The translations under genes and the position numbers were made by a program. Positions 1 through 64,000 of a DNA stretch of 64,000 nt are shown piece by piece. The notes beneath the pieces were generated by a model. It ran no database searches. It was not told the origin of the DNA and saw nothing but the letters and a program-made list of their open reading frames with translations. Where the stretch lies: positions 62,001 through 126,000 of the forward strand of contig NZ_PSZM01000045.1 of NCBI RefSeq assembly GCF_002964975.1, read 5' to 3'. The DNA is from Apibacter adventoris. Its GTDB lineage: Bacteria > Bacteroidota > Bacteroidia > Flavobacteriales > Weeksellaceae. Within the stretch, counting starts at the first letter, position 1; every line of letters starts with the position of its first letter.

Positions 1-1321
1 AAGCTAATTCATCTAATTGAATAATTATAAATATATAGCCATACAATAAAGTTAGCACCATAAAAACGCCTCCCATTATTTTTGTATTTTTCACAATTCC
101 TTTTATAAACCAACAAATTAACAATTCAGTAGCTGTTGCTGAAATAATGTAAGATTTATTAAATCCTATATATTCTGAAAGTGAAAGAAGCAAAAGATAA
201 AATACTGTTAGGGCCAATCCTACCAATATATATTGTATAGGATGTATTTTTAATTTATTAATAATTTCTATAAAGAAAAAGGTTACAAAGGTTAATCCTA
301 TAAAGAGTATTGAATATTTAGCTACTCGATTTGTTTTGCCATATTCATCATTAGGCTGTATAATTTGTACCCAAAACTTAGCTTTTTGAAGATTATTTGT
401 ACTTTTTAAAATTTCTTCTGATTTCCGAGCCGGAACTGTCCATTCTATTTTTTTAGTTTTATTATTTATATTTTTTACTATGGGAGATTCGTTTCCATCA
501 AATTTTAAATCTTTAATATCTGTTTGTAAACTAATTTTTGTATTTTTAGAGATAGGTAAAAAATTCAGAGAGTTCATTCCTTTTACAGATAGAGGTATAT
601 TTATTTTAATATTATTAGTATCTGCAAGATTTACCGGAACTGCAAATTCGTCAATCCATTTAATTTGAATAGGCTCTTCTGAATCATTTGAAAATATTTT
701 TTCACCAGTATCTATAGTACCATCTACTTCTGCTAAATATGTTTTCCCTTTTATAATAAAATTCAAATTTTCATTCAATCCGTTACTGTCACTTATTCCA
801 AATACTATTTTTGCTTTTTCCCATTCATAATTTATATCATTGTCTGCTTCTATTAAATTTTTATAATTAAAATCGGCACTTATATTCATTTTCGCTTGGT
901 AAAGCATAACATCAAAAATTCCTCTATATTTTGGCAATGCATCTAAATTACCCATAATAGATAATTTATTAGGAGAAAGATACACATAATCTATTTTTAT
1001 CTTTTTATCGGGGTCTATAATTTTATAGGGAACTTTTATAAATGGTCCATATAATGTTTGCTCTGTACCAAATTTTGCTCCTACTTCATTTATTACTATT
1101 TCTTTTCTTTCTTTTCTTTCTTTTATTAAATTGAGTATAAAAGGAGTAGGAATAAGCATGATTAAAATAAGTACTATAACAATAAGTCCTTTAACCAATG
1201 TATTTTCATTTATTTTTTGTTTCTTTTTTTGTAATGTCTTTTTAGTTTCTGAATTCTTATTAGCAAATAATTCATTTTTGGTTTGTAATTTTTGATCTTC
1301 TGGTTGATTTTGATTTTCCAT
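1..1321 (-). CDS. creD: CreD-family inner membrane protein (3' end cut by window edge)
   Basis: An open frame runs from an ATG at 1321 down to base 1 without a stop. About 440 codons are visible, so only the extreme C-terminus should be missing (family members are about 450 residues). The N-terminus is polar and Lys/Gln/Asn-rich. One membrane segment follows at about residues 43-65, then a large extracytoplasmic beta-rich domain, then a run of hydrophobic helices in the last 130 residues. This is the CreD (colicin E2 tolerance, cell envelope integrity) architecture. In enterobacteria CreD belongs to the CreBC regulon. Here it lies 71 bp downstream of a small winged-helix regulator, and an inverted repeat sits at 1359-1377 just before it. 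The biochemical role is unknown. Family assignment is fairly secure from architecture and neighbours. Confidence 0.85.
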   Translation of the reverse strand, partial: MENQNQPEDQKLQTKNELFANKNSETKKTLQKKKQKINENTLVKGLIVIVLILIMLIPTPFILNLIKERKERKEIVINEVGAKFGTEQTLYGPFIKVPYKIIDPDKKIKIDYVYLSPNKLSIMGNLDALPKYRGIFDVMLYQAKMNISADFNYKNLIEADNDINYEWEKAKIVFGISDSNGLNENLNFIIKGKTYLAEVDGTIDTGEKIFSNDSEEPIQIKWIDEFAVPVNLADTNNIKINIPLSVKGMNSLNFLPISKNTKISLQTDIKDLKFDGNESPIVKNINNKTKKIEWTVPARKSEEILKSTNNLQKAKFWVQIIQPNDEYGKTNRVAKYSILFIGLTFVTFFFIEIINKLKIHPIQYILVGLALTVFYLLLLSLSEYIGFNKSYIISATATELLICWFIKGIVKNTKIMGGVFMVLTLLYGYIFIIIQLDELA

Positions 1322-1358
1322 GGTTATAAGTATTAATTTTAAATATTATATATAAAAG

Positions 1359-1377
1359 TACTTTGAATTACAAAGTA
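1359..1377. promoter_or_regulatory. Inverted-repeat operator upstream of creD
   Basis: TACTTTG-AATTA-CAAAGTA is a perfect 7-bp inverted repeat with a 5-base spacer, 38 bases before the creD start. An almost identical repeat lies at 2319-2335 before the operon's first gene. The likely ligand is the winged-helix protein encoded at 1393-1713 (inference). Confidence 0.65.
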
Positions 1378-1392
1378 TTTAGTCAAAAAAAA

Positions 1393-1713
1393 TTATTTCA
1401 TTTTTTTTATTATTTTTTCTAATGCATCTAAATGTTTGAGAAAAGCTTCTTTACCTTTACTTGTTGCACTATAAGTTGTATGAGGTTTCCTTCCTATAAA
1501 TCCTTTTTTTACAGATATATATTCATTTTCTTCTAAGTTTTTCAAATGAGAGGCCAAATTTCCATCTGTTAATTGTAATAATTCTTTCAAATCATTAAAT
1601 GCCAAGACTGAATTTACTGAAAGTATACTCATAATTCCAACACGAATACGATTATCAAATATTTTATTTAAACTATTTATATTAATAGGCTCCATTATAT
1701 ATTTTCTTTTCAA
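1393..1713 (-). CDS. Winged-helix transcriptional regulator (ArsR/MarR-like, 106 aa)
   Basis: This is a small one-domain DNA-binding protein. Residues about 15-95 form a winged helix: the recognition region reads LTDGNLASHLKNLEENEYI, followed by a wing with KKGFIGRKPHTTYSAT and a C-terminal dimerisation helix ending in KKMK. Such proteins are common next to creD in Bacteroidota. The start at 1713 overlaps the stop of the upstream membrane-protein gene by four bases (ATGA), which supports translational coupling and this start over the internal Met7. It probably autoregulates through the inverted repeat at 2319-2335 and controls creD through 1359-1377 (inference from position and repeat identity). 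I see no metal or ligand site. Confidence 0.85.
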   Translation of the reverse strand: MKRKYIMEPININSLNKIFDNRIRVGIMSILSVNSVLAFNDLKELLQLTDGNLASHLKNLEENEYISVKKGFIGRKPHTTYSATSKGKEAFLKHLDALEKIIKKMK

Positions 1714-2309
1714 TCATATTTTTTCCACAAAATTAAACCATAAATTATATGTAATACCCCAAAACCTATAATCCAAAATATCAAAGAATATGTGATAAAA
1801 AAAGTGGATAATATACCCAACATTATTTCTAATATTCCGACTATTCTTACTTCATCTAAAGTATCTCTAGATACTGTAAATAAAGACAATCCATAAAAAA
1901 TTAAAGTAGCTGAAGGTACTAAAATTGTACAATTATAATTTATAAGAGCAATAGAAGCCATCCCACCAGTAAACAAGGGTATAGAAAAATTTATAAACAT
2001 TCTTTTAAATACATGGGTTATTAGTTTTTCTCCCTTTCTTATAACTTTTCTTATTGAAAAATAAATTCCTCCGATAACGGCTAAAAATAAAGTGATCAAT
2101 GCTAAGTATAATAAAACATTATAAGAACTAGATTGGGATGGCGGAATGAAAGTTGTTTTTACTAAATAAATAGCCATAAAACCAGATATTAGACCGCATG
2201 AACCTATCCAAATCCCGCTCCAGCCACTCATACTTAAAAATTGAGAAGATTTCTTAATATAAGTTCTAATCTCCTGAATACTTTCTAAAGGGTTTAAATC
2301 ACTATTCAT
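1710..2309 (-). CDS. Multi-pass membrane protein of the creD operon (199 aa)
   Basis: A short polar N-terminus (NPLESIQEIRTYIKKSSQF) precedes about six hydrophobic segments (roughly residues 28-50, 63-85, 105-120, 125-142, 155-170 and 173-193). No catalytic motif is visible and I do not recognise a characterised family. It is the first gene of a probable three-gene operon (membrane protein, winged-helix regulator, creD). Its stop overlaps the regulator's start by four bases. A -7-like promoter box and an operator lie immediately upstream. Its position suggests it may sense or modulate envelope state together with the regulator, but that is inference. Confidence 0.75.
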   Translation of the reverse strand: MNSDLNPLESIQEIRTYIKKSSQFLSMSGWSGIWIGSCGLISGFMAIYLVKTTFIPPSQSSSYNVLLYLALITLFLAVIGGIYFSIRKVIRKGEKLITHVFKRMFINFSIPLFTGGMASIALINYNCTILVPSATLIFYGLSLFTVSRDTLDEVRIVGILEIMLGILSTFFITYSLIFWIIGFGVLHIIYGLILWKKYD

Positions 2310-2318
2310 ATATAAAGT

Positions 2319-2337
2319 ACTTTGAAATACAAAGTTA
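2319..2337 (-). promoter_or_regulatory. Promoter and operator of the regulator-creD operon
   Basis: ACTTTG-AAATA-CAAAGT (2319-2335) is an inverted repeat sharing both arms with the one before creD. On the minus strand the overlapping bases 2337-2330 read TAACTTTG, an exact match to the Bacteroidota -7 box TAnnTTTG. A repressor bound here would cover the start of transcription. The start codon at 2309 follows within about 20 bases. Confidence 0.65.
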
Positions 2338-2611
2338 TAAATTTTATTTTATATATTTTTAATTATATTGAAAAATATTTATTAAACTTTAACATGTAAA
2401 ATTTATAGAACAGAATTCTAAAGAGTTATCATTATTATAACTAACAAAAATTTTTAATATAATATATGAATATATAAGAAATTAAAACAATTGTTTCTTA
2501 TATAAATATCTATATGAGCATGAGATTATACTATAACAAAAACAAAATTTCGTGTAATTAATTTAAAGTAAAATAATTAAATTGCAATATAATTTTTTAT
2601 TTATAAAAAAA
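2338..2611. other. AT-rich intergenic stretch, no gene seen
   Basis: Very AT-rich sequence between the creD operon promoter and the terminator at 2612. I see no convincing open frame, RNA gene or repeat. Confidence 0.6.
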
Positions 2612-2636
2612 CTGTATCAATAAGATACAGCTTTTT
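2612..2636 (-). terminator. Rho-independent terminator of the MerR/acidic-protein operon
   Basis: CTGTATC (2612-2618), loop AATAA, GATACAG (2624-2630), flanked by A-tracts on one side and T-tracts on the other, so it could work in both directions. It lies 22 bp after the stop of the minus-strand gene at 2658. Confidence 0.75.
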
Positions 2637-2657
2637 GATTGGATATATTAAAATAAA

Positions 2658-2891
2658 TTATTCCTCTTCTTCTTCATATTTATCAATTTCATCATCACAA
2701 AAGTCAAATGCTTGTTGTATAAGATGATTTACTTCATTAGTTATTTCTTCTTCCTCACCTTCTAACTCATCAAACCATTCAACTTCTTCCTCTTCAACAT
2801 TTAAAATAAACCTAGGAAACTCGGTGTGAACGACATATAAATCATCAGGAAAATCAGAGTTATCTGCAATTAAAAATTTTGGTAATTTCAT
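2658..2891 (-). CDS. Conserved acidic small protein (77 aa)
   Basis: A 77-residue protein with a conserved-looking N-terminal half (KFLIADNSDFPDDLYVVHTE, then PRFILNV) and a very acidic remainder with runs of Glu ending in KYEEEEE. It has no signal peptide or membrane segment, so it is probably cytosolic. Proteins of this shape recur in flavobacterial genomes as hypothetical proteins; I know of no assigned function. It lies 20 bp downstream of the MerR-type gene and upstream of a terminator, so the two are probably cotranscribed. Confidence 0.75.
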   Translation of the reverse strand: MKLPKFLIADNSDFPDDLYVVHTEFPRFILNVEEEEVEWFDELEGEEEEITNEVNHLIQQAFDFCDDEIDKYEEEEE

Positions 2892-2911
2892 AAATTTTTA
2901 TATTTATATTG

Positions 2912-3244
2912 TTAATCTTCAAGTAAATTTTTAAGTTTTAATAATTCGGATTTTACTGCTTGCAGCCTTGTTATAATTTCAACTTTTTTTTCTAAATTCT
3001 TTTCCGTTTGTAAAACCGTTCTTGCTCCTTCTAAAGTATAACCTTTTTCTTTAACTAAATGATAAATAATTTTTAGGTTATCTATATCTTTTGGCGTAAA
3101 AAAACGATCTCCTTTTTTATTTTTTTTAGGACAAATTATATCAAATTCTTTTTCCCAGAACCTAATTAGAGATGTATTTACGTTAAAAGCTCTAGATACT
3201 TCTCCTATAGAATAATATAATTTATCTGGAAGTTGAATATTCAT
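2912..3244 (-). CDS. MerR-family transcriptional regulator (110 aa)
   Basis: The N-terminal MerR winged helix spans residues about 8-75: YYSIGEVSRAFNVNTSLIRFWEKEF is the HTH and the wing follows with KKNKKGDRFFTPKDI. A short coiled-coil dimerisation helix covers residues 85-110. There is no effector domain and no conserved metal-binding Cys, so it belongs to the small MerR class. The ATG at 3244 gives the expected N-terminus. It lies upstream of the acidic 77-residue protein on the same strand and is divergent from the cobalamin-uptake operon. Nothing in the sequence shows that it controls that operon, which has its own riboswitch. Confidence 0.88.
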   Translation of the reverse strand: MNIQLPDKLYYSIGEVSRAFNVNTSLIRFWEKEFDIICPKKNKKGDRFFTPKDIDNLKIIYHLVKEKGYTLEGARTVLQTEKNLEKKVEIITRLQAVKSELLKLKNLLED

Positions 3245-3334
3245 GCAACAACTCTATATTTTTAAATTTTGCAATGTGCTAATTTAACAAATTTATAAGA
3301 ATTGAAAAATAAATACATTTTTAAATAATTTTTT

Positions 3335-3342
3335 TATATTTG
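3335..3342 (+). promoter_or_regulatory. -7 promoter box of the cobalamin-uptake operon
   Basis: TATATTTG is an exact TAnnTTTG box. Transcription would begin near 3349, at the 5' edge of the riboswitch, which fits. Confidence 0.55.
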
Positions 3343-3344
3343 TT

Positions 3345-3535
3345 GAGTTTTGGTGTTTTTTATATAGAAAATATTAAACTTAATAGGGAATTTGGTGAAA
3401 ATCCAAAACAGGCCCGCTGCTGTAAGCTTCTAAATAGTTTTAAGAATAAAAAAACAACCACTGAATAGCTTAATATTTGGGAAGGTTTTCTTAAAATGAA
3501 GTAAGTCAGAAAACCTGCCAATTCTGAAAATGATA
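3345..3535 (+). ncRNA. Cobalamin (B12) riboswitch
   Basis: The leader contains the conserved cobalamin-riboswitch elements in order. These are a 5' arm (TTGGTGTT at about 3350), AATAGGGAATTTGGTGAAAA followed by TCC (about 3383-3403), GGCCCGCTGCTGTAAG (about 3411-3425), AACCACTG (about 3456-3463), and the B12 box GTAAGTCAGAAAACCTGCC near 3501-3519. About 130 bases separate its end from the receptor start codon. When adenosylcobalamin binds, this family normally lowers expression of uptake genes. The target genes at 3664 and 5700 agree with that. Confidence 0.93.
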
Positions 3536-3663
3536 TAAGTTAAACGCTTTCGTGGAATGAAGCTAAAACATCTAAAAGTTTTTTACAGATTACTTTTTCT
3601 GTTTATATTTCATGTTTGCCTTTAATAATATATTACTTAATATTATAACAGATTGGCTTACAA

Positions 3664-5688
3664 ATGAATAAATACAATTCTACATTTTTTTTAATATTTC
3701 TGTGTATCTGTATTCCTTGTTTAATTGTATTTTCTCAGGAAAAAAAAGATACTACACAAATACTTGAAATCCCCGAAGTCATTTCTATTGGAAAAATTGA
3801 AAAAAATGCAATTATTCCTTATCAAAAATTAGAGGGTAAAGAATTGGAAACTTTAAACAGCCTATCTGTAGCTGATGCGCTTAAATATTTTTCGGGGGTT
3901 CAACTCAAAGATTATGGAGGAGTCGGTGGAATGAAAACCGTAAATATCAGAGGAATGGGAAGTCAACATGTGGGAGTTTTTTATGATGGTATTCAGCTAG
4001 GTAACGCTCAAAATGGAACCGTAGATTTAGGAAAGTTTTCTTTAGATAATTTAGAATCTATTTCTCTTTACAATGGACAAAAAAGCGAAATATTCCAACC
4101 TGCAAAAGATTTTGGATCTGCCAGCAGCATTTATTTAAAAAGCAAAATTCCTCAATTTAAAGAACAGAAGAAAACAAATTTAAGTATGAACTACCGTTCC
4201 GGGTCCTTTAATTTAATAAATCCTTCTATTATTTGGGAACAGAAATTATCTGAATCTCTAAATTCATCTCTAAATTTTGAATATGTTAATTCCAACGGAA
4301 AATACAAATTCCGCCAAAGTGAAAGAGCCAGTAATGGATCGATCATATGGGATACCACAGCAATTCGTCAAAATGGAAATATAAGTGCCTTTAGGGCAGA
4401 AGCTGGACTTTTTGGCAAAGTATCTAAAGGAATATGGAATATCAAAGCTTATTATTATGATTCTGAAAGACAAATTCCAGGAGCAATTGTTAAAAATGTA
4501 TACCACAGATATGAAAAACAATGGGACAGAAATTTTTTTATTCAAGGAACTTTAGAAAAAAAAATTACTTCTAAATATAAATTTTCTCTTAATGCGAAAT
4601 ATGCCTATGATTATACACATTACCTGCAAAACGATATTAAAAGCAAATATATAAACAATACCTTCAAACAGAAGGAATTTTATTTTTCATGGGTTCAGCA
4701 ATATTCATTTTTTTCATTTTGGGATGCATCACTATCTGCAGATTATCAATATAACAGTTTAGATGCAGATCTGCCTTTTTTTGCTTATCCTGATAGAAAT
4801 TCGGAACTAATTGCTGCGACTACTTCTTTACATTTCTCTAGATTTAAATTTCAGGCTAGTTTGCTAGGTACTTATATTCAGGAAAAAATTAAAAAAACTT
4901 CTTTATCTCAAGCATCTCCAAACAAAAAGGAATATACACCTTCTGTTTTTATTTATTTTAAACCATTCAGAGCTTTAGATTTTGATGTTCATGCATTTTA
5001 TAAGCGAATATTCCGAATGCCTACATTTAACGACTTATATTATACAGATTTCGGAAACTCTCTTTTAAGACCTGAATATACCACCCAATATGATGCAGGC
5101 ATTAATTATAGCAAATATTTTAACTCTGGGATATTTTATCAGGTAGAATTAGAAACAGATGTTTATTATAACGAAGTTAGAGATAAAATTATAGCATATC
5201 CTAAAGGTCAACAATTTCGCTGGACTATGTTAAATTTAGGAAAAGTTCGTATACGCGGAATCGATATATCGGCCTTAACCTCCTACAAACTATACAAAAA
5301 CCTATTACTAAATCTAAAAGCAACATATACCTATGAAGATGCTCAGGATATATCTTCCCCTACTCTATATAATTACAAAAATCAGATTCCATATATACCA
5401 TGGAATAGTGGAAGTTTATTGATAAGTATTTTATATAAAAAATGGAATCTGAATTACAGTTTTATTTATACAGGAGAAAGATATAACCAGCCGGCTAATA
5501 TTCCTGCTAATTATGAGAAAGAATGGTATACTCATGATTTCTCATTAACACATGATATTTCTTTAAAAATTATGAACCTAAAAGCAGGAATCGAAATAAA
5601 TAATATTTTTAATAAACAATACGCAATTGTAAGAAACTATCCTATGCCCGGACGAAATTACAGGCTTTCACTTAAAATTAACATATAA
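3664..5688 (+). CDS. btuB: TonB-dependent cobalamin receptor (BtuB-like)
   Basis: A 674-residue outer-membrane receptor. A signal peptide covers residues about 1-25 (ending IVFSQ). A plug domain follows at about 45-160 with typical features (VADALKYFSGVQLKDYGG, VNIRGMGSQHVGVFYDGIQL). A 22-strand-type barrel runs to a C-terminus ending in an aromatic/basic pattern (NYRLSLKINI). It would import corrinoids using TonB/ExbBD energy. Substrate is inferred from the B12 riboswitch in its leader and from the BtuG-like lipoprotein that follows after 11 bp; the protein alone would only say vitamin or siderophore receptor. No inner-membrane BtuFCD genes are present in the window. The length is typical. 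Confidence 0.9.
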   Translation: MNKYNSTFFLIFLCICIPCLIVFSQEKKDTTQILEIPEVISIGKIEKNAIIPYQKLEGKELETLNSLSVADALKYFSGVQLKDYGGVGGMKTVNIRGMGSQHVGVFYDGIQLGNAQNGTVDLGKFSLDNLESISLYNGQKSEIFQPAKDFGSASSIYLKSKIPQFKEQKKTNLSMNYRSGSFNLINPSIIWEQKLSESLNSSLNFEYVNSNGKYKFRQSERASNGSIIWDTTAIRQNGNISAFRAEAGLFGKVSKGIWNIKAYYYDSERQIPGAIVKNVYHRYEKQWDRNFFIQGTLEKKITSKYKFSLNAKYAYDYTHYLQNDIKSKYINNTFKQKEFYFSWVQQYSFFSFWDASLSADYQYNSLDADLPFFAYPDRNSELIAATTSLHFSRFKFQASLLGTYIQEKIKKTSLSQASPNKKEYTPSVFIYFKPFRALDFDVHAFYKRIFRMPTFNDLYYTDFGNSLLRPEYTTQYDAGINYSKYFNSGIFYQVELETDVYYNEVRDKIIAYPKGQQFRWTMLNLGKVRIRGIDISALTSYKLYKNLLLNLKATYTYEDAQDISSPTLYNYKNQIPYIPWNSGSLLISILYKKWNLNYSFIYTGERYNQPANIPANYEKEWYTHDFSLTHDISLKIMNLKAGIEINNIFNKQYAIVRNYPMPGRNYRLSLKINI

Positions 5689-5699
5689 AAATTAATAAT

Positions 5700-6803
5700 A
5701 TGAAACTAAAAAAATTACTTTTTCTTTTACTACCACTCTTTAGCTTAATAGGGTGTAATGATGATGATGATTGGAACAATTCTCCTCCAGTTATAAACAA
5801 ACAATCTTCCGGTATTTATATTTTAAACGAAGGGGTATATGGACAAAATAATTCTACTTTAGATTTTTGGAATTTTAATACCGGCAAATATACCTTATCT
5901 TTTTTTACTCAAATAAATCCACAACAAGCAGGTTTAGGAGATACAGGGAATGATATTGCTGCTTATGGAAACAGATTATATATTGTTGTAAACGCTTCTA
6001 ATTATGTAGAGGTTATCAATTTAAAAACCGGAGAGCATATAGGAAAAATTGAGGGTATAGCAAATGGACGAAATATCACTTTTCACAATCAATATGCATA
6101 CATCACTTCTTATGCGGGACCTATGGTTGGCTCTAAACAATTAGGGTATGTCTATAGAATTGACACTGCAAATATAAAGAATACGGAAGATAAGGTTGTT
6201 GTAGGTTATCAACCGGAAGGGCTTACGATTGCCAATAATAAACTCTATGTAGCTAACTCTGGAGGATATCTTACAAACTATGATAATAGAGTATCTATTA
6301 TTGATCTCGATAGTTTTAAAGAAATAAAAAAAATAGAAGTGGCTACTAATCTTTCTAAAGTTAAAAAAGATAAGAATAATGTAATATGGATAACTTCCTT
6401 AGGAAATTATAAGACAATACCAGGAAGTATTTCTGCTATTGATCCATCTACGGATACTGTGATTAAAACTATAAATATTCCGGTAAGCAATTTTGATTTC
6501 TATGGAAATGAACTTTATTATTATAGCGTTGACTGGTCTACAAACCAACCTAAAAGTACTTATGGTAAAATCAATATTATTACCAAAGAAAAAATTTCAG
6601 GAAGTTTTATTAGTGAAGCAGATAAAAATAAAATTGAGTCTCCTTATGGTTTAGTTATTAATAAAGAGAATGGCGATATATTTATAGGAGATGCATCAAA
6701 TTACGTCAACCCCGGAAAAATATTTTGGTTTGATAAAAACGGTAATTTAAAAAATTCGCAAACAACTGGTGTAATGCCAGCTCATTTTGAATTTTTAAAA
6801 TAA
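5700..6803 (+). CDS. Surface lipoprotein, YncE/DUF5074-like beta-propeller (BtuG-like)
   Basis: A lipoprotein signal peptide ends in LFSLIGC, so Cys19 is the lipidated residue. It is followed at once by DDDDW, an acidic stretch resembling the surface-export signal of Bacteroidota lipoproteins. The rest (about residues 35-367) shows repeated beta-propeller blades such as NRLYIVVNASNYVEVINLKT, NKLYVANSGG and NRVSIIDLDS, typical of YncE/DUF5074 proteins. In Bacteroides the surface propeller BtuG captures cobalamin and hands it to BtuB. Position directly after a riboswitch-controlled BtuB-like gene suggests the same job here. This is inference from family and context, and orthology to BtuG is not proven. 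Confidence 0.85.
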   Translation: MKLKKLLFLLLPLFSLIGCNDDDDWNNSPPVINKQSSGIYILNEGVYGQNNSTLDFWNFNTGKYTLSFFTQINPQQAGLGDTGNDIAAYGNRLYIVVNASNYVEVINLKTGEHIGKIEGIANGRNITFHNQYAYITSYAGPMVGSKQLGYVYRIDTANIKNTEDKVVVGYQPEGLTIANNKLYVANSGGYLTNYDNRVSIIDLDSFKEIKKIEVATNLSKVKKDKNNVIWITSLGNYKTIPGSISAIDPSTDTVIKTINIPVSNFDFYGNELYYYSVDWSTNQPKSTYGKINIITKEKISGSFISEADKNKIESPYGLVINKENGDIFIGDASNYVNPGKIFWFDKNGNLKNSQTTGVMPAHFEFLK

Positions 6804-6821
6804 ATTTAAAATTAAGTTTCT

Positions 6822-6855
6822 ATTCTTCCACAAATAAGTTTGTGGAAGAATTTTA
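6822..6855 (+). terminator. Strong rho-independent terminator of the B12 operon
   Basis: A perfect 13-bp stem (ATTCTTCCACAAA at 6822-6834, its complement at 6839-6851) with loop TAAG, followed by TTTT. It lies 19 bp after the lipoprotein stop. Confidence 0.9.
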
Positions 6856-7053
6856 TTTACTTCCCTTAAATTTTATTTATTTACAATATTATTTTTTCTT
6901 TATTATAAATTAAAAGTGTTATTTACAATTATTATTTGATGCTGATTTGCTTTTTATTAAAGTCTGTAAATGAATATATTTTATTTGATAAATTATTCTT
7001 TTTTACTAGCACAAAATTGATTACTTAAATTTCGCACTTTGAATGAAATATAT

Positions 7054-7061
7054 TAACTTTG
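7054..7061 (+). promoter_or_regulatory. -7 promoter box of nuoN
   Basis: TAACTTTG matches TAnnTTTG, 36 bases before the nuoN start, implying a leader of about 30 bases. A strong terminator separates it from the upstream operon, so nuoN appears to have its own promoter. Confidence 0.55.
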
Positions 7062-7097
7062 CCCCCTACAAACTAGGTAAAGTAAATCGTAATTTAA

Positions 7098-8498
7098 ATG
7101 AGCGTTATTATTATACTATTTATAACAGCTATTTTAGCATTATATTCAGGAGTTTTAGGGACAGGAAAATACTCTCAGCCGATATCCATTATGGGTTTAA
7201 TTATAGCTTTTATGGGTACTTTTTATGGAGATTTTTCTTTTTTTGAACAATATAAGTTTATGTTCAATTTTGATCATAGTGCTCAAATATTTACACAAAT
7301 TTCAATTATCACTACTTTATTAATTTTTGCATTAGGGAGATTTGCTTTTAAATTGATAGACCACCATCAGGCAGAAATTTACAGCCTTTTATTATTTTCC
7401 CTTTGTGGAGGAATTATACTCTTTAGTTTTCAAAATCTTGTAACCTTATTCCTTGGAATAGAAATTTTATCTATTCCTCTATATGTTTTAGCCGGAAGTA
7501 ATAAAATAGATTTACGATCCAATGAAGCTTCAATTAAATACTTTCTAATGGGGGCTTTTGCTACAGGTTTTTTGTTATTTGGAATAGCTTTAATATATGG
7601 TACTACCGGTTCTTTTGACATTTCTACTATCAGACAATATAGTATCAATACATTGCATTTTCCTACAATATATATTACAGGGATTATTCTTATGTTAGTA
7701 GGTTTACTTTTTAAAATATCTATTGCTCCTTTTCATTTCTGGGCACCGGATGTTTATGAAGGTTCCCCTTCTCTAATTACTGCTTTTATGGCTTCTGTAA
7801 TAAAAATATGCGGTTTTGTTGCTCTATATAAATTATTAGAATTTGTTTTTGTAGGTCAACTGAACGATTGGCAATACATTATATTCTACTTAGCAATTAT
7901 AACTTTACTTACTGCAAATATTATTGGTGTTTTGCAAAGGAATGCTAAAAGGATGTTGGCTTATTCAAGTATATCTCATGCCGGATATTTACTTCTTATT
8001 TATTTTAATTCGGATGCCAATTCTATATATATTTTAGCTTTCTATTTATTAGCATACTCTTTATCTACTATTGGGGTATTTGCCAGTTTAATTTATATTG
8101 AAAGAGTATCTCACGGTATTAGCGATATATGTATGTTTAATGGTTTAGCTAAAAAACAACCTATTTTAGCATTAACTACAACTATATCTCTTTTATCAAT
8201 GGCCGGTATTCCTTTAACTTCCGGATTTATTGCTAAATTTAGTTTATTTACTCAAACTTTAAAAACTCAACCTATTTTGGTTATTGTTGCTATCTTAGGT
8301 TCTGCTATAAGTATTGCTTATTATCTAAAAATAATTATAGCCATGTATTTTAATTCCGAATATAAAGAATTAACAGTGGCAAAAAAAGCTCCTTTTACCT
8401 ATAATCTAGTTGCTATTATCGTTATTGTTTTAATTATCGCATTAGGTGTATATCCTGAACCTTTATTTAATTGCTTAGAGCTTATTTCTTTAAGATAA
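7098..8498 (+). CDS. nuoN: NADH-quinone oxidoreductase subunit N
   Basis: A 466-residue, highly hydrophobic protein with about 13-14 membrane helices, of the NuoL/M/N antiporter-like family. Diagnostic sequences include the segment around FHFWAPDVYEGSPSLITAFM and LAYSSISHAGYLL. It is a proton-pumping arm subunit of respiratory complex I in the inner membrane. The ATG at 7098 gives a normal hydrophobic start. Oddly, none of the other thirteen nuo genes is beside it: upstream is the B12 operon with its terminator, and downstream is a 355-bp gap and a minus-strand gene. So nuoN here is separated from the usual nuoA-N operon. Confidence 0.93.
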   Translation: MSVIIILFITAILALYSGVLGTGKYSQPISIMGLIIAFMGTFYGDFSFFEQYKFMFNFDHSAQIFTQISIITTLLIFALGRFAFKLIDHHQAEIYSLLLFSLCGGIILFSFQNLVTLFLGIEILSIPLYVLAGSNKIDLRSNEASIKYFLMGAFATGFLLFGIALIYGTTGSFDISTIRQYSINTLHFPTIYITGIILMLVGLLFKISIAPFHFWAPDVYEGSPSLITAFMASVIKICGFVALYKLLEFVFVGQLNDWQYIIFYLAIITLLTANIIGVLQRNAKRMLAYSSISHAGYLLLIYFNSDANSIYILAFYLLAYSLSTIGVFASLIYIERVSHGISDICMFNGLAKKQPILALTTTISLLSMAGIPLTSGFIAKFSLFTQTLKTQPILVIVAILGSAISIAYYLKIIIAMYFNSEYKELTVAKKAPFTYNLVAIIVIVLIIALGVYPEPLFNCLELISLR

Positions 8499-8853
8499 AT
8501 ATAAAGTTTTTATTTATAGGCGGTAAAACGAAATGTAAATTTTATAGCATTATTATCTCATTTATATTACATTTAATTAGGCTATATTTAATTATAGTTA
8601 TCGATAGGTATTGTAGCCGTTTTTTATATCCATGTTTGAGTTTTATTAGACTCTGAATTTTTAATTGATTTCTTCTTTTATAAAAAAGACAAAATTACAT
8701 GACTTTTCGCATTATTAATATTATCATCCTCCTTTTATTAAAACAAAACCATTGAAATGAGAATAGTAAATTTATTATTGAAAAATTATTATTATAAATA
8801 ACATTATAGGGGTATATTGATAATATAAATGATAAAGTTATATTTTTTAATAT
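8499..8853. other. Intergenic stretch between convergent genes, no gene seen
   Basis: AT-rich. The only open frame on the plus strand overlaps the nuoN end in another frame and lacks a plausible start. I see no clear terminator hairpin or RNA gene. Confidence 0.5.
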
Positions 8854-9291
8854 TTAAGTATTTTTATTTTTTAAAATCTTAACTAAGTATTTAGGATCTT
8901 CTTTATACCCCTGACGTGCATAAAATTTCTGCGCTAATTTTCTACGTTCCTGAGTATGTAGCTCTATTCTATCGCACTTTTTTTCTTGAGCCAATTTTAC
9001 ACAATATTCTTCTATTTCTTTTCCAATACCCCTACTTCTGTAATCTTGATCTACTGCAAAATAATTTATTCTCAAATAATCTCCTTCTCTTGCTATTTGA
9101 GGTATGTAATGTAAAGATATAAAAGCCACTACTTTTTCGTTTACTTCGTAAACTAATAACTCTGCGTCGGGATGGTTTAATAAGATTTCCATTTTCTTTT
9201 TCACAAAAGATTCTGTTTGTGGATAACCTAACTGATCTAATAATTTTTTAATATTATAATAATCAGAAATATAGGCCTTTCTAACACTCAT
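8854..9291 (-). CDS. GNAT-family N-acetyltransferase
   Basis: A 145-residue GNAT protein. The acetyl-CoA pyrophosphate loop RSRGIG (residues 85-90) follows strand beta4 with YFAVDQDY. It is followed by a helix (KEIEEYCVKLAQEKKC), then beta5 IELHTQ and the alpha4 segment KFYARQGYKEDPKYLVK. The acceptor substrate cannot be told from sequence. It is 18 bp downstream of the agmatine deiminase gene on the same strand and probably cotranscribed with it, so an amine substrate is possible but unproven. Confidence 0.88.
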   Translation of the reverse strand: MSVRKAYISDYYNIKKLLDQLGYPQTESFVKKKMEILLNHPDAELLVYEVNEKVVAFISLHYIPQIAREGDYLRINYFAVDQDYRSRGIGKEIEEYCVKLAQEKKCDRIELHTQERRKLAQKFYARQGYKEDPKYLVKILKNKNT

Positions 9292-9309
9292 AATAATAAA
9301 TTCTCTTAT

Positions 9310-10398
9310 TTATATTGCTGGTTCTTGCTGACTCAAACAATGGAAACTACCTAACCCCCATATAATATCGGTAGAATCTATCCCTATTACTTTTCTACCT
9401 GGAAAATGTTCTTGAATGATTTCTAGTGCTATTGTATCATTTTCACAATTATAAATAGGAACGATAACACTTGCATTAGCTATATAAAAATTAGCATAAG
9501 AAGCTGGTAATCTTTCTCCTTGATAAAATACAGGTTTCGGCATTGGTAATTCAATTACTTTTAAAGATTTTCCATTAAGTAATTTCATTCTTTTTAACTG
9601 AGATAAATTATTTTGCAGAATATTATAATTTTCATCTTCAGGATTAGCTTCAACTACTGTTAAAACGGTGTCTTCATTAATAAAGCGGACAGTATCATCT
9701 ATATGTCCGTCTGTATCATCTCCTATTATGCCTTCTTCAATCCATAAAACTTGTTCAACTCCATAATAATCTTTCAGATATTTTTCAATTTCTGATTGTG
9801 ACAATTTTGGATTTCTATTTTTATTTAATAAACAGGATTTGGAAGTTAATACGGTACCTTTCCCATTAAATTCCACCGCTCCTCCTTCCATAATAATTCC
9901 CGGAGAAAAAACAGGTAATCTATTTTCTTTAGCTATACATAGTGGTATTTGATTGTCCAAATCATATGGTGGGTATTTATTTCCCCATGCATTATATTCC
10001 CAATTCACTATTGCTTTTTTATATTTAACAGCACCTGGATTTATAAGAAATGCGGGTCCATGATCTCGACACCATGCATCATTGGTAGGATGAATATAAA
10101 AATTAATTTTATCTAAATTAGCTATTGTTTTCTTTATATATGTAAGTGCAAATTCCTTCATTTCAACACTTACTACATTAATGTTTACTAATTCACCTTT
10201 TGTTAATTCTGCAATAAATTTTGCATAAGGTAAATATATTTTTTCTATTTTTCCGGGCCAAGATAATTCTTTATGTGGCCAGGATAACCATGTAGCTTTA
10301 TGAGTTGTAAATTCTGCTGGAAAAAAATAACCTAGTTCTTTAGGAGTTTTTCCTATGAAATTTTCAGGTGTATATTTTTTATAATCTTTTATGGACAT
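9310..10398 (-). CDS. aguA: Agmatine deiminase (peptidyl-arginine deiminase family)
   Basis: A 362-residue enzyme of the pentein/guanidino-modifying superfamily. Visible motifs are WCRDHGP (109-115), EGGAVEFNGKGT (171-182), TDGHIDD (229-235, catalytic His232) and GLGSFHCLSQQEP with the nucleophile Cys354. It converts agmatine to N-carbamoylputrescine and ammonia, the second step of the arginine-decarboxylase route to putrescine. Length and motif order are those of bacterial AguA. The partner amidohydrolase gene aguB is not adjacent; a GNAT gene follows instead. The start at 10398 matches the conserved N-terminus. Confidence 0.93.
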   Translation of the reverse strand: MSIKDYKKYTPENFIGKTPKELGYFFPAEFTTHKATWLSWPHKELSWPGKIEKIYLPYAKFIAELTKGELVNINVVSVEMKEFALTYIKKTIANLDKINFYIHPTNDAWCRDHGPAFLINPGAVKYKKAIVNWEYNAWGNKYPPYDLDNQIPLCIAKENRLPVFSPGIIMEGGAVEFNGKGTVLTSKSCLLNKNRNPKLSQSEIEKYLKDYYGVEQVLWIEEGIIGDDTDGHIDDTVRFINEDTVLTVVEANPEDENYNILQNNLSQLKRMKLLNGKSLKVIELPMPKPVFYQGERLPASYANFYIANASVIVPIYNCENDTIALEIIQEHFPGRKVIGIDSTDIIWGLGSFHCLSQQEPAI

Positions 10399-10498
10399 AG
10401 TAAATGATAATGTCTATTTAACATTAAAAAAACTGCAATTTAATTATTTTTATATAAAATTTTATCATTAGTTTTCTAGGATTTTAAGTTAAAAAAGT

Positions 10499-10506
10499 TA
10501 ATTTTG
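10499..10506 (+). promoter_or_regulatory. -7 promoter box of the gtrA-like gene
   Basis: TAATTTTG is an exact TAnnTTTG box, 24 bases before the GTG start at 10531. Confidence 0.45.
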
Positions 10507-10530
10507 TAAGCATTTATCAGAATAATAAAC

Positions 10531-10989
10531 GTGATTCAATCTATAAAAAAACATAAAAAACAAATTACTTTATTTTTTATTGCAGGAGTTTTAAGTGCTA
10601 TTATTGAAATTTCATTAATGAAGTTACTAAGTCTTCCCCAAATACTTCCTCGTTTATTTTCATTTGAAAATAAAACAAATGCTTACCCTCTATCAAATAT
10701 TTTATCTACGGGTAGTGGTATACTCAGTAATTATTTTTTTAGTATTTACTTTGTATTTGAAAGAGGTAAACATTCAAAGAAAAAGGAATTTTCATTATTT
10801 ATTATTCTTTCTATAATTACAATGTTTTTAAGTTGGGCTATTTTTGGTTTTTTCCATTCATTTATTTATAAACCTGTAAACTTTGGAATAATAACTATAG
10901 GAGATATTGTGTTATGTAAAGGTATGGCAATATTTTTAGTTTCTTCTGTAAATTATATAATTAAAAAGAAAATTATATTTTCAAACTAA
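10531..10989 (+). CDS. GtrA-like membrane protein
   Basis: A 152-residue protein with four hydrophobic segments (about residues 11-33, 52-75, 87-108, 120-142) in the GtrA/PF04138 pattern. It has the family's polar N-terminus and a loop rich in basic residues (ERGKHSKKKEF) after the second helix. GtrA-type proteins are thought to flip lipid-linked sugars for surface glycan modification; here no glycosyltransferase is adjacent, so the substrate is unknown. The first codon is GTG. The next Met is at residue 30, which would delete the first helix, so GTG is preferred. It converges with the LD-carboxypeptidase gene, only 4 bp away. Confidence 0.82.
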   Translation: MIQSIKKHKKQITLFFIAGVLSAIIEISLMKLLSLPQILPRLFSFENKTNAYPLSNILSTGSGILSNYFFSIYFVFERGKHSKKKEFSLFIILSIITMFLSWAIFGFFHSFIYKPVNFGIITIGDIVLCKGMAIFLVSSVNYIIKKKIIFSN

Positions 10990-10993
10990 AATT

Positions 10994-11914
10994 TCATATT
11001 TTATTAGTCAAAACTACTTTTAATTTATCTACTTGAAGATTTACCATTCCACCTAAAATTATAGCTCTATTATCATATATATGACCTGAAGGAAATCCAA
11101 AAATTTTTGGTATATCATATTTTTTAAATCTGTCTGATATTATTTTATAAGCATCTTCATCAAATGATTCATGATAATTCTGATTATTTTTTTCATCATC
11201 CATTTTAGTAAATCCACCTACAATTAAACCTTTTATTCCCATAAGGATTCCTGCCCTTTCCATAGCTATAAGCATTCTGTCTATATGATAATAATTCTCA
11301 TACCAATCTTCTATAAAAAGTATTTTATTTTTAAAGTTATCTTGAGAGTTACTTCCGATCAAACTATATAAAATAGATAAATTACCTCCTGTAATTATAC
11401 CGTTACATTCTCCTATCTGATTAAAAATAGAAGGTGGAATATTATATTGTAGAGATTTCCCTTCCAACACATCAAAGATAGAAAGGTAAGACTCTTCAGA
11501 ATGCCCCTGAGAAAGGGGTTTGCATACTGTTGCATGTAATGTTTGTATCTTTCTTCTATTCATATGTTGATGAAAGACTGTATTATCAGAATATCCTATT
11601 AACCATTTAGGATATTTTTTAAATTTATCAAAATTTAATGAATCTATAATTTGCACGCCTCCATATCCGCCTCTGGCACACCAAATAGCTTTTGCCTCAG
11701 GATGATCTAGAGCCCATTGCATATCTTCTGCCCTTTCTTGAGGTGTTCCTGAATAATTATATCCAAATGTATAATGATTAAATGTATTTTTGCCTATCTC
11801 GTAGTTCCAACCTTTAGAGAGAATTTTGTCTATTGTAGATTTTATTTGTTCAAATTGTACTACTCCGGCAGGAGCAACAATAACAATAAGATCTCCTTTT
11901 TTTAAAGATATCAT
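10994..11914 (-). CDS. Peptidase S66, murein LD-carboxypeptidase
   Basis: A 306-residue S66-family serine peptidase with the full triad visible: Ser109 in GYSDNT, Glu202 in FIEDWYEN and His278 in FPSGHIYDN. WCARGGYGG (residues 78-86) is also typical. LdcA-type enzymes remove the terminal D-alanine from L,D-linked tetrapeptides during cytoplasmic recycling of peptidoglycan. MccF members of the same family instead cleave acyl-adenylate antibiotics, and sequence alone does not separate them fully. No signal peptide is seen, which fits a cytosolic enzyme. It is cotranscribed with, and 5 bp downstream of, a haem-binding protein gene. Confidence 0.9.
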   Translation of the reverse strand: MISLKKGDLIVIVAPAGVVQFEQIKSTIDKILSKGWNYEIGKNTFNHYTFGYNYSGTPQERAEDMQWALDHPEAKAIWCARGGYGGVQIIDSLNFDKFKKYPKWLIGYSDNTVFHQHMNRRKIQTLHATVCKPLSQGHSEESYLSIFDVLEGKSLQYNIPPSIFNQIGECNGIITGGNLSILYSLIGSNSQDNFKNKILFIEDWYENYYHIDRMLIAMERAGILMGIKGLIVGGFTKMDDEKNNQNYHESFDEDAYKIISDRFKKYDIPKIFGFPSGHIYDNRAIILGGMVNLQVDKLKVVLTNKI

Positions 11915-11919
11915 ATTAT

Positions 11920-12372
11920 TTACCCTTTTTTATCTTCAGATACGAATTTTGAAAACCATTCCTTCAGTATTTTTTTATCTTTAGTCGATAATTTTGCGTC
12001 TTTATGTATCCATAAATAACTATCTAAAGGCATCCAACCTTCATTTGCAGCTGCATAGAGTGATTCATAAATATGTTTTTTTTGATAGTTATTATATCTT
12101 CCAAATTCAGAAAAATTCAAATAAGACCTACCTTCATTTATATGGTCTTTTACATACCATGAAATGGGTGCTATATTTGTGTACCAAGGATATTTTGATT
12201 CGTTTGAATGACAATCATAACATGAACTTTTAAGAATACTTTCTACCTCTTTAGGAGCATGTGTAATAGTTACATAATTTTCTTCTGGTTTTACGATCGG
12301 ATTATTTTTATCTATCCTAAAGAACTGCATAAATACAAATACAATTACAATAATGATCAACACCTTTTTCAT
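11920..12372 (-). CDS. Haem-binding domain protein (membrane-anchored, CxxCH)
   Basis: A 150-residue protein with one N-terminal hydrophobic anchor (residues 3-18) and a periplasmic Haem_bd domain. The domain has one c-type haem motif, CYDCH (51-55), followed by SNESKYPWY and PISWYVKDHINEGR, characteristic of this Bacteroidota family. It is expected to bind one covalent haem outside the cytoplasmic membrane and pass electrons to an unknown partner. The upstream neighbour encodes an Ig-like lipoprotein and the downstream neighbour an LD-carboxypeptidase, neither of which suggests a redox chain. Confidence 0.9.
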   Translation of the reverse strand: MKKVLIIIVIVFVFMQFFRIDKNNPIVKPEENYVTITHAPKEVESILKSSCYDCHSNESKYPWYTNIAPISWYVKDHINEGRSYLNFSEFGRYNNYQKKHIYESLYAAANEGWMPLDSYLWIHKDAKLSTKDKKILKEWFSKFVSEDKKG

Positions 12373-12435
12373 TTCGTTTTAATTTTAAATTAGTTTATCC
12401 TTTTATTCCCTACAAAAAATAAACCAATTTAAAAC

Positions 12436-14043
12436 CTATAATATCCAAGTTTCATTAATATTCCACAATGCACGAACATCTATAGGACTATGATAGAGAT
12501 ACGTTTTTTCTGCAGGTTTGAAATCATCTAAATCAACTGTATCCCAAAGCCCGTTATTATTTTCATCTACTAAAATGCGTATCAGATACTTGCCCGGTAA
12601 TAAATTTTTAAATTCAAACAAATCATTATCACCATACAGGTTTTCAATAATTTGATATTTTTCTGTTAATAGTTGAAAAAAGAATTTAGACGTTGGCTTA
12701 TTTTGTATTTTTATGCTTAAATTACCTAATTCTGTTTGTTTTTTGGTTTGAATGTTATAAGATAAAGTATCTGTATTTTCTTGTCCTAAAAAGTCTTTAA
12801 ATGCGTTTGCATAAATTTTAATACTATATTGTGTATCAAAATTTATAGGAAATTTTATATTGATTTTATCAGAGTTTAAGGAATCTTTTTCAACAGTAAA
12901 ATTTAATGGTTCTTTGTTTTTAAAGACTTCTATTTTGCTTTTATTAATTTCTGAAATATATGTACTTGAATTTAGTGTAAAATAATTAGATGGGGTAATT
13001 TCTTTTTCTTCAGGAACAAATGATAATTTAGTATTTAGTTGTTTATCATATATAGTTTTTAAGGTATCCGATTTGTTCTGATATTGAACAAGAAATTTGA
13101 TTTGCCCTTTTTTATTAATGCTTTTAATCTCTTTATTGTCAAAATAAACAAATAAACTATCTGAAAAATTGATATGTTGTATTTTTAGAGGGGGAAATTC
13201 CTTTTCTAAAGATTTTATTTCAACCTCTTTAGGATTTCCTTTAAATTTAAACTTAATAATCCCCTGCCCTGATTGTTCAGCACTTATTACTTTATATTTT
13301 TGTTTTATAGGTGATAATACTATATTGTATTGAGAAGATGATATAGGATTTATTATATCTTCTGAAAAACCTGCAATTTCTTTATCCGGATCTATAATTA
13401 AATTAGAATTAAGATCATTAAAAGCTATTAAACGGTATCTTCCTTCATGTAAATGATTTAATTTAAAATTACCAGCAGAATCAATCTTTGTAATATAATA
13501 GGGTTTTCTTTTTAAATCAACAGAATCTTTTCCTAATGAATCTTTTTCTATTTTGTATAGAGAAACGAGGGTTGTAAGAGGTACAGTTTGTTCTAAACTT
13601 TGTTGAACTTTACCTGATAGCCATAAACTATCGATTACTTCACCCGTCGAAAAAATATAAGAAAAATTATTCAGCTTATTTCCTTCGTTGTTATCTTGTA
13701 TACTAGAGCCGAAATTTATCGTATAAGTGGTATTTTCATTCAAGGGTTCATAAAATTTTACAGAAACATACTTGCGTGCTATTGTAGAAGGTTCTATAGT
13801 GGGAGGAGTTCTGAGAGGTGGGGATATGATTACTTGTTTTGAAATATCCTTTACAAGGACATATTCATCAAAATTTAATATAATTTCTTTGATAGATTTA
13901 TCTACTTTAGTTGATAAAGTATCTGGTTTTGAGCCTAAAAATTTTGGTGGAGTAATATCTTTAGGCCCACCACTAGGAGTACCCATTCTTGCACATGATG
14001 TAATACACAGACATAATATAAGCAAAGTAAAAGCTTTTTGCAT
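12436..14043 (-). CDS. Ig-like domain (Big_5/SbsA-type) lipoprotein
   Basis: I choose the ATG at 14043, not the longer frame from 14139. From 14043 the protein begins with a classic lipoprotein signal (MQKAFTLLILCLCITSC, Cys17 lipidated), and this also removes an overlap with the upstream gene. The mature part opens with ARMGTPSGGPKDITPPKF, a hallmark of a widespread Bacteroidota family. It continues with an Ig-like Big_5 domain (TYTINFGSSIQDNNEGN) and several beta-sandwich repeats, including prealbumin-like segments such as PGKYLIRILVDENNNGLWD. It is an outer-membrane or periplasmic lipoprotein of unknown function, about 535 residues long. Confidence 0.85.
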   Translation of the reverse strand: MQKAFTLLILCLCITSCARMGTPSGGPKDITPPKFLGSKPDTLSTKVDKSIKEIILNFDEYVLVKDISKQVIISPPLRTPPTIEPSTIARKYVSVKFYEPLNENTTYTINFGSSIQDNNEGNKLNNFSYIFSTGEVIDSLWLSGKVQQSLEQTVPLTTLVSLYKIEKDSLGKDSVDLKRKPYYITKIDSAGNFKLNHLHEGRYRLIAFNDLNSNLIIDPDKEIAGFSEDIINPISSSQYNIVLSPIKQKYKVISAEQSGQGIIKFKFKGNPKEVEIKSLEKEFPPLKIQHINFSDSLFVYFDNKEIKSINKKGQIKFLVQYQNKSDTLKTIYDKQLNTKLSFVPEEKEITPSNYFTLNSSTYISEINKSKIEVFKNKEPLNFTVEKDSLNSDKINIKFPINFDTQYSIKIYANAFKDFLGQENTDTLSYNIQTKKQTELGNLSIKIQNKPTSKFFFQLLTEKYQIIENLYGDNDLFEFKNLLPGKYLIRILVDENNNGLWDTVDLDDFKPAEKTYLYHSPIDVRALWNINETWIL

Positions 14044-14095
14044 AAAATTAAAATATGTTTTTACAAAGTTATTGATATTAAAAATTATTCTCATT

Positions 14096-16408
14096 TTAAT
14101 GCAAATTATTTTTTTCATCTTTAATTTCTTCTTTTTCACTATTAACTAACACTTTTAATTTCTGATATAAAAATGAAGTTGTTAATAATATTATACCTAA
14201 TAAAACAAAGGAAATAATCTTACCTGTTTGTGGCATTTTCCAAACATCATATAAATAAAGCTTAAAAATAATCAGAATAAAAAGAAACATAGAAATTTTT
14301 CTGAAAATTAATTTTTTTTGCTTTATACCAATTATTATCATTAGTAAAGCAATGATCCCCCAAATTAAGGAATATACAATTGTATGAACATTTTCTAATA
14401 CCTTTTTTGAATAAAATAATAAAACAATATTATCTATTTCGAAGCTTAATGCCAAGATTGATATTGAAAAAATTATCCAATAAATTATATCTCTATTTTT
14501 GAATATACTATTCTTAAAAAGATAATTCTGTAAAATAATGAACGCAGGTATTGTTAATATATGTAATATGTAAACACTATTTAAAAAATCAGATGTTTTA
14601 TTTTCTATATATGTAAAAACAATGCCTCTTAAATAGACTATAGAGTATATTACGGATAAAATAAGAAAAAAATAATAAAATCCTTTTTTTAATTGATATT
14701 TTTTCACAAGTATATATATGAGAATAAATAAATATATATATACCCCTTGAATTAAGTATAATCCGTAATTATTAAAGTAATATTGACAAATTTGATAGGT
14801 TAATTCTGAAAAAGGAATAATAAAAAGCAAAAGTAATAAGATTCCTCCTAAACACATTCTTAACTGACATATATTACATATATTTATTTGGAAAATTGTT
14901 ATTGAGGTATTTTTCACTTTTTTTAATATAAATAAACTAATGCATAAATAACCTATAACTAAAATTCCTGTTATAAATATAGAATTTATGATAATAGGCA
15001 ACTTTTCTATACTTAATATATAAGCTTTATAATAATCTATACTTAAAGCAAATAAGGTTAATAATTGTAAAAGTAAAAAACTGTATTTAAAAATTTCAAT
15101 TTGTGTTTTTCTAAAAAGCCATATTAAAAGAACAGCTTCTACTCCCCAAAACATAGTAATTGCTTCACCATTAAATTTTACAGGAATAGTTAAACTGATA
15201 AAAGAAATAACAATACCTATTAATAAACGGAAAAATAATGTTTTTTGTTCCTTTATTTTTATCAATAATAATATAGGTATACAATTTATGACAGCCATAA
15301 AGATAGTAATCAAACTTTGCATAGCAGGTTCAAAAAGAGAGAAAAGAACTATATATAACAAAAAATTATTACTTAATATAATAAATACCTGAAAAAAATT
15401 TATTGTTCTGATTTTAAAATACTCAATTAAAACTAATACATAAAATTGTATGAAAAATAATAACCCAAAAATAACTGCTCCGTTTCTTTCCTTTATGGTA
15501 TATGATAAAACTATCCATGAAATATAAAAAAGATATGTAAAAATATAACTTAATACACTTACAACTATCCATTTCTTTTTATATGCTAAAATCAACATTC
15601 CTGTATTAAGAATCAGTATATATGAAAATAATGTTGAATAGTTCCCATTATCTGAACTTACTAAAAGAGGTGAGGCAAAACCTCCTAAAATGGAAAATAT
15701 AGCAATAATTTTATGATTATAGTAAATTGAAAGAAAAACTGCTCCAACAGTAATTGCTATTAAAATAATAAATGCCATATTTTGAGAAAAAAGTTGGTAT
15801 TCTCTAAAAGCTATGGTTACCGTTATATATAAAACTGAAATTCCACCACCTGCTAAAAGCCCTGAAAAATAAAGATATTTTTTTCTTAATTTATGAGCGA
15901 TACCTATAATAATTAATCCTATTATAATACCTATACCCACACGGCCTTTTTCTCCGATCCAATTACGATCTATTGCATACTTAACAAAATAAGCTATTCC
16001 TAATATTAAGGTAGTAATACCTATTTTACTTAAAATATTTTCACCCAAAATCTTCTCTAAGTCAAATGAAGATTTTTTTCTTTTTACTTTTTGTTTAAGA
16101 ATTGGACTATTTTCATATTTTGGAATATCTTTCTTTTTATCATCAATTAAAGGTTTTGTTGGTGTAGAAATATCAGCTTGTGAAAGGTTTAATTTTTTTT
16201 CTTTTATTTCTAAAGGGATTAGATTTTCAAACTTGGATGTTTTTTCTGAAATATTAGATACATTTTTTTCTTTAACTAAATTTAAAATCTCATCTATTTT
16301 ATTATTTAAATTTTTTATGTCTTGTTTTAACAACTTAACATTTTTATTTATTTTCAAAAAAATTATATAAAAAACTAAAATAATAATAAATAAGAGTAAA
16401 TATTCCAT
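14096..16408 (-). CDS. DUF2339 multi-pass membrane protein
   Basis: A 770-residue protein. An N-terminal membrane helix (3-20) precedes a coiled-coil/linker (20-115). The DUF2339 core opens with LGENILSKIGITTLILGIAYFV and AIDRNWIGEKGRVGIGI, and some 20 further hydrophobic helices follow. ILGGFASPLLVS is another conserved stretch. Proteins of this family are large integral membrane proteins found in many bacteria; I know no established function. It lies upstream of the Ig-like lipoprotein gene on the same strand (52 bp gap when that gene starts at 14043). The C-terminus is lysine/glutamate-rich and cytosolic. Confidence 0.88.
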   Translation of the reverse strand: MEYLLLFIIILVFYIIFLKINKNVKLLKQDIKNLNNKIDEILNLVKEKNVSNISEKTSKFENLIPLEIKEKKLNLSQADISTPTKPLIDDKKKDIPKYENSPILKQKVKRKKSSFDLEKILGENILSKIGITTLILGIAYFVKYAIDRNWIGEKGRVGIGIIIGLIIIGIAHKLRKKYLYFSGLLAGGGISVLYITVTIAFREYQLFSQNMAFIILIAITVGAVFLSIYYNHKIIAIFSILGGFASPLLVSSDNGNYSTLFSYILILNTGMLILAYKKKWIVVSVLSYIFTYLFYISWIVLSYTIKERNGAVIFGLLFFIQFYVLVLIEYFKIRTINFFQVFIILSNNFLLYIVLFSLFEPAMQSLITIFMAVINCIPILLLIKIKEQKTLFFRLLIGIVISFISLTIPVKFNGEAITMFWGVEAVLLIWLFRKTQIEIFKYSFLLLQLLTLFALSIDYYKAYILSIEKLPIIINSIFITGILVIGYLCISLFILKKVKNTSITIFQINICNICQLRMCLGGILLLLLFIIPFSELTYQICQYYFNNYGLYLIQGVYIYLFILIYILVKKYQLKKGFYYFFLILSVIYSIVYLRGIVFTYIENKTSDFLNSVYILHILTIPAFIILQNYLFKNSIFKNRDIIYWIIFSISILALSFEIDNIVLLFYSKKVLENVHTIVYSLIWGIIALLMIIIGIKQKKLIFRKISMFLFILIIFKLYLYDVWKMPQTGKIISFVLLGIILLTTSFLYQKLKVLVNSEKEEIKDEKNNLH

Positions 16409-16564
16409 AAGTAAATTTAGATTATAAAAACAAATTTAAACATTAAATGTAAATGCTAAAAAATATAACTTATTAAAAAAATACTTCTAAATTTAATTAA
16501 GAGTAAACAAAAAAACAACGCTATTTGACACTTAATCATAAAATACTACTTAATTAAATATTGA

Positions 16565-17671
16565 TTAATAAATGTCAGGTATTGAATTCTCTTTTTTGAT
16601 AAAAAGATTAGAATAATTTTTTTTATAAAAACTGACAATCATTCCAGCCACTTGATTATAGGCTACAATTCCGTCCTGATTATTAGATTTTAGATATGTA
16701 TTATTCATAAAGCTAAAAACATCTGCTCCCCAACCATGGTTTTCTTCATAATACTTTTTTTCTGATGCTCTATCTCTTTTCATTCCTTCTGAATAATTAT
16801 TAAGTATCCTTTTCACGAAATCATGATCGTACGGATATATTTCTCTTAAAATATACTTTAGGGCTTTGTACTTTATACTATATTGATAGTTTACATTTGA
16901 AGAGGATTCCCCCATATAAAACGAATAAAAATTGGCTTCATTTTCTGGGGCAACTCCTGCCTGATGGCCCATTTCATGAGCTATAGTAAAAGGTAAAAAT
17001 GTACCCGGTAAACCTTTAATAATCTGTGCTTCTCCTGTAAACGGATTATAATACCCTGATACTCCCAATTTTTTCATTACAGAACTAAAAAGAGATTCTT
17101 TAACATTAGGTTTTTGTTTAGGTGAATTGTAAAAAGCATTTTGTTCCCAATATAATGTATGAATCATTTTATTTTCATCTACCCAAAAAATGTTTTTTTT
17201 ATCTACGATAACTTTTTTTCTTAATTCCCTACAATCATTTAAAAGAACATTGGCTACTATCTTATATTCATTAAGAAATATTTTCTCTTCTTTCACTTGG
17301 TATTGAGGAAAATTATTATATCCATACAATAACCCTATAGACAGCATAAATAAGCCATAAAATATATTAACTGTCCATAATATTTTTATAGTATAAGATT
17401 TTACAGACAATTTATCCTTTTTTGCCCAACCAACGATTATCTTTATTATCCAATATAAAAGTAAAATACCCAATAAAAGATATAAGACATCCCCTACTGA
17501 AAATTTAATAGAACCTAAAACTGTATTCTGTAAAAATTTTATTTTTATCAATAAAGGGAAATACCAATTTCCAATAATATTTTTACTCATTTTTAAAAGC
17601 TGGAAAAAGAAAAACTGTAATAACAACATTGAAAGAAGTTTTTGATTATCCATTTTTATCTTTTTCTTCAT
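16565..17671 (-). CDS. DUF3810 membrane protein with zinc-peptidase-like HEMGH motif
   Basis: A 368-residue protein with three N-terminal hydrophobic segments (about 12-27, 58-80 and 95-118) and a large following domain. The domain contains HEMGH (residues 232-236) in TIAHEMGHQAGVAPENEANF, with Glu248 a plausible third zinc ligand. This is the DUF3810 pattern of Bacteroidota. The motif suggests a metallopeptidase, but activity has not been established as far as I know. The gene starts one base after the stop of the FtsX-type permease gene, so the two are translationally linked. The start could be Met1 or Met7. Confidence 0.85.
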   Translation of the reverse strand: MKKKIKMDNQKLLSMLLLQFFFFQLLKMSKNIIGNWYFPLLIKIKFLQNTVLGSIKFSVGDVLYLLLGILLLYWIIKIIVGWAKKDKLSVKSYTIKILWTVNIFYGLFMLSIGLLYGYNNFPQYQVKEEKIFLNEYKIVANVLLNDCRELRKKVIVDKKNIFWVDENKMIHTLYWEQNAFYNSPKQKPNVKESLFSSVMKKLGVSGYYNPFTGEAQIIKGLPGTFLPFTIAHEMGHQAGVAPENEANFYSFYMGESSSNVNYQYSIKYKALKYILREIYPYDHDFVKRILNNYSEGMKRDRASEKKYYEENHGWGADVFSFMNNTYLKSNNQDGIVAYNQVAGMIVSFYKKNYSNLFIKKENSIPDIY

Positions 17672-17672
17672 T

Positions 17673-18920
17673 TTACTGAAATTTTATAGCCTTTATTGGG
17701 GTTATTTTAGAAATGAGGTAAGAAGGGATCAATAAAACCAAACCACTAATAAGTAAAGCTGATCCTGAAATAATGAGAATATGGAAAAAATTAATATATA
17801 CAGGCACTGTGCTTACATAATAATTTTCCGGATTTAACTTTATTATTTCAAAATATTTTTGGATATAAAGCAAAACTATAGCAATAATATTCCCTATTAT
17901 TAATCCTGGCAACATTATAAAAAGAGTGTAATTAATAAATATTTTTCTAATTTTTCTATTGGAGGCCCCTAGTGTTTTTAACATACCTATAGAATTAGTG
18001 CGCTCAATAATTAATATTAATAAAACCATTATTATATTAATTACGACTACTACCATCATAATGGTAAGAATAATAAGAATATTAGTATCAAAAATTTGGA
18101 TCCAGTCATTAATTTGTGAGAATGTGGTTGTTGCCTTTTCAGCAAAATTATTATATCCCACAAATTCTTCTATATTATTAAAAACGGAATCTAAATCCTC
18201 AATATCTTTAATATATATATCATAACCTCCTATATCTTCCCTATTCCATTTATTTAACTTCTGAATATGTTGTATATCACCTATTAGGAAAACATCATCT
18301 ATTTGTTTAATATCTGTTCTAAACAATCCTTTTAGTATAAACCTTCTGTATACAGGATCTTGATTTTCTTTAACAAAAAACATAATAAATGAAGAATTAA
18401 TATCTAAGTTTAATTCTTTAGCTATTTTTTCTGACATTATTACTTCATTACTAATCTCATTTACAGAGTATTGAGGGATAGACCCTTTAACCATAAATTT
18501 TTCAAACCTATCCCTATCAAAATCTGATGAAACCCCTTTCAATATAACTCCGGCAAAACTTGTTTGAGTTCGTATAACTCCACTTTTTGTAGCATATTCT
18601 TGAATTTTGGATACTTCACCATTCTCTTTTATATGATTTAACTGAACACTTTTTTTATTTAAACGGGAACTGTTGAATGAATTATTACTATCATAACTAC
18701 GAATTGTAATATGTCCGTTAAAATCGGCCATTTTCTGCTTAATTGCTTTTTTAGACCCTAATCCGATAGCTAAAGTTATTACCGATACAATAATACCAAT
18801 AGCTACCGCCGTCTGTCCAATACGAATAATGATCTGTGATAAATTTTTTTTATTACCTTTGGAAAAGGCAATTCTTTTTGATATGAACCAAGTAAAACCC
18901 AATTTTTCAATTTTCTTCAA
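17673..18920 (-). CDS. FtsX/LolE-type ABC transporter permease
   Basis: A 415-residue permease. It has an N-terminal membrane helix (about 33-55), an extracytoplasmic MacB-type domain (60-270), and three C-terminal helices (about 278-306, 329-352, 375-400) including the FtsX motif IIERTNSIGMLKTLGASNRKI. It resembles LolC/LolE proteins that release lipoproteins from the inner membrane. The ATPase subunit is not adjacent. The reading frame contains no ATG before residue 64, so the start must be non-canonical: TTG at 18920, or TTG six codons later. The 5' end overlaps, on the opposite strand, the start of the NamZ-like gene. Confidence 0.85.
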   Translation of the reverse strand: MKKIEKLGFTWFISKRIAFSKGNKKNLSQIIIRIGQTAVAIGIIVSVITLAIGLGSKKAIKQKMADFNGHITIRSYDSNNSFNSSRLNKKSVQLNHIKENGEVSKIQEYATKSGVIRTQTSFAGVILKGVSSDFDRDRFEKFMVKGSIPQYSVNEISNEVIMSEKIAKELNLDINSSFIMFFVKENQDPVYRRFILKGLFRTDIKQIDDVFLIGDIQHIQKLNKWNREDIGGYDIYIKDIEDLDSVFNNIEEFVGYNNFAEKATTTFSQINDWIQIFDTNILIILTIMMVVVVINIIMVLLILIIERTNSIGMLKTLGASNRKIRKIFINYTLFIMLPGLIIGNIIAIVLLYIQKYFEIIKLNPENYYVSTVPVYINFFHILIISGSALLISGLVLLIPSYLISKITPIKAIKFQ

Positions 18921-20196
18921 ATATACTTATTTGTTACTTATTTTTTTCTGTTTTTGTTTTATTTCCTTATCTGCACAGGACAAAAAAACTGTGGAAAAAT
19001 ATACAAATGAAAAAATTATTACGGGTGCTGATCAAGTAGATAAATACCTTCCTCTTCTTATAAATAAAAAAATTGCCATTGTAACTAATCAAACAGGAAT
19101 AGTGATGATACCGTATATATATAATGCAGATACAAACGGGGGGTGTGCTCGGGCTCAAGGAATAGACACTTTATCAATTATCGATTTTCTTATAACAAAA
19201 AAAATAAATATAAGTAAAATTTTATCCCCTGAGCACGGTTTTCGAGGAAATATAGATGCCGGAGAACAAATAAAGGATGAAATAGACCCAAAAACTAATA
19301 TAGAAATAATTTCTTTATACGGAGAAAATAAAAAACCAACCGCGAAGCAATTAAAAAATATTGATGTTATTCTATTTGATATTCAGGATGTAGGAGTAAG
19401 ATTTTACACCTATATTTCTACTTTACATTATGTTATGGAAGCAGCAGCTGAAAATAACATACCAGTGATTGTATTGGACAGACCTAATCCTAATGCTCAC
19501 TATATAGATGGACCTGTTTTAAAAGATGAATATCGTTCTTTTGTGGGTATGCATAATGTTCCAGTAGTTTATGGAATGACTATTGGTGAATATGCTTTAA
19601 TGATCAATGGTGAAAAGTGGTTGAAAAACAAAATTTCTTGTGACTTAACTATAATCAAACTTCAGAATTATAATCATAAGTTAAGATATTCTTTACCAAT
19701 AGCCCCCTCACCAAATTTGAAAACAGACCATGCCATAAATTTATATCCCAGCTTATGTTTTTTTGAAGGTACTAATGTAAGTGTTGGAAGAGGTACCGAT
19801 TTTCCTTTTGAAGTATTTGGTTCTCCATATAATTCAGCTTATTCTTATGAATTTATTCCTAAACCTAACCATGGAAATAAGAATCCTTTATATAATGGGA
19901 TGGGTTGTTACGGTCATGATTTGAGAAATACGCCTTTTCTTTCTGAAATAAACCTGGAATGGTTACTTACTATATATTATAATAGTACTAACAGTACAGA
20001 TTTACCTGCCGGATATTCTTTTTTTAATAAAAATATTTTATCAAATAAAAATATATTTTTTGATAAACTGGCTGGAACAAACCAATTAAGAGAACAAATA
20101 ATAGCCGGAAAATCTGAAAAAGAAATTAAAAAAACATGGAAAAAAGATCTTGATAAATTTAAAATTATACGTGAAAAATATTTACTTTACCCTTAA
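18883..20196 (+). CDS. Exo-N-acetylmuramidase NamZ-like protein (DUF1343)
   Basis: I place the start at the ATG at 18883, 18 codons inside the longest frame. From there the protein has a proper signal peptide (MNQVKPNFSIFF, then a hydrophobic core ending in FISLSAQ). The mature 400 residues match DUF1343/NamZ (GH171): LSPEHGFRGNIDAGEQIKDE, LFDIQDVGVRFYTYISTLHY, VLDRPNPN and EGTNVSVGRGTDFPFEVFGSP. NamZ enzymes release N-acetylmuramic acid from the non-reducing ends of peptidoglycan. The protein should act in the periplasm or outside. Its 5' end overlaps the permease gene head to head by 38 bp, so its promoter must lie inside that gene. Confidence 0.87.
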   Translation: MNQVKPNFSIFFKYTYLLLIFFCFCFISLSAQDKKTVEKYTNEKIITGADQVDKYLPLLINKKIAIVTNQTGIVMIPYIYNADTNGGCARAQGIDTLSIIDFLITKKINISKILSPEHGFRGNIDAGEQIKDEIDPKTNIEIISLYGENKKPTAKQLKNIDVILFDIQDVGVRFYTYISTLHYVMEAAAENNIPVIVLDRPNPNAHYIDGPVLKDEYRSFVGMHNVPVVYGMTIGEYALMINGEKWLKNKISCDLTIIKLQNYNHKLRYSLPIAPSPNLKTDHAINLYPSLCFFEGTNVSVGRGTDFPFEVFGSPYNSAYSYEFIPKPNHGNKNPLYNGMGCYGHDLRNTPFLSEINLEWLLTIYYNSTNSTDLPAGYSFFNKNILSNKNIFFDKLAGTNQLREQIIAGKSEKEIKKTWKKDLDKFKIIREKYLLYP

Positions 20197-20450
20197 TTTT
20201 AATCTAAAAATAAATTATAAAGGTCTATTAATTTAAAATTTAGAATAAAGGCTTATATTAACTATAAACAATAGAAACTACTACTCTCTATCACTTTAAA
20301 TGATAGTAAATAAAGAAGAGATATATTTTTTGAATTTAATGTATTTTTTATAAGACTATGAACGGTTATATATTTTAATTTTTCATCTCCTATTAGTTAC
20401 AGAATCTTCACTTAATGAAATAAACCTTTTTACCATACAATAAAGAAATA

Positions 20451-21113
20451 TTATTCTTCTAATAAATTATTTAAAAAATCATTTAAAGGTTGCATTTCTT
20501 TAAAAATTGAAGCAGCATAGTCAATAAAATTATCAGTAAATAATTTTTTATCGGAAAAGGATTTCATAACGTAAAAATTTTTTAGTTTCAAATATTCAGC
20601 AGCCGGATGATTCTTATCAAAACCATTAGGTACTCTTTTCAACATATTTTCTTCCATACATAAATTTCCAAATTCTTTTTTAAATTTTTCCTGATTGATA
20701 ATAGATTGAAATGTATCAAAATCTTCATAAATCCCTTTTCTTATTTTTTTTAATTCCTCAGGCATCAGCATATAATGTCCGCAGGTCAAAAAATTACCCT
20801 TTGGATCTATGTGAATATAATATCCAGCGTTTTTTTTATTTAAAACAGGACTAAATACAGCTCCAAAATGTGTTTTATAAGGAGTTTTATCTTGAGAAAA
20901 TCGAATATCTCTATAAATACGAAAAATACATTTTTTAGGTTGTAAATATTGAATATTCGGATCAAATTCGGACATAGCTGGAATAAGTTGTGAAACTAGT
21001 TTTTCAAAATCTGCACGAGATTGTTCGTACCAAGATTTATTCTCGGTAAACCATTCTCTGTTATTATTTTTTTGTAAAGTTTGTAAAAACTTATAAGTAT
21101 TTTTTTGTAACAT
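20451..21113 (-). CDS. DUF2461 family protein
   Basis: A 220-residue protein of the DUF2461/TIGR02453 family, recognisable from NNREWFTENKSWYEQSRADF near the N-terminus, KCIFRIYRDIRFSQDKTPYK and THFGAVF in the middle, and GYYIHIDPKG. No signal peptide or membrane helix is present. The family is widespread and has no experimentally secure function that I know of. A 254-bp gap with only a weak short hairpin separates it from the convergent NamZ-like gene. Confidence 0.87.
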   Translation of the reverse strand: MLQKNTYKFLQTLQKNNNREWFTENKSWYEQSRADFEKLVSQLIPAMSEFDPNIQYLQPKKCIFRIYRDIRFSQDKTPYKTHFGAVFSPVLNKKNAGYYIHIDPKGNFLTCGHYMLMPEELKKIRKGIYEDFDTFQSIINQEKFKKEFGNLCMEENMLKRVPNGFDKNHPAAEYLKLKNFYVMKSFSDKKLFTDNFIDYAASIFKEMQPLNDFLNNLLEE

Positions 21114-21246
21114 AATTAAATTATCTAAAATTAAAAACTAATTTATATTTCCAGTCAAAAAAATATACTCCATGTTAAAATTATTAAAATAAAAAAAATT
21201 ATAATTTACAAAAAATTATATGTGTGCATTTTTTACTTATTAATTA

Positions 21247-22779
21247 CTACTCCCATTCAATAGTAGCCGGAGGTTTCGATGAAATATCATAAGCCACTCT
21301 ATTAATACCTTTTACTTCATTAATAATTCTGTTAGAAACAATTTCTAAAAATTCGTAAGGTAATTTTGACCAAGTAGCCGTCATAAAATCTAAAGTATTA
21401 GCGGAACGAACAACTGCAGTATATTCATAAGTTCTTTCATCTCCCATAACACCAACTGATTTTACGGGAAGTAATACAACAAAAGCCTGATTTACTTTAT
21501 CATACAAATTATTTTTATATAATTCCTGTATAAAAATAGCATCAGCTTCCTGTAATATTTTTACTTTATCTTGATCTACTTCTCCTAATACACGAATTCC
21601 TAAACCTGGTCCCGGAAAAGGATGTCTATAAACTAATTCTTTAGGAATTCCTAATTCCATTCCAACTTTCCTAACTTCATCTTTAAATAATTCTCTTAAT
21701 GGTTCTAATAATTGAAATTTCATATTTTCAGGTAATCCTCCTACATTATGATGAGATTTTATAACTGCAGAGGGTCCTTTTACTGACTGCGATTCTATTA
21801 TATCCGGATAAATAGTTCCTTGGGCTAAAAAATCTACTCCTTTAATTTTATGAGACTCTTCGTCAAACACATGAATAAATTCATTTCCTATTATTTTTCT
21901 TTTCTTTTCTGGATTACTTATACCTTTTAGCTTTGAAAAAAATCTATTTTGTGCATTTACTCTTTTTATATTCATTTTAAAATGCTCACCATAAATTTTC
22001 ATTACCTGATCACCTTCATCTTTCCTTAATAAGCCTGTATCCACAAAAATACAAGTTAATTGTTCTCCTATTGCTTTATGTATCAATACTGCGGCTACAG
22101 ATGAATCTACTCCTCCGGAAAGCCCCAAAATTACTTTTTTATCCCCTACTTTTTCTTTTATTTTTTTTATTTCTGAATGAATAAAATCTGTTAGTTTCCA
22201 ATTTTTATGACATTTACAAATATCAAAAACAAAATTCTTTAATATTTCTGTTCCATATTCTGTATGTGAAACTTCCGGATGAAACTGAACGGCATAAATT
22301 TTATTTTTATCATTAGCTATGCAGGCAATTGAATGAGTAGATTTAGCAATTAATTCAAATCCGGGAGGCATAGTGGTTACTTCATCAAAATGACTCATCC
22401 AAATAGTTGATTTTTCTGGAATGCCCTGAATTAAAACATTTTGCTTTATTACTTTTAGTTCAGATTTTCCATACTCACCTTTAATACCTTTGGAAACATT
22501 CCCACCTAGTAATTTAGTTGTTAATTGCATTCCATAACAAATACCCAGAATGGGAATTCCCAACCGAAATATTTTTTCATCTATTAAGTGAGCCTCTTTG
22601 GCATTAACAGAAGAAGGTCCTCCAGAAAGAATAATTCCTTGAGGATTATGCGATATTATTTCTTCTATTGAAGTTTGAAAAGGTAAAATTTCCGTATATA
22701 CCCCAAATTCCCTTATCCTTCTACCAATTAATTGATTATATTGTGATCCAAAATCTAAAATTATTATTCCTTTTTCCAT
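21247..22779 (-). CDS. guaA: GMP synthase (glutamine-hydrolysing)
   Basis: A 510-residue two-domain enzyme converting XMP to GMP with glutamine and ATP. The N-terminal class I glutamine amidotransferase has Cys81 in LGICYGMQ and the His/Glu pair in [12 protein letters not shown]. The ATP-pyrophosphatase domain has the P-loop [13 protein letters not shown] (about 218-230), and the C-terminal dimerisation domain ends PPATIEWE, as expected. Length is normal. It is the purine biosynthesis branch enzyme and acts in the cytosol. The upstream gene on the same strand encodes an NtrC-type regulator, with a 69-bp gap. Confidence 0.98.
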
Positions 22780-22848
22780 TACAATTTATACATTGAGTAT
22801 GTAAATAATTTTTATGCTACACTCGTATTGGTTTAATAATAAAATATT

Positions 22849-24027
22849 TTAACAAAAGCGTTTTACATCTTCGGGAGTTACAGGATTTCCTCCTAAGATA
22901 ATAAGCCTTTCTACTACATTACGTAATTCTCTAATATTTCCTGTCCAATCTAGATTTTGTAAGGTTTCTATTGCTTTTTTTCCAAATTCTTTAGGTTTAT
23001 TTCCTTGTTCTTCTGCAATTATTTTTGAAAAATGCTCAATAAGTAAGGGAATGTCTTCTTTTCTATCCTTTAAGGACGGAACTCTCAACTCAATTACTGA
23101 AAGTCTGTGAAATAAATCTTCACGAAAAGCTCCCATTTTTATTTGTTCTTTCAAATCTTTATTGGTAGCAGCTAAAACTCTTACATCTACAGATATTTCA
23201 CTATCACTACCTACTCGACTTACTTTTCCTTCCTGCAATACTCTCAATACCTTTGCCTGTGCAGAAAGGCTCATATCTCCAACTTCATCCAAGAATAAAG
23301 TTCCTTTGTGTGCTAGTTCAAATTTACCTTGTTTATCTTTTACAGCTCCGGTAAAAGATCCTTTCATATGTCCAAACAATTCACTTTCGATTAGTTCAGA
23401 AGGAATTGCCGCACAATTTACCTCAATCATTGGCATTGCTGCTCGTAAACTCTTTTCATGAATAGAATGAGCTACTAATTCTTTTCCTGTACCATTAGGG
23501 CCAGTAATTAATACTCTTGCATCTGTTGGAGCCACTTTATCTATTATAACTTTTATATCATCCAGTTTTTTGGATGTTCCTACCATTTCATATTTCTTGT
23601 TTACCTTTCTTTTCAAAATTTTGTTTTGACTTGAAAGTTTTTGATTTTCATGTATTAAATTTTTTTTATCTAGAGCATTTCTTACAGCACTTAACAATCG
23701 TCCTAAATCTGGAGGTTTGGAAATATAATCAAAGGCTCCTTTTTTGATACAATTTACTGCAATTTCTATGGTTCCATGCCCTGAAATCATAATAAAAGGG
23801 AGTGTAGGTTTATCTATCATTACAGCATTTAGTAATTCCTCTCCATCCATCTTAGGCATCTTTATATCACATAAAACCAAATCATAATCAAATTTACCTA
23901 TTAATTCTTTTGCTTCTACTCCATCCGCTGCTTCATCTACTTCAAAATCTTTATTCTCATCTAAGAGTATATTTTTTAATACTCTTCTTATTGTTTCTTC
24001 ATCTTCAACAATTAATATTTTTGCCAT
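22849..24027 (-). CDS. Sigma-54-type response regulator lacking a C-terminal HTH
   Basis: A 392-residue NtrC-family protein. The receiver domain (1-120) has phosphoacceptor Asp54 in LVLCDIKMP. The AAA+ domain (about 145-370) has Walker A GPNGTGKE, the sigma-54 contact loop GSFTGA (usually GAFTGA), Walker B TLFLDEVGD, and the sensor region TGNIRELRNVVERL. The protein stops at TPEDVKRFC, just after the AAA+ lid. Thus the Fis-type DNA-binding helix-turn-helix found in NtrC is absent. Similar short forms occur in Flavobacteriia. It may act on sigma-54 polymerase from solution or through a partner. No histidine kinase gene is adjacent. It is divergent from ribA. Confidence 0.9.
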   Translation of the reverse strand: MAKILIVEDEETIRRVLKNILLDENKDFEVDEAADGVEAKELIGKFDYDLVLCDIKMPKMDGEELLNAVMIDKPTLPFIMISGHGTIEIAVNCIKKGAFDYISKPPDLGRLLSAVRNALDKKNLIHENQKLSSQNKILKRKVNKKYEMVGTSKKLDDIKVIIDKVAPTDARVLITGPNGTGKELVAHSIHEKSLRAAMPMIEVNCAAIPSELIESELFGHMKGSFTGAVKDKQGKFELAHKGTLFLDEVGDMSLSAQAKVLRVLQEGKVSRVGSDSEISVDVRVLAATNKDLKEQIKMGAFREDLFHRLSVIELRVPSLKDRKEDIPLLIEHFSKIIAEEQGNKPKEFGKKAIETLQNLDWTGNIRELRNVVERLIILGGNPVTPEDVKRFC

Positions 24028-24169
24028 AAATTTTCATAAATTTCAGCTAATATACTGAATTTTAAATAAATTTCTAAGGTCATTTACTTATCAATGTTTA
24101 TATAATATCATTCTTTTGAACTTTTAATATCTGTAAGTTACTTCTAGTAAATAATAAATTAAATTATAG

Positions 24170-24177
24170 TAATTTTG
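24170..24177 (+). promoter_or_regulatory. -7 promoter box of ribA
   Basis: TAATTTTG, an exact TAnnTTTG box, 25 bases before the ribA start. Confidence 0.5.
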
Positions 24178-24201
24178 TAGCTAAGATAGTATATAAGGAT
24201 A

Positions 24202-24789
24202 ATGAAAAAACAGATAGAGGCAAAACTTCCTACGGAATGGGGTAAATTTACTATAATGGCTTACGCTGATAACGAAAATGATTGGATGCCTCATTTAGTA
24301 ATGGTAAGTGATAATACTGATTTTTCTAAAGATGTTAATGTAAGGATACATTCAGAATGTATAACCGGAGATTTATTCCATTCTAAAAAGTGTGACTGTG
24401 GTAAACAATTAGATGCTGCTATGAAATATATACACAAATATGGAGGAATACTTCTTTATTTAAGACAAGAAGGCAGAAGTATTGGTATTATTAATAAACT
24501 AAAGGCTTACAATTTACAAGATGAAGGAATGGATACAGTAGAGGCTAACCTTAAATTGGGATTCCCTGCTGATGCTCGTGATTTTTCAATTGCTACAGAT
24601 ATTCTTACAGATTTAGGAATAACATCTATAAACCTTCTTACAAATAATCCAGAAAAGATTAAATATATTGAAAAAAGCTATATTACATTAAAAAAAAGAA
24701 TTCCACTGGAAATATATCCTAATAAAGAAAATAAAAATTATCTTAAAACTAAAAAAGATTATTTTGGTCATTTTCTTGATCTAAAATAA
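24202..24789 (+). CDS. ribA: GTP cyclohydrolase II
   Basis: A 195-residue stand-alone GTP cyclohydrolase II, the first enzyme of riboflavin synthesis. The zinc ligands Cys53, Cys64 and Cys66 are visible in SECITGDLFHSKKCDCG. The catalytic region is QEGRSIGIINKLKAYNLQDE, in which the usual GRG is GRS (Ser93). NLLTNNPEKI and the C-terminal GHFL segment are typical. No RibB domain is fused. The gene is monocistronic, divergent from the NtrC-type gene, and converges with the transporter gene 27 bp away. Confidence 0.93.
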   Translation: MKKQIEAKLPTEWGKFTIMAYADNENDWMPHLVMVSDNTDFSKDVNVRIHSECITGDLFHSKKCDCGKQLDAAMKYIHKYGGILLYLRQEGRSIGIINKLKAYNLQDEGMDTVEANLKLGFPADARDFSIATDILTDLGITSINLLTNNPEKIKYIEKSYITLKKRIPLEIYPNKENKNYLKTKKDYFGHFLDLK

Positions 24790-24815
24790 TCTTTATAAAA
24801 TTAGTTTTATCCTTA

Positions 24816-26498
24816 TTAAAAAAATAATAATAAGATTAATTGAGCTGCCATAATTCTTAAAAATGTTGTCAATGGATATACGGTGGCATAAGTAATTGCC
24901 GGAGCATCTGAACCTGCCGATTGATTGGCAAAAGCTAATGCTGGGGGATCCGTTGAAGCTCCAGCCAACAATCCACAAATTTCTAAAAAGGTTAGTTTAT
25001 AAAAAAATCTAGCTATTAATGCTCCTAACAAAAGAGGAATTATGGTAATAAATATACCATATAACATCCAACTCAACCCAGGACCATTAGTCAAAGTATC
25101 CCAAAAATTTCCTCCAGCTCCTAAGCCTACACTTGCTAAAAATAAAACTATTCCTATTTCCCTAACCATTAAATTTGCACTATTAGATACATAAGGAGTT
25201 ACAGAAAAACGTCCTCCATATCTGCTTATCAAAATTGCTATAATTAAAGGTCCTCCTGCTAAACCTAATTTTACAGGAACCGGAATACCTGGAAAATGAA
25301 ATGGAATGCTTCCAATTAAAACTCCTAAAATAATTCCTAAAAAAAGTTCTGCTACATGCGGATGGCTTAATTCTTTTTTGGAGTTACCAAAATCTTTTGC
25401 TAAGGACATTACATCTGAATCTTCACCTATTGCCGTTATTAGATCACCAAACTGAAGTTTTGTATCTCCGTTAGGAATAAATTCAATTCCAGCACGCATA
25501 ACTCTTGAAATTGTAACACCATATTTACTACTTATTCCTAATTCAGATATTTTTTTAGAATAAGCAAATGGTTTGGTAATATTTATTTTAAGAGAGATAA
25601 CTTTTTTACTTATGTTCTGGGAAGATAAATCTATATCAACTTTTTTTCCAACAATACTTTCCAAGGCTTCATGTTCATCATTTGTAGTTACTACTAATAT
25701 TTTATCTCCTTTTTGTAGTAAATAATTTTTATTAGGAATTAATATCTGTTCACCATTCATTACTCTTGATACTACAAAATTAGATTTCAATATTTTCCAT
25801 AATACTCTTAATTCTTTACCTACAATAGCTGGGTTAGTTACTTCCAAAACAATTTTGCTTAATGTACTTCCTGTTTTATGTTTCCATGCATTTAACCTTG
25901 TTTCTGCTTCTATATTTACGTGAAATAACTTTTTCATAAACAACATGCTAAAAATAATACCCATGACTCCAAAAGGATAAGCAATAGCATATCCTGTTGA
26001 AAGGGTTTGCATATATGTCCCATGTTCTGAGTTATCTTGCACTAAATCTTTAATGGTTTGTTGTGCAGCTCCCAGTCCGGGAGTATTAGTTACTGCTCCC
26101 GACATAATTCCTACCATAGTTGTAATAGGAGTTTTTGTAATATAATGAATGAGGACAGTAACTATCCCACCAAATAAAACAATAATAATTGCTAATATAT
26201 TTAAAGTAATTCCTTCTTTTTTAAAAGAAGCAAAAAATCCCGGCCCCACTTGTAACCCAATAGTGTAAACAAAAAGAATTAATCCGAATTCTTTTATAAA
26301 ATGTAAAATATGTTCATTCACTACATAACCAAAATGGGAGACTAAAATCCCCATAAATAAAACAAATGTAATTCCGAAAGAAATTCCAAAGAATTTTATT
26401 TTTCCTAAAATTACTCCGACACAAATTACTACACTATAAATAAGCACCGTATAAGCAACAGATTCGTGGTTATTTAAAAGGTCATACAGCCATTCCAT
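24816..26498 (-). CDS. Aspartate:alanine exchanger family transporter with two TrkA-C domains
   Basis: A 560-residue inner-membrane protein with the AspT/YidE duplication. Five or six N-terminal helices (about 14-190) carry GAVTNTPGLGAAQQ, two regulatory RCK/TrkA-C domains cover about 205-290 and 295-375, and a second helical half (385-560) carries the matching motif GASTDPPALAFANQ. Members exchange aspartate for alanine or related dicarboxylates, though many have no known substrate. The internal pair of motifs shows that both halves are intact. It converges with ribA. Confidence 0.9.
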   Translation of the reverse strand: MEWLYDLLNNHESVAYTVLIYSVVICVGVILGKIKFFGISFGITFVLFMGILVSHFGYVVNEHILHFIKEFGLILFVYTIGLQVGPGFFASFKKEGITLNILAIIIVLFGGIVTVLIHYITKTPITTMVGIMSGAVTNTPGLGAAQQTIKDLVQDNSEHGTYMQTLSTGYAIAYPFGVMGIIFSMLFMKKLFHVNIEAETRLNAWKHKTGSTLSKIVLEVTNPAIVGKELRVLWKILKSNFVVSRVMNGEQILIPNKNYLLQKGDKILVVTTNDEHEALESIVGKKVDIDLSSQNISKKVISLKINITKPFAYSKKISELGISSKYGVTISRVMRAGIEFIPNGDTKLQFGDLITAIGEDSDVMSLAKDFGNSKKELSHPHVAELFLGIILGVLIGSIPFHFPGIPVPVKLGLAGGPLIIAILISRYGGRFSVTPYVSNSANLMVREIGIVLFLASVGLGAGGNFWDTLTNGPGLSWMLYGIFITIIPLLLGALIARFFYKLTFLEICGLLAGASTDPPALAFANQSAGSDAPAITYATVYPLTTFLRIMAAQLILLLFF

Positions 26499-26763
26499 AT
26501 ATAACTTTATTTAATGTCATAAAATTAAATTATTTAAGGCATAAATAAAAAATGATTCTCATCAGCTAAATACTTACTAATAGTTTAATTTTATTTTCTT
26601 ATTCTATAACTTATTGTTTCTCTTTCCCCTATCAAACTCATATTATTCTTATTTATTTACTAGATAATTTTTTATAATCAAAACTTCTATTTTTTACTTA
26701 ATATAGCTTTTTAAAGTATATTTATTTTCGCTTTTTCTTACATTTGAAAAAATAATTTAAAAT

Positions 26764-28011
26764 ATGCAGACAATATTATCAAATGAATGGCAAGAAAAAT
26801 TACTAAAAAGATTTTTAAAATATATAAGCTTTCACTCAACAAGTAAACCTGGCATTGATACAATACCCAGTACTGAAAAACAATGGAATATTGCCAAATA
26901 TTTATATGAAGAATTAAAAAATATAGGCGTAGAAGATGTCTCTATTGATAAAAATGGCTATGTTATGGGAAATATTCCTTCTAATAAAGATAAAAGTATT
27001 CCTACAGTAGGGTTTATAGCACACTATGATACATCTCCGGATTTTTCTGGCGAAAATGTTAAACCTAAAATATGGGAAAATTATGATGGTTCTGATCTAT
27101 TATTGAATAGTGAAACAAATTTTATTTTAAAAGTTTCTGAATTTCCTGAATTAAAAAACCATATAGGAGAAACTCTTATAACAACAGATGGAACAACTTT
27201 ACTTGGATCAGATGATAAGTCTGGTGTAGCAGAAATTGTTACAGCTGCTGAATATTTAATTTCTCATCCTGAAATTAAACATGGAAAAATAGCTATTGGC
27301 TTTACTCCTGATGAAGAAGTAGGAAAAGGGGCTGATTTATTTGATGTGAAAAAATTTAATGCTGACTGGGCCTATACTATGGATGGAGGGGAAGTAGGTG
27401 AACTTGAATTTGAGAATTTTAATGCCGGTGGAGCAACAATATCTATAATTGGAAAAAGTGTTCATCCTGGTTCTGCTAAAGGAAAAATGATTAATGCAGC
27501 CTTACTGGCTGTAGAATTCTCTAACCAAATGCCTCATAAGGAAACCCCTTCTACCACAGAAGGTTATGAAGGATTTTATCATTTAACACATATTTCGGGA
27601 AGTGTCGAAAAAGCAAAACTCCAATATATTATCAGAGATCATGATTTTAAAAAATATGAAAATAGAAAAGCTTTTATGATAGAAACGGCAGAAAAGCTTA
27701 ATAAAAAATATGGAGAAGGTGTTTTTCATATTGAAATAACAGATCAATATTTTAATATGAAAAAACAAATTGAAAATAAAATGTTTATTATTGATATTGC
27801 TGAAAAAGCTATGGAAAAAGCTAAGATAAAAGCCAATATTAAAGCTATTCGGGGAGGAACTGATGGAGCCAGATTGTCTTACATGGGATTACCATGCCCT
27901 AATATTTTTGCTGGAGGATTAAATTTTCATGGTCCATATGAGTTTGTACCTTTAGAATCTATGATTAAAGCCACAGAGGTTATTTTAAATATTGCAGAAA
28001 GCATTGAATAA
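26764..28011 (+). CDS. pepT: Peptidase T (tripeptide aminopeptidase)
   Basis: A 415-residue M20B zinc peptidase. Metal and catalytic residues are visible: His87 and Asp89 in IAHYDTSPD, the bridging Asp in LGSDDKSGVAEI, the Glu-Glu pair in FTPDEEVGKGAD, Asp in TMDGGEVGEL, and the C-terminal His in LNFHGPYEFVP. It removes N-terminal residues from tripeptides in the cytosol. A typical dimerisation domain occupies the middle (about 215-330). It is monocistronic and followed by a long palindromic terminator. Confidence 0.96.
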   Translation: MQTILSNEWQEKLLKRFLKYISFHSTSKPGIDTIPSTEKQWNIAKYLYEELKNIGVEDVSIDKNGYVMGNIPSNKDKSIPTVGFIAHYDTSPDFSGENVKPKIWENYDGSDLLLNSETNFILKVSEFPELKNHIGETLITTDGTTLLGSDDKSGVAEIVTAAEYLISHPEIKHGKIAIGFTPDEEVGKGADLFDVKKFNADWAYTMDGGEVGELEFENFNAGGATISIIGKSVHPGSAKGKMINAALLAVEFSNQMPHKETPSTTEGYEGFYHLTHISGSVEKAKLQYIIRDHDFKKYENRKAFMIETAEKLNKKYGEGVFHIEITDQYFNMKKQIENKMFIIDIAEKAMEKAKIKANIKAIRGGTDGARLSYMGLPCPNIFAGGLNFHGPYEFVPLESMIKATEVILNIAESIE

Positions 28012-28020
28012 AATCTAAGC

Positions 28021-28069
28021 CCCATAAAATAAAAAGATTTGAAAATTTCAAATCTTTTTATTTTATGGG
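28021..28069. terminator. Long perfect palindrome, bidirectional terminator
   Basis: Bases 28021-28044 and 28046-28069 are perfect complements (24-bp arms around one central base), beginning CCCATAAAATAAAAAG and mirrored at the other end. The core GATTTGAAA/TTTCAAATC is flanked by A- and T-tracts, so it can terminate both pepT and the convergent gene whose stop codon (28058-28060) lies inside it. Confidence 0.85.
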
Positions 28070-30001
28070 TATAAAAAAACTCATAGGTCTTTTAAGAAAT
28101 AATTTGAATGCTGAATATAATATTTTACTTATTTCTTTAGTAGGTACATTAACCGATTTCATAGCTACCCATAAAGATAAAGAAAAACTAACTAAAAAAT
28201 TTGATATCCCGATTCCAAAAATACCTATAAAACCTACGGCTAAATTCTGCCAGGAAATATCAAAATTAAAATGACATAGAGCAAGTGCATAGTTACCGGC
28301 AGAAAAAGTGATATGTCTTATATCAAAAGGAATACCTAAAAAATTTCCAATTAAAAAGGCACACCCTAAACAACAGCCTAAAAATACATTCCCTGCAATT
28401 CCTCCTATTTTATTTTCATACCATTGTACTAGTTTTTTGCGTTTTTTTTCTTTTACAAATTTTTTAATTACAGGATGATTGTATAACCTTTGCGGAATAT
28501 TATGATACTTGGTATGGTTTTCTGTGATACCCGAAACTAATCCTGACAAAAATAAGAAAACTCCTGCTATAGCTCCGAACCAGAAAATTTTAATATCTAA
28601 ATTTACCACTTCATCTTTAAAACCAGATGCTTTGTGATTGTTAATTATTTCAATAGTTGTAAAGTAAGATAAAAAATAATAAATTAATATTCCTACAATA
28701 AAAGCGGCTAACACATTTCCTATAAAGGATATAAACTGACTTCTGAATAATCTGCTAAAAAATAATCCAAATTCTTTATAATCATTTGAAGATTTTTCAT
28801 CTTGATTTAATATATGAGCTAAAGTAGCAGCAGTCATCGCCGGTTGTTTTGTCGCTAAAGTCCAGTGCATCAAATATATAGTTACAAAGCCCCAGGAATA
28901 ATTGAAACTGTATAAGGCTGCTTGTCCAAAAGGAGTATGATCTCCCATTCCCATTTGTGTTTTTATAAAACATAATATGGCCACCAAACTTCCTCCTCCT
29001 GCAGCGGAATAAAACATTTTAAGATACTCTTTCGGAGTACTGGTTATATATTTTTTTCCTGTTTGCCGATTATGCCATGTAATTAAAAATGTGACAATAT
29101 AAAGGGTACTTTGAAAAGAATTGGTTACATTACTTTTAGGTGAATAAAAATTTATCCAATTCTTTGTTATATCAGCCATAGCATAGGCTAAAGTTTTACT
29201 ATCTAACAAATATAATGCATTTAACAATACTGAAATTCTTTCTAATTGTTGTCTGATTCTGGTTATTTTAATAGTAATTCTTAAAGAAATTCCTTTTTTT
29301 TCTTTTTGATTAAGAATGTTATCTAAATAAATCTGGCAATTTTTAACTTCATTTTCCAGTGATTTTATTTTTTGAGCATCTATAAATTCATGATTTTGAA
29401 GTACACCTATCAAACTTTTGGCTAATTTTTGGAAAGGAGTATCTTCTATATTTTTTATATAACTCATTTTAAAAATTTCAGCATCTACTGCTCCTCCTAC
29501 TATCCTATCTATCAATATAAGAGCTCCTTCTCTTATTTGTTTTTTTACATATTCTTTGTTACATATTATTATATCAGTATTAAATAAGGCTTCATAAAAT
29601 TTAAACCATCGGTCAACGGGGATTATTTTTACAAAGTTATGATTGGCTTTTGAATATAATACTTCATTAGAAAGAGACAACAAGGTTTGATCATCGGATA
29701 TTTGGGGTAATAAATTATTCCATATTTGACGAAAGAACAATGTGACTAATTTATCATCTGAAAAAATACCTAGATCAGTCATAAATTTCTGCATATAAAT
29801 GTTGCAGAAAATAGGATTTAATTGCTCTAATAATTTCTCTTTTACTATGGGATTAGTCTCTATTGCTTCTGTTAGAAAATCAATAAACTCAATGGAATTA
29901 TCAAAACCTCTTCGCCCATATTTTATTAAATTTAACAAAAGGTTTCTTTCTCCTGTTATGCTTAAAATTTTTTCTAATTTTTCTAGATTCTCTGTATTCA
30001 C
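28058..30001 (-). CDS. PF10136 'site-specific recombinase' family membrane protein
   Basis: A 647-residue protein matching the family named site-specific recombinase (COG4389, Gcr-like). The first 320 residues are helical and soluble-looking. The C-terminal half has about seven membrane segments with conserved stretches such as KMFYSAAGGGSLVAILCFIK, LAAFIVGILIYYFLS, GAIAGVFLFLSGLVSGITEN and GNVFLGCCLGCAFLIGNFLG. I see neither a tyrosine- nor a serine-recombinase active site. The name therefore looks historical, and a membrane function is more likely. No repeats or mobile DNA flank the gene. It is downstream of the UvrD-type helicase gene on the same strand, with a 108-bp gap. Confidence 0.8.
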   Translation of the reverse strand: MNTENLEKLEKILSITGERNLLLNLIKYGRRGFDNSIEFIDFLTEAIETNPIVKEKLLEQLNPIFCNIYMQKFMTDLGIFSDDKLVTLFFRQIWNNLLPQISDDQTLLSLSNEVLYSKANHNFVKIIPVDRWFKFYEALFNTDIIICNKEYVKKQIREGALILIDRIVGGAVDAEIFKMSYIKNIEDTPFQKLAKSLIGVLQNHEFIDAQKIKSLENEVKNCQIYLDNILNQKEKKGISLRITIKITRIRQQLERISVLLNALYLLDSKTLAYAMADITKNWINFYSPKSNVTNSFQSTLYIVTFLITWHNRQTGKKYITSTPKEYLKMFYSAAGGGSLVAILCFIKTQMGMGDHTPFGQAALYSFNYSWGFVTIYLMHWTLATKQPAMTAATLAHILNQDEKSSNDYKEFGLFFSRLFRSQFISFIGNVLAAFIVGILIYYFLSYFTTIEIINNHKASGFKDEVVNLDIKIFWFGAIAGVFLFLSGLVSGITENHTKYHNIPQRLYNHPVIKKFVKEKKRKKLVQWYENKIGGIAGNVFLGCCLGCAFLIGNFLGIPFDIRHITFSAGNYALALCHFNFDISWQNLAVGFIGIFGIGISNFLVSFSLSLWVAMKSVNVPTKEISKILYSAFKLFLKRPMSFFIPIK

Positions 30002-30109
30002 AATAAGTAAATATATTAAAAAATCAATATACTTTATTTTTTTGATTAAATATTATTCACATTTTTATGTTTTTTAATGTTTTAAATTCTCTTTAAATAA
30101 AATTTATCG

Positions 30110-32428
30110 TTATAAAACTTTTAGTTTAGCAAATTTTAATAAAAGCTTTTTTTCTCCTTCATTCTCAAATTTAATTACTGCTTTAGCATTATCAGGATCG
30201 CCTTCTATGGAAATAACTTCACCTCTTCCAAAACGATCATGCAAAACTTGATTACCAACATTTAAAGCTGAAATAGATCCTTCTATAGGATTGGCTATTG
30301 TTGCATTTGAAATAGGTTTTAATTTTTTAGGCGAATTACTTATTCCACTAGTAGAAGAATCTGCTGGTTTCAAAGATTTTCTATTTCTCGGTGTAAAATC
30401 ATCATCAAATATATCAGAATCGAGACCTGTATTATTTTTAAATGAATTAACAAAATTTACGTTAAGAACTTCCATATATTTTTCGCCTACTTCTTCCATA
30501 AATCTACTAGGTTCTCCATCTACAATTTTCCCCCAACGAAATCGAGTAATTGCATAAGTAAAATAGGCTTTTTCTTCAGCTCTGGTCAATGCTACATAAA
30601 ATAGTCTTCTTTCTTCTTCTAGCTCTTGTCTTGTATTCATAGACATTTGTGAAGGAAATAAATTTTCTTCCAGCCCTACAAGAAACACTACAGGAAATTC
30701 TAATCCTTTCGCTAAATGGATAGTCATTAAAGATACTTTGTCATCCTCTTCTTCACCTGAATCCAAATCCGAAGCCAAAGCAATGTTCTCCAAAAAATGA
30801 TTTAAGCTAGGATCACCTTCATCTAATTGTTTTTGCTCTTCTACAAAACCTTGTAAGCTATTCATTAATTCCTGAATATTTTCTACTCTGGAAATTCCTT
30901 CTGGCGTATCATCTTCTTTTAATGACCTTAATATACCTGAGGTTACTGCTACTTTCATAGCTACTTCATAAACATCTTCAGTTTTGAGTAAAACTTGAAA
31001 ACTCTGAATCATTGTCCAGAAATTTATTAATTTATCAAAAGCAGCTTTATTTAATCCCAAAGATGGAAAGTACAGTTCTAAGTTTTCTAATAATTCATCT
31101 AAAGATTTTCCTAATTTATCTGCTCCTACAATTAATTTATTTACAGTAGTATCCCCTATTCCTCTTGTCGGATAATTAATAATACGTAAAAGTGCTTCCT
31201 GGTCTTTGGGGTTGACCAATATTCTTAAATATGCTAATAAATCTTTAATTTCTTTTCTTTGATAAAAAGATAAACCTCCGTATACTTTATAACCTATATT
31301 TTTTTTTCTTAATGCTTCTTCTATTGCTCGTGATTGGGCATTTGTCCTATATAAAACCGCAAAATTTTTATTCTTTTTTTGTTGTGATACTTTAAGATTA
31401 AAAATTTCTGCTGCTACATAATTGGCTTCATCTGCATCTGAAAGAGCTCTATATACCGGAATTTTATCGCCGGGTGGATTACTTGTCCATACATTTTTAT
31501 CTAATTGTTCTTTATTTTGCGAAATTACGGTATTTGCCGCTTCTACTATAATTTGGGTTGAACGATAATTTTGTTCTAATGGAATGACTTTTGCATCCGA
31601 ATAGTCTTTTTTAAAATTTAGTATATTTTTTATATTCGCTCCTCTAAAAGCATAAATGGATTGTGCATCATCTCCTACTACACATATATTTTCAAATCGT
31701 GAAGCTAATGCTTTTACAATCAAATACTGAGAATGATTTGTGTCTTGATACTCATCTACCATAATATACCGAAATCGATCCTGATACTTAGCCAAAACTT
31801 CAGGAAAACGTGTTAGTAATTCATTGGTTCTTAATAATAAATCATCAAAATCCATCGCCCCCGATTTAAAACATCTTTCTACATATGCTCTATAAATTTC
31901 TCCGGTTTTAGGACGCATTGCTGAAGCATCAGCTTCAATCAATTCTGGATTATTAAAATAAGAACGAACTGTAATTAAATTATTTTTATAGGTAGATATT
32001 CTTCCTAATACTTGTTTAGGTTTATATATATCTGTATCTAACTGCATTTCAGCAATTACTTTCTTGATAACATTAACACTATCCTGGGTATCATATATTG
32101 TAAAGTTACTAGGAAATCCTAATTTTTGTGCTTCTGCACGAAGAATCCTTGCAAAAACGGAGTGGAAGGTTCCCATCCATAAATTTTTAGCTTCTGTTCC
32201 TCCTATCAATGAAGAAATTCTTTCTTTCATTTCTCTTGCCGCCTTATTGGTAAAAGTAAGAGCCAAAATGTTAAATGAATCGATTCCTTTATCTATTAAA
32301 TGTGCTATACGGTAAGTTAACACTCTTGTTTTTCCAGAACCGGCTCCAGCTATTATCATTAAAGGTCCTTCGGTTGTACTGACCGCCTGCTTTTGAACTT
32401 CGTTTAAATCTTCAAATAAATCTTTCAT
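30110..32428 (-). CDS. UvrD/PcrA-type ATP-dependent DNA helicase
   Basis: A 772-residue superfamily 1A helicase. Walker A is AGAGSGKT (27-34), motif Ia LTFTNKAAREMKER, Walker B MVDEYQDTN, motif III VVGDDAQSIYAFRGA, motif IV EQNYRST, motif V VSLMTIHLAKGLEFPVVFLVG and motif VI YVALTRAEEKAYF. The C-terminus ends with the PcrA/UvrD tail VGNQVLHDRFGRGEVISIEG, a Tudor-like RNA-polymerase-contact module. It unwinds DNA 3' to 5' during excision and mismatch repair or replication restart. Length and motif order are normal. A TATCTTTG box on the minus strand at 32444-32437 may be its promoter. Confidence 0.95.
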   Translation of the reverse strand: MKDLFEDLNEVQKQAVSTTEGPLMIIAGAGSGKTRVLTYRIAHLIDKGIDSFNILALTFTNKAAREMKERISSLIGGTEAKNLWMGTFHSVFARILRAEAQKLGFPSNFTIYDTQDSVNVIKKVIAEMQLDTDIYKPKQVLGRISTYKNNLITVRSYFNNPELIEADASAMRPKTGEIYRAYVERCFKSGAMDFDDLLLRTNELLTRFPEVLAKYQDRFRYIMVDEYQDTNHSQYLIVKALASRFENICVVGDDAQSIYAFRGANIKNILNFKKDYSDAKVIPLEQNYRSTQIIVEAANTVISQNKEQLDKNVWTSNPPGDKIPVYRALSDADEANYVAAEIFNLKVSQQKKNKNFAVLYRTNAQSRAIEEALRKKNIGYKVYGGLSFYQRKEIKDLLAYLRILVNPKDQEALLRIINYPTRGIGDTTVNKLIVGADKLGKSLDELLENLELYFPSLGLNKAAFDKLINFWTMIQSFQVLLKTEDVYEVAMKVAVTSGILRSLKEDDTPEGISRVENIQELMNSLQGFVEEQKQLDEGDPSLNHFLENIALASDLDSGEEEDDKVSLMTIHLAKGLEFPVVFLVGLEENLFPSQMSMNTRQELEEERRLFYVALTRAEEKAYFTYAITRFRWGKIVDGEPSRFMEEVGEKYMEVLNVNFVNSFKNNTGLDSDIFDDDFTPRNRKSLKPADSSTSGISNSPKKLKPISNATIANPIEGSISALNVGNQVLHDRFGRGEVISIEGDPDNAKAVIKFENEGEKKLLLKFAKLKVL

Positions 32429-32444
32429 ACCAAATTCAAAGATA

Positions 32445-32743
32445 GGAATTTTAATTTTTTTGTTTAATCATATTTTTACCTTACGTTTATACTTAGACTA
32501 ATAATTTCTGATATTTTAATTTTCTAAGTATTTTTTGTATAGAAAAAAATTTTAGTTTTAATATATTGATATCTTATTAAAAGATAGTTATATGAAAACA
32601 AAACTGAAACAATTCTAATTTCTCTTTTTCACAGTTATCTTTCTTATTATTATCCAACTATGATTTCTTTATAAATAATTAATAAAGGATTTATAAATTA
32701 TTTTATATCTTTTAAGCTTATTTTGCCCTAGATTATTGTTTGC
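32445..32743. other. AT-rich intergenic stretch, no gene seen
   Basis: About 300 bases between the helicase promoter region and the DUF2867 gene. I see no convincing frame, hairpin or RNA gene. Confidence 0.5.
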
Positions 32744-33232
32744 TTATGGTTTACTATAGGCTTGTTTAACCATGCTTTTTATTACGCATTCATGAAAAGG
32801 TTTAATCAATTTCATATATATTTTCCCCTTAGTATTATTATATTTAACTAAAGTTGTAATTTTTATATTATACTTAATATTTTTATTATTATAAACACTA
32901 ACACGAAAATTCAAATGAGAATCGTTTAACCCTAATATTATTTCATCTTTTGAAATATCATAAATTTTGAATAAACCTATATATCCTCCTACTTTAAATT
33001 CATTATTATAATCTTTAGGTTTTTGTTCTTTTATCCCTATTATTTTTACAATAAAATTTCGTAAATCAAATAACTTTTTTACCCATTTTTTAGAAGTTCC
33101 AAAAATAAGTATTGATATTTCTTTCAGAGTATTTTTATGATTTGTAATTGAAAATGTATCACTAAAATCTATATGATCCAGACTTTGAAATGCCAAAGAA
33201 GATATAAACGGTATTTCTTTTTTTACTTTCAT
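32744..33232 (-). CDS. DUF2867 family protein
   Basis: A 162-residue protein with DUF2867 features: FGTSKKWVKKLFDLRNFIVKIIG in the middle, EIILGLNDSHLNFRVSV, and the C-terminal KIYMKLIKPFHECVIKSMV. The family belongs to the START/SRPBCC-like group of small ligand-binding folds, but its ligand is not known. It is divergent from a TetR-family gene, and a palindromic operator overlaps its -7 promoter box, so it is probably the regulator's main target. Confidence 0.8.
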   Translation of the reverse strand: MKVKKEIPFISSLAFQSLDHIDFSDTFSITNHKNTLKEISILIFGTSKKWVKKLFDLRNFIVKIIGIKEQKPKDYNNEFKVGGYIGLFKIYDISKDEIILGLNDSHLNFRVSVYNNKNIKYNIKITTLVKYNNTKGKIYMKLIKPFHECVIKSMVKQAYSKP

Positions 33233-33240
33233 TCATTTGC

Positions 33241-33264
33241 ATTTTAGTACAAATGTACTAAAAT
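33241..33264. promoter_or_regulatory. Operator of the TetR/DUF2867 pair, overlapping a promoter
   Basis: ATTTTAGTAC (33241-33250) and GTACTAAAAT (33255-33264) form a perfect 10-bp inverted repeat with spacer AAAT. On the minus strand, bases 33257-33250 read TACATTTG, a TAnnTTTG box for the DUF2867 gene, so a bound repressor would block it. Confidence 0.75.
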
Positions 33265-33280
33265 TATACAGATTTAGTTC

Positions 33281-33292
33281 ATTAGTACTAAT
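33281..33292. promoter_or_regulatory. Second operator, close to the TetR gene
   Basis: ATTAGTACTAAT is a perfect 12-bp palindrome sharing the TTAGTAC core with the operator at 33241-33264. It lies 17 bases before the TetR start codon. Confidence 0.6.
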
Positions 33293-33309
33293 TTTTTTAT
33301 TTTTGTTTT

Positions 33310-33933
33310 ATGATGGATACTAAAGAAAAAATATTACAAAAAAGTTTACAACTATTTAATGAATTCGGGATATCTAAAGTAAGCCAAAGAAAAATCGCAA
33401 AATGTCTTTCAATAAGTCCGGGAAACCTTACTTATCATTTTAAAAAGAAAGAAGATATTGAAGAAACTTTATATTTTCAGTTAACAACTAATATCAGTGC
33501 TGATTTTAAAAAAATAGATACGGATGAGATTAATTTGTCTTTTATCCTTACATTAATGAATCAGGTGTTCACTTATATTCATACCTATCGTTTTGTTTTT
33601 TTAGATATTGTGTATTTAATCAGGAGTAATCCAAAAATTTCTGATGATTACAAAAGACTTATTAAAAACCGAAAAAAAAGATTTTTACAAATTTATAATA
33701 GTTTGTTAGATGCAGAAATTTTACAAAATGAAAAACTTCCTAATGAATATGAATATCTATATAAACGCTTGGAAATATTATTTGATTTTTATTTATCTTC
33801 AGTTGAAATTTCTCAAAAAGGAATTACACATAATCATATAAAGAAACATTCTGAAATTTTTTTATATTCTATTTTTCCATATTTAACTGATAAAGGACAA
33901 AATGAATTCATAAAGCTTATCAATCGTAGCTGA
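33310..33933 (+). CDS. TetR/AcrR-family transcriptional regulator
   Basis: A 207-residue regulator. The N-terminal TetR HTH (residues about 5-52) has the expected pattern KILQKSLQLFNEFGISKVSQ with recognition segment ISPGNLTYHFKKKEDI. The C-terminal half is all-helical, hydrophobic and variable, forming the ligand pocket and dimer interface. It is divergent from the DUF2867 gene, and two palindromes with a TAGTAC core lie between them, so it probably represses that gene and itself. The start at 33310 or the next codon (two adjacent ATG) is equally possible. Confidence 0.92.
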   Translation: MMDTKEKILQKSLQLFNEFGISKVSQRKIAKCLSISPGNLTYHFKKKEDIEETLYFQLTTNISADFKKIDTDEINLSFILTLMNQVFTYIHTYRFVFLDIVYLIRSNPKISDDYKRLIKNRKKRFLQIYNSLLDAEILQNEKLPNEYEYLYKRLEILFDFYLSSVEISQKGITHNHIKKHSEIFLYSIFPYLTDKGQNEFIKLINRS

Positions 33934-34239
33934 TTAAATTATATGATGCTTTTTAGTTTTTTTATATTATTTTTTTTAATAACTTATTTATAAATTTAAA
34001 TTCTTAGTATTTTACTGAATTATTTTTACAAGAATTAAGTTTTCTATATAAACTGATGAAATTATTGGATTTAATTTCTATAGCTTTTATTGTTTTCAGC
34101 TTTATGTTATTTTAAGGTCTATAGTTTTATTGTTTAATTCTTTAAAACTATTTGATATATTGTGTATCTATATAAAATTACATATATGTTAAATAAAAAA
34201 TAGATTCTCAAATATTTACAATGTTTTTTATTATTTATT
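33934..34239. other. Intergenic stretch with a weak inverted repeat
   Basis: AT-rich. The only structure seen is ATAGTTTTA (34121-34129) complementary to TAAAACTAT (34143-34151) with a 13-base spacer, which may be a weak hairpin or a binding site. No gene is apparent. Confidence 0.4.
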
Positions 34240-34247
34240 TACTTTTG
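34240..34247 (+). promoter_or_regulatory. -7 promoter box before the HYC_CC_PP gene
   Basis: TACTTTTG is an exact TAnnTTTG box, but it ends only four bases before the GTG start at 34252. If it is used, the transcript would be almost leaderless. Confidence 0.45.
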
Positions 34248-34251
34248 TTAT

Positions 34252-34662
34252 GTGAAAAAAAGTTTGTCTATATTTTTAATTATTTTGATTCTATTAGTGA
34301 ATCAAAATATCCATATTTACCAAAATTGGTGTAATGGAGAAAATATAGGCTATACAATTAATACTAAAAGATTTAATTTTTATAATAATTCTATTCCTTT
34401 AAAAAGTTATCCTATATTTAGCAAAGATAAATGTTGTAAAGATGTATTAATTAAATCTAATAATAATAATTCATTTTTCTCTTTTGAAAAAACTTTACAG
34501 ATTTCTTTGTTATCTTTTAACGGAATTTTTAATGAATTTAATTTCGATTTACATTATACTTTTTTAACAAAGGATAAAAAAATACCGCAGCTTTATTCAA
34601 AACCTCCTCCTGATAAGGTAAAACTATATCAATATTATTGTCGTTATACCTATTACTGTTAA
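34252..34662 (+). CDS. HYC_CC_PP-type small secreted protein
   Basis: A 136-residue protein with an N-terminal hydrophobic segment (residues 2-17, probable signal peptide), then WCNGENIGY, a CC pair (KDKCCKD), a central beta-type region and a late KPPPDK. This spacing matches the Bacteroidota HYC_CC_PP family (here the first motif is degenerate, QNWC). It ends with YQYYCRYTYYC. Such genes typically stand just before a TonB-dependent receptor, as here, and often near metal-binding proteins. A role in metal acquisition is inference. The start is GTG; no ATG is available that keeps the signal peptide. Confidence 0.7.
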   Translation: MKKSLSIFLIILILLVNQNIHIYQNWCNGENIGYTINTKRFNFYNNSIPLKSYPIFSKDKCCKDVLIKSNNNNSFFSFEKTLQISLLSFNGIFNEFNFDLHYTFLTKDKKIPQLYSKPPPDKVKLYQYYCRYTYYC

Positions 34663-34690
34663 ATTTTTCATTTTTATTTTTATAAGATTG

Positions 34691-34750
34691 TTCATATAAA
34701 AACCTTATATGAATTTATCTATTATTATGTTATTCAAGTTATTGAATAAC
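34691..34750 (+). promoter_or_regulatory. Two tandem perfect hairpins before the TonB receptor gene
   Basis: TTCATATAA (34691-34699)/TTATATGAA (34705-34713) with loop AAACC, then GTTATTCAA (34729-34737)/TTGAATAAC (34742-34750) with loop GTTA. Neither has a T-tract typical of a terminator. They could be mRNA structures that tune expression between the two genes, or the second could be a protein-binding palindrome. Confidence 0.5.
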
Positions 34751-34796
34751 TAAAAATTACCTTGTAATTTTTTAATAACTCAAATTTTAAATAAAG

Positions 34797-37070
34797 ATGA
34801 AAATATATTTAACTTTTTTATTAATATTTACCGGAATTCTGGTATTTTCTCAACATCAAATTTTAAAAGGTCGTTTACTAGCAGCTACTGAAAGTGGCAA
34901 TATCATTCCAATTAACGGAGCAGAAGTTATTTGGAAGGAACATCCTGTAATGAAAACTTTAACAGATAGTTTAGGAAATTTTGAAATAATGTATCACGCT
35001 GGACTTTATAATATAATAGCCTCTAAAGAGGGGTTTATTTCTCAGGAAATTAAAATTGATGATATAAATAAAATAGCCGAAATTTATTTGGAACCCCAAC
35101 CTGAAAAAGATTCTAATGTAAAAGAAATTGAAGAAGTAATAATCAGGCAAAGAGCACAGGCCGTAAAAATTAAAGCAAACTCAGCAGCCCTTACTTACAA
35201 TATTAATAAAACAGAATTACTTAAAGCGGCATGTTGTAATCTGGCAGAAAGCTTTGAAACCAATCCTACCGTAGATGTTTCCACCAATAATGCTGTAACC
35301 GGGTCTAAGCAAATAAAAATGTTAGGTTTAGATCAGAAATATACTTCTATAACTGTTGAAAATATGCCTGAAGTAAGAGGCTTAACATCTGCAAGCGGAA
35401 TAAATTTCCTTCCCGGTACCTGGATTAATTCTATACAACTTACTAAGGGAGGAAGTACTGTAAACAACGGATATGAGGCTATAACCGGACAAATTAATAC
35501 GGAATTGGTAAAATTTCAAGATAAGAATTTTACTAATCTTAATTTTTATGCCAGTGATAATGCTCGTTTAGAATTTAATTTAGTTAATGGAACTCAATTA
35601 GAAAATAACTGGAGCAATACTTCTTTAGTTCATTTGGATGGAAGATTATCCAAGGAAGATATGAATCATGACGGTTTTTTAGATATTCCTCTTTCCAAGC
35701 AGGTAAATGCTATGAATATTTTAAGATATGACGGAATACAAAAGAACGGATGGGGATCTATTTTTGCTATACAGGCTTTGTATGATAAACAAACCGGAGG
35801 TAATAAACATTTCAGAGAATCTACCGATCGTTTAACTCAAAATTATTATGGCTTAGGAATTGAAAATACTCATTTTGAGATATGGAACAAAACAGGATAC
35901 GTTTTTTTAAATAAACCTTATCAAAGTATGGGTTTACAAACTAAATTCATACATCATAATATTGACAGTTATTTTGGTCAACGACTATATAATGGTAACG
36001 AAAATTCGTTTTTTACCAACTTACTTTTTGAAAGTATCATCGGAAACACTAACCATAAATACACTATAGGAGCAAGTTATCTACATAATGCTTATAATGA
36101 GGATTTTGAAAATACAAATTATAAAAGAAAAGAAAATGTGCCTGGTATTTTTGCAGAGTATACAAATACTTCTTTTAAAAATTTAACTATTGTAGCTGGT
36201 ATAAGAACAGACATTCATAACTTAGTGGGAACTCAGATTCTCCCTCGTTTAAATATCAAATATTCCATTCTGCCTAAAACTACTTTAAGGCTTGCTGCTG
36301 GAAGGGGAATGCGAACTGCTAATATTTTTGCTGAAAATATGCAGTATTTTGCTTCTTCAAGACAAGTACATATTAAATCTAACGGAGGTGATATTTATGG
36401 GTTAGATCCTGAAATTGCCTGGAATTATGGTGCCAGTTTAATCCAAGATCTCAGAATTGGAAATATAAAGAATACTTTTACTGTTGATTTCTACAGAACG
36501 GATTTTGAAAAACAAGTTTTGGTTGATTTGAATAAATCTTCTCATGAATTATGGTTTTACAATATGGGTGGAAATTCTTATTCCAATTCTTTTCAGGTTG
36601 TATGGGACATTTTTCCTATTTCCAATTTAGAGTTTCATCTCGCTTATAAGAATTATGATATTAAAGCTGATTATGCAGATGGCAAAAGACAGGTACCATT
36701 TACAGCTAAAAACCGGGGATTATTTACAGCTTCTTACTCCACTCCTGAAACTGATAAAAAGAGAAAATGGACTTTTGATTTTACTTTACAGTATATTGGA
36801 GAGCAAAGATTGCCCGATACTTATGATAATCCCGTTGAATATCAAAGAAAACTTTATTCCCCAAATTATGCTTTAATGAATGCACAAATCTCAAGACATT
36901 TCTCAGATAAGTTAAGAGCTTATATAGGGGTAGAAAATTTAGGTAGTTATAAACAAAAAAATCCAATTATAGATGCTGAAAATCCTTTTGGTTCTTATTT
37001 TGATACATCTAACGTGTATGCACCAACAATACCTGCTATGTATTATATGGGAATTGATCTTAAATTATAA
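34797..37070 (+). CDS. TonB-dependent receptor with N-terminal carboxypeptidase-like domain
   Basis: A 757-residue outer-membrane receptor. A signal peptide (1-18, ending LVFSQ) precedes a carboxypeptidase-regulatory-like beta-sandwich (about 22-100), a plug (about 125-235; LDQKYTSITVENMPEV, GGSTVNNGYEAITGQINTE) and a long barrel ending MYYMGIDLKL. A CC pair (AACCNLAESFETNPTVDV) sits at the plug start. Receptors of this exact type commonly follow HYC_CC_PP genes. I infer a metal or metallophore substrate from that association only. There is no SusD-type partner. Confidence 0.88.
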   Translation: MKIYLTFLLIFTGILVFSQHQILKGRLLAATESGNIIPINGAEVIWKEHPVMKTLTDSLGNFEIMYHAGLYNIIASKEGFISQEIKIDDINKIAEIYLEPQPEKDSNVKEIEEVIIRQRAQAVKIKANSAALTYNINKTELLKAACCNLAESFETNPTVDVSTNNAVTGSKQIKMLGLDQKYTSITVENMPEVRGLTSASGINFLPGTWINSIQLTKGGSTVNNGYEAITGQINTELVKFQDKNFTNLNFYASDNARLEFNLVNGTQLENNWSNTSLVHLDGRLSKEDMNHDGFLDIPLSKQVNAMNILRYDGIQKNGWGSIFAIQALYDKQTGGNKHFRESTDRLTQNYYGLGIENTHFEIWNKTGYVFLNKPYQSMGLQTKFIHHNIDSYFGQRLYNGNENSFFTNLLFESIIGNTNHKYTIGASYLHNAYNEDFENTNYKRKENVPGIFAEYTNTSFKNLTIVAGIRTDIHNLVGTQILPRLNIKYSILPKTTLRLAAGRGMRTANIFAENMQYFASSRQVHIKSNGGDIYGLDPEIAWNYGASLIQDLRIGNIKNTFTVDFYRTDFEKQVLVDLNKSSHELWFYNMGGNSYSNSFQVVWDIFPISNLEFHLAYKNYDIKADYADGKRQVPFTAKNRGLFTASYSTPETDKKRKWTFDFTLQYIGEQRLPDTYDNPVEYQRKLYSPNYALMNAQISRHFSDKLRAYIGVENLGSYKQKNPIIDAENPFGSYFDTSNVYAPTIPAMYYMGIDLKL

Positions 37071-37102
37071 ATGATTTATTTTCTAAATATAATTTAAATT
37101 AA

Positions 37103-37139
37103 AGTAAAAAAGCTGAAGTTAAACTTCAGCTTTTTTACT
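37103..37139. terminator. Bidirectional terminator between convergent genes
   Basis: An 18-bp perfect stem (AGTAAAAAAGCTGAAGTT at 37103-37120, its complement at 37122-37139). The GC core GCTGAAG/CTTCAGC is flanked by A- and T-tracts on both sides, so it can serve the TonB receptor gene and the RNA-binding protein gene. Confidence 0.88.
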
Positions 37140-37164
37140 TATACCTAATTTAATTATAAAATTA

Positions 37165-37440
37165 TTAATAATTTCTTCTAAAATTATTTCTAGGTCTTTC
37201 TTCTCTTTCTCTAGCTTGAGATACATTGATTACTTTACCATCAAATTCTTTCTGGTTTAATTCTTCTATAGCTTTATTAGCTTCATCATCTGCCATCTCT
37301 ACAAAACCAAATCCTCTGGAACGCCCAGTTTCTCTGTCTTGTATTATTTTAGCAGATTGTACTTCCCCGTACTTTGAAAATAAGTCTTGTAAGTCATCAC
37401 TTGTTAACCTGTAATTCAGGTTTGAAATAAAAATGTTCAT
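37165..37440 (-). CDS. RNA-recognition-motif (RRM) protein
   Basis: A 91-residue single RRM. RNP2 is IFISNL (3-8) and RNP1 is RGFGFVEM (42-49), preceded by the helix SDDLQDLFSKYGEVQSAKII. A short Arg-rich tail (RPRNNFRRNY) ends the protein. Bacteroidota use such small RRM proteins as abundant RNA chaperones, whereas most other bacteria use cold-shock or Hfq-type proteins. Its 305-bp upstream gap may hold a long 5' leader. Confidence 0.95.
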   Translation of the reverse strand: MNIFISNLNYRLTSDDLQDLFSKYGEVQSAKIIQDRETGRSRGFGFVEMADDEANKAIEELNQKEFDGKVINVSQAREREERPRNNFRRNY

Positions 37441-37745
37441 ATAAAAGATTAAAAAATTGATATGTTTTTTTTGAGAAAATAAACTAGACTTAGACCTATT
37501 TTGTTTTATGAAATTAGAAACAAGAATAATAAAATTCTCAATGTGCTAATATACGTTTTTTTTATATAAAAGAAATTAATTTTATCTTTTATTTCTATAA
37601 TGAATTAATAAAGTCTAATAAAGCTTTTTATTTATTTAAGTTTGATATTTTAAATTGATTTTTGGAATCTTTAGCTTCTTCTTCATATTCTAATATCAAA
37701 TTTGTAAAATTATAGATTCTTCCAATGCAAAAAAATTGTTTTTGA
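37441..37745. other. Upstream region of the RRM gene, no other gene seen
   Basis: AT-rich gap of 305 bases. I see no exact TAnnTTTG box on the minus strand and no stable hairpin. The length would allow a regulated 5' leader, but nothing in the sequence proves one. Confidence 0.4.
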
Positions 37746-38156
37746 TTAATCAGGTTTAATTTTCACTTTTTTTATAAAAAAACCGGATACAACGACTCCT
37801 AATACCGAACCTGTAAAATCTGCTAAAATATCGAAGAATTCAAAAGTTCTCCCAAAATGCATAAATTCTTGCAAAACTTCTATTAATACACCATACAATG
37901 TAATAAAAAAAATAAGTTTTATGGGGCTAACATTTATATATGATAAAAAACCTAAAATAGTTAATAATAAAAATGCACTTGCATGAGCTATCTTATCATT
38001 ATATATTGTTTTCAAATTAATACCAAAAACTTCAACATAATTTTCTCCTCCAGATTTTCTTAATAATAGCCATGTTAGGATAATAAAATAAACAAAAAAT
38101 AAATATTTAATCTTTGATTTGTACTTATCCCAACAGATTTTTATATTCTTCTGCAT
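37746..38156 (-). CDS. VanZ-like membrane protein
   Basis: A 136-residue protein with four hydrophobic segments and the VanZ-family pattern: NDKIAHASAFLLLTILGFLSY, LYGVLIEVLQEFMHFGRTFEFFDILADFTGSVLG. The conserved Asp/His and Glu/Asp residues are in place. VanZ-type proteins are linked to glycopeptide tolerance in some Firmicutes, but in Flavobacteriia the role is unknown. The first 32 bases overlap the end of gcvH in another frame, indicating translational coupling. Confidence 0.88.
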   Translation of the reverse strand: MQKNIKICWDKYKSKIKYLFFVYFIILTWLLLRKSGGENYVEVFGINLKTIYNDKIAHASAFLLLTILGFLSYINVSPIKLIFFITLYGVLIEVLQEFMHFGRTFEFFDILADFTGSVLGVVVSGFFIKKVKIKPD

Positions 38157-38499
38157 TTAATAAATGAGTCGTTGATAAATTTTTAAGTTCAACTTTAACT
38201 ATCCATCCTTTACCATAAGGATCTGTATTCACCAAATCCGGAGAAGTTGCAACTAAAGGATTTAATTCTAAAATTTTTCCATTAATTGGCAAAAAAAGAT
38301 CTGAAACGGTTTTTACTGCTTCTACGCTACCAAAAATATCTCCAGAATTTAAATCTTCGCCTACTGTTTCAACATCTAGAAATACAATATCTCCTAACTC
38401 TCTTTGTGCATAATCTGTAATTCCTACATAAGCAACATCACCTTCTATCTTCACCCATTCATGATCGGTGCTATACAATAAATTTACTGGAATATCCAT
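38125..38499 (-). CDS. gcvH: Glycine cleavage system protein H
   Basis: Starting at the ATG at 38499 the protein has 124 residues and begins MDIPVNLLYSTDHEWVK, the standard GcvH N-terminus. The longer frame from 38553 would only add an unrelated leader that overlaps sprA. The lipoylated lysine is Lys63 in FGSVEAVKTVSDL. GcvH shuttles the methylamine group between GcvP, GcvT and Lpd in glycine breakdown. The other gcv genes are not adjacent. The gene lies 28 bp downstream of sprA and overlaps the VanZ-like gene. Confidence 0.96.
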   Translation of the reverse strand: MDIPVNLLYSTDHEWVKIEGDVAYVGITDYAQRELGDIVFLDVETVGEDLNSGDIFGSVEAVKTVSDLFLPINGKILELNPLVATSPDLVNTDPYGKGWIVKVELKNLSTTHLLNAEEYKNLLG

Positions 38500-38527
38500 A
38501 ATTTCTTTTTTTACTCTACAAATATAA

Positions 38528-41500
38528 TTAATTTCCAAAAGTAAATGTAGCACTTAATCCTGCTCTTATGGTTGAAAGCGGATAAGCTGTAGATATTTTA
38601 TATTTTGTAATCATTTGTTCATAGAAGAATTTTAAATTAAAATTTTTGCTAAAGTTATAGTCTGTAGAAAATTTTACAGATACTAAATTTTGCCCACCAG
38701 TTACTTGGGAATCTAGTTCTACTAATCTTCGTATTGTAGTTTTATTATCTCTGATTGATACGTCTCCTCTAATATTAAGATCGCCTTTTATAGTTTTATA
38801 ATCTCCTCTATATCTTAATTTTAATTTTACATCTTTTAATATATACCCAAGTCCAAATACTACCTCATCTCCATAATCTTCTTGCAATGTATAATTAGTT
38901 AACCCCAATGAAGATACTCTATCTTTATTATATGCTATTCTAATTTGCATATTATTTCTCATGGTAACATCTGCTCCTATTAACGGACTAAAGCCTTCAG
39001 ACATCACTACAGTTCCATAATTATTGTAATTGAGGCGATTCCCATTACCATCAAACATATTAGTTGATCCTCCATCGATTTGTGCAAAATAATCCGGATT
39101 AGACTGAACTCCATTTACAGTATAGTTGGATATGTAACCGTGATTGATCCTGATATCTTTAAACCAATAATTGATGAATGGAATATTTTTTAATCCTGCA
39201 TAACTAATTTTCCAATTTGGTATAGGCATTCCTCTTTTATAACCTAATTTTTGGCTTCCAGGACTCTTCCCCGTAAAAGCAGATACAAAAGATGGAATTA
39301 ATACTTCTGAATTTGTTAATCCATAACCATCTATATAACCGTCATTATTTGCATCAATAAGTGGTTGTCCTTGACGTATAGCTATCCTTTCTGATATAAT
39401 TTTTGAATTTTGAACCATTTTATTGTAAACAAATTCTTTTGATTTAAAAGCTGTGGAAATAGATATTACTGTAGAACTAAACATGGCTGTTCTATTTTCA
39501 TATGTATTTTTTCGCTGATTAGTTATGGGATCTATTAAGTTAAATCCTGATTGAGAAAGGGTTTGTTGATGATTTCTCATTATATTTAAATCAATCAGTA
39601 ATTGATCTACTGGTTCTAATTGAAGATTTGCCGTTAATTGCGAATTATTAGTTTTTACATAAGGACTTGTCATTAATTCATCCGTAGAAATCCAACCTTC
39701 TGTTACAGCTTTATTTCTTAAATCAAATTGAGAACCAAAGAGAAACCCAAAAGTAGGACCAGTAGAAGAGCCTCTATAACTTCCTACTCCAAAGAAACTA
39801 GGTTCGGGCAAAAATCCAGGTAATATTGTTCCTTTATTTTCATTTACTTGAACCTGACCTCTTTTTATGCTTCCTAAAACCATCCATAAATAATCGGTAG
39901 GTTTTAATTTGTTCTTTAAGTTATATTTTTTAAACGTTTTAGGTTTTTTCAATGTAAAATTAGCTTCGTATGCTTGATTTAAGGAATCTATTTCTCTTTG
40001 TCGTTTTTGTTTTCTTTCTTCAAAATTATTATATCCTGTAAAGTAACTGTATAGTTTATTAAAATCTGCATTCCCAATAACAGTTATTGTTTGGGAATTC
40101 TGAGCTGTATTACCTAAACTTCTGCTTAATTGGGTATTAGGATCTATATAATTGGTTAAAGAGTTTGAATTTGCCTGCCAATCATATTGCCCTGTATATC
40201 CTAATTCCACAGACGTAAAGTCCATATAAGGTAAAAAATGCACAGGAACTTTATAATTAGCCTGAAACTTTTGATTATAATTTATGGGTCTTCCTGATTT
40301 AAAAAGCCCGTCCCAAATCATTCCATCATCTGCTATTCCATTTCCCGGATCATCCAAAATTGTTCGAGTTGCTGTAGTAAAATCAAGTTTTAAAGAACGT
40401 GTTAGATTAAAACCTATATTATATTGCCATCCAAATAAGAAATTATTTGCATAGGTAGGGAAATAACTACTCGGATTTCCATTTATATATGCTTCTACAT
40501 CTCTATATTGAAATTCATTATATGTTCTGGCTATTTCTGTTCTAAATGATAATTTTGTAGGTATTGGATTAAAGTTAATTTCTTTAAGTAGTTTTAAATA
40601 CTTAGCAAATCTGCTCGTATCTTGTGCTGCAGGCCAACCATTAAATGGTTGATAAAATTTACCCTTAGGAGTAAAATTATAATCTAATGAGGCTTGTAAA
40701 TTTTGTTTAATACTATATGAAGTATAAATATCTCTATAATAATCATCTGAATAAGCAAAAGAAACAGATAAGTTTTCTATATCATAAAAACTAGGTTTTT
40801 TATTGGTTGTTCTATCCTTTCTTAAATTAGTTACCGCAAAATTCTTTTGAGAGGAATAGGTCCTAACTATTTTTTTTAATTCATTTTTTCTCGGATCATT
40901 CTTAAATTTTACATCATTATCTAAAGGATTATACTTAGGATCTATGAAAGTTTCTGAAATTCCTACACTTACCGGAATTTTTATCCCCCAATTTTCTGGC
41001 AATACTTTGTCTACATTTACAGAAGTACTTACCATGTATTGTTTAGTCTCATCCTGACTTCTTTCACTAGGTTTACTATCTAAGGCTCCAAAACCCACTG
41101 ACTTATAGGTTCCGGAAGCTGTAACCTCTGCAAAATCTGCTAAATTGAAACTTATGCTTGCATTGGCTGCATAACCACCGTCATTATCAATATCTGTCAG
41201 ACGTAATTCATTTAACCAAAGTATTATATTTTTTTTAGCTCCTGTTAGATTATCTGTATTTCTTACCCCCATCATAATGGAAGAAACATTTCCTATTGAA
41301 GGTCTTCCTTTTACATAAATAATTTTATTAGGATCTCCTGTTACATTACTTCTATATCTAATATCACTATTATAAGAATTGAGCTTATCTTTTTCATTTT
41401 TAGCAGCTACTAAATCTTTAAGATCTAATTCTACAAAATTCTCAATTGGCCAAATGTCTAAAGGTGATTTTGCTGTATTGGAAGTATATTTTAAAGGTAT

Positions 41501-44500
41501 TTCATATTCATAATAATTATCTGATAAATCACTTCCTATTCTTATGAAAAATTTTGCGTTTTCATCTAATTTATTATCTGATGGATTTTGAAGATTTTCA
41601 GCATGAACAAACATTTTCATTTTTTTATATCTTCTCATATCTAAATGTATGTTCTTATAAATACCCCGCGGATCTTTATTATCTAAATCAGTGATCTCTA
41701 ATTTTAAAGAAGATTCATTCTGCATTTGTGTTCCTGTAGTATTTCCTAATATTTCTCTAGAAATTCCCGGAGGCAATACATAAGGAGGATTTGAAGTCGA
41801 ATTTTCTTCTAAATTTACTGCACTTAATGCTATATTATTCACAGGAGTTAAGGGAGTTCCTCCCTCATTGGTATCCTTTCCCGTGATTTGTAACGGAGAA
41901 ATATTTCTTTCATATTTCCTCCAGTCACTTCTTACTAAATCGAAAGTTGCAAAACGAAGGGTAGCAGTATTTGTAAACCCTCTCATCAACATACGTATAT
42001 ATCGTACATTATTTAAAATTTCAGTCTTACCTTTACCCGCTTCAAAACTGGAAACAGGAATTCTGACTAAATACCAGGTCGTATTTTCTTTTTTTCCATT
42101 GGGAAGAGATACTTCTACTTTTTTTCTATCAGCAATATATGAATTTGTAGAGTTTTGTAATTCGGTATTGGTTAAAGATAATCGGTATTGGTTATAATTT
42201 TCTGTTTCGTCTAAGTTATAATCTTTATTTAAATCTTCTGAATCAGGTACAGCCGAAGATGCATCTAATGAATTGGATGGTGAATTACCTTCCAAATTTC
42301 TATAATATTTGTAACGGTCTATAATTGAACCTTTACTGGAGGTTGAATCCCATCCTTTGTTCAAATAAAATACAAAATCATCTGCCGAAGGGTCTGTTTC
42401 TCCTGTAATAGGATTTACTAAATTAGGTAAGTCATTTATGTTTAAATAGGATCCAAAATGCATAATTTCATCTATGCTAGACAATCCATCATATCCTATA
42501 TCTTGCTTTCTTCGTGCTTCTCCCTCAGTATCAAAGGCATATACTAAGGGATAATTTTTAGGTTGATATCCCCATATAGTAGAGGTCAATTCTGATTTAT
42601 TCTCAGTGATTCCATTTTCATACAGTAATTGCCCATCTTTTAATACATCTTCTGAAACATTTCCTAATTGAATAATCAATTCGGGATTATTACCTAATGG
42701 ATTGGAACTAGGAGAAGAACTATCTGCATAAGGGTCCATCATCCAAAATTCTAAATATTCTATATTAGCCTCTACAAAATTGGTAACTGTAATAGGTCTC
42801 ATAAGCCCTCCCCAACGCTTGTTTATCTCGAAAGAAGGTGAGTTTTCATTTACATTGAAGTTATAAGGTCCTCTTTCTTGAGGATAGAAAGATACATCAA
42901 AAGTATTCATAAATACTTGTTCTCCTGCAATATAATCTTTATTTGGAAATAATTCTTTATATTCTACTCTTCTTTGTAAGTGACGGGATAATGTATTGTT
43001 GTCTATGCCTGAAGGTTTTCCCCCTCCTATACCAAAAAAACGTGGATCAATATTATACCAACTTGTTAATCCTCTTCCATAGCCATTTTGCAAAGGATCA
43101 TTTGTTGCTGGTTTAATATCAAAATCCCCATATAACTCAGGTCTACTTGCAATCCCCCAATAATTGGGATCTTTTAAGCTTATTTTAGAAGCTGTGGTTT
43201 CGAAATCATCAATATAAGATTCATCATTAATCGTTTTATTTTGTCCTGGGATTAAAGCTGCTCCTTCTATCTTTAAACTCAGATTGGATTCAGCCTCTGT
43301 TTTTATTCCAGGTATCCAGTTTGCTAGCTTTGTCAGAAAAGGAGCTTGTTTATTTAACATCATATTGAACCCCACCATTGAATTATTTACCGGTTCGGAC
43401 CCATATTGAACTTTTTGGGTTAAAGGTCTTTCTTTATAATTTAAAAATGTAGCCCCAACCACAAATTCTTCACTAAATTTGTGCTCTACATTTAAACCCA
43501 TAAATCTTTTTTTCTGCATGTTAAAAGCAAACTGATTTTCAAGACTTATATTGATAGGTACTCCTGAACTTTTATAAGTTTCATTAATAATAGTCACCAT
43601 TCCCATTTGGTAATCTACTATATAATCTACACCTTCCATTAAAGTCTGTCCATTAGCTGTTACTTTTACAGACCCTTTGGGTACATTAAATGCTCCCAAG
43701 GAAATTCCGTTACCTATGGTTCCTTTAAACCTACCTTCAATAATATATCTATCAGATAAGGGATTAGAAGTTACTTGAATACTATTTTTTAAATTTTTAT
43801 ATAAATCTCTGAATATATACTGATTAGCTACAGATTTACTTGCTAAATACTCACCAAAAGGTTCTACCTTTGTAAATATTAATTTACCTTTTTCCGGATT
43901 TATAGTAATTCCATCTACAAAGTCAAAAATTCCATCTCCTTTACCTGATGGTGAGACATCATTATTTTGATTTAATCTATCCCAGTTTAGGACTTGTATT
44001 AATGATCTGTCTTTTACATTCGGATCTGGTAAATAATTAATTTTTCCTTGTGAGGGATCTTGATACATTACATTTAATACAAAATCTTCAGAGTTTATTT
44101 GAGATCCTTCGATAGAATAAATGTTTTTCATCATTAAATCCCACATTGGCGAAGTGGTGGAAACTATTTCATTGGGTTTTAAAAGCTTAACTATTAAAAC
44201 ATTAGATCTATCATTGGAAAATTCTCCAACTTTATATATTGTCCCGGGAGTTTTGGAATCTGTATATTGAAATGCAACTGCAAGTAATTGATCGTTATTA
44301 AGTTTCTGATTTAAAGATATATACCCTAATTGGGAATTAAAAGAATATTCTGATTCTGCTAATTTTTTTACTCTTTTATGGGCTGCAAAATTTTGTCCAC
44401 TTAAATAATTTTCTTCATTATTAGAAGTAGTACTAGTTATACTGGGTAATGATACTCCATTAACTGCATTGTAAACAGTCGATGATTCTCTTACTACGTT

Positions 44501-45664
44501 ACCTAAGCCATCTACTGCTGCATATACACTTTTAGATGTTGGGTTTGATAAATCTACTTTATTATTATTGTCCGGTCGCGTTGTATATCCTTTTGCTTCA
44601 CCTAGATCTCTTAAAGCAAGTATAGGCCGCTGATCCTGTAGATTTGAGTTTCCTAAATCTATCCTCCATACTTCCAACCGTGTTATATTGATAGTAGAAT
44701 TTATTACCGGATAATTTTCTACTGCATTATCATAATTATTTCTGAAATAGTGTGCAAGAAAATAATGTTGATTATCTTCATAATCTGCAACTTTTAATTT
44801 ATAAGTATTTACAATTCCTCCACCCTGTACAGTAATATTCCTTGCTTCGGATTGTTGTTCTGAAAAGACTGTAGTTAAATATGTTTTTCCAAATTGAAAT
44901 TCACCTTTTATACCAAAAAGAGATTGAGCTCCTGTAATTAAACTAGTACTTAGTGGCATACTAACATTTCCAAACTCAATACTCTTTATTATATTATCTT
45001 CTCCTCCTGTTGCCTCTTGGTTACCTCCGCTTAAATCTATTCCTCCAGGTTTCCAAGCAAGTTTAATTTTATTTTCAAAGTCAAAACCTGCTTGAGTATC
45101 ATAATTTACCCCTAGCTGAATATTTTTTCCAACACTTCCCATAAGGCTCATCTGTATTCTCTGACGTAAATCTATGGTAAAGTTTTTTCTATTTTGAGGT
45201 AAAATTTGCGGATTATCAATTTTCTGATATAAAATACCTAAATCAAATGAAGCAAACCCAGAAGGTTTCATTTCGATTCTATTCCCTCCAAAAATTTTTT
45301 CAAAAACTTTTGAATTTATTGTTACACCAGGAATAAAACTTTTATTTTCTTTAGTAGCATCTGATTTTTTCTTATTTGTTTCTTCTTGTAATCTGGATTT
45401 TTCTCTGTAATATTCATCAAATTTTTTTTGTAACACATATTTTGTATAGTCATCTGCTGTCATAGTTATAGGGGTTCCTACCACTACCCCGCCTACTTTA
45501 GGATACAAAATATAAGTTCCTGTTTTATAATCATAATATGCTTCATATTTAACAGGATCATCTAGGGTCAACCCTTGCTCTTCTTTATTTTCCTGTGCTA
45601 ATAATATATTATTTCCAAAAATAAATATAAATATAAGCAGTAAACAAATATGAATTTTCTTCAA
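38528..45664 (-). CDS. sprA: Type IX secretion translocon / gliding motility protein SprA
   Basis: A 2378-residue outer-membrane protein. The signal peptide (residues 1-23, ending NNILLAQ) is followed by SprA_N-type domains and a very large beta-barrel full of aromatic-rich strands, with the C-terminus RAGLSATFTFGN. SprA forms the giant outer-membrane channel of the type IX secretion system, which exports proteins carrying C-terminal sorting domains and, in gliding species, adhesins. The length agrees with Flavobacterium SprA (about 2400). No internal stop or frameshift is present. The order ruvA-sprA-gcvH is common in Flavobacteriia. No other T9SS gene lies in the window. Confidence 0.97.
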   Translation of the reverse strand: MKKIHICLLLIFIFIFGNNILLAQENKEEQGLTLDDPVKYEAYYDYKTGTYILYPKVGGVVVGTPITMTADDYTKYVLQKKFDEYYREKSRLQEETNKKKSDATKENKSFIPGVTINSKVFEKIFGGNRIEMKPSGFASFDLGILYQKIDNPQILPQNRKNFTIDLRQRIQMSLMGSVGKNIQLGVNYDTQAGFDFENKIKLAWKPGGIDLSGGNQEATGGEDNIIKSIEFGNVSMPLSTSLITGAQSLFGIKGEFQFGKTYLTTVFSEQQSEARNITVQGGGIVNTYKLKVADYEDNQHYFLAHYFRNNYDNAVENYPVINSTINITRLEVWRIDLGNSNLQDQRPILALRDLGEAKGYTTRPDNNNKVDLSNPTSKSVYAAVDGLGNVVRESSTVYNAVNGVSLPSITSTTSNNEENYLSGQNFAAHKRVKKLAESEYSFNSQLGYISLNQKLNNDQLLAVAFQYTDSKTPGTIYKVGEFSNDRSNVLIVKLLKPNEIVSTTSPMWDLMMKNIYSIEGSQINSEDFVLNVMYQDPSQGKINYLPDPNVKDRSLIQVLNWDRLNQNNDVSPSGKGDGIFDFVDGITINPEKGKLIFTKVEPFGEYLASKSVANQYIFRDLYKNLKNSIQVTSNPLSDRYIIEGRFKGTIGNGISLGAFNVPKGSVKVTANGQTLMEGVDYIVDYQMGMVTIINETYKSSGVPINISLENQFAFNMQKKRFMGLNVEHKFSEEFVVGATFLNYKERPLTQKVQYGSEPVNNSMVGFNMMLNKQAPFLTKLANWIPGIKTEAESNLSLKIEGAALIPGQNKTINDESYIDDFETTASKISLKDPNYWGIASRPELYGDFDIKPATNDPLQNGYGRGLTSWYNIDPRFFGIGGGKPSGIDNNTLSRHLQRRVEYKELFPNKDYIAGEQVFMNTFDVSFYPQERGPYNFNVNENSPSFEINKRWGGLMRPITVTNFVEANIEYLEFWMMDPYADSSSPSSNPLGNNPELIIQLGNVSEDVLKDGQLLYENGITENKSELTSTIWGYQPKNYPLVYAFDTEGEARRKQDIGYDGLSSIDEIMHFGSYLNINDLPNLVNPITGETDPSADDFVFYLNKGWDSTSSKGSIIDRYKYYRNLEGNSPSNSLDASSAVPDSEDLNKDYNLDETENYNQYRLSLTNTELQNSTNSYIADRKKVEVSLPNGKKENTTWYLVRIPVSSFEAGKGKTEILNNVRYIRMLMRGFTNTATLRFATFDLVRSDWRKYERNISPLQITGKDTNEGGTPLTPVNNIALSAVNLEENSTSNPPYVLPPGISREILGNTTGTQMQNESSLKLEITDLDNKDPRGIYKNIHLDMRRYKKMKMFVHAENLQNPSDNKLDENAKFFIRIGSDLSDNYYEYEIPLKYTSNTAKSPLDIWPIENFVELDLKDLVAAKNEKDKLNSYNSDIRYRSNVTGDPNKIIYVKGRPSIGNVSSIMMGVRNTDNLTGAKKNIILWLNELRLTDIDNDGGYAANASISFNLADFAEVTASGTYKSVGFGALDSKPSERSQDETKQYMVSTSVNVDKVLPENWGIKIPVSVGISETFIDPKYNPLDNDVKFKNDPRKNELKKIVRTYSSQKNFAVTNLRKDRTTNKKPSFYDIENLSVSFAYSDDYYRDIYTSYSIKQNLQASLDYNFTPKGKFYQPFNGWPAAQDTSRFAKYLKLLKEINFNPIPTKLSFRTEIARTYNEFQYRDVEAYINGNPSSYFPTYANNFLFGWQYNIGFNLTRSLKLDFTTATRTILDDPGNGIADDGMIWDGLFKSGRPINYNQKFQANYKVPVHFLPYMDFTSVELGYTGQYDWQANSNSLTNYIDPNTQLSRSLGNTAQNSQTITVIGNADFNKLYSYFTGYNNFEERKQKRQREIDSLNQAYEANFTLKKPKTFKKYNLKNKLKPTDYLWMVLGSIKRGQVQVNENKGTILPGFLPEPSFFGVGSYRGSSTGPTFGFLFGSQFDLRNKAVTEGWISTDELMTSPYVKTNNSQLTANLQLEPVDQLLIDLNIMRNHQQTLSQSGFNLIDPITNQRKNTYENRTAMFSSTVISISTAFKSKEFVYNKMVQNSKIISERIAIRQGQPLIDANNDGYIDGYGLTNSEVLIPSFVSAFTGKSPGSQKLGYKRGMPIPNWKISYAGLKNIPFINYWFKDIRINHGYISNYTVNGVQSNPDYFAQIDGGSTNMFDGNGNRLNYNNYGTVVMSEGFSPLIGADVTMRNNMQIRIAYNKDRVSSLGLTNYTLQEDYGDEVVFGLGYILKDVKLKLRYRGDYKTIKGDLNIRGDVSIRDNKTTIRRLVELDSQVTGGQNLVSVKFSTDYNFSKNFNLKFFYEQMITKYKISTAYPLSTIRAGLSATFTFGN

Positions 45665-45676
45665 TTTTACAAAAGT

Positions 45677-46261
45677 TTATAGTTTTTTAAGAACTTCTTT
45701 AACTATGAGCTCTACTTCTATTTCAGGGTTGGAATCCAAAATTTTATCAACTATTTTTTCTGTAATTTTTTTGGATATACCTAAAACCTCTAATGCTCTT
45801 AACGCTTCATTTTTATTTTTATTATTTAAATTTTCATCTAATATTTCTGAAATATTAAAAGAAGTGATTAATTTATCTCTCAAATCAATAATAATTCTTT
45901 GCGCTGTTTTAGCTCCTATGCCTTTTATTTTTTGTAAAGAAACATTATCTCCATTTTGAATTGCTGATAAAATTTCTGAAACTGACATAGAAGATAACAT
46001 CATAATTGCAGAAGCAGGACCTACCCCATTAACGCTTATCAAAAAATTAAATAAGTTTCTTTCTACTTTAGTTGAAAAGCCAAACAACAAATGAGCATCT
46101 TCTCTTATTATTTCCTGTACGAATAAAAGAGTTTGTTTTAATTTCTGGATGTCAGTATAAGTTTGAATACTTATGGTTGCAAAATATCCAACTCCGTTGC
46201 ATTCTATAACAACGCTAGAAGGTGAAATTTCAAAAATGATTCCAGACAGATGATTAATCAT
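45677..46261 (-). CDS. ruvA: Holliday junction DNA helicase subunit RuvA
   Basis: A 194-residue protein with the three RuvA domains. An OB fold (1-64) begins MINHLSGIIFEISPSSVVIECNG. Tandem helix-hairpin-helix motifs follow with VNGVGPASAIMML and IKGIGAKTAQRIIIDL. The C-terminal domain (about 145-194) binds RuvB. RuvA recognises four-way junctions and guides RuvB-driven branch migration. It sits 12 bp upstream of sprA and 34 bp downstream of maeB on the same strand. Confidence 0.96.
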   Translation of the reverse strand: MINHLSGIIFEISPSSVVIECNGVGYFATISIQTYTDIQKLKQTLLFVQEIIREDAHLLFGFSTKVERNLFNFLISVNGVGPASAIMMLSSMSVSEILSAIQNGDNVSLQKIKGIGAKTAQRIIIDLRDKLITSFNISEILDENLNNKNKNEALRALEVLGISKKITEKIVDKILDSNPEIEVELIVKEVLKKL

Positions 46262-46295
46262 TATTACAAAAGTTTAGATATAAGAAGTTATCTTA

Positions 46296-48566
46296 TTATT
46301 TCCTTATTTGAGCATCTAATACTGCAATAGTTGCTATACTTATAATTTCTTCTACGCTTGAGCGCATGCTCATAATATGAATGGGCTGGCTTAATCCCAT
46401 TAATACAGGACCTATTACCTGAGCATATTTTAATCCTTTAACTAGTTTATAGCTTAAATTAGCAGAAGTTAGATCCGGAAAAATTAAAATATTTGCTGTT
46501 TTATTTCCAATTTTAGAAAATGGAAATGCATTTAATAATTCTTCATCTAAAGCAAAATCTGGTTGCATTTCTCCATCAACTATTAAATTAGGTTCCGTTT
46601 CATGTAAAATTTCTACAGCTTTAGCTACTTTTTTTGAAATGGGTGAACAATTAGAAAAATTTTCATAGGATAATAAAGCGACTCTTGGTTTAATAGCTAA
46701 AGCTTTAGCTAATTTAGCCGTAAGCTGGGTAATCTCAACTAAATCTTCTGAATTAGGTTCTACATTAATAGATGTATCTGCTATGAATATAGGACCTTTC
46801 TTTGTTATTAAAATCATAGATGATGCAACCTTTTTAGAATCTTTATCTTTGTCAATGACTTCTAAAATTGGCTGCAAGGAACTTTTATAACTTTTTGAAA
46901 AACCTGTAAGTAATGCATCTGCATCACCCATTTCTACAGCTAAAGGACCATAATAATCTCTACTTTTCAATAATCTATTAGCATGATAGATAGAGCTTAT
47001 TCCATTCCTTTGTCTTTTATTATAAAGGTATTGAGCATATTTTTCAAATTTTTCCTTATTTTCTATATCATCCATATCGAGAATAGGAAGATCAAATTCT
47101 AAGTTATATTCTTTTTTAGTAGCTTCTATTTTAGATCTTTTCCCTAATAATATGGGCTTAGCAATACCTTCTTCTGCAAGGATTTGAGCAGCTTTCAAAA
47201 CATTATATTCTTCAGCATTATTTAATAATAATTTTTTCGGATTTGCTTTAGCACGGGTTTGCATCAATCTCATTAATTTTTGATCTGCACCTTCCATTCT
47301 ATCTAACAATTCTTCTTCATATGCTTTCCAATCAGTAATTTGTTTTTGAGCAACTCCAGTTTCCATAGCTGCTTTAGCTACAGCCATTGAAACCCTTGTT
47401 ATTAATCGATTATCAAAAGGTTTAGGAATAATATAATCTCTTCCAAATTTCATATTCTTTACATTATAAGCCAAGCTCACTTGTTCCGGAACGCTTTCTT
47501 TTGCTAAATCGGCTAATGCTCTTACAGCAGCCAACTGCATTTCTGAATTTATATCTTTTGCCCTAACATCCAATGCTCCTCTAAAAATGTATGGAAAACC
47601 TAATACATTATTTACCTGATTAGGATAATCACTTCTACCTGTAGCCATAATGACATCTTTCCGAGTCTTAATTGCTAAATTATAATCAATTTCCGGTGTT
47701 GGATTAGCCATCGCAAAAACAATTGGATTAGCGTTCATGGACATCAACATAGCCGGTGAAACTATATTTCCTTTAGAAAGACCAATAAACACATCACTGT
47801 CTTTCATCGCATCTTCCAATGTTCGATCAGATGTTTCTACTGCAAACTCTTTTTTTTCCTCATTTATATCTGTTCTTCCTTTATAAATAACTCCTTTACT
47901 ATCGCACATTAAAATATTTTCAGGACTAGCCCCTAAAGCTTTATATAAGCGAGTACATGAAATGGCAGCTGCTCCTGCTCCGCTAACAACTATTTTTACC
48001 TTTGATATATCTTTAGAAGATAATTCTAATGCATTTAAAAGTGCTGCTGCAGAAATAATTGCTGTTCCATGTTGGTCATCATGCATTACCGGAATGTCTA
48101 GCTCAGCTTTTAATCTTTTCTCTATTTCAAAAGCTTCCGGAGCTTTAATATCTTCTAAATTAATTCCTCCAAATGTAGGAGCTATAGATTTTACAATTTC
48201 AATAAATTTATTTGGATCTGTTTCATTTACTTCTATATCAAAAACATTTATTCCTGCAAATATTTTAAATAAAAGTCCTTTTCCTTCCATAACCGGTTTA
48301 GATGCTTCTGCACCTATATTTCCCAAACCTAGAACTGCTGTTCCGTTAGAAATTACGGCCACTAAATTTCCTTTAGAAGTATATTTATAACTATCTGCCG
48401 GTTTTTTATTAATTTCTATGCAAGGCTCTGCTACGCCTGGTGAATATGCTAAAGATAAATCTCTTTGCGTAGAATGGGGTTTAGTGGGTATAACTTCAAT
48501 TTTTCCTTCTGGTTTTGAACTATGATATTCTAGAGCTTCTTTTATTAAATTTTTTTCTTTTGACAT
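46296..48566 (-). CDS. maeB: NADP-dependent malic enzyme with phosphotransacetylase-like domain
   Basis: A 756-residue MaeB-type protein. The malic enzyme half (1-420) has RDLSLAYSPGVAEPC, DIEVNETDPNKFIEIVKSIAPTF, DDQHGTAIISAAALLNAL and the Rossmann loop VVSGAGAAAISC. The C-terminal half (about 430-756) is phosphotransacetylase-like but normally regulatory. The enzyme makes pyruvate, CO2 and NADPH from malate. Fusion and length match bacterial MaeB. It is the first gene of the maeB-ruvA-sprA-gcvH-vanZ run and has its own promoter box. Confidence 0.96.
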   Translation of the reverse strand: MSKEKNLIKEALEYHSSKPEGKIEVIPTKPHSTQRDLSLAYSPGVAEPCIEINKKPADSYKYTSKGNLVAVISNGTAVLGLGNIGAEASKPVMEGKGLLFKIFAGINVFDIEVNETDPNKFIEIVKSIAPTFGGINLEDIKAPEAFEIEKRLKAELDIPVMHDDQHGTAIISAAALLNALELSSKDISKVKIVVSGAGAAAISCTRLYKALGASPENILMCDSKGVIYKGRTDINEEKKEFAVETSDRTLEDAMKDSDVFIGLSKGNIVSPAMLMSMNANPIVFAMANPTPEIDYNLAIKTRKDVIMATGRSDYPNQVNNVLGFPYIFRGALDVRAKDINSEMQLAAVRALADLAKESVPEQVSLAYNVKNMKFGRDYIIPKPFDNRLITRVSMAVAKAAMETGVAQKQITDWKAYEEELLDRMEGADQKLMRLMQTRAKANPKKLLLNNAEEYNVLKAAQILAEEGIAKPILLGKRSKIEATKKEYNLEFDLPILDMDDIENKEKFEKYAQYLYNKRQRNGISSIYHANRLLKSRDYYGPLAVEMGDADALLTGFSKSYKSSLQPILEVIDKDKDSKKVASSMILITKKGPIFIADTSINVEPNSEDLVEITQLTAKLAKALAIKPRVALLSYENFSNCSPISKKVAKAVEILHETEPNLIVDGEMQPDFALDEELLNAFPFSKIGNKTANILIFPDLTSANLSYKLVKGLKYAQVIGPVLMGLSQPIHIMSMRSSVEEIISIATIAVLDAQIRK

Positions 48567-48585
48567 AATTATGAAATTAAACTTA

Positions 48586-48593
48586 CAAAAATA
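48586..48593 (-). promoter_or_regulatory. -7 promoter box of the maeB operon
   Basis: Read on the minus strand, 48593-48586 is TATTTTTG, an exact TAnnTTTG box, 20 bases before the maeB start codon. Confidence 0.5.
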
Positions 48594-48800
48594 TATATTT
48601 TTATTTTATTTTTACGAAAAATAATCCTTTTCCTAAAGGATTTAGATATATAATTTATTTTCAAATTATTAAAATCTCTATTTCTTTTTTTAATTAATTT
48701 AAATAAAAATATGATAATTCTTTATACATTAAAAACTTAAGTATCCTGAAAATATGAAAGAATAAATTATGTATTTTAGCAATTTGAATGTAATTAATTT

Positions 48801-49628
48801 ATGAATACTCTTGAAAATTGTGTACAAAAGTTAAAACCAAAAAATTTTTCTTTTCCTGTAAAAGATATTTTAACTGAATCTTTTCAAATTTGGTCTAAAA
48901 TTCTATTTTTAGGAATATTTTCCATGTTGTTTACATTTAGTTTAATTTCTTTAGGAATGTTACTTTGTAATAATTATTGGAACATCTCTTCAATAGATAA
49001 TGAATTTTTAATAGCTTTAAAAAATATTCCATTAAAAAACACTTATTATAATAATATTAATTCTTCAAAAGAGATATGGAATATTTATTACAATTATTTC
49101 TCAAATCCTTATATAATAATTAGATTCCTTATCTTATTAGTTATAAAAATATTAATTTCTCCTTTATATTCCGGAGTTATATATTGCGCTTATAAATATG
49201 ATAATTTTGGAAAAGCCTCTTTTAATGATCTTATATCTGGGTTTGAAGGTAAAAGATTTTTAAATTTAATTGTATTAAATACCATATACCTTATAATTAT
49301 GATTTGCAGTATTATTTTTATGTATATTCCTATGATATTTTTTGCTCCCGCTTTTACATTAGCAGGAGCTTTTGTTGCTATACATAATATATCTGCATTT
49401 AAAGCTATTAAGTATAGTACAAAAATTGCTTATATTAATTTTGGGAAAATGTTTTTCCTTACTTTTATTATTTTTTTAACAGGAAATTTCTTAGGAACCC
49501 TTCTTATGAGTATATACGCTTTTATATTTACGATTCCTTTTTCTTTAGTTATAATTTATATTATTTACAAAAAAATAATAGGATACAATTTTTTTTATAA
49601 ATCCTCTGCGGAAGCGAATGAAAAATGA
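48801..49628 (+). CDS. Multi-pass membrane protein of unknown function (275 aa)
   Basis: A 275-residue protein with about six hydrophobic segments (roughly 37-55, 105-130, 155-175, 178-200, 215-238, 240-258) and a polar N-terminus (KPKNFSFPVKDILTESFQIW). The motif AFVAIHNISAFKAIKYSTKIA before the last helices resembles the regularly spaced amphipathic helices of glycerophosphodiester-phosphodiesterase-associated membrane domains. That is only a shape resemblance, and I do not name a function. It lies 15 bp upstream of a ClC channel gene and is probably cotranscribed with it. Confidence 0.75.
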   Translation: MNTLENCVQKLKPKNFSFPVKDILTESFQIWSKILFLGIFSMLFTFSLISLGMLLCNNYWNISSIDNEFLIALKNIPLKNTYYNNINSSKEIWNIYYNYFSNPYIIIRFLILLVIKILISPLYSGVIYCAYKYDNFGKASFNDLISGFEGKRFLNLIVLNTIYLIIMICSIIFMYIPMIFFAPAFTLAGAFVAIHNISAFKAIKYSTKIAYINFGKMFFLTFIIFLTGNFLGTLLMSIYAFIFTIPFSLVIIYIIYKKIIGYNFFYKSSAEANEK

Positions 49629-49643
49629 TTATTAAATAATATC

Positions 49644-51422
49644 ATGTTAAAAAAAAGTAAAATAAAACTCTATATATTCATTCGGAAATTTCGTTATCAG
49701 AATCCACAAATTTTTATATACCTAACAAGTACTCTCATAGGAATTATAGGAGGTATAAGTGCCGTTGTTATTAAAAATATGGTTACACTAACGGAAGAAC
49801 TAGTATATCATAACAGTAAAATTCGTTTTAATTATTGGACAATTTTTTTTCCGGCTATAGGAATTCTATTAACTATACTTTTTATAAAATATTTTGTAAA
49901 AAATGATATTAGCCACGGAGTAGCAAAAGTTTTATATGCAATTTCAAAAAATAGAAGTAAAATTGAAAAACAGAATACATACAGTTCTATAATTTCCAGT
50001 AGTTTAACCGTGGGGTTTGGAGGGTCTGTAGGATTAGAAGCTCCTATAGTTTATACAGGTGCTGCAATAGGTTCTAATATTGCTCAGCAATTAAACCTTA
50101 CACTTAAATTAAGAACTCTTTTTATTGCCTGTGGCTGTTCAGCAGCTATTGCAGGAATCTTCAAAGCTCCCATTGCTGCCATCATTTTTTCTTTAGAAGT
50201 AATTATGCTTGATTTAAGTATGTGGTCTTTAATACCCATTTTAATATCATCAACTACAGGAGCATTAATATCTTATTTTTTTATGGGAGATAAAATATCT
50301 TTTTATTTTGCAGTTTTCGAACCATTTGACAAAACTAAAATTCCATTTTATATAGTTTTAGGAATATTTTGCGGTTTGTTTTCTTTATATTTTGTAAAAA
50401 TTAACCGGGTAATTGAAAAAAAACTATCAGAACAAAAAAATATTTATTTCAAGGCTTGTTTAGGGGGGCTTGGTTTAGGTATTTTGATTTTTATATTGCC
50501 TCCTTTATTCGGAGAGGGTTATGTAGGATTACAACACCTTATGGGAAATTATCCCAATACAATTATGAGTAATTCTATATTTTTCAGTTTAGATGATAAT
50601 TCCTTTTCCTTAATTTGTTTCTTATTAATTTTATTATTTATTAAAGTCATAGCGAGCAGTTTAACCACTGCTTCCGGGGGAATAGGTGGCGTTTTTGCCC
50701 CAGCATTATTTACAGGAGGAATTTTAGGTTACATTTTTGCAAAAATCATAAATTTACTTCAGTGGTTTAAACTTTCCGAACATAACTTTACTTTGGTAGG
50801 TATGGCTGGCGTTATGTCAGGAATTATGCATGCTCCTTTTACCTCGATTTTTTTGATTGCAGAAATAACCGGAGGTTATACTCTATTATTTCCTCTCATT
50901 GTTGTCTCTACTATTGCATATTTAGTAAAATATAAATTCGACAAATATTCTGTATATACCTACTCTTTAAGGAAAAATAATCAACTCATCACCCATAATA
51001 AAGATAAAGAAGCTATAAGAAGATTAAATATTTATGATTTGATAGATCAAAGTTTTACAACTATTCCACTTACTCTTACTTTGAGCGAATTAGTAAAAAC
51101 CGTTTTACCTAATTCTAATAAAAATCTATTTGTAGTAGAAAAAAACACCGGAGAATTTGTAGGAATTATACAAATAGATGATATTTTAGATATTTTATTA
51201 GATAAATCTAAATATGAAAATCTACGTGTAGCAGATTTGGTGATTCCTCCTCCGGCAACTATATCTCTTAATCAGGATAATGAGTCAATATTTAAAGTTT
51301 TTGATAAAACGGATGCTTGGTATCTTCCAGTTATAGATAATTCTAAATATTTAGGAATGCTTTCTAAATCTAAATTGCTCCAAAAATACCGCAAACTAAT
51401 TGTAGATTTTTCTGAAGATTAA
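49644..51422 (+). CDS. ClC-family chloride channel/antiporter with CBS domains
   Basis: A 592-residue inner-membrane ClC protein. The selectivity regions are recognisable: SSLTVGFGGSVGLEAPIVYTGAA (the usual G(K/R)EGP is GLEAP here), TTASGGIGGVFAPALFTGG (GxFxP) and a following helix. The C-terminal CBS pair (about residues 465-585) would bind nucleotides or sense ionic strength. The first Glu of GLEAP is in the gating-Glu position. Whether it is a channel or a chloride/proton exchanger cannot be told here. It is cotranscribed with the upstream membrane protein. Confidence 0.93.
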   Translation: MLKKSKIKLYIFIRKFRYQNPQIFIYLTSTLIGIIGGISAVVIKNMVTLTEELVYHNSKIRFNYWTIFFPAIGILLTILFIKYFVKNDISHGVAKVLYAISKNRSKIEKQNTYSSIISSSLTVGFGGSVGLEAPIVYTGAAIGSNIAQQLNLTLKLRTLFIACGCSAAIAGIFKAPIAAIIFSLEVIMLDLSMWSLIPILISSTTGALISYFFMGDKISFYFAVFEPFDKTKIPFYIVLGIFCGLFSLYFVKINRVIEKKLSEQKNIYFKACLGGLGLGILIFILPPLFGEGYVGLQHLMGNYPNTIMSNSIFFSLDDNSFSLICFLLILLFIKVIASSLTTASGGIGGVFAPALFTGGILGYIFAKIINLLQWFKLSEHNFTLVGMAGVMSGIMHAPFTSIFLIAEITGGYTLLFPLIVVSTIAYLVKYKFDKYSVYTYSLRKNNQLITHNKDKEAIRRLNIYDLIDQSFTTIPLTLTLSELVKTVLPNSNKNLFVVEKNTGEFVGIIQIDDILDILLDKSKYENLRVADLVIPPPATISLNQDNESIFKVFDKTDAWYLPVIDNSKYLGMLSKSKLLQKYRKLIVDFSED

Positions 51423-51688
51423 TTTTTTAATTTATAATGAAAATTCTTAAATAAAACCAAGCTGTATCTGAAAATTAAATAAATCTGATATAAAATATTG
51501 AGATATTATATACTTTTAAAAATAGAATTGGAGAATTTCAATACCTACATTTACCATTTTTAAGTAAGGTTTAAAAAAATATTTCGAAAATTCGCCTAAG
51601 GAACATAGTTATAATATCAATTCTTAGATTTAAAAGTTCAGGATAAAAAATAAAATCTTAAAAATAATCTTATTCCCGAGTATAACCT

Positions 51689-51696
51689 TAATTTTG
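51689..51696 (+). promoter_or_regulatory. -7 promoter box of the PEBP gene
   Basis: TAATTTTG, an exact TAnnTTTG box, 21 bases before the start at 51717. Confidence 0.5.
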
Positions 51697-51716
51697 TTGA
51701 AAATAAAAACAGAAAT

Positions 51717-52256
51717 ATGGAAAAAGTATTTTTAATCCTAATGACATGTGTATACTGTTCAATACAGGCACAAAATTTTACATTAAAGAGCAAGACTATC
51801 CAGGGACAAGCAGAAAATAACCTAATGTTTAACGGAATGGGATGTAATGGAAAAAATATTTCACCCCAGTTATCTTGGGAAAATATTCCTCTAAATACAC
51901 AAAGTTTTGCAATAACCATCTACGACCCTGATGCTCCTACCGGAAGCGGATGGTGGCATTGGATTGTGTTTAATATTCCATCTAAAATAAAGGAATTGAA
52001 AGCAAATGCAGGAGATATTTCAAGCCATCTTGCTCCAACTGAGGCTATCCAAAGTAAAACAGACTTTGGCACCTATGGTTTTGGGGGACCTTGCCCGCCA
52101 ATAGGAGATCATCCACATCAATACATTATTACTGTATATGCTTTAAATATTCCACACTTAGATTTAGATAAAGATGCCTCACCTGCTTTAGTCGGATTCT
52201 ATTTACAGCAACATACCATAAAAAAAGCTTCTTTAATTTTTTATTCTCAGAGATAA
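51717..52256 (+). CDS. YbhB/YbcL-type PEBP (Raf-kinase-inhibitor-like) protein, secreted
   Basis: A 179-residue protein with a signal peptide (1-18, ending CSIQAQ) and a phosphatidylethanolamine-binding-protein fold. PQLSWENIPLNTQSFAITIY, DPDAPTGSGWWHWIVFNIP and the GGPCPPIGDHPHQYIITVYAL segment contain the conserved ligand-site Asp/His residues. It is expected in the periplasm. Family function in bacteria is unclear. It is monocistronic with its own promoter and terminator. Confidence 0.92.
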   Translation: MEKVFLILMTCVYCSIQAQNFTLKSKTIQGQAENNLMFNGMGCNGKNISPQLSWENIPLNTQSFAITIYDPDAPTGSGWWHWIVFNIPSKIKELKANAGDISSHLAPTEAIQSKTDFGTYGFGGPCPPIGDHPHQYIITVYALNIPHLDLDKDASPALVGFYLQQHTIKKASLIFYSQR

Positions 52257-52266
52257 ATATCCTCAT

Positions 52267-52310
52267 AAATCCGGTAATAATTTATTCATTTTCTACTTAC
52301 CGGATTTTTA
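52267..52310. terminator. Stem-loop terminator between convergent genes
   Basis: AAATCCGGTAA (52267-52277) pairs with TTACCGGATTT (52297-52307) around a 19-base loop and is followed by more T. It lies 11 bp after the PEBP stop, with the convergent regulator gene ending at its other foot. Confidence 0.75.
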
Positions 52311-52982
52311 AACTTCTTGTGAATACAAAGCTCTTAATACCCAATATCTAAAGTCAGAATCTAAAGTGAATGAGTAAAAAACAAGTTCATTTAAGGCTAA
52401 AACCATATTCTCTTCTTTTTTCTCGAAAATTCCCATCCTCATTCCTTCTCTATTAACCATAATACCAAACCTTCCTAATATTCTATGAATATTTTCTTTA
52501 CTGACGGATTCAAAAATAAGTACATCTCCATTTTTATAAGTAAATCCTTCCGGAAAATTTTGAGAATTATCAACTTCTATAGCTAAGAGATTAAATGGCG
52601 AACTATTAGGTATACTAATTTTAGGCAAAGTCTCTAAAAATTCAGGTTCAAGAAAATTACTGATATAATCATTAAAATTTACTGAAGAAACATACGGAAT
52701 CTCTACAAACCTATCCTTTTTCTTCAATTTTTCCATATCCAGTACTAAGCTGGTATCAAAATGCAATAATTCATTTACAGATAAATCTTTTAAAATAAAA
52801 TCATTTAATGGAATGCCAAAATATTTAGCAATATTAACAATAATTTCGATTTTAGGTTCTGCCCTCAATTCCTCATAAGAACTGATATTTCCCCTTGTAA
52901 GACTAAATATATCTGCAAATGCTTGCTGGCTTAAACCTTTAACGCTTCTAATTTTTTTTATATTCCTTCCTACTTTGCTCAT
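52308..52982 (-). CDS. XRE-family regulator with S24-like C-terminal domain
   Basis: I start the protein at the ATG at 52982 (224 residues), since the longer frame adds an unrelated leader. Residues 1-60 are an XRE HTH: GRNIKKIRSVKGLSQQAFADIFSLTRGNISSYEE, then KIEIIVNIAKYFGIPLNDFI. Residues about 120-224 resemble the peptidase S24/LexA-type fold (NLLAIEVDNSQNF, then TYKNGDVLIFE), but I cannot find the catalytic lysine, so self-cleavage is doubtful. It is divergent from the YbjN-PspA-flotillin-ATPase gene run, with a strong inverted repeat between them. I infer that it controls that run and itself. Confidence 0.88.
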   Translation of the reverse strand: MSKVGRNIKKIRSVKGLSQQAFADIFSLTRGNISSYEELRAEPKIEIIVNIAKYFGIPLNDFILKDLSVNELLHFDTSLVLDMEKLKKKDRFVEIPYVSSVNFNDYISNFLEPEFLETLPKISIPNSSPFNLLAIEVDNSQNFPEGFTYKNGDVLIFESVSKENIHRILGRFGIMVNREGMRMGIFEKKEENMVLALNELVFYSFTLDSDFRYWVLRALYSQEV

Positions 52983-53021
52983 AAAAATGCTAAATTTTTT
53001 TGCAATTAAAAAATATTTAGC

Positions 53022-53050
53022 TATATTTGCTAAAACTATTAGCAAATATA
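53022..53050. promoter_or_regulatory. Symmetric operator carrying divergent promoter boxes
   Basis: TATATTTGCTAA (53022-53033) and TTAGCAAATATA (53039-53050) form a perfect 12-bp inverted repeat with spacer AACTA. Each arm begins with TATATTTG, an exact TAnnTTTG box pointing toward its own gene, so one protein dimer could cover both promoters. A further TATATTTG for the plus-strand gene lies at 53056-53063. Confidence 0.75.
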
Positions 53051-53084
53051 TTACATATATTTGAGATAACTAAAACTCACTCGC

Positions 53085-53474
53085 ATGTATTTCAAAAAAA
53101 TAGAAAATTTCATTTCCGAACTGGGACATACAATTTCCTATAAAGATGAAAAACAAAGTATATTTTGTATTGAAAATGAAGAAGATGGCATTAAAAACCT
53201 CATAATAGGAATTGCTCCACCTATAGTCGTTTTAGAACAATACATATTCACCTTACATAACGACGATAAAGAAATATTAAAATCTTTATTACAAAAAAAC
53301 AGAGATATAGTGCATGGTGCTTTTGTTTTGGATGAAACCGGAAAAAAAGTGATTTTTCGGTATACTCTGCAAATTGAGCATCTGGACATTAATGAATTAG
53401 AAGGAGCTTTAAACTCTTTAGGTCTTTTACTAAGTGAATATTATGAACAAATACTAGAATTTTCAAAAAAATAA
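53085..53474 (+). CDS. YbjN / CesT-Tir-chaperone-like small protein (129 aa)
   Basis: A 129-residue soluble alpha/beta protein without a signal peptide. The order beta-rich N-half (ISYKDEKQSIFCIEN, LIIGIAPPIVVLEQYIF), helix (KEILKSLLQKNRDIVHGAFVLDE), strand (KVIFRYTLQIEHLD) and C-terminal helix (ELEGALNSLGLLLSEYYEQI) is that of YbjN/DUF2170-type proteins in the type III chaperone-like fold. Such proteins often precede pspA-like genes. It is the first gene of the run and lies 11 bp before pspA. It may act as a chaperone or adaptor for the PspA or ATPase component (inference). Confidence 0.75.
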   Translation: MYFKKIENFISELGHTISYKDEKQSIFCIENEEDGIKNLIIGIAPPIVVLEQYIFTLHNDDKEILKSLLQKNRDIVHGAFVLDETGKKVIFRYTLQIEHLDINELEGALNSLGLLLSEYYEQILEFSKK

Positions 53475-53485
53475 AAAAAATTATT

Positions 53486-54187
53486 ATGAATATCTTTAAA
53501 CGACTTTTACGAATAGGAACAGCAGAAATACATTCTGTTGTAGACAAAATGGAAGATCCTATAAGAATGACTGAACAAGGAATTAGAGAAATGAAAGAAG
53601 ATTTGGAAAAAAGTCTGGAAGCTCTTGCCCAAGTAAAAGCCCTTGCAATACGGGCAAAAAATGATATCATAAAAAAATCTTCTGATGCTGAAGATTATGA
53701 AAATAAAGCGTTTCTACTCATGTCAAAAGCTCAAAAAGGCGAGTTGGATGCAATACAAGCAGAAAAATTAGCTAAAGAAGCCCTTTCTCTTAAAGCTCAT
53801 CTACTTTCTGAAGTAGAAATTCTCAATGGTGAGAAAATTCAGCATGAAAATGCTGTTGATGAAATGCAAAAAAATGTTGAAATATTAAAATTTAATATCA
53901 ACAAGTGGGAAAACGAATTACGCATTTTAAGAGCCCGTGTAAAAGTAAGTAAAGCTACAAAAGAAGTAAATAAACAACTTGCTCAAATTGATAACAACAG
54001 CACCATCAGTATGTTAGAAAAAATGAAAGAAAAAGTTACAGAAGAAGAAGCCTTAGCAGAAGCTTACGGAGAATTGGCTAACCAAAATATTTCTATTGAT
54101 GAAGAAATAGACCGTGCTATAGGCAAAGACTCTTTAAAAGTAAACAATGATTTAGATAACATAAAAAAAAGGTTAGGGATGGAATAA
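53486..54187 (+). CDS. pspA: PspA/IM30 family membrane-stress protein
   Basis: A 233-residue, almost wholly helical coiled-coil protein. It opens with the amphipathic membrane-binding helix MNIFKRLLRIGTAEIHSVVD. The conserved MEDPIRMTEQGIREMKEDL follows, then long heptad helices to the C-terminal helix with IDRAIGKDSLKVNNDLDNIK. PspA/Vipp1 proteins are bacterial relatives of ESCRT-III and assemble on damaged membranes. The length is usual. It sits between a YbjN-like gene and a YqiJ-like gene, and no pspBC or pspF is present, so this is not the enterobacterial phage-shock operon. Confidence 0.93.
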   Translation: MNIFKRLLRIGTAEIHSVVDKMEDPIRMTEQGIREMKEDLEKSLEALAQVKALAIRAKNDIIKKSSDAEDYENKAFLLMSKAQKGELDAIQAEKLAKEALSLKAHLLSEVEILNGEKIQHENAVDEMQKNVEILKFNINKWENELRILRARVKVSKATKEVNKQLAQIDNNSTISMLEKMKEKVTEEEALAEAYGELANQNISIDEEIDRAIGKDSLKVNNDLDNIKKRLGME

Positions 54188-54231
54188 ATCCGAATTCAAA
54201 ACCAACTTTATAATCTAAAACTAACCTTGTC

Positions 54232-54978
54232 ATGACTGAATTGCTACATTCTTTTTTCTACCCTTTATCTAATGCCATCATGAGTGGTTTTATGATAGTT
54301 ATACTTATCTACTGGCTGTTCTCTTTTCTTGGAATAGGATTAGGTGAATTGGATTTTGGGACAGATTTCGGGACAGATATAGACTCGGATATTGATGTAG
54401 ATACTCATGTAGAAACAGACACCCAGCCGGATACAAATTATCATGGAAAAGCTTCTTCTTATCCAGAATTAGACGACAACCATGTTACACATGAAAATGA
54501 AGGAGACGGCCTATTTATACGTTTTTTAAAATTCATGAATGTCGGAAAAGTTCCTTTTATGCTAATTTTATCTACTTTAAAATTTTTTACCTGGGTAGGT
54601 TCTTTAATTACCACTCAATTTACCCCCGTAGGAAACTGGGGCTGGAAATCGGTTTTTATTTTAATTCCTTGTTTTATTGTCGGAGCAGTTCTTACTAAAT
54701 ATGCGACCAACCCACTGGCACGTTTTCTTTCCAAAACCGGATACCAAGGTGAAGAAAGAACCGAATTTCTTGGAAGATCCGGTCGAATGATATCTACTAT
54801 TTCTAAAGATAAGATAGGAAGTGCAGAATTTATTATTGAAAAAAATCCGATACGTCTCAACGTAATCAGCCAAAGCGGTGAGGAAATTAAATATGGAGAA
54901 TCAGTAATGATTACAGATGAAACTCAAGATAAAAAATTTTATTACGTTACCAAAGAAGTTACTATTGATCAAAATTAA
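54232..54978 (+). CDS. YqiJ-like OB-fold membrane protein
   Basis: A 248-residue protein. One N-terminal membrane helix (about 15-36) is followed by an Asp-rich linker (residues 43-70, with repeated FGTD and DxDxD), then two helices (about 103-125 and 140-160). The C-terminal soluble OB-fold domain (about 175-248) contains GEERTEFLGRSGRMISTI and GESVMITDETQDKKFYYV. This is the YqiJ/NfeD-like arrangement that is normally encoded beside a flotillin, as here. It is presumed to sit in the inner membrane as the flotillin's partner. Confidence 0.87.
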   Translation: MTELLHSFFYPLSNAIMSGFMIVILIYWLFSFLGIGLGELDFGTDFGTDIDSDIDVDTHVETDTQPDTNYHGKASSYPELDDNHVTHENEGDGLFIRFLKFMNVGKVPFMLILSTLKFFTWVGSLITTQFTPVGNWGWKSVFILIPCFIVGAVLTKYATNPLARFLSKTGYQGEERTEFLGRSGRMISTISKDKIGSAEFIIEKNPIRLNVISQSGEEIKYGESVMITDETQDKKFYYVTKEVTIDQN

Positions 54979-55014
54979 TCATATAAATATCAACATTTAA
55001 AAACATTTAATATT

Positions 55015-57204
55015 ATGGAAATAGGAGGCATAATCGCTGTCATTGTCGGAACTTTTATGTTCATTATTTTATTATCTTTAGCCATACTCGCATCATTTTA
55101 CAAAAAAATTCCTCAGGGAAAAGCCATTGTAAGAACCGGGGTTGGAGGAACGAAAGTAGCCTTTAATAAAGGAATTTATGTGATCCCTGTCTTGCACAAA
55201 ATGGAAATTATGGATATTTCCGTTAAAAAATTACAAATTGAAAGGATGGAACAAGACGGATTAATCTGTAAAGATAACATCCGGGCTGATATAAAAGTAG
55301 CCTTTTTCATTCGGGTAAACAAATCGGTAGACGATGTCATTAACGTAGCTCAGACCTTGGGCTGTGAAAGAGCCAGTGATGTGGCTACTTTAAGAAATAT
55401 TTTTGAAGCGAAATTTTCAGAAGCATTAAAAACCGTAGGTAAAAAATTTGAATTTATTGAACTTTATGAAGCCCGCCGCGAATTTAGAGATGAAATTCTT
55501 AATATTATTGGTACCGATCTTAACGGCTACAATTTAGATGACTGTGCCATTGATTATCTGGAACAAACCAATTTGAATTTTCTAGATCCTCAAAACATCT
55601 TGGATTCTGAAGGAATTAAAAAAATTACCGAGTTAACCGCAAATCAAAATATCAATGCCAACCTAATTCGAAGAGATGAGCAAAAAACCATAAAAAAACA
55701 AGACGTAGAAGCCCGTGAAGCCATTCTTGAATTAGAAAGACAATTAGCTGAAAAGGAAGAAAAACAAAAAAGAGAAGTAGATAACATTAAAGCAAGAGAA
55801 GAAGCTGAAATACTAAAAGTACGCGAAGAAGAAAGGTTAAAGGCTGAAACCGTACGTATTACTACCGAAGAAAGTTTGGCTGTACAAGAAGAAAACAAAC
55901 TCCGTCAAATTATTATTGCCGCTAAAAACAAAGAGAGAACTAACGCGGTAGAAACAGAAAGAGTAGAAAAAGACCGAGCACTCGAACAAACCGAAAGAGA
56001 AAGAATTGTTACCCTTGCTCAAATTAATAAAGAAAAAGTAGTAGAAGAAGAAAAGAAAAATATTCAGGATGTAATCCGAGAAAGAGTACAATTGGAAAAA
56101 GGTGTGGTTGAGGAACAACAAAATGTGAAAGACATAGAAGTATTACGTGAAGTAGAACGTCAGAAACAAGCAGGTATTACCTTAGCAAGCCAACAGGCAG
56201 AAGAAAAATTAATTAAAACTGTAAAAGAAGCAGAAGCATTAAAACAAGCAGAGGAACAAAAAGCCCAACAATTACTTATTGATGCTGAAGCCCAAAAAGA
56301 AGCTGCGGTTAAAAACGCTGAAGCCAGAAAAACCTTAGCCGATGCACAGGCACGAGAAGATGCTACCTTAGGTTTAGCTGAAGCAGAAGTAATTAAAGCC
56401 AAAGCAGAGGCAGATGAACAAAAAGGAGTTGTAGAAGCTAACATTATAGAGAAAAAAGCCAAAGCGGAAGCTATCAGCATTGAATTAAAAGCAGAAGCTA
56501 AGCGAAAAGAAGGCTTAGTGGAAGCAGAAGTAACCCGCGAAAAAGCTTTGGCATCTGCAGAAGGAGAAGCTAGCATTATTGAAAAAACCTCTGTGGCCGA
56601 AGCTACCGGTATTCAGGCAAAAGCCGATGCCAAACGTAAAGAAGGTTTAGCAGAAGCAGATGTCATTAAACAAAAAGCTCTATCTGAAGCAGAAGGAATT
56701 CATGAAAAAGCCGAGGCTATGAAAAAATTGGATGGAGTGGGAAAAGACCATGAAGAGTTTAAGCTGAAATTACAAAAAAACAAAGAGGTAGAACTGGCTC
56801 AAATTCAAATACAAAAAGAAATTGCTCAAGCGCAAGCATCTGTATTATCCGAAGCTATGAAGTCTGCTAAAATTGACATCGTAGGAGGAGAATCTACTTT
56901 CTTTGAAAATATAATTAATCAGATTTCAAGAGCCAAAGGATTCGATAAACTGGTTAATGAAAGTGAGACTATAACAGAAATTAAAGAGGCTTTACTTGGA
57001 AATGGTGGAGAAGGCGATTTATATGAACGAATACGAAACTATGCCGATAAACTGAATATTTCTTCCGAAGATATCAAAAACCTGAGCATTGCTTCCCTTA
57101 TATTCAAGATGCAACAAAATGCAGGAAGCGAAGACCAAAGCGTTTTAGCTAACTTATTTACCTTAGCTAAAACCCTGGGTATATCTAATAAAAAATTAAA
57201 ATAA
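55015..57204 (+). CDS. YqiK-like flotillin (SPFH/band 7 protein)
   Basis: A 729-residue flotillin. An N-terminal membrane helix (5-30) precedes the SPFH domain (about 33-200), which contains KIPQGKAIVRTGVGGTKVAF, IKVAFFIRVNKSVDDVINVAQTLG and FIELYEARREFRDEIL. A very long Glu/Ala/Lys-rich coiled coil (about 210-630) follows and includes a 44-residue internal repeat built on AKRKEGL-EA. The last 100 residues form a separate helical domain. Flotillins scaffold membrane microdomains. Neighbour YqiJ-like protein and PspA suggest a joint membrane-maintenance role. Confidence 0.92.
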   Translation: MEIGGIIAVIVGTFMFIILLSLAILASFYKKIPQGKAIVRTGVGGTKVAFNKGIYVIPVLHKMEIMDISVKKLQIERMEQDGLICKDNIRADIKVAFFIRVNKSVDDVINVAQTLGCERASDVATLRNIFEAKFSEALKTVGKKFEFIELYEARREFRDEILNIIGTDLNGYNLDDCAIDYLEQTNLNFLDPQNILDSEGIKKITELTANQNINANLIRRDEQKTIKKQDVEAREAILELERQLAEKEEKQKREVDNIKAREEAEILKVREEERLKAETVRITTEESLAVQEENKLRQIIIAAKNKERTNAVETERVEKDRALEQTERERIVTLAQINKEKVVEEEKKNIQDVIRERVQLEKGVVEEQQNVKDIEVLREVERQKQAGITLASQQAEEKLIKTVKEAEALKQAEEQKAQQLLIDAEAQKEAAVKNAEARKTLADAQAREDATLGLAEAEVIKAKAEADEQKGVVEANIIEKKAKAEAISIELKAEAKRKEGLVEAEVTREKALASAEGEASIIEKTSVAEATGIQAKADAKRKEGLAEADVIKQKALSEAEGIHEKAEAMKKLDGVGKDHEEFKLKLQKNKEVELAQIQIQKEIAQAQASVLSEAMKSAKIDIVGGESTFFENIINQISRAKGFDKLVNESETITEIKEALLGNGGEGDLYERIRNYADKLNISSEDIKNLSIASLIFKMQQNAGSEDQSVLANLFTLAKTLGISNKKLK

Positions 57205-57208
57205 CCAA

Positions 57209-57916
57209 ATGAAAAATATCCTATTTATTTTGTGTATAGCTTTATGGGGCTATACATGTAAAGCTCAAATTATAAAAGAAGAATGCATAACTGTATATGA
57301 CTCAGTTAGAGAGCGTAAAATACCCTTTGCTATATATTATGATACGTCTATACCCAGAGGTATAGTTATTTTTAATCACGGGTATACAAAAAATTATGGT
57401 GGAAGTTATAAATCTTACAAAAAACTCAATAAAAAAATTGCCTCTTTAGGTTACTATGTCATAAGCATTCAGCATGAATTGCCTACTGATGAATTACTCG
57501 CTATGGAAGGGAATTTATATCTAACCCGTATGCCTAACTGGAAGCGCGGAGTAGAAAATATAACTTTTATTCGGAAAGAACTCATGAAACTTAAACCCGA
57601 ACTTCCCTGGAATAATTTAATTATTGCCGGACATTCCAATGGAGGAGACATGACCATGTTGTATGCCCGAGAGTATCCGGAACAAATCACCAAAGCTATT
57701 TCACTGGATAATCGCAGAATGCCAATACCCAGAACTTCCAAACCGGAAATCTATTACCTGAAAGCCTACGATTTCCCTGCGGATGAAGGAGTACTACCTA
57801 CGCCTGAAGAAGAAAAGAAATTCGATATTCACATAATTAAATTTCCAACCATTAAGCATAATGGCATGGGAGATCAGGAATTGGTAATAGAATGTGTGGA
57901 AAATATATTGAAATAA
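57209..57916 (+). CDS. Secreted alpha/beta hydrolase
   Basis: A 235-residue protein with a signal peptide (1-20, ending YTCKAQ; Cys17 makes a lipoprotein conceivable but the lipobox is poor). An alpha/beta-hydrolase fold follows, with oxyanion region IVIFNHGYTKNYGG, nucleophile Ser143 in IAGHSNGGDMTML, probable Asp in SLDNRRMP and His in IKHNGMGDQE. The substrate cannot be told from sequence; an ester or lipid-derived compound is possible. It begins 4 bp after the flotillin stop, so it is probably part of the module even though it acts outside the cytoplasm. Confidence 0.82.
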   Translation: MKNILFILCIALWGYTCKAQIIKEECITVYDSVRERKIPFAIYYDTSIPRGIVIFNHGYTKNYGGSYKSYKKLNKKIASLGYYVISIQHELPTDELLAMEGNLYLTRMPNWKRGVENITFIRKELMKLKPELPWNNLIIAGHSNGGDMTMLYAREYPEQITKAISLDNRRMPIPRTSKPEIYYLKAYDFPADEGVLPTPEEEKKFDIHIIKFPTIKHNGMGDQELVIECVENILK

Positions 57917-58014
57917 ATTATTATGGTAAACATACATGAAATACAAATTCTTTCAGAAGAATAATCGGAGAATATTAAAATGAAAAAACAAATTTAAATT
58001 CTCAATTTATTTAA

Positions 58015-58086
58015 TTTCTATTCTTTTGTATTAAAGCAAAAGAATAGAAAGAATATTTAGCAAATATAAATAAACAATTTGTTTAT
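58015..58086 (+). promoter_or_regulatory. Hairpin, operator half-site and palindrome before the ATPase gene
   Basis: TTTCTATTCTTTTG (58015-58028) pairs perfectly with 58037-58050 around an 8-base loop. Next, TTAGCAAATATA (58057-58068) repeats exactly one arm of the operator at 53022-53050. Then ATAAACAA-T-TTGTTTAT (58070-58086) is a perfect 8-bp palindrome ending seven bases before the ATG. No T-tract follows the hairpin, so it need not terminate transcription. The set suggests an internal control point in the gene run. Confidence 0.55.
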
Positions 58087-58092
58087 CAAATT

Positions 58093-61000
58093 ATGGCAGA
58101 ATTAGAAGAAAATAAAAAAACGGATTCTCTAGATTCCGGTACTTATGAAATAATAAAAAAGAGACTTCAAAGCCAAAAAGAAGACCTCACGACACGTTTA
58201 GGAAAACTAAATAACGCCAGAAAAGAAGTTTTCAATTCTGTAGAATTTACTTTGGCGGCTAATCAGAGAATTACTACCGAAAATAACTGTACAGCCCGAG
58301 GGATCATTGCAGTAGGAGACCTTTGTTTGTTTGCCTATAATGTTCATTTTGGATTACGAACAGACATCCAATTAAGCGATGTTTTTAGTATCTATTCTTT
58401 TGATGCAGAACAAACTCATCAATTTATTCCTCAATCGTTAGATTTGATTAACGATGAAACCTTCATCAACGATTATAAAAACTTATATCAATACTACCGA
58501 GATTCTATATTTTCACGATTCCGAAGGACGGAAAATTATTTATATATGATTTTCCAAACCAGTAAGAATATAGATGATTTGAAAGCCTTTAAATGGTTGG
58601 TCAAAGACGATAAACTGATTTATCAGGACGATCGAAGCATTCATGAAGTTCAAAAAGCTCAACAATACGAATTTAAATGGATAAAAACCTCGCTAGACAA
58701 CCGCAGGCTGGGAATACATCCTCACATCTCTATTCAGGATAAAGTTTTTATAGAAGCCATCAACGGTGATATTACCTTTAAAATTGAAGATAATACTGAT
58801 ACCGGAAAAGGGATTTATTCCGAAACCGTAGAAAACAAAGATCAACAACTAGATGATGCTGAATATTACTATGCCGATTTAGGAAATTTTATCCTTATAC
58901 GGATTAAACCTTATCAGGAAAATTTCCGTGCCTTTATTTTCAATAATAAAACCAAGGAAGTTCTTAATATTCCAACCCTGAATGAAACAGGAATCTTACT
59001 ACCCGACAATCAAGGAATTATATTTGCTAATGGCTATTATTTGCAAAGCGGAGAATATAAAATATTTGAAAGCGAATTAACAAATTTGGAATTTGTACGC
59101 CGAATACCCTCTGCCAATGGCGAAGATTATCTTTTCATTTTCTACCATAATGAAAAGAATATTTATGTACTCATGTCTTACAACATCATCAAACAACAAG
59201 TGGAAACTCCTATTATCTGTAATGGATTTACTCTGTTTAAAAACGGAAAACTTATCTATTTTCGTTCAGAAGAGGAAGCAGTAAAGCATCATGTAGTACA
59301 GATCTGGCAGACTCCGTATCAGTCAGAAATTGTTGAAAACCGAGAAAAAAAAGATAACGAACTTTATAAAATAGGTAACAAAGATATTGTCAAAGCTATG
59401 GCAGAATGTCAGGAAGTCATCAACCTTATAAGTAAAGAAGATTCTTATGAAGGATTATATGGCGATATTTCCAAAAAAGCTAATGATATAATCGATTCTT
59501 TTTTCTGGATTACAGATCCTTCTGCTTTTCAATTGTCAGAACCGTTAAAACAAATTAAATCTATAGCGGATACGGCGGTTGATGAATTTGAAAAAGTCCA
59601 ACAACAAAGAAAAAATGCTTCACAGATACTTAATGAAATCACCGATAAAGTTGAGAAGCTTTTATTTAGCTTAAAAAACACTAAAGGTGATACCTTGGAA
59701 AATCTGGTGAAATTATTGGCTGAAAACCGAAAGTTACAAGGAGAAGTTACGGAAATGGGGAATGTAAAATATATAGATCTGGAAAAAATAGACAACTTAA
59801 AAGTTAAGTTGAATAAAAGTAATCACACGCTTTCAGACCAAACCGTTGAATTTCTTTTACTTGATGAGGCATTAGCTCCCTATGAAAACAAAGTACAAGA
59901 TGAACATAAAAGAGTAGAAAAAGTTACTAAAGTAATAGACGGACAAAAAGTAGAAGAAAACTGTAAATTAGTATCTTCCGAACTGGAATTGCTGATAGAT
60001 ATACTTAATAGTTTAAAAATTGAAGATACTACCCAAACTACTAAAATTATTGAAAAAATCTCGGTAATTTTTGCTTCCCTAAATGAAGTTCGTACCCTGC
60101 TTAAACGAAAACTAGATTCTTTAAAAAGTAGTGAAGCCATAGCTGAATTTCATGCACAACTTACGTTGTTGGACCAAAGTATTATGAACTTTCTGGAACT
60201 ATCCTCTTCTCCAGAAAAATGCGATGAATACTTTACAAAAGTAAGCGTACAAATTGAAGAAATGGAAAGTAAATTTGCAGATTTTGATGAATTTATTACC
60301 GAAATTGCCGATAAACGAGAAGAAGTAAGCAAAGCTTTTGATTCCAAAAAAGCACAACTCATAGAGCAAATTAACAAACGAACTACATCTTTAGAGCAAA
60401 TTGGTCTTCGTATACTAAAAAATATTGAAACTAAAGCAGGTTCATTTAAGTCCAAAGAAGAAATACAGGCATTTTTCTCTACGGATTTGATGATTGATAA
60501 AGTACGAAAGCTTGCCTTAGAATTAAAAGAACTGGGAGATGTTTCCAAAGCTGAAAATCTGGAAAATAGTTTAAAAACATCTCTGGAAGATAGCCTTCGT
60601 GCCCTTAGGGACAAAAAAGATTTGTTTGTAGACGGTGATAATATCATAAGCCTAGGAAACTACAAATTTGCTGTAAACTTTCAGCCTTTGGATTTAACCA
60701 TAGTCAGAAGAAACAATCTGCTTTATTACCACCTTACCGGTACCAGTTTCTTTTATGAAATAGAAGATGATACAATGTATAAGTATCGCACCCTTTGGGA
60801 GCAAGAAGTAGTTTCGGAAAATTCTAAAGTGTACCGAGCGGAATACTTAGCCTACCAAGCTTTTCAGGAAAGTTTGAAAAATAAAAATTTTGATCCTGAA
60901 AACTATATAAAACTAAAAACGGAACAGAGCTATGCAGAGTCCTATTTAAAAGGTGTACATGATTTTGATGCTTTGGAAATATATAAATCATTGCTCCAGC

Positions 61001-62955
61001 TTCATACAAATTTAAAAACCTTAACCTACTCTCCTTCCCTGCGTGCTGTAGCCCAATTATTCTGGAACAGCCTAACTGAAGAAGATACAGATAAGCTGAA
61101 TAAACTTATCACCTCTGCGAGCTATGTGTTAAAAGTTTTTCCGGAATCCGAAAATTACAACTATGTCATTCAACGACTACAAGAAAAGTTTGAAAAATGG
61201 AATCGCTCATTTTCCGAATTGGAATTTTCATCTGAAATCCTTGCTGAATACTTGTTTAAGGAATTTTCAAAATCTCCGTTTTTTACTAAAAGTATTCAGG
61301 CCGATAGTCTTAAAAAAGAGTTTTTAAACTATCTGAAAGCTCAAAATGCAATTAGCATTTTTGAAGCTGATTGCAACGATGCTTCAATGGAACTGGCTGA
61401 ACGGTTTTACCTGATACAAAACTGGTTGGTTTCTTATATCAATCTATCCGATACCTATTCGGCTTTTGATAAATATATTGAAGAAGCCTGTTGTTTACTT
61501 ATGTTTGAAAAAGATAACGCTTATCCTATATTGGAATATCCGGATCACTTAACTATTGATACTTTAAAAGGAAGCCATCCGGTTATAGAAAAAAATCTTT
61601 ATACACTCGATTACCATCAGTTTATACATAAACTGAAAATGTTTTCAGAAATCAGTGTTCCTGAATTTCAGGAATTTTCACAAGCCAAAGAACAGCTGCT
61701 AAATCAATACAAAAAAACTCTGAAACTCAATGAACTTCAGCCCAAAGTTCTGACTTCTTTCGTCAGAAATAAGCTGATTAATGAAGTGTATTTTCCACTG
61801 ATCGGAGCTAACATGGCTAAACAAATCGGTGTTGCAGGCGACAATAAAAGAACTGCACGAATGGGGATGCTTTTGCTGGTTTCCCCTCCGGGTTACGGAA
61901 AAACCACACTGATGGAATATCTGGCTAAATCGCTGGGGTTAAATTTTGTAAAAATTAATGGTCCTACCATTGGTCACTCTATAACTTCTATAGATCCAAA
62001 TGAGGCTAAAACCTCCGGAGCAAGGGAAGAACTGAAAAAAATTAACCTTTCTTTTGAAATGGCTGACAATGTTATGCTCTATCTGGACGATATTCAGCAT
62101 TGTAGTGCCGAATTCCTTCAAAAATTCATTTCTCTGGCAGACGGACAAAGAAAAATGGACGGAACTTTTAACGGTGAGAGTAAAACCTATGACTTAAGGG
62201 GTAAACGTTTTTGTATTGTAATGGCCGGGAATCCATACACGGAAAGCGGAGAAAAATTCCAGATTCCGGATATGCTTGCCAACCGGTCAGATGTTTATAA
62301 CCTCGGAGATGTTATTGGAAGTACCGAAAATCTGTTCAAACTTAGTTTACTGGAAAATTCCATTGCAGAAAATACCTATTTACAAAAGCTAAGCAGCCAC
62401 AGTTTTGATGATTTCTATCAACTGATTTCTTATATAGAAACAGGAAATGAAGAATTATTGAATCTTGAAGGAAATTATTCTAATCAGGAAATTGAGGAGT
62501 TTATATCGGTATTGAAAAAATGTATGCAAGTACGTGAAGTGGTAATGAAAGTAAATCAGAATTATATCCAGAGTGCTGCCATGGATCATGCCTACCGTAC
62601 GGAACCTGCTTTTAAATTACAGGGATCTTACCGGGATATGAATAAAATGGTAGGGAAAATTGTTCCATTGATGAATGAAGATGAGGTGCAGGAACTAATT
62701 ATGACTCATTATGAAAACGAATCGCAGACTTTAACCTCTGATACGGAAGCTAATTTACTGAAATTGAAAGAGCTTATGAAGGTATTAACTCCTGAAGAGA
62801 CCAAACGATGGACTTCTATTAAAGAGATTTTTGTTAAAAACAACAAACTCGGAACTTTAACTCAGGATAATCAGGTAGGACAGGTAATTGCCCAGTTAAT
62901 GGACTTTAATGTAAATTTGGAAGGTATTGTTAAAACCTTAAATAAAAAAGAATAA
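58093..62955 (+). CDS. DUF3686 / AAA+ giant ATPase ('DNA repair ATPase' family)
   Basis: A 1620-residue soluble protein. The first 430 residues form a beta-rich DUF3686-type region (ARGIIAVGDLCLFAYNVHFGL, IYSFDAEQTHQFIPQSLDL). Residues about 430-900 are largely coiled coil, followed by a mixed region. The AAA+ domain lies at about 1220-1480, with Walker A SPPGYGKTTLMEY (about 1263-1275), Walker B MLYLDDIQHCS (about 1326-1336) and sensor-like VMAGNPYTESGEKF. A helical lid ends the protein. The databank name DNA repair ATPase has little experimental support that I know of. Context with PspA and flotillin suggests an ATP-driven role at the membrane (inference). Confidence 0.87.
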   Translation: MAELEENKKTDSLDSGTYEIIKKRLQSQKEDLTTRLGKLNNARKEVFNSVEFTLAANQRITTENNCTARGIIAVGDLCLFAYNVHFGLRTDIQLSDVFSIYSFDAEQTHQFIPQSLDLINDETFINDYKNLYQYYRDSIFSRFRRTENYLYMIFQTSKNIDDLKAFKWLVKDDKLIYQDDRSIHEVQKAQQYEFKWIKTSLDNRRLGIHPHISIQDKVFIEAINGDITFKIEDNTDTGKGIYSETVENKDQQLDDAEYYYADLGNFILIRIKPYQENFRAFIFNNKTKEVLNIPTLNETGILLPDNQGIIFANGYYLQSGEYKIFESELTNLEFVRRIPSANGEDYLFIFYHNEKNIYVLMSYNIIKQQVETPIICNGFTLFKNGKLIYFRSEEEAVKHHVVQIWQTPYQSEIVENREKKDNELYKIGNKDIVKAMAECQEVINLISKEDSYEGLYGDISKKANDIIDSFFWITDPSAFQLSEPLKQIKSIADTAVDEFEKVQQQRKNASQILNEITDKVEKLLFSLKNTKGDTLENLVKLLAENRKLQGEVTEMGNVKYIDLEKIDNLKVKLNKSNHTLSDQTVEFLLLDEALAPYENKVQDEHKRVEKVTKVIDGQKVEENCKLVSSELELLIDILNSLKIEDTTQTTKIIEKISVIFASLNEVRTLLKRKLDSLKSSEAIAEFHAQLTLLDQSIMNFLELSSSPEKCDEYFTKVSVQIEEMESKFADFDEFITEIADKREEVSKAFDSKKAQLIEQINKRTTSLEQIGLRILKNIETKAGSFKSKEEIQAFFSTDLMIDKVRKLALELKELGDVSKAENLENSLKTSLEDSLRALRDKKDLFVDGDNIISLGNYKFAVNFQPLDLTIVRRNNLLYYHLTGTSFFYEIEDDTMYKYRTLWEQEVVSENSKVYRAEYLAYQAFQESLKNKNFDPENYIKLKTEQSYAESYLKGVHDFDALEIYKSLLQLHTNLKTLTYSPSLRAVAQLFWNSLTEEDTDKLNKLITSASYVLKVFPESENYNYVIQRLQEKFEKWNRSFSELEFSSEILAEYLFKEFSKSPFFTKSIQADSLKKEFLNYLKAQNAISIFEADCNDASMELAERFYLIQNWLVSYINLSDTYSAFDKYIEEACCLLMFEKDNAYPILEYPDHLTIDTLKGSHPVIEKNLYTLDYHQFIHKLKMFSEISVPEFQEFSQAKEQLLNQYKKTLKLNELQPKVLTSFVRNKLINEVYFPLIGANMAKQIGVAGDNKRTARMGMLLLVSPPGYGKTTLMEYLAKSLGLNFVKINGPTIGHSITSIDPNEAKTSGAREELKKINLSFEMADNVMLYLDDIQHCSAEFLQKFISLADGQRKMDGTFNGESKTYDLRGKRFCIVMAGNPYTESGEKFQIPDMLANRSDVYNLGDVIGSTENLFKLSLLENSIAENTYLQKLSSHSFDDFYQLISYIETGNEELLNLEGNYSNQEIEEFISVLKKCMQVREVVMKVNQNYIQSAAMDHAYRTEPAFKLQGSYRDMNKMVGKIVPLMNEDEVQELIMTHYENESQTLTSDTEANLLKLKELMKVLTPEETKRWTSIKEIFVKNNKLGTLTQDNQVGQVIAQLMDFNVNLEGIVKTLNKKE

Positions 62956-62974
62956 TATCTCTCTTATCAACATA

Positions 62975-63025
62975 GTTAAAACAAAAACATTTTCAAAATA
63001 TTGTAAATGTTTTTTGTTTTATATT
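62975..63025 (+). terminator. Terminator closing the PspA-flotillin-ATPase gene run
   Basis: AAAACAAAAACATTT (about 62978-62992) pairs with AAATGTTTTTTGTTTT (about 63005-63020) with one bulged base and a loop of about 12 bases, 20-25 bp after the ATPase stop. Confidence 0.7.
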
Positions 63026-63066
63026 TATTATTTTTATCAATAAATAATTACTAAAAAAATACGCTC

Positions 63067-63936
63067 ATGAATATGACTAAAAAAGCTTCAAGAAAAATAG
63101 GTTATTATTATATTACTATTAATGATCAAAGAAATCCTCACATATTAAAAGATGTTATTAATCATATTATGTCTAAAACCAAATCTGATCGAAAACAAAC
63201 TAAGCCAGATAATAATGAAATATTTTATTTCATAGATTCTAAAAGCTATTTAGGAAACAATACAAATTGGCTAAACATCACCTTTAAAATTGGAGAAATA
63301 GGTTATAGACCTCCATTAATTGATATTAATACCTTAAGTGAAAGAAAAAATGGAAAAACTCCAACAGAAGGCGAAGGTAATAAAACTCACTTTAGTCTAA
63401 GAATTGATAATGATAAAATATGCATGTTAGCTGAAGAATTTAGATCAAATGTCAGTGTACCTCTTTTTTTGAGATATATTAATACTTATGCTAAAGAATT
63501 AAATTATTCACCTGAACTTCGCTTTGCATATGAAATATCTATAAAAACAAATTTTATGGAAGAATTAAAAAAATTTAACAGAGTTAACCAAATAGAAGTC
63601 TTTTATGATAGAAATATTTTAGGGTCCGAAGCATTCAATTTTTCTGTTGGACACCAAAGTGAAATTGGTTCTTTTAAAGCTATATTAAATGCAGATAGGA
63701 AACGAGATTTATATGAAATAGCAAAAAATATTGGTAACGATTTGATTGGACGTAGAACTAAAGTAAATAATTTTAGAATTAAAGGGAAAGATGTGCTTAA
63801 TGGCGAAGTATCTATGGATTGGAATTTTATCAAACAACGAGAAACAATTAATACTAAAAAAGAAAAAGAAACAGGCGAAATCGTTTCTGATGATATTTTT
63901 GCCATCTTAAATAGCAAACTCCATAATTTTACGTAA
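63067..63936 (+). CDS. Hypothetical protein, unrecognised (289 aa)
   Basis: A 289-residue soluble-looking protein with a basic N-terminus (MNMTKKASRKIGYYYITIND), no signal peptide and no membrane helix. It is predicted alpha/beta, with a mid-region PLFLRYINTYAKELNYSPEL followed by a helix/strand pattern (MEELKKFNRVNQIEVFYDRN), and a charged C-terminus. I do not recognise a family or an active site. It lies beyond the terminator at 62975-63025, so it is probably separate from the ATPase gene run, and it returns to the strongly AT-rich composition of the rest of the window. The start may be either of two ATG codons (63067, 63073). Confidence 0.7.
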   Translation: MNMTKKASRKIGYYYITINDQRNPHILKDVINHIMSKTKSDRKQTKPDNNEIFYFIDSKSYLGNNTNWLNITFKIGEIGYRPPLIDINTLSERKNGKTPTEGEGNKTHFSLRIDNDKICMLAEEFRSNVSVPLFLRYINTYAKELNYSPELRFAYEISIKTNFMEELKKFNRVNQIEVFYDRNILGSEAFNFSVGHQSEIGSFKAILNADRKRDLYEIAKNIGNDLIGRRTKVNNFRIKGKDVLNGEVSMDWNFIKQRETINTKKEKETGEIVSDDIFAILNSKLHNFT

Positions 63937-64000
63937 TTTGCATATAAATTATATGCATGTATACTGAATTTTTCATACCGATATTTAGTTATTTTAAAAC

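What the first reader, a model, noticed from the sequence alone, without database searches (positions are those of the whole stretch)
53022..53063. One symmetric operator contains the promoter boxes of both divergent transcripts
A perfect 12-bp inverted repeat carries TATATTTG (the Bacteroidota -7 box) in each arm, facing outward to the XRE gene and to the YbjN-PspA run. A dimer bound here would switch both at once. A third TATATTTG at 53056-53063 could give the run a second, less exposed start.
Basis: partly seen in the sequence, partly recalled or inferred. Interest (0 to 1): 0.6.

Follow-up and report, generated by a model that had tools for sequence, protein, structure and literature searches.

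The report
Repressor operator overlapping two opposed promoters
The symmetric DNA site is very probably the binding site of the neighbouring repressor, kept in many Bacteroidota in front of a membrane-stress (PspA) gene cluster, and it is one of three such sites, one of them hidden inside the repressor's own gene.

Summary
Confirmed and enlarged. The perfect 12-bp inverted repeat (53022-53050, 5-bp spacer) with TATATTTG in each arm is there; by size alone it is near chance, but comparison shows it is real. A divergent XRE gene precedes the CesT/Tir(YbjN-like)-pspA pair in 109 of 111 loci, and the gap carries GCTAA-N5-TTWGC in 73 of 109 (44 of 72 dereplicated); other spacers give 0-2. The window has two: O1 (the reported repeat) and O2, 40 bp away over the -33 box of the psp-side promoter; the pair recurs in 13 of 13 further Bacteroidales loci scanned. 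At O1 the TA that makes an arm a -7 box is present on both sides in 15 of 15; at O2 in 2 of 12 and 0 of 15. A third site, O3, lies inside the XRE gene, held by codon choice (Ala GCT 82/95, Ser AGC 58/60; control Ala GCT 10/30). The XRE model resembles CI/LexA repressors. Best reading: an autoregulating CI-like repressor closing both promoters at O1, with O2 adding on the psp side and O3 looping or blocking. The boxes face inward; the third TATATTTG is unsupported. Binding and start sites are untested.

The parts
53022..53050 (.). O1, the reported repeat: operator core GCTAA-AACTA-TTAGC at 53029-53043, centre 53036; each arm holds a TATATTTG
52989..53003 (.). O2, second operator, core GCTAA-ATTTT-TTTGC, centre 52996, exactly 40 bp from O1
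52815..52829 (.). O3, operator-like site inside the XRE coding region (codons 52-56, Ala-Lys-Tyr-Phe-Gly), centre 52822, 174 bp from O2
   Evidence: matrix score 12.2; synonymous-codon bias across the family
52999..53002 (+). -33 box TTTG of the psp-side promoter, inside O2
53022..53029 (+). -7 box TATATTTG of the psp-side promoter, in the left arm of O1; expected start about 53034
   Evidence: box-to-start distance from PMC9723704
53043..53050 (-). -7 box TATATTTG of the XRE promoter, in the right arm of O1; expected start about 53038
   Evidence: TANNTTTG at this place in 15 of 15
53070..53073 (-). poor -33 box (TTAG) of the XRE promoter; TTTG at the mirror place in 9 of the 13 Bacteroidales loci
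53056..53063 (+). third TATATTTG; no -33 box, shared only with the same-genus locus
52308..52982 (-). XRE repressor gene, 224 aa, HTH plus CI/LexA-like C-terminal domain
53085..53474 (+).
   Evidence: PF22550, E 9e-53
53486..54187 (+). pspA
   Evidence: PF04012, E 6e-44
54232..54978 (+). YqiJ-like membrane protein gene
   Evidence: PF21001, 24.9 bits against a cut-off of 23
55015..57204 (+). flotillin-like gene, by operon position and a weak partial FloT match
   Evidence: no Pfam match; FloT 25.6 bits against a cut-off of 700
58093..62955 (+). large AAA+ protein with DUF3686; whether it is on the same transcript is not tested
   Evidence: PF12458, E 1e-166; PF00004

Best explanation
The repeat is the main operator (O1) of the neighbouring CI/LexA-like XRE repressor. 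The repressor shuts its own gene and the CesT/Tir-pspA membrane-stress genes by covering the -7 boxes of two face-to-face promoters whose starts lie at the two ends of O1's 5-bp spacer. A second operator (O2), 40 bp away, covers the -33 box of the psp-side promoter only, so that side should be held more tightly. A third operator (O3) inside the repressor gene probably strengthens repression by looping, or blocks elongation on the repressor gene. The operator word TTTGCTAA contains TTTG, the core of both Bacteroidota promoter boxes, so one protein-binding word can cover either box. Shown by sequence comparison: the operator word, its 5-bp spacer, the 40-bp pair, linkage to this XRE, and codon constraint at O3. 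Inferred: binding, repression, looping, and relief by an envelope signal, perhaps through the CesT/Tir protein or PspA acting on the C-terminal domain.
For: Divergent XRE in 109 of 111 loci. GCTAA-N5-TTWGC in 73 of 109 gaps, 44 of 72 dereplicated, against 0-2 for other spacers and 0.2 in shuffles. Matrix sites in 96 of 109 gaps, in 0 of 24 XRE loci without the psp partner. O1-O2 distance 40 bp in 15 of 15. TA completing the -7 box at O1 in 15 of 15 on each side, at O2 in 2 of 12 and 0 of 15. Half-site variants go with recognition-helix variants. O3 codon bias: Ala GCT 82/95, Ser AGC 58/60, Gly GGC 23/30; control Ala GCT 10/30. C-terminal domain matches LexA at Z 10.2.
Against: No start site, binding or expression was measured. 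The XRE promoter has a poor -33 box in the window (TTAG), and a -33 motif could not be found in F. johnsoniae (passage of PMC7366714). In 4 of 15 loci the left arm of O1 has TTAG in place of TTTG, so the psp-side -7 box is degenerate there. 13 of 109 gaps have no matrix site. Most other lineages have a single gap operator at the O2 place, so the O1 arrangement is not universal. Helix and half-site co-vary along lineages, so that test is not independent; GCTCA occurs 4 times and GCCAA 14 times with other helices.
Confidence: 0.75

Rival explanations
1. O1 is an operator, but only the psp-side promoter lies in it; the minus-strand TATATTTG is a by-product of symmetry and the XRE gene is transcribed from another start.
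For: The minus-strand -33 box in the window is poor and 4 of 15 loci have none; operator symmetry alone gives TTTG in the right arm.
Against: TA at +13/+14 of O1 in 15 of 15, which operator symmetry does not require, against 0 of 15 at O2; TTTG at the mirror -33 place in 9 of 15.
Confidence: 0.15
2. The XRE protein acts mainly as an activator of the psp operon, or activates its own promoter at low level, as RcoLS20 does.
For: RcoLS20, an Xre-family regulator, does both to its own promoter (abstract of PMC4207663).
Against: The operators cover -7 and -33 boxes, where a bound dimer would block polymerase.
Confidence: 0.12
3. A different regulator binds these sites and the XRE gene is a neighbour only.
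For: No binding data exist.
Against: Linkage in 109 of 111 loci, a site inside this XRE gene, no site in 24 other XRE loci, the exact operator once in the genome.
Confidence: 0.05
4. The repeat is a chance repeat or an RNA hairpin/terminator.
For: About one repeat of this size is expected per window by chance.
Against: With starts at 53034 and 53038 neither RNA would hold both arms (inference); word and spacer are conserved across orders.
Confidence: 0.03

Closest known systems
RcoLS20 switch of plasmid pLS20 (PMC4207663; abstract, section 10 and one passage seen)
   Same: Xre-family regulator; overlapping divergent promoters for the regulator and its target; more than one operator; DNA loop
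   Different: There the two promoters nearly coincide back to back (the Pr start lies 6 bp upstream of the Pc -35 box); here the -7 boxes face each other across one dyad. Target there is conjugation, here a PspA module; the third site here is inside the regulator gene; loop and tetramer are not shown here.
E. coli bio operator with BirA (recalled; searches did not bring up a paper on it)
   Same: One palindromic operator over two face-to-face promoters
   Different: Regulator family, partner genes, further operators
Lambda CI, 186 CI and LexA repressors
   Same: HTH plus C-terminal domain of the CI/LexA fold; several operators; autoregulation (inferred here)
   Different: No Pfam S24 match; no invariant Ser or Lys in the columns inspected; chromosomal stress operon
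CesT/Tir-PspA operon class (Ravi 2024, PMC11237479; section 19 and passages read)
   Same: CesT/Tir, PspA, YqiJ-like and AAA+ genes in a row
   Different: Main text does not mention an XRE regulator (0 occurrences) or operators; its supplements were not available
PspF and ClgR regulators of other psp operons (passages of PMC11237479)
   Same: A dedicated regulator gene beside pspA; ClgR also has a Cro-like HTH
   Different: PspF is an NtrC-type AAA+ enhancer-binding protein; partners differ

Membership tests
Lambda CI/LexA-type repressor | N-terminal XRE/Cro-type HTH | tested here: met
   PF12844 39.3 bits (cut-off 30.2), PF01381 33.1 bits (cut-off 23)
Lambda CI/LexA-type repressor | C-terminal domain of the CI/LexA fold | tested here: met
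   Model pLDDT 85, pTM 0.57; residues 93-223 to LexA 3k2z_B Z 10.2, rmsd 3.5, 117 aligned; whole-chain TM only 0.34-0.39
Lambda CI/LexA-type repressor | Sequence match to the S24 peptidase family | tested here: not met
   No Pfam S24 match at E <= 0.1
Lambda CI/LexA-type repressor | Ser-Lys dyad and self-cleavage site | tested here: inconclusive
   No invariant Ser or Lys in the columns inspected over 19 rows; register judged by eye
bio-operator-like face-to-face operator | Boxes of two opposed promoters inside one palindrome | tested here: met
   (sequence only)
bio-operator-like face-to-face operator | Both transcripts start there and are repressed together | not testable with these tools
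   needs start mapping and an xre deletion
RcoLS20-like looping switch | Xre-family regulator with overlapping promoters and more than one operator | tested here: met
RcoLS20-like looping switch | Tetramer and DNA loop | not testable with these tools
   distances suggest helical phasing only
CesT/Tir-PspA operon class (Ravi 2024) | CesT/Tir, PspA, YqiJ-like and AAA+ proteins | tested here: met
   PF22550, PF04012, PF21001, PF12458 with PF00004
CesT/Tir-PspA operon class (Ravi 2024) | band-7/flotillin protein | tested here: inconclusive
   No Pfam match; partial FloT match below cut-off

The most novel reading that the evidence does not exclude
A three-operator switch, widespread in Bacteroidota, for the PspA membrane-stress module: a CI-like repressor, two promoters that exclude each other at one dyad, and an intragenic operator kept by codon choice in the repressor's own DNA-binding domain, joined by a loop of preferred helical phase, giving an all-or-none response.
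Probability: 0.4. Interest if true: 0.78.

Novelty: new variant of a known kind. Interest (0 to 1): 0.62.

Why it matters
It names a probable regulator and exact operators for the PspA-type envelope-stress genes of Bacteroidota, for which the searches listed under Tried and rejected found none described. It shows a simple way to build an operator in this phylum: the repressor's half-site shares TTTG with the promoter boxes. The intragenic operator, visible as a codon-choice anomaly across the family, would be a DNA-binding constraint written into the coding sequence of the binding protein itself, and can be tested directly.

Tried and rejected
Regulon: the full operator word occurs once in the genome with 0 or 1 mismatch; with up to 3 mismatches 86 places per strand against 67 for the control word. 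A second, shorter word gave 55 and 58 matches against 37 and 43 with up to 2 mismatches (listing capped). Of the 24 loci fetched from these two searches (several are the own locus) the two best non-local sites scored 21.2 and 18.1: one lies in a permease coding region, one over a -7 box before a porV-like gene (gene name recalled). The second is absent before the gene in the 7 other same-genus genomes that could be read, of 8 (1 not found), G006 with its XRE included, a first try with too strict a motif, read only the own copy. Rejected as target.

Bipartite promoter scan of the window: 3 against 4.15 in shuffles, no enrichment, so the promoter calls rest on conservation.

Phasing of O3: after removing the main cluster (171-175 bp) the remaining 36 loci still prefer the same phase at 10.5 bp (u 2.49), but 158, 176-180 and 299 bp do not fit well and relatedness is not corrected. 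Kept as suggestive only.

Flaws told: the matrix was built from and run on the same gaps, and its shuffles keep single bases only; the half-sites were chosen after reading the gaps, which the other spacers control for; the two collections overlap (for example L076 and L150 have the same gap, as do L096 and L146), hence the dereplicated counts; O3 core counts used a looser pattern for linked genes (84 of 97) than for controls (1 of 30), a flaw the codon counts do not have; of the control genes only 6 have Gly or Ser at the last place, too few to test that codon.

Absence from print: searches (PspA with YbjN, flotillin, Bacteroidetes or Bacteroidota, XRE, Flavobacterium) and the main text of PMC11237479; supplements could not be read.

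Full report
The reported repeat is real. The window reads TATATTTGCTAA-AACTA-TTAGCAAATATA at 53022-53050, and TATATTTG lies at 53022 (+), 53050 (-) and 53056 (+). By size alone such a repeat is close to chance: 0.675 are expected per shuffled window; six were seen, two of them with much longer arms (24 and 19 bp). The case therefore has to rest on comparison.

The XRE gene (52308-52982, minus strand; its ATG is supported by relatives that begin at the same place) stands divergent to a CesT/Tir-type gene and pspA. Homologues of the CesT/Tir gene were fetched: 80 loci from named genomes (the best 80 of 383), 29 more from the order (30 loci given out of 42 genomes with a match among 395; the own locus is one of the 30), and the two same-genus loci. 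In 109 of these 111 loci an XRE gene of the same kind lies upstream on the opposite strand. Of the two misses, L055 begins 63 bp before the gene and L155 shows none. In a few loci another stretch has come between (for example L054, L059, L134). The gene is patchy: 2 of 9 genomes of the genus and 42 of 395 of the order.

The gaps share one word. GCTAA-N5-TTWGC, or its mirror, is in 73 of 109 gaps and in 44 of 72 after removing near-duplicates; the same half-sites at any other spacing from 0 to 15 give 0-2 of 109, and dinucleotide shuffles give 0.2 of 72 at N5. A matrix made from these sites finds a site in 96 of 109 gaps against 0.2% of base-shuffled ones (built and run on the same regions) and in 0 of 24 XRE loci that lack the psp partner. 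Half-sites vary with the recognition helix: the 7 loci with LARPSVGAYEE give 8 GCTCA and 6 GCTAA half-sites (one locus has no match), and the 8 with LKRAS(I/V)GAYEE pair GCTAA with GCCAA every time; with other helices GCTCA occurs 4 times and GCCAA 14 times, 9 of these with LTRGNISSYEE. This follows lineage, so it supports but does not prove that the XRE protein reads the word.

The window gap holds two such sites. O1 is the reported repeat (centre 53036). The two are exactly 40 bp apart here, in the same-genus locus and in 13 Bacteroidales loci, 15 of 15 scanned. L059, left out there because its XRE lies far from the psp genes, has the same pair; L054 has no site at score 12 or more. In the 15, the promoter toward the psp genes has TTTG at -37 or -38 (in O2) and TANNTTTG at -14 (in O1) in 11; in the other 4 the left arm reads TTAG. 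The opposed promoter has TANNTTTG at +14 in 15 of 15 and a mirror -33 box in 11 of 15: TTTG in 9, TTAG in the window and its same-genus relative. Within each locus O2 serves as control: the TA that completes a -7 box flanks O1 in 15 of 15 on both sides but O2 in 2 of 12 readable and 0 of 15. So the arms of O1 look like promoter boxes and not only operator arms. As the box spans -12 to -5 in F. psychrophilum (PMC9723704, passage), the starts are expected at about 53034 and 53038, the two ends of the spacer; two polymerases could not sit there together (inference). [quoted passage not shown] johnsoniae (passage of PMC7366714).

Outside these 15 loci the operator sits mostly where O2 sits, its right-arm TTTG serving as -33 box: a + strand -7 box begins 25-27 bp from the operator centre in 19 cases over 73 distinct regions; a + strand box at -14 occurs 6 times and a - strand box at +14 9 times. 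A second site about 40 bp further on also appears in some Nonlabens and other Flavobacteriales loci. The rule seems to be that TTTG in the operator word doubles as a promoter element (inference).

A third site lies inside the XRE gene. The matrix marks 52822 in the window and the matching place in several relatives. Codons there are strongly biased over 95 distinct genes: Ala GCT in 82 of 95 (34% elsewhere in these genes), Ser AGC in 58 of 60 (15%), Gly GGC in 23 of 30 (18%). In 30 XRE genes without the psp partner, Ala at the same place is GCT in 10 (35% elsewhere). Along the first 66 codons of 78 dereplicated genes, columns 56, 51, 55 and 52 rank first to fourth in codon bias, 53 and 54 tenth and twelfth. 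O3 lies 174 bp from O2 here. Over 75 distinct loci the distance to the nearest gap operator clusters near 173, 184, 194 and 204 bp, with exceptions. This suggests a loop and does not prove it.

The protein fits. Its model (pLDDT 85, pTM 0.57) pairs an HTH with a beta-rich domain. The best whole-chain matches are a lambda-186 hybrid repressor, lambda CI, 186 CI and LexA, at low whole-chain TM (0.34-0.39); residues 93-223 match LexA at Z 10.2. No Pfam S24 match was found and no invariant Ser or Lys in the columns inspected, so self-cleavage as a switch looks unlikely though not excluded. The signal is unknown.

The PspA of the window groups with gut Bacteroidales and not with its own family (Weeksellaceae; the family is inferred from shared gaps such as L150 and L076): a tree holding it together with the Weeksellaceae rows is rejected (p-AU 5e-62); the grouping with Bacteroidales has support 85/88, short of the threshold, and the groups were named after a first tree. 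The module, operators included, was probably acquired across orders.

The operon genes are described (Ravi 2024, PMC11237479, section 19); the regulator and operators are not in that main text nor in the searches listed. The logic has precedents: RcoLS20 (PMC4207663) and, from memory, the bio operator. I therefore call it a new variant of a known kind.

Noticed in passing
52815-52829: Operator-like site O3 inside the XRE coding region, held by codon choice across the family; now part of the explanation.
   Followed up: yes
52308-62955: The XRE-psp module is in 2 of 9 genomes of the genus and its PspA groups with gut Bacteroidales; probably acquired across orders.
   Followed up: partly
58015-58050: Perfect inverted repeat with 14-bp arms and 8-bp spacer between the hydrolase and the DUF3686 AAA+ gene, with a minus-strand TATATTTG at 58068 and a bipartite promoter match at 58090.
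   Followed up: no
28021-28069 and 37102-37140: Two long perfect inverted repeats (24- and 19-bp arms, 1-bp spacer), possibly terminators.
   Followed up: no
L041 (G000:C24:43054-43074): One-mismatch operator word over a -7 box before a porV-like gene; not found before the gene in the 7 other same-genus genomes that could be read.
   Followed up: yes
XRE codons 11, 18, 19 (window 52926-52952): Further columns of marked codon bias in the XRE family outside O3, unexplained.
   Followed up: no
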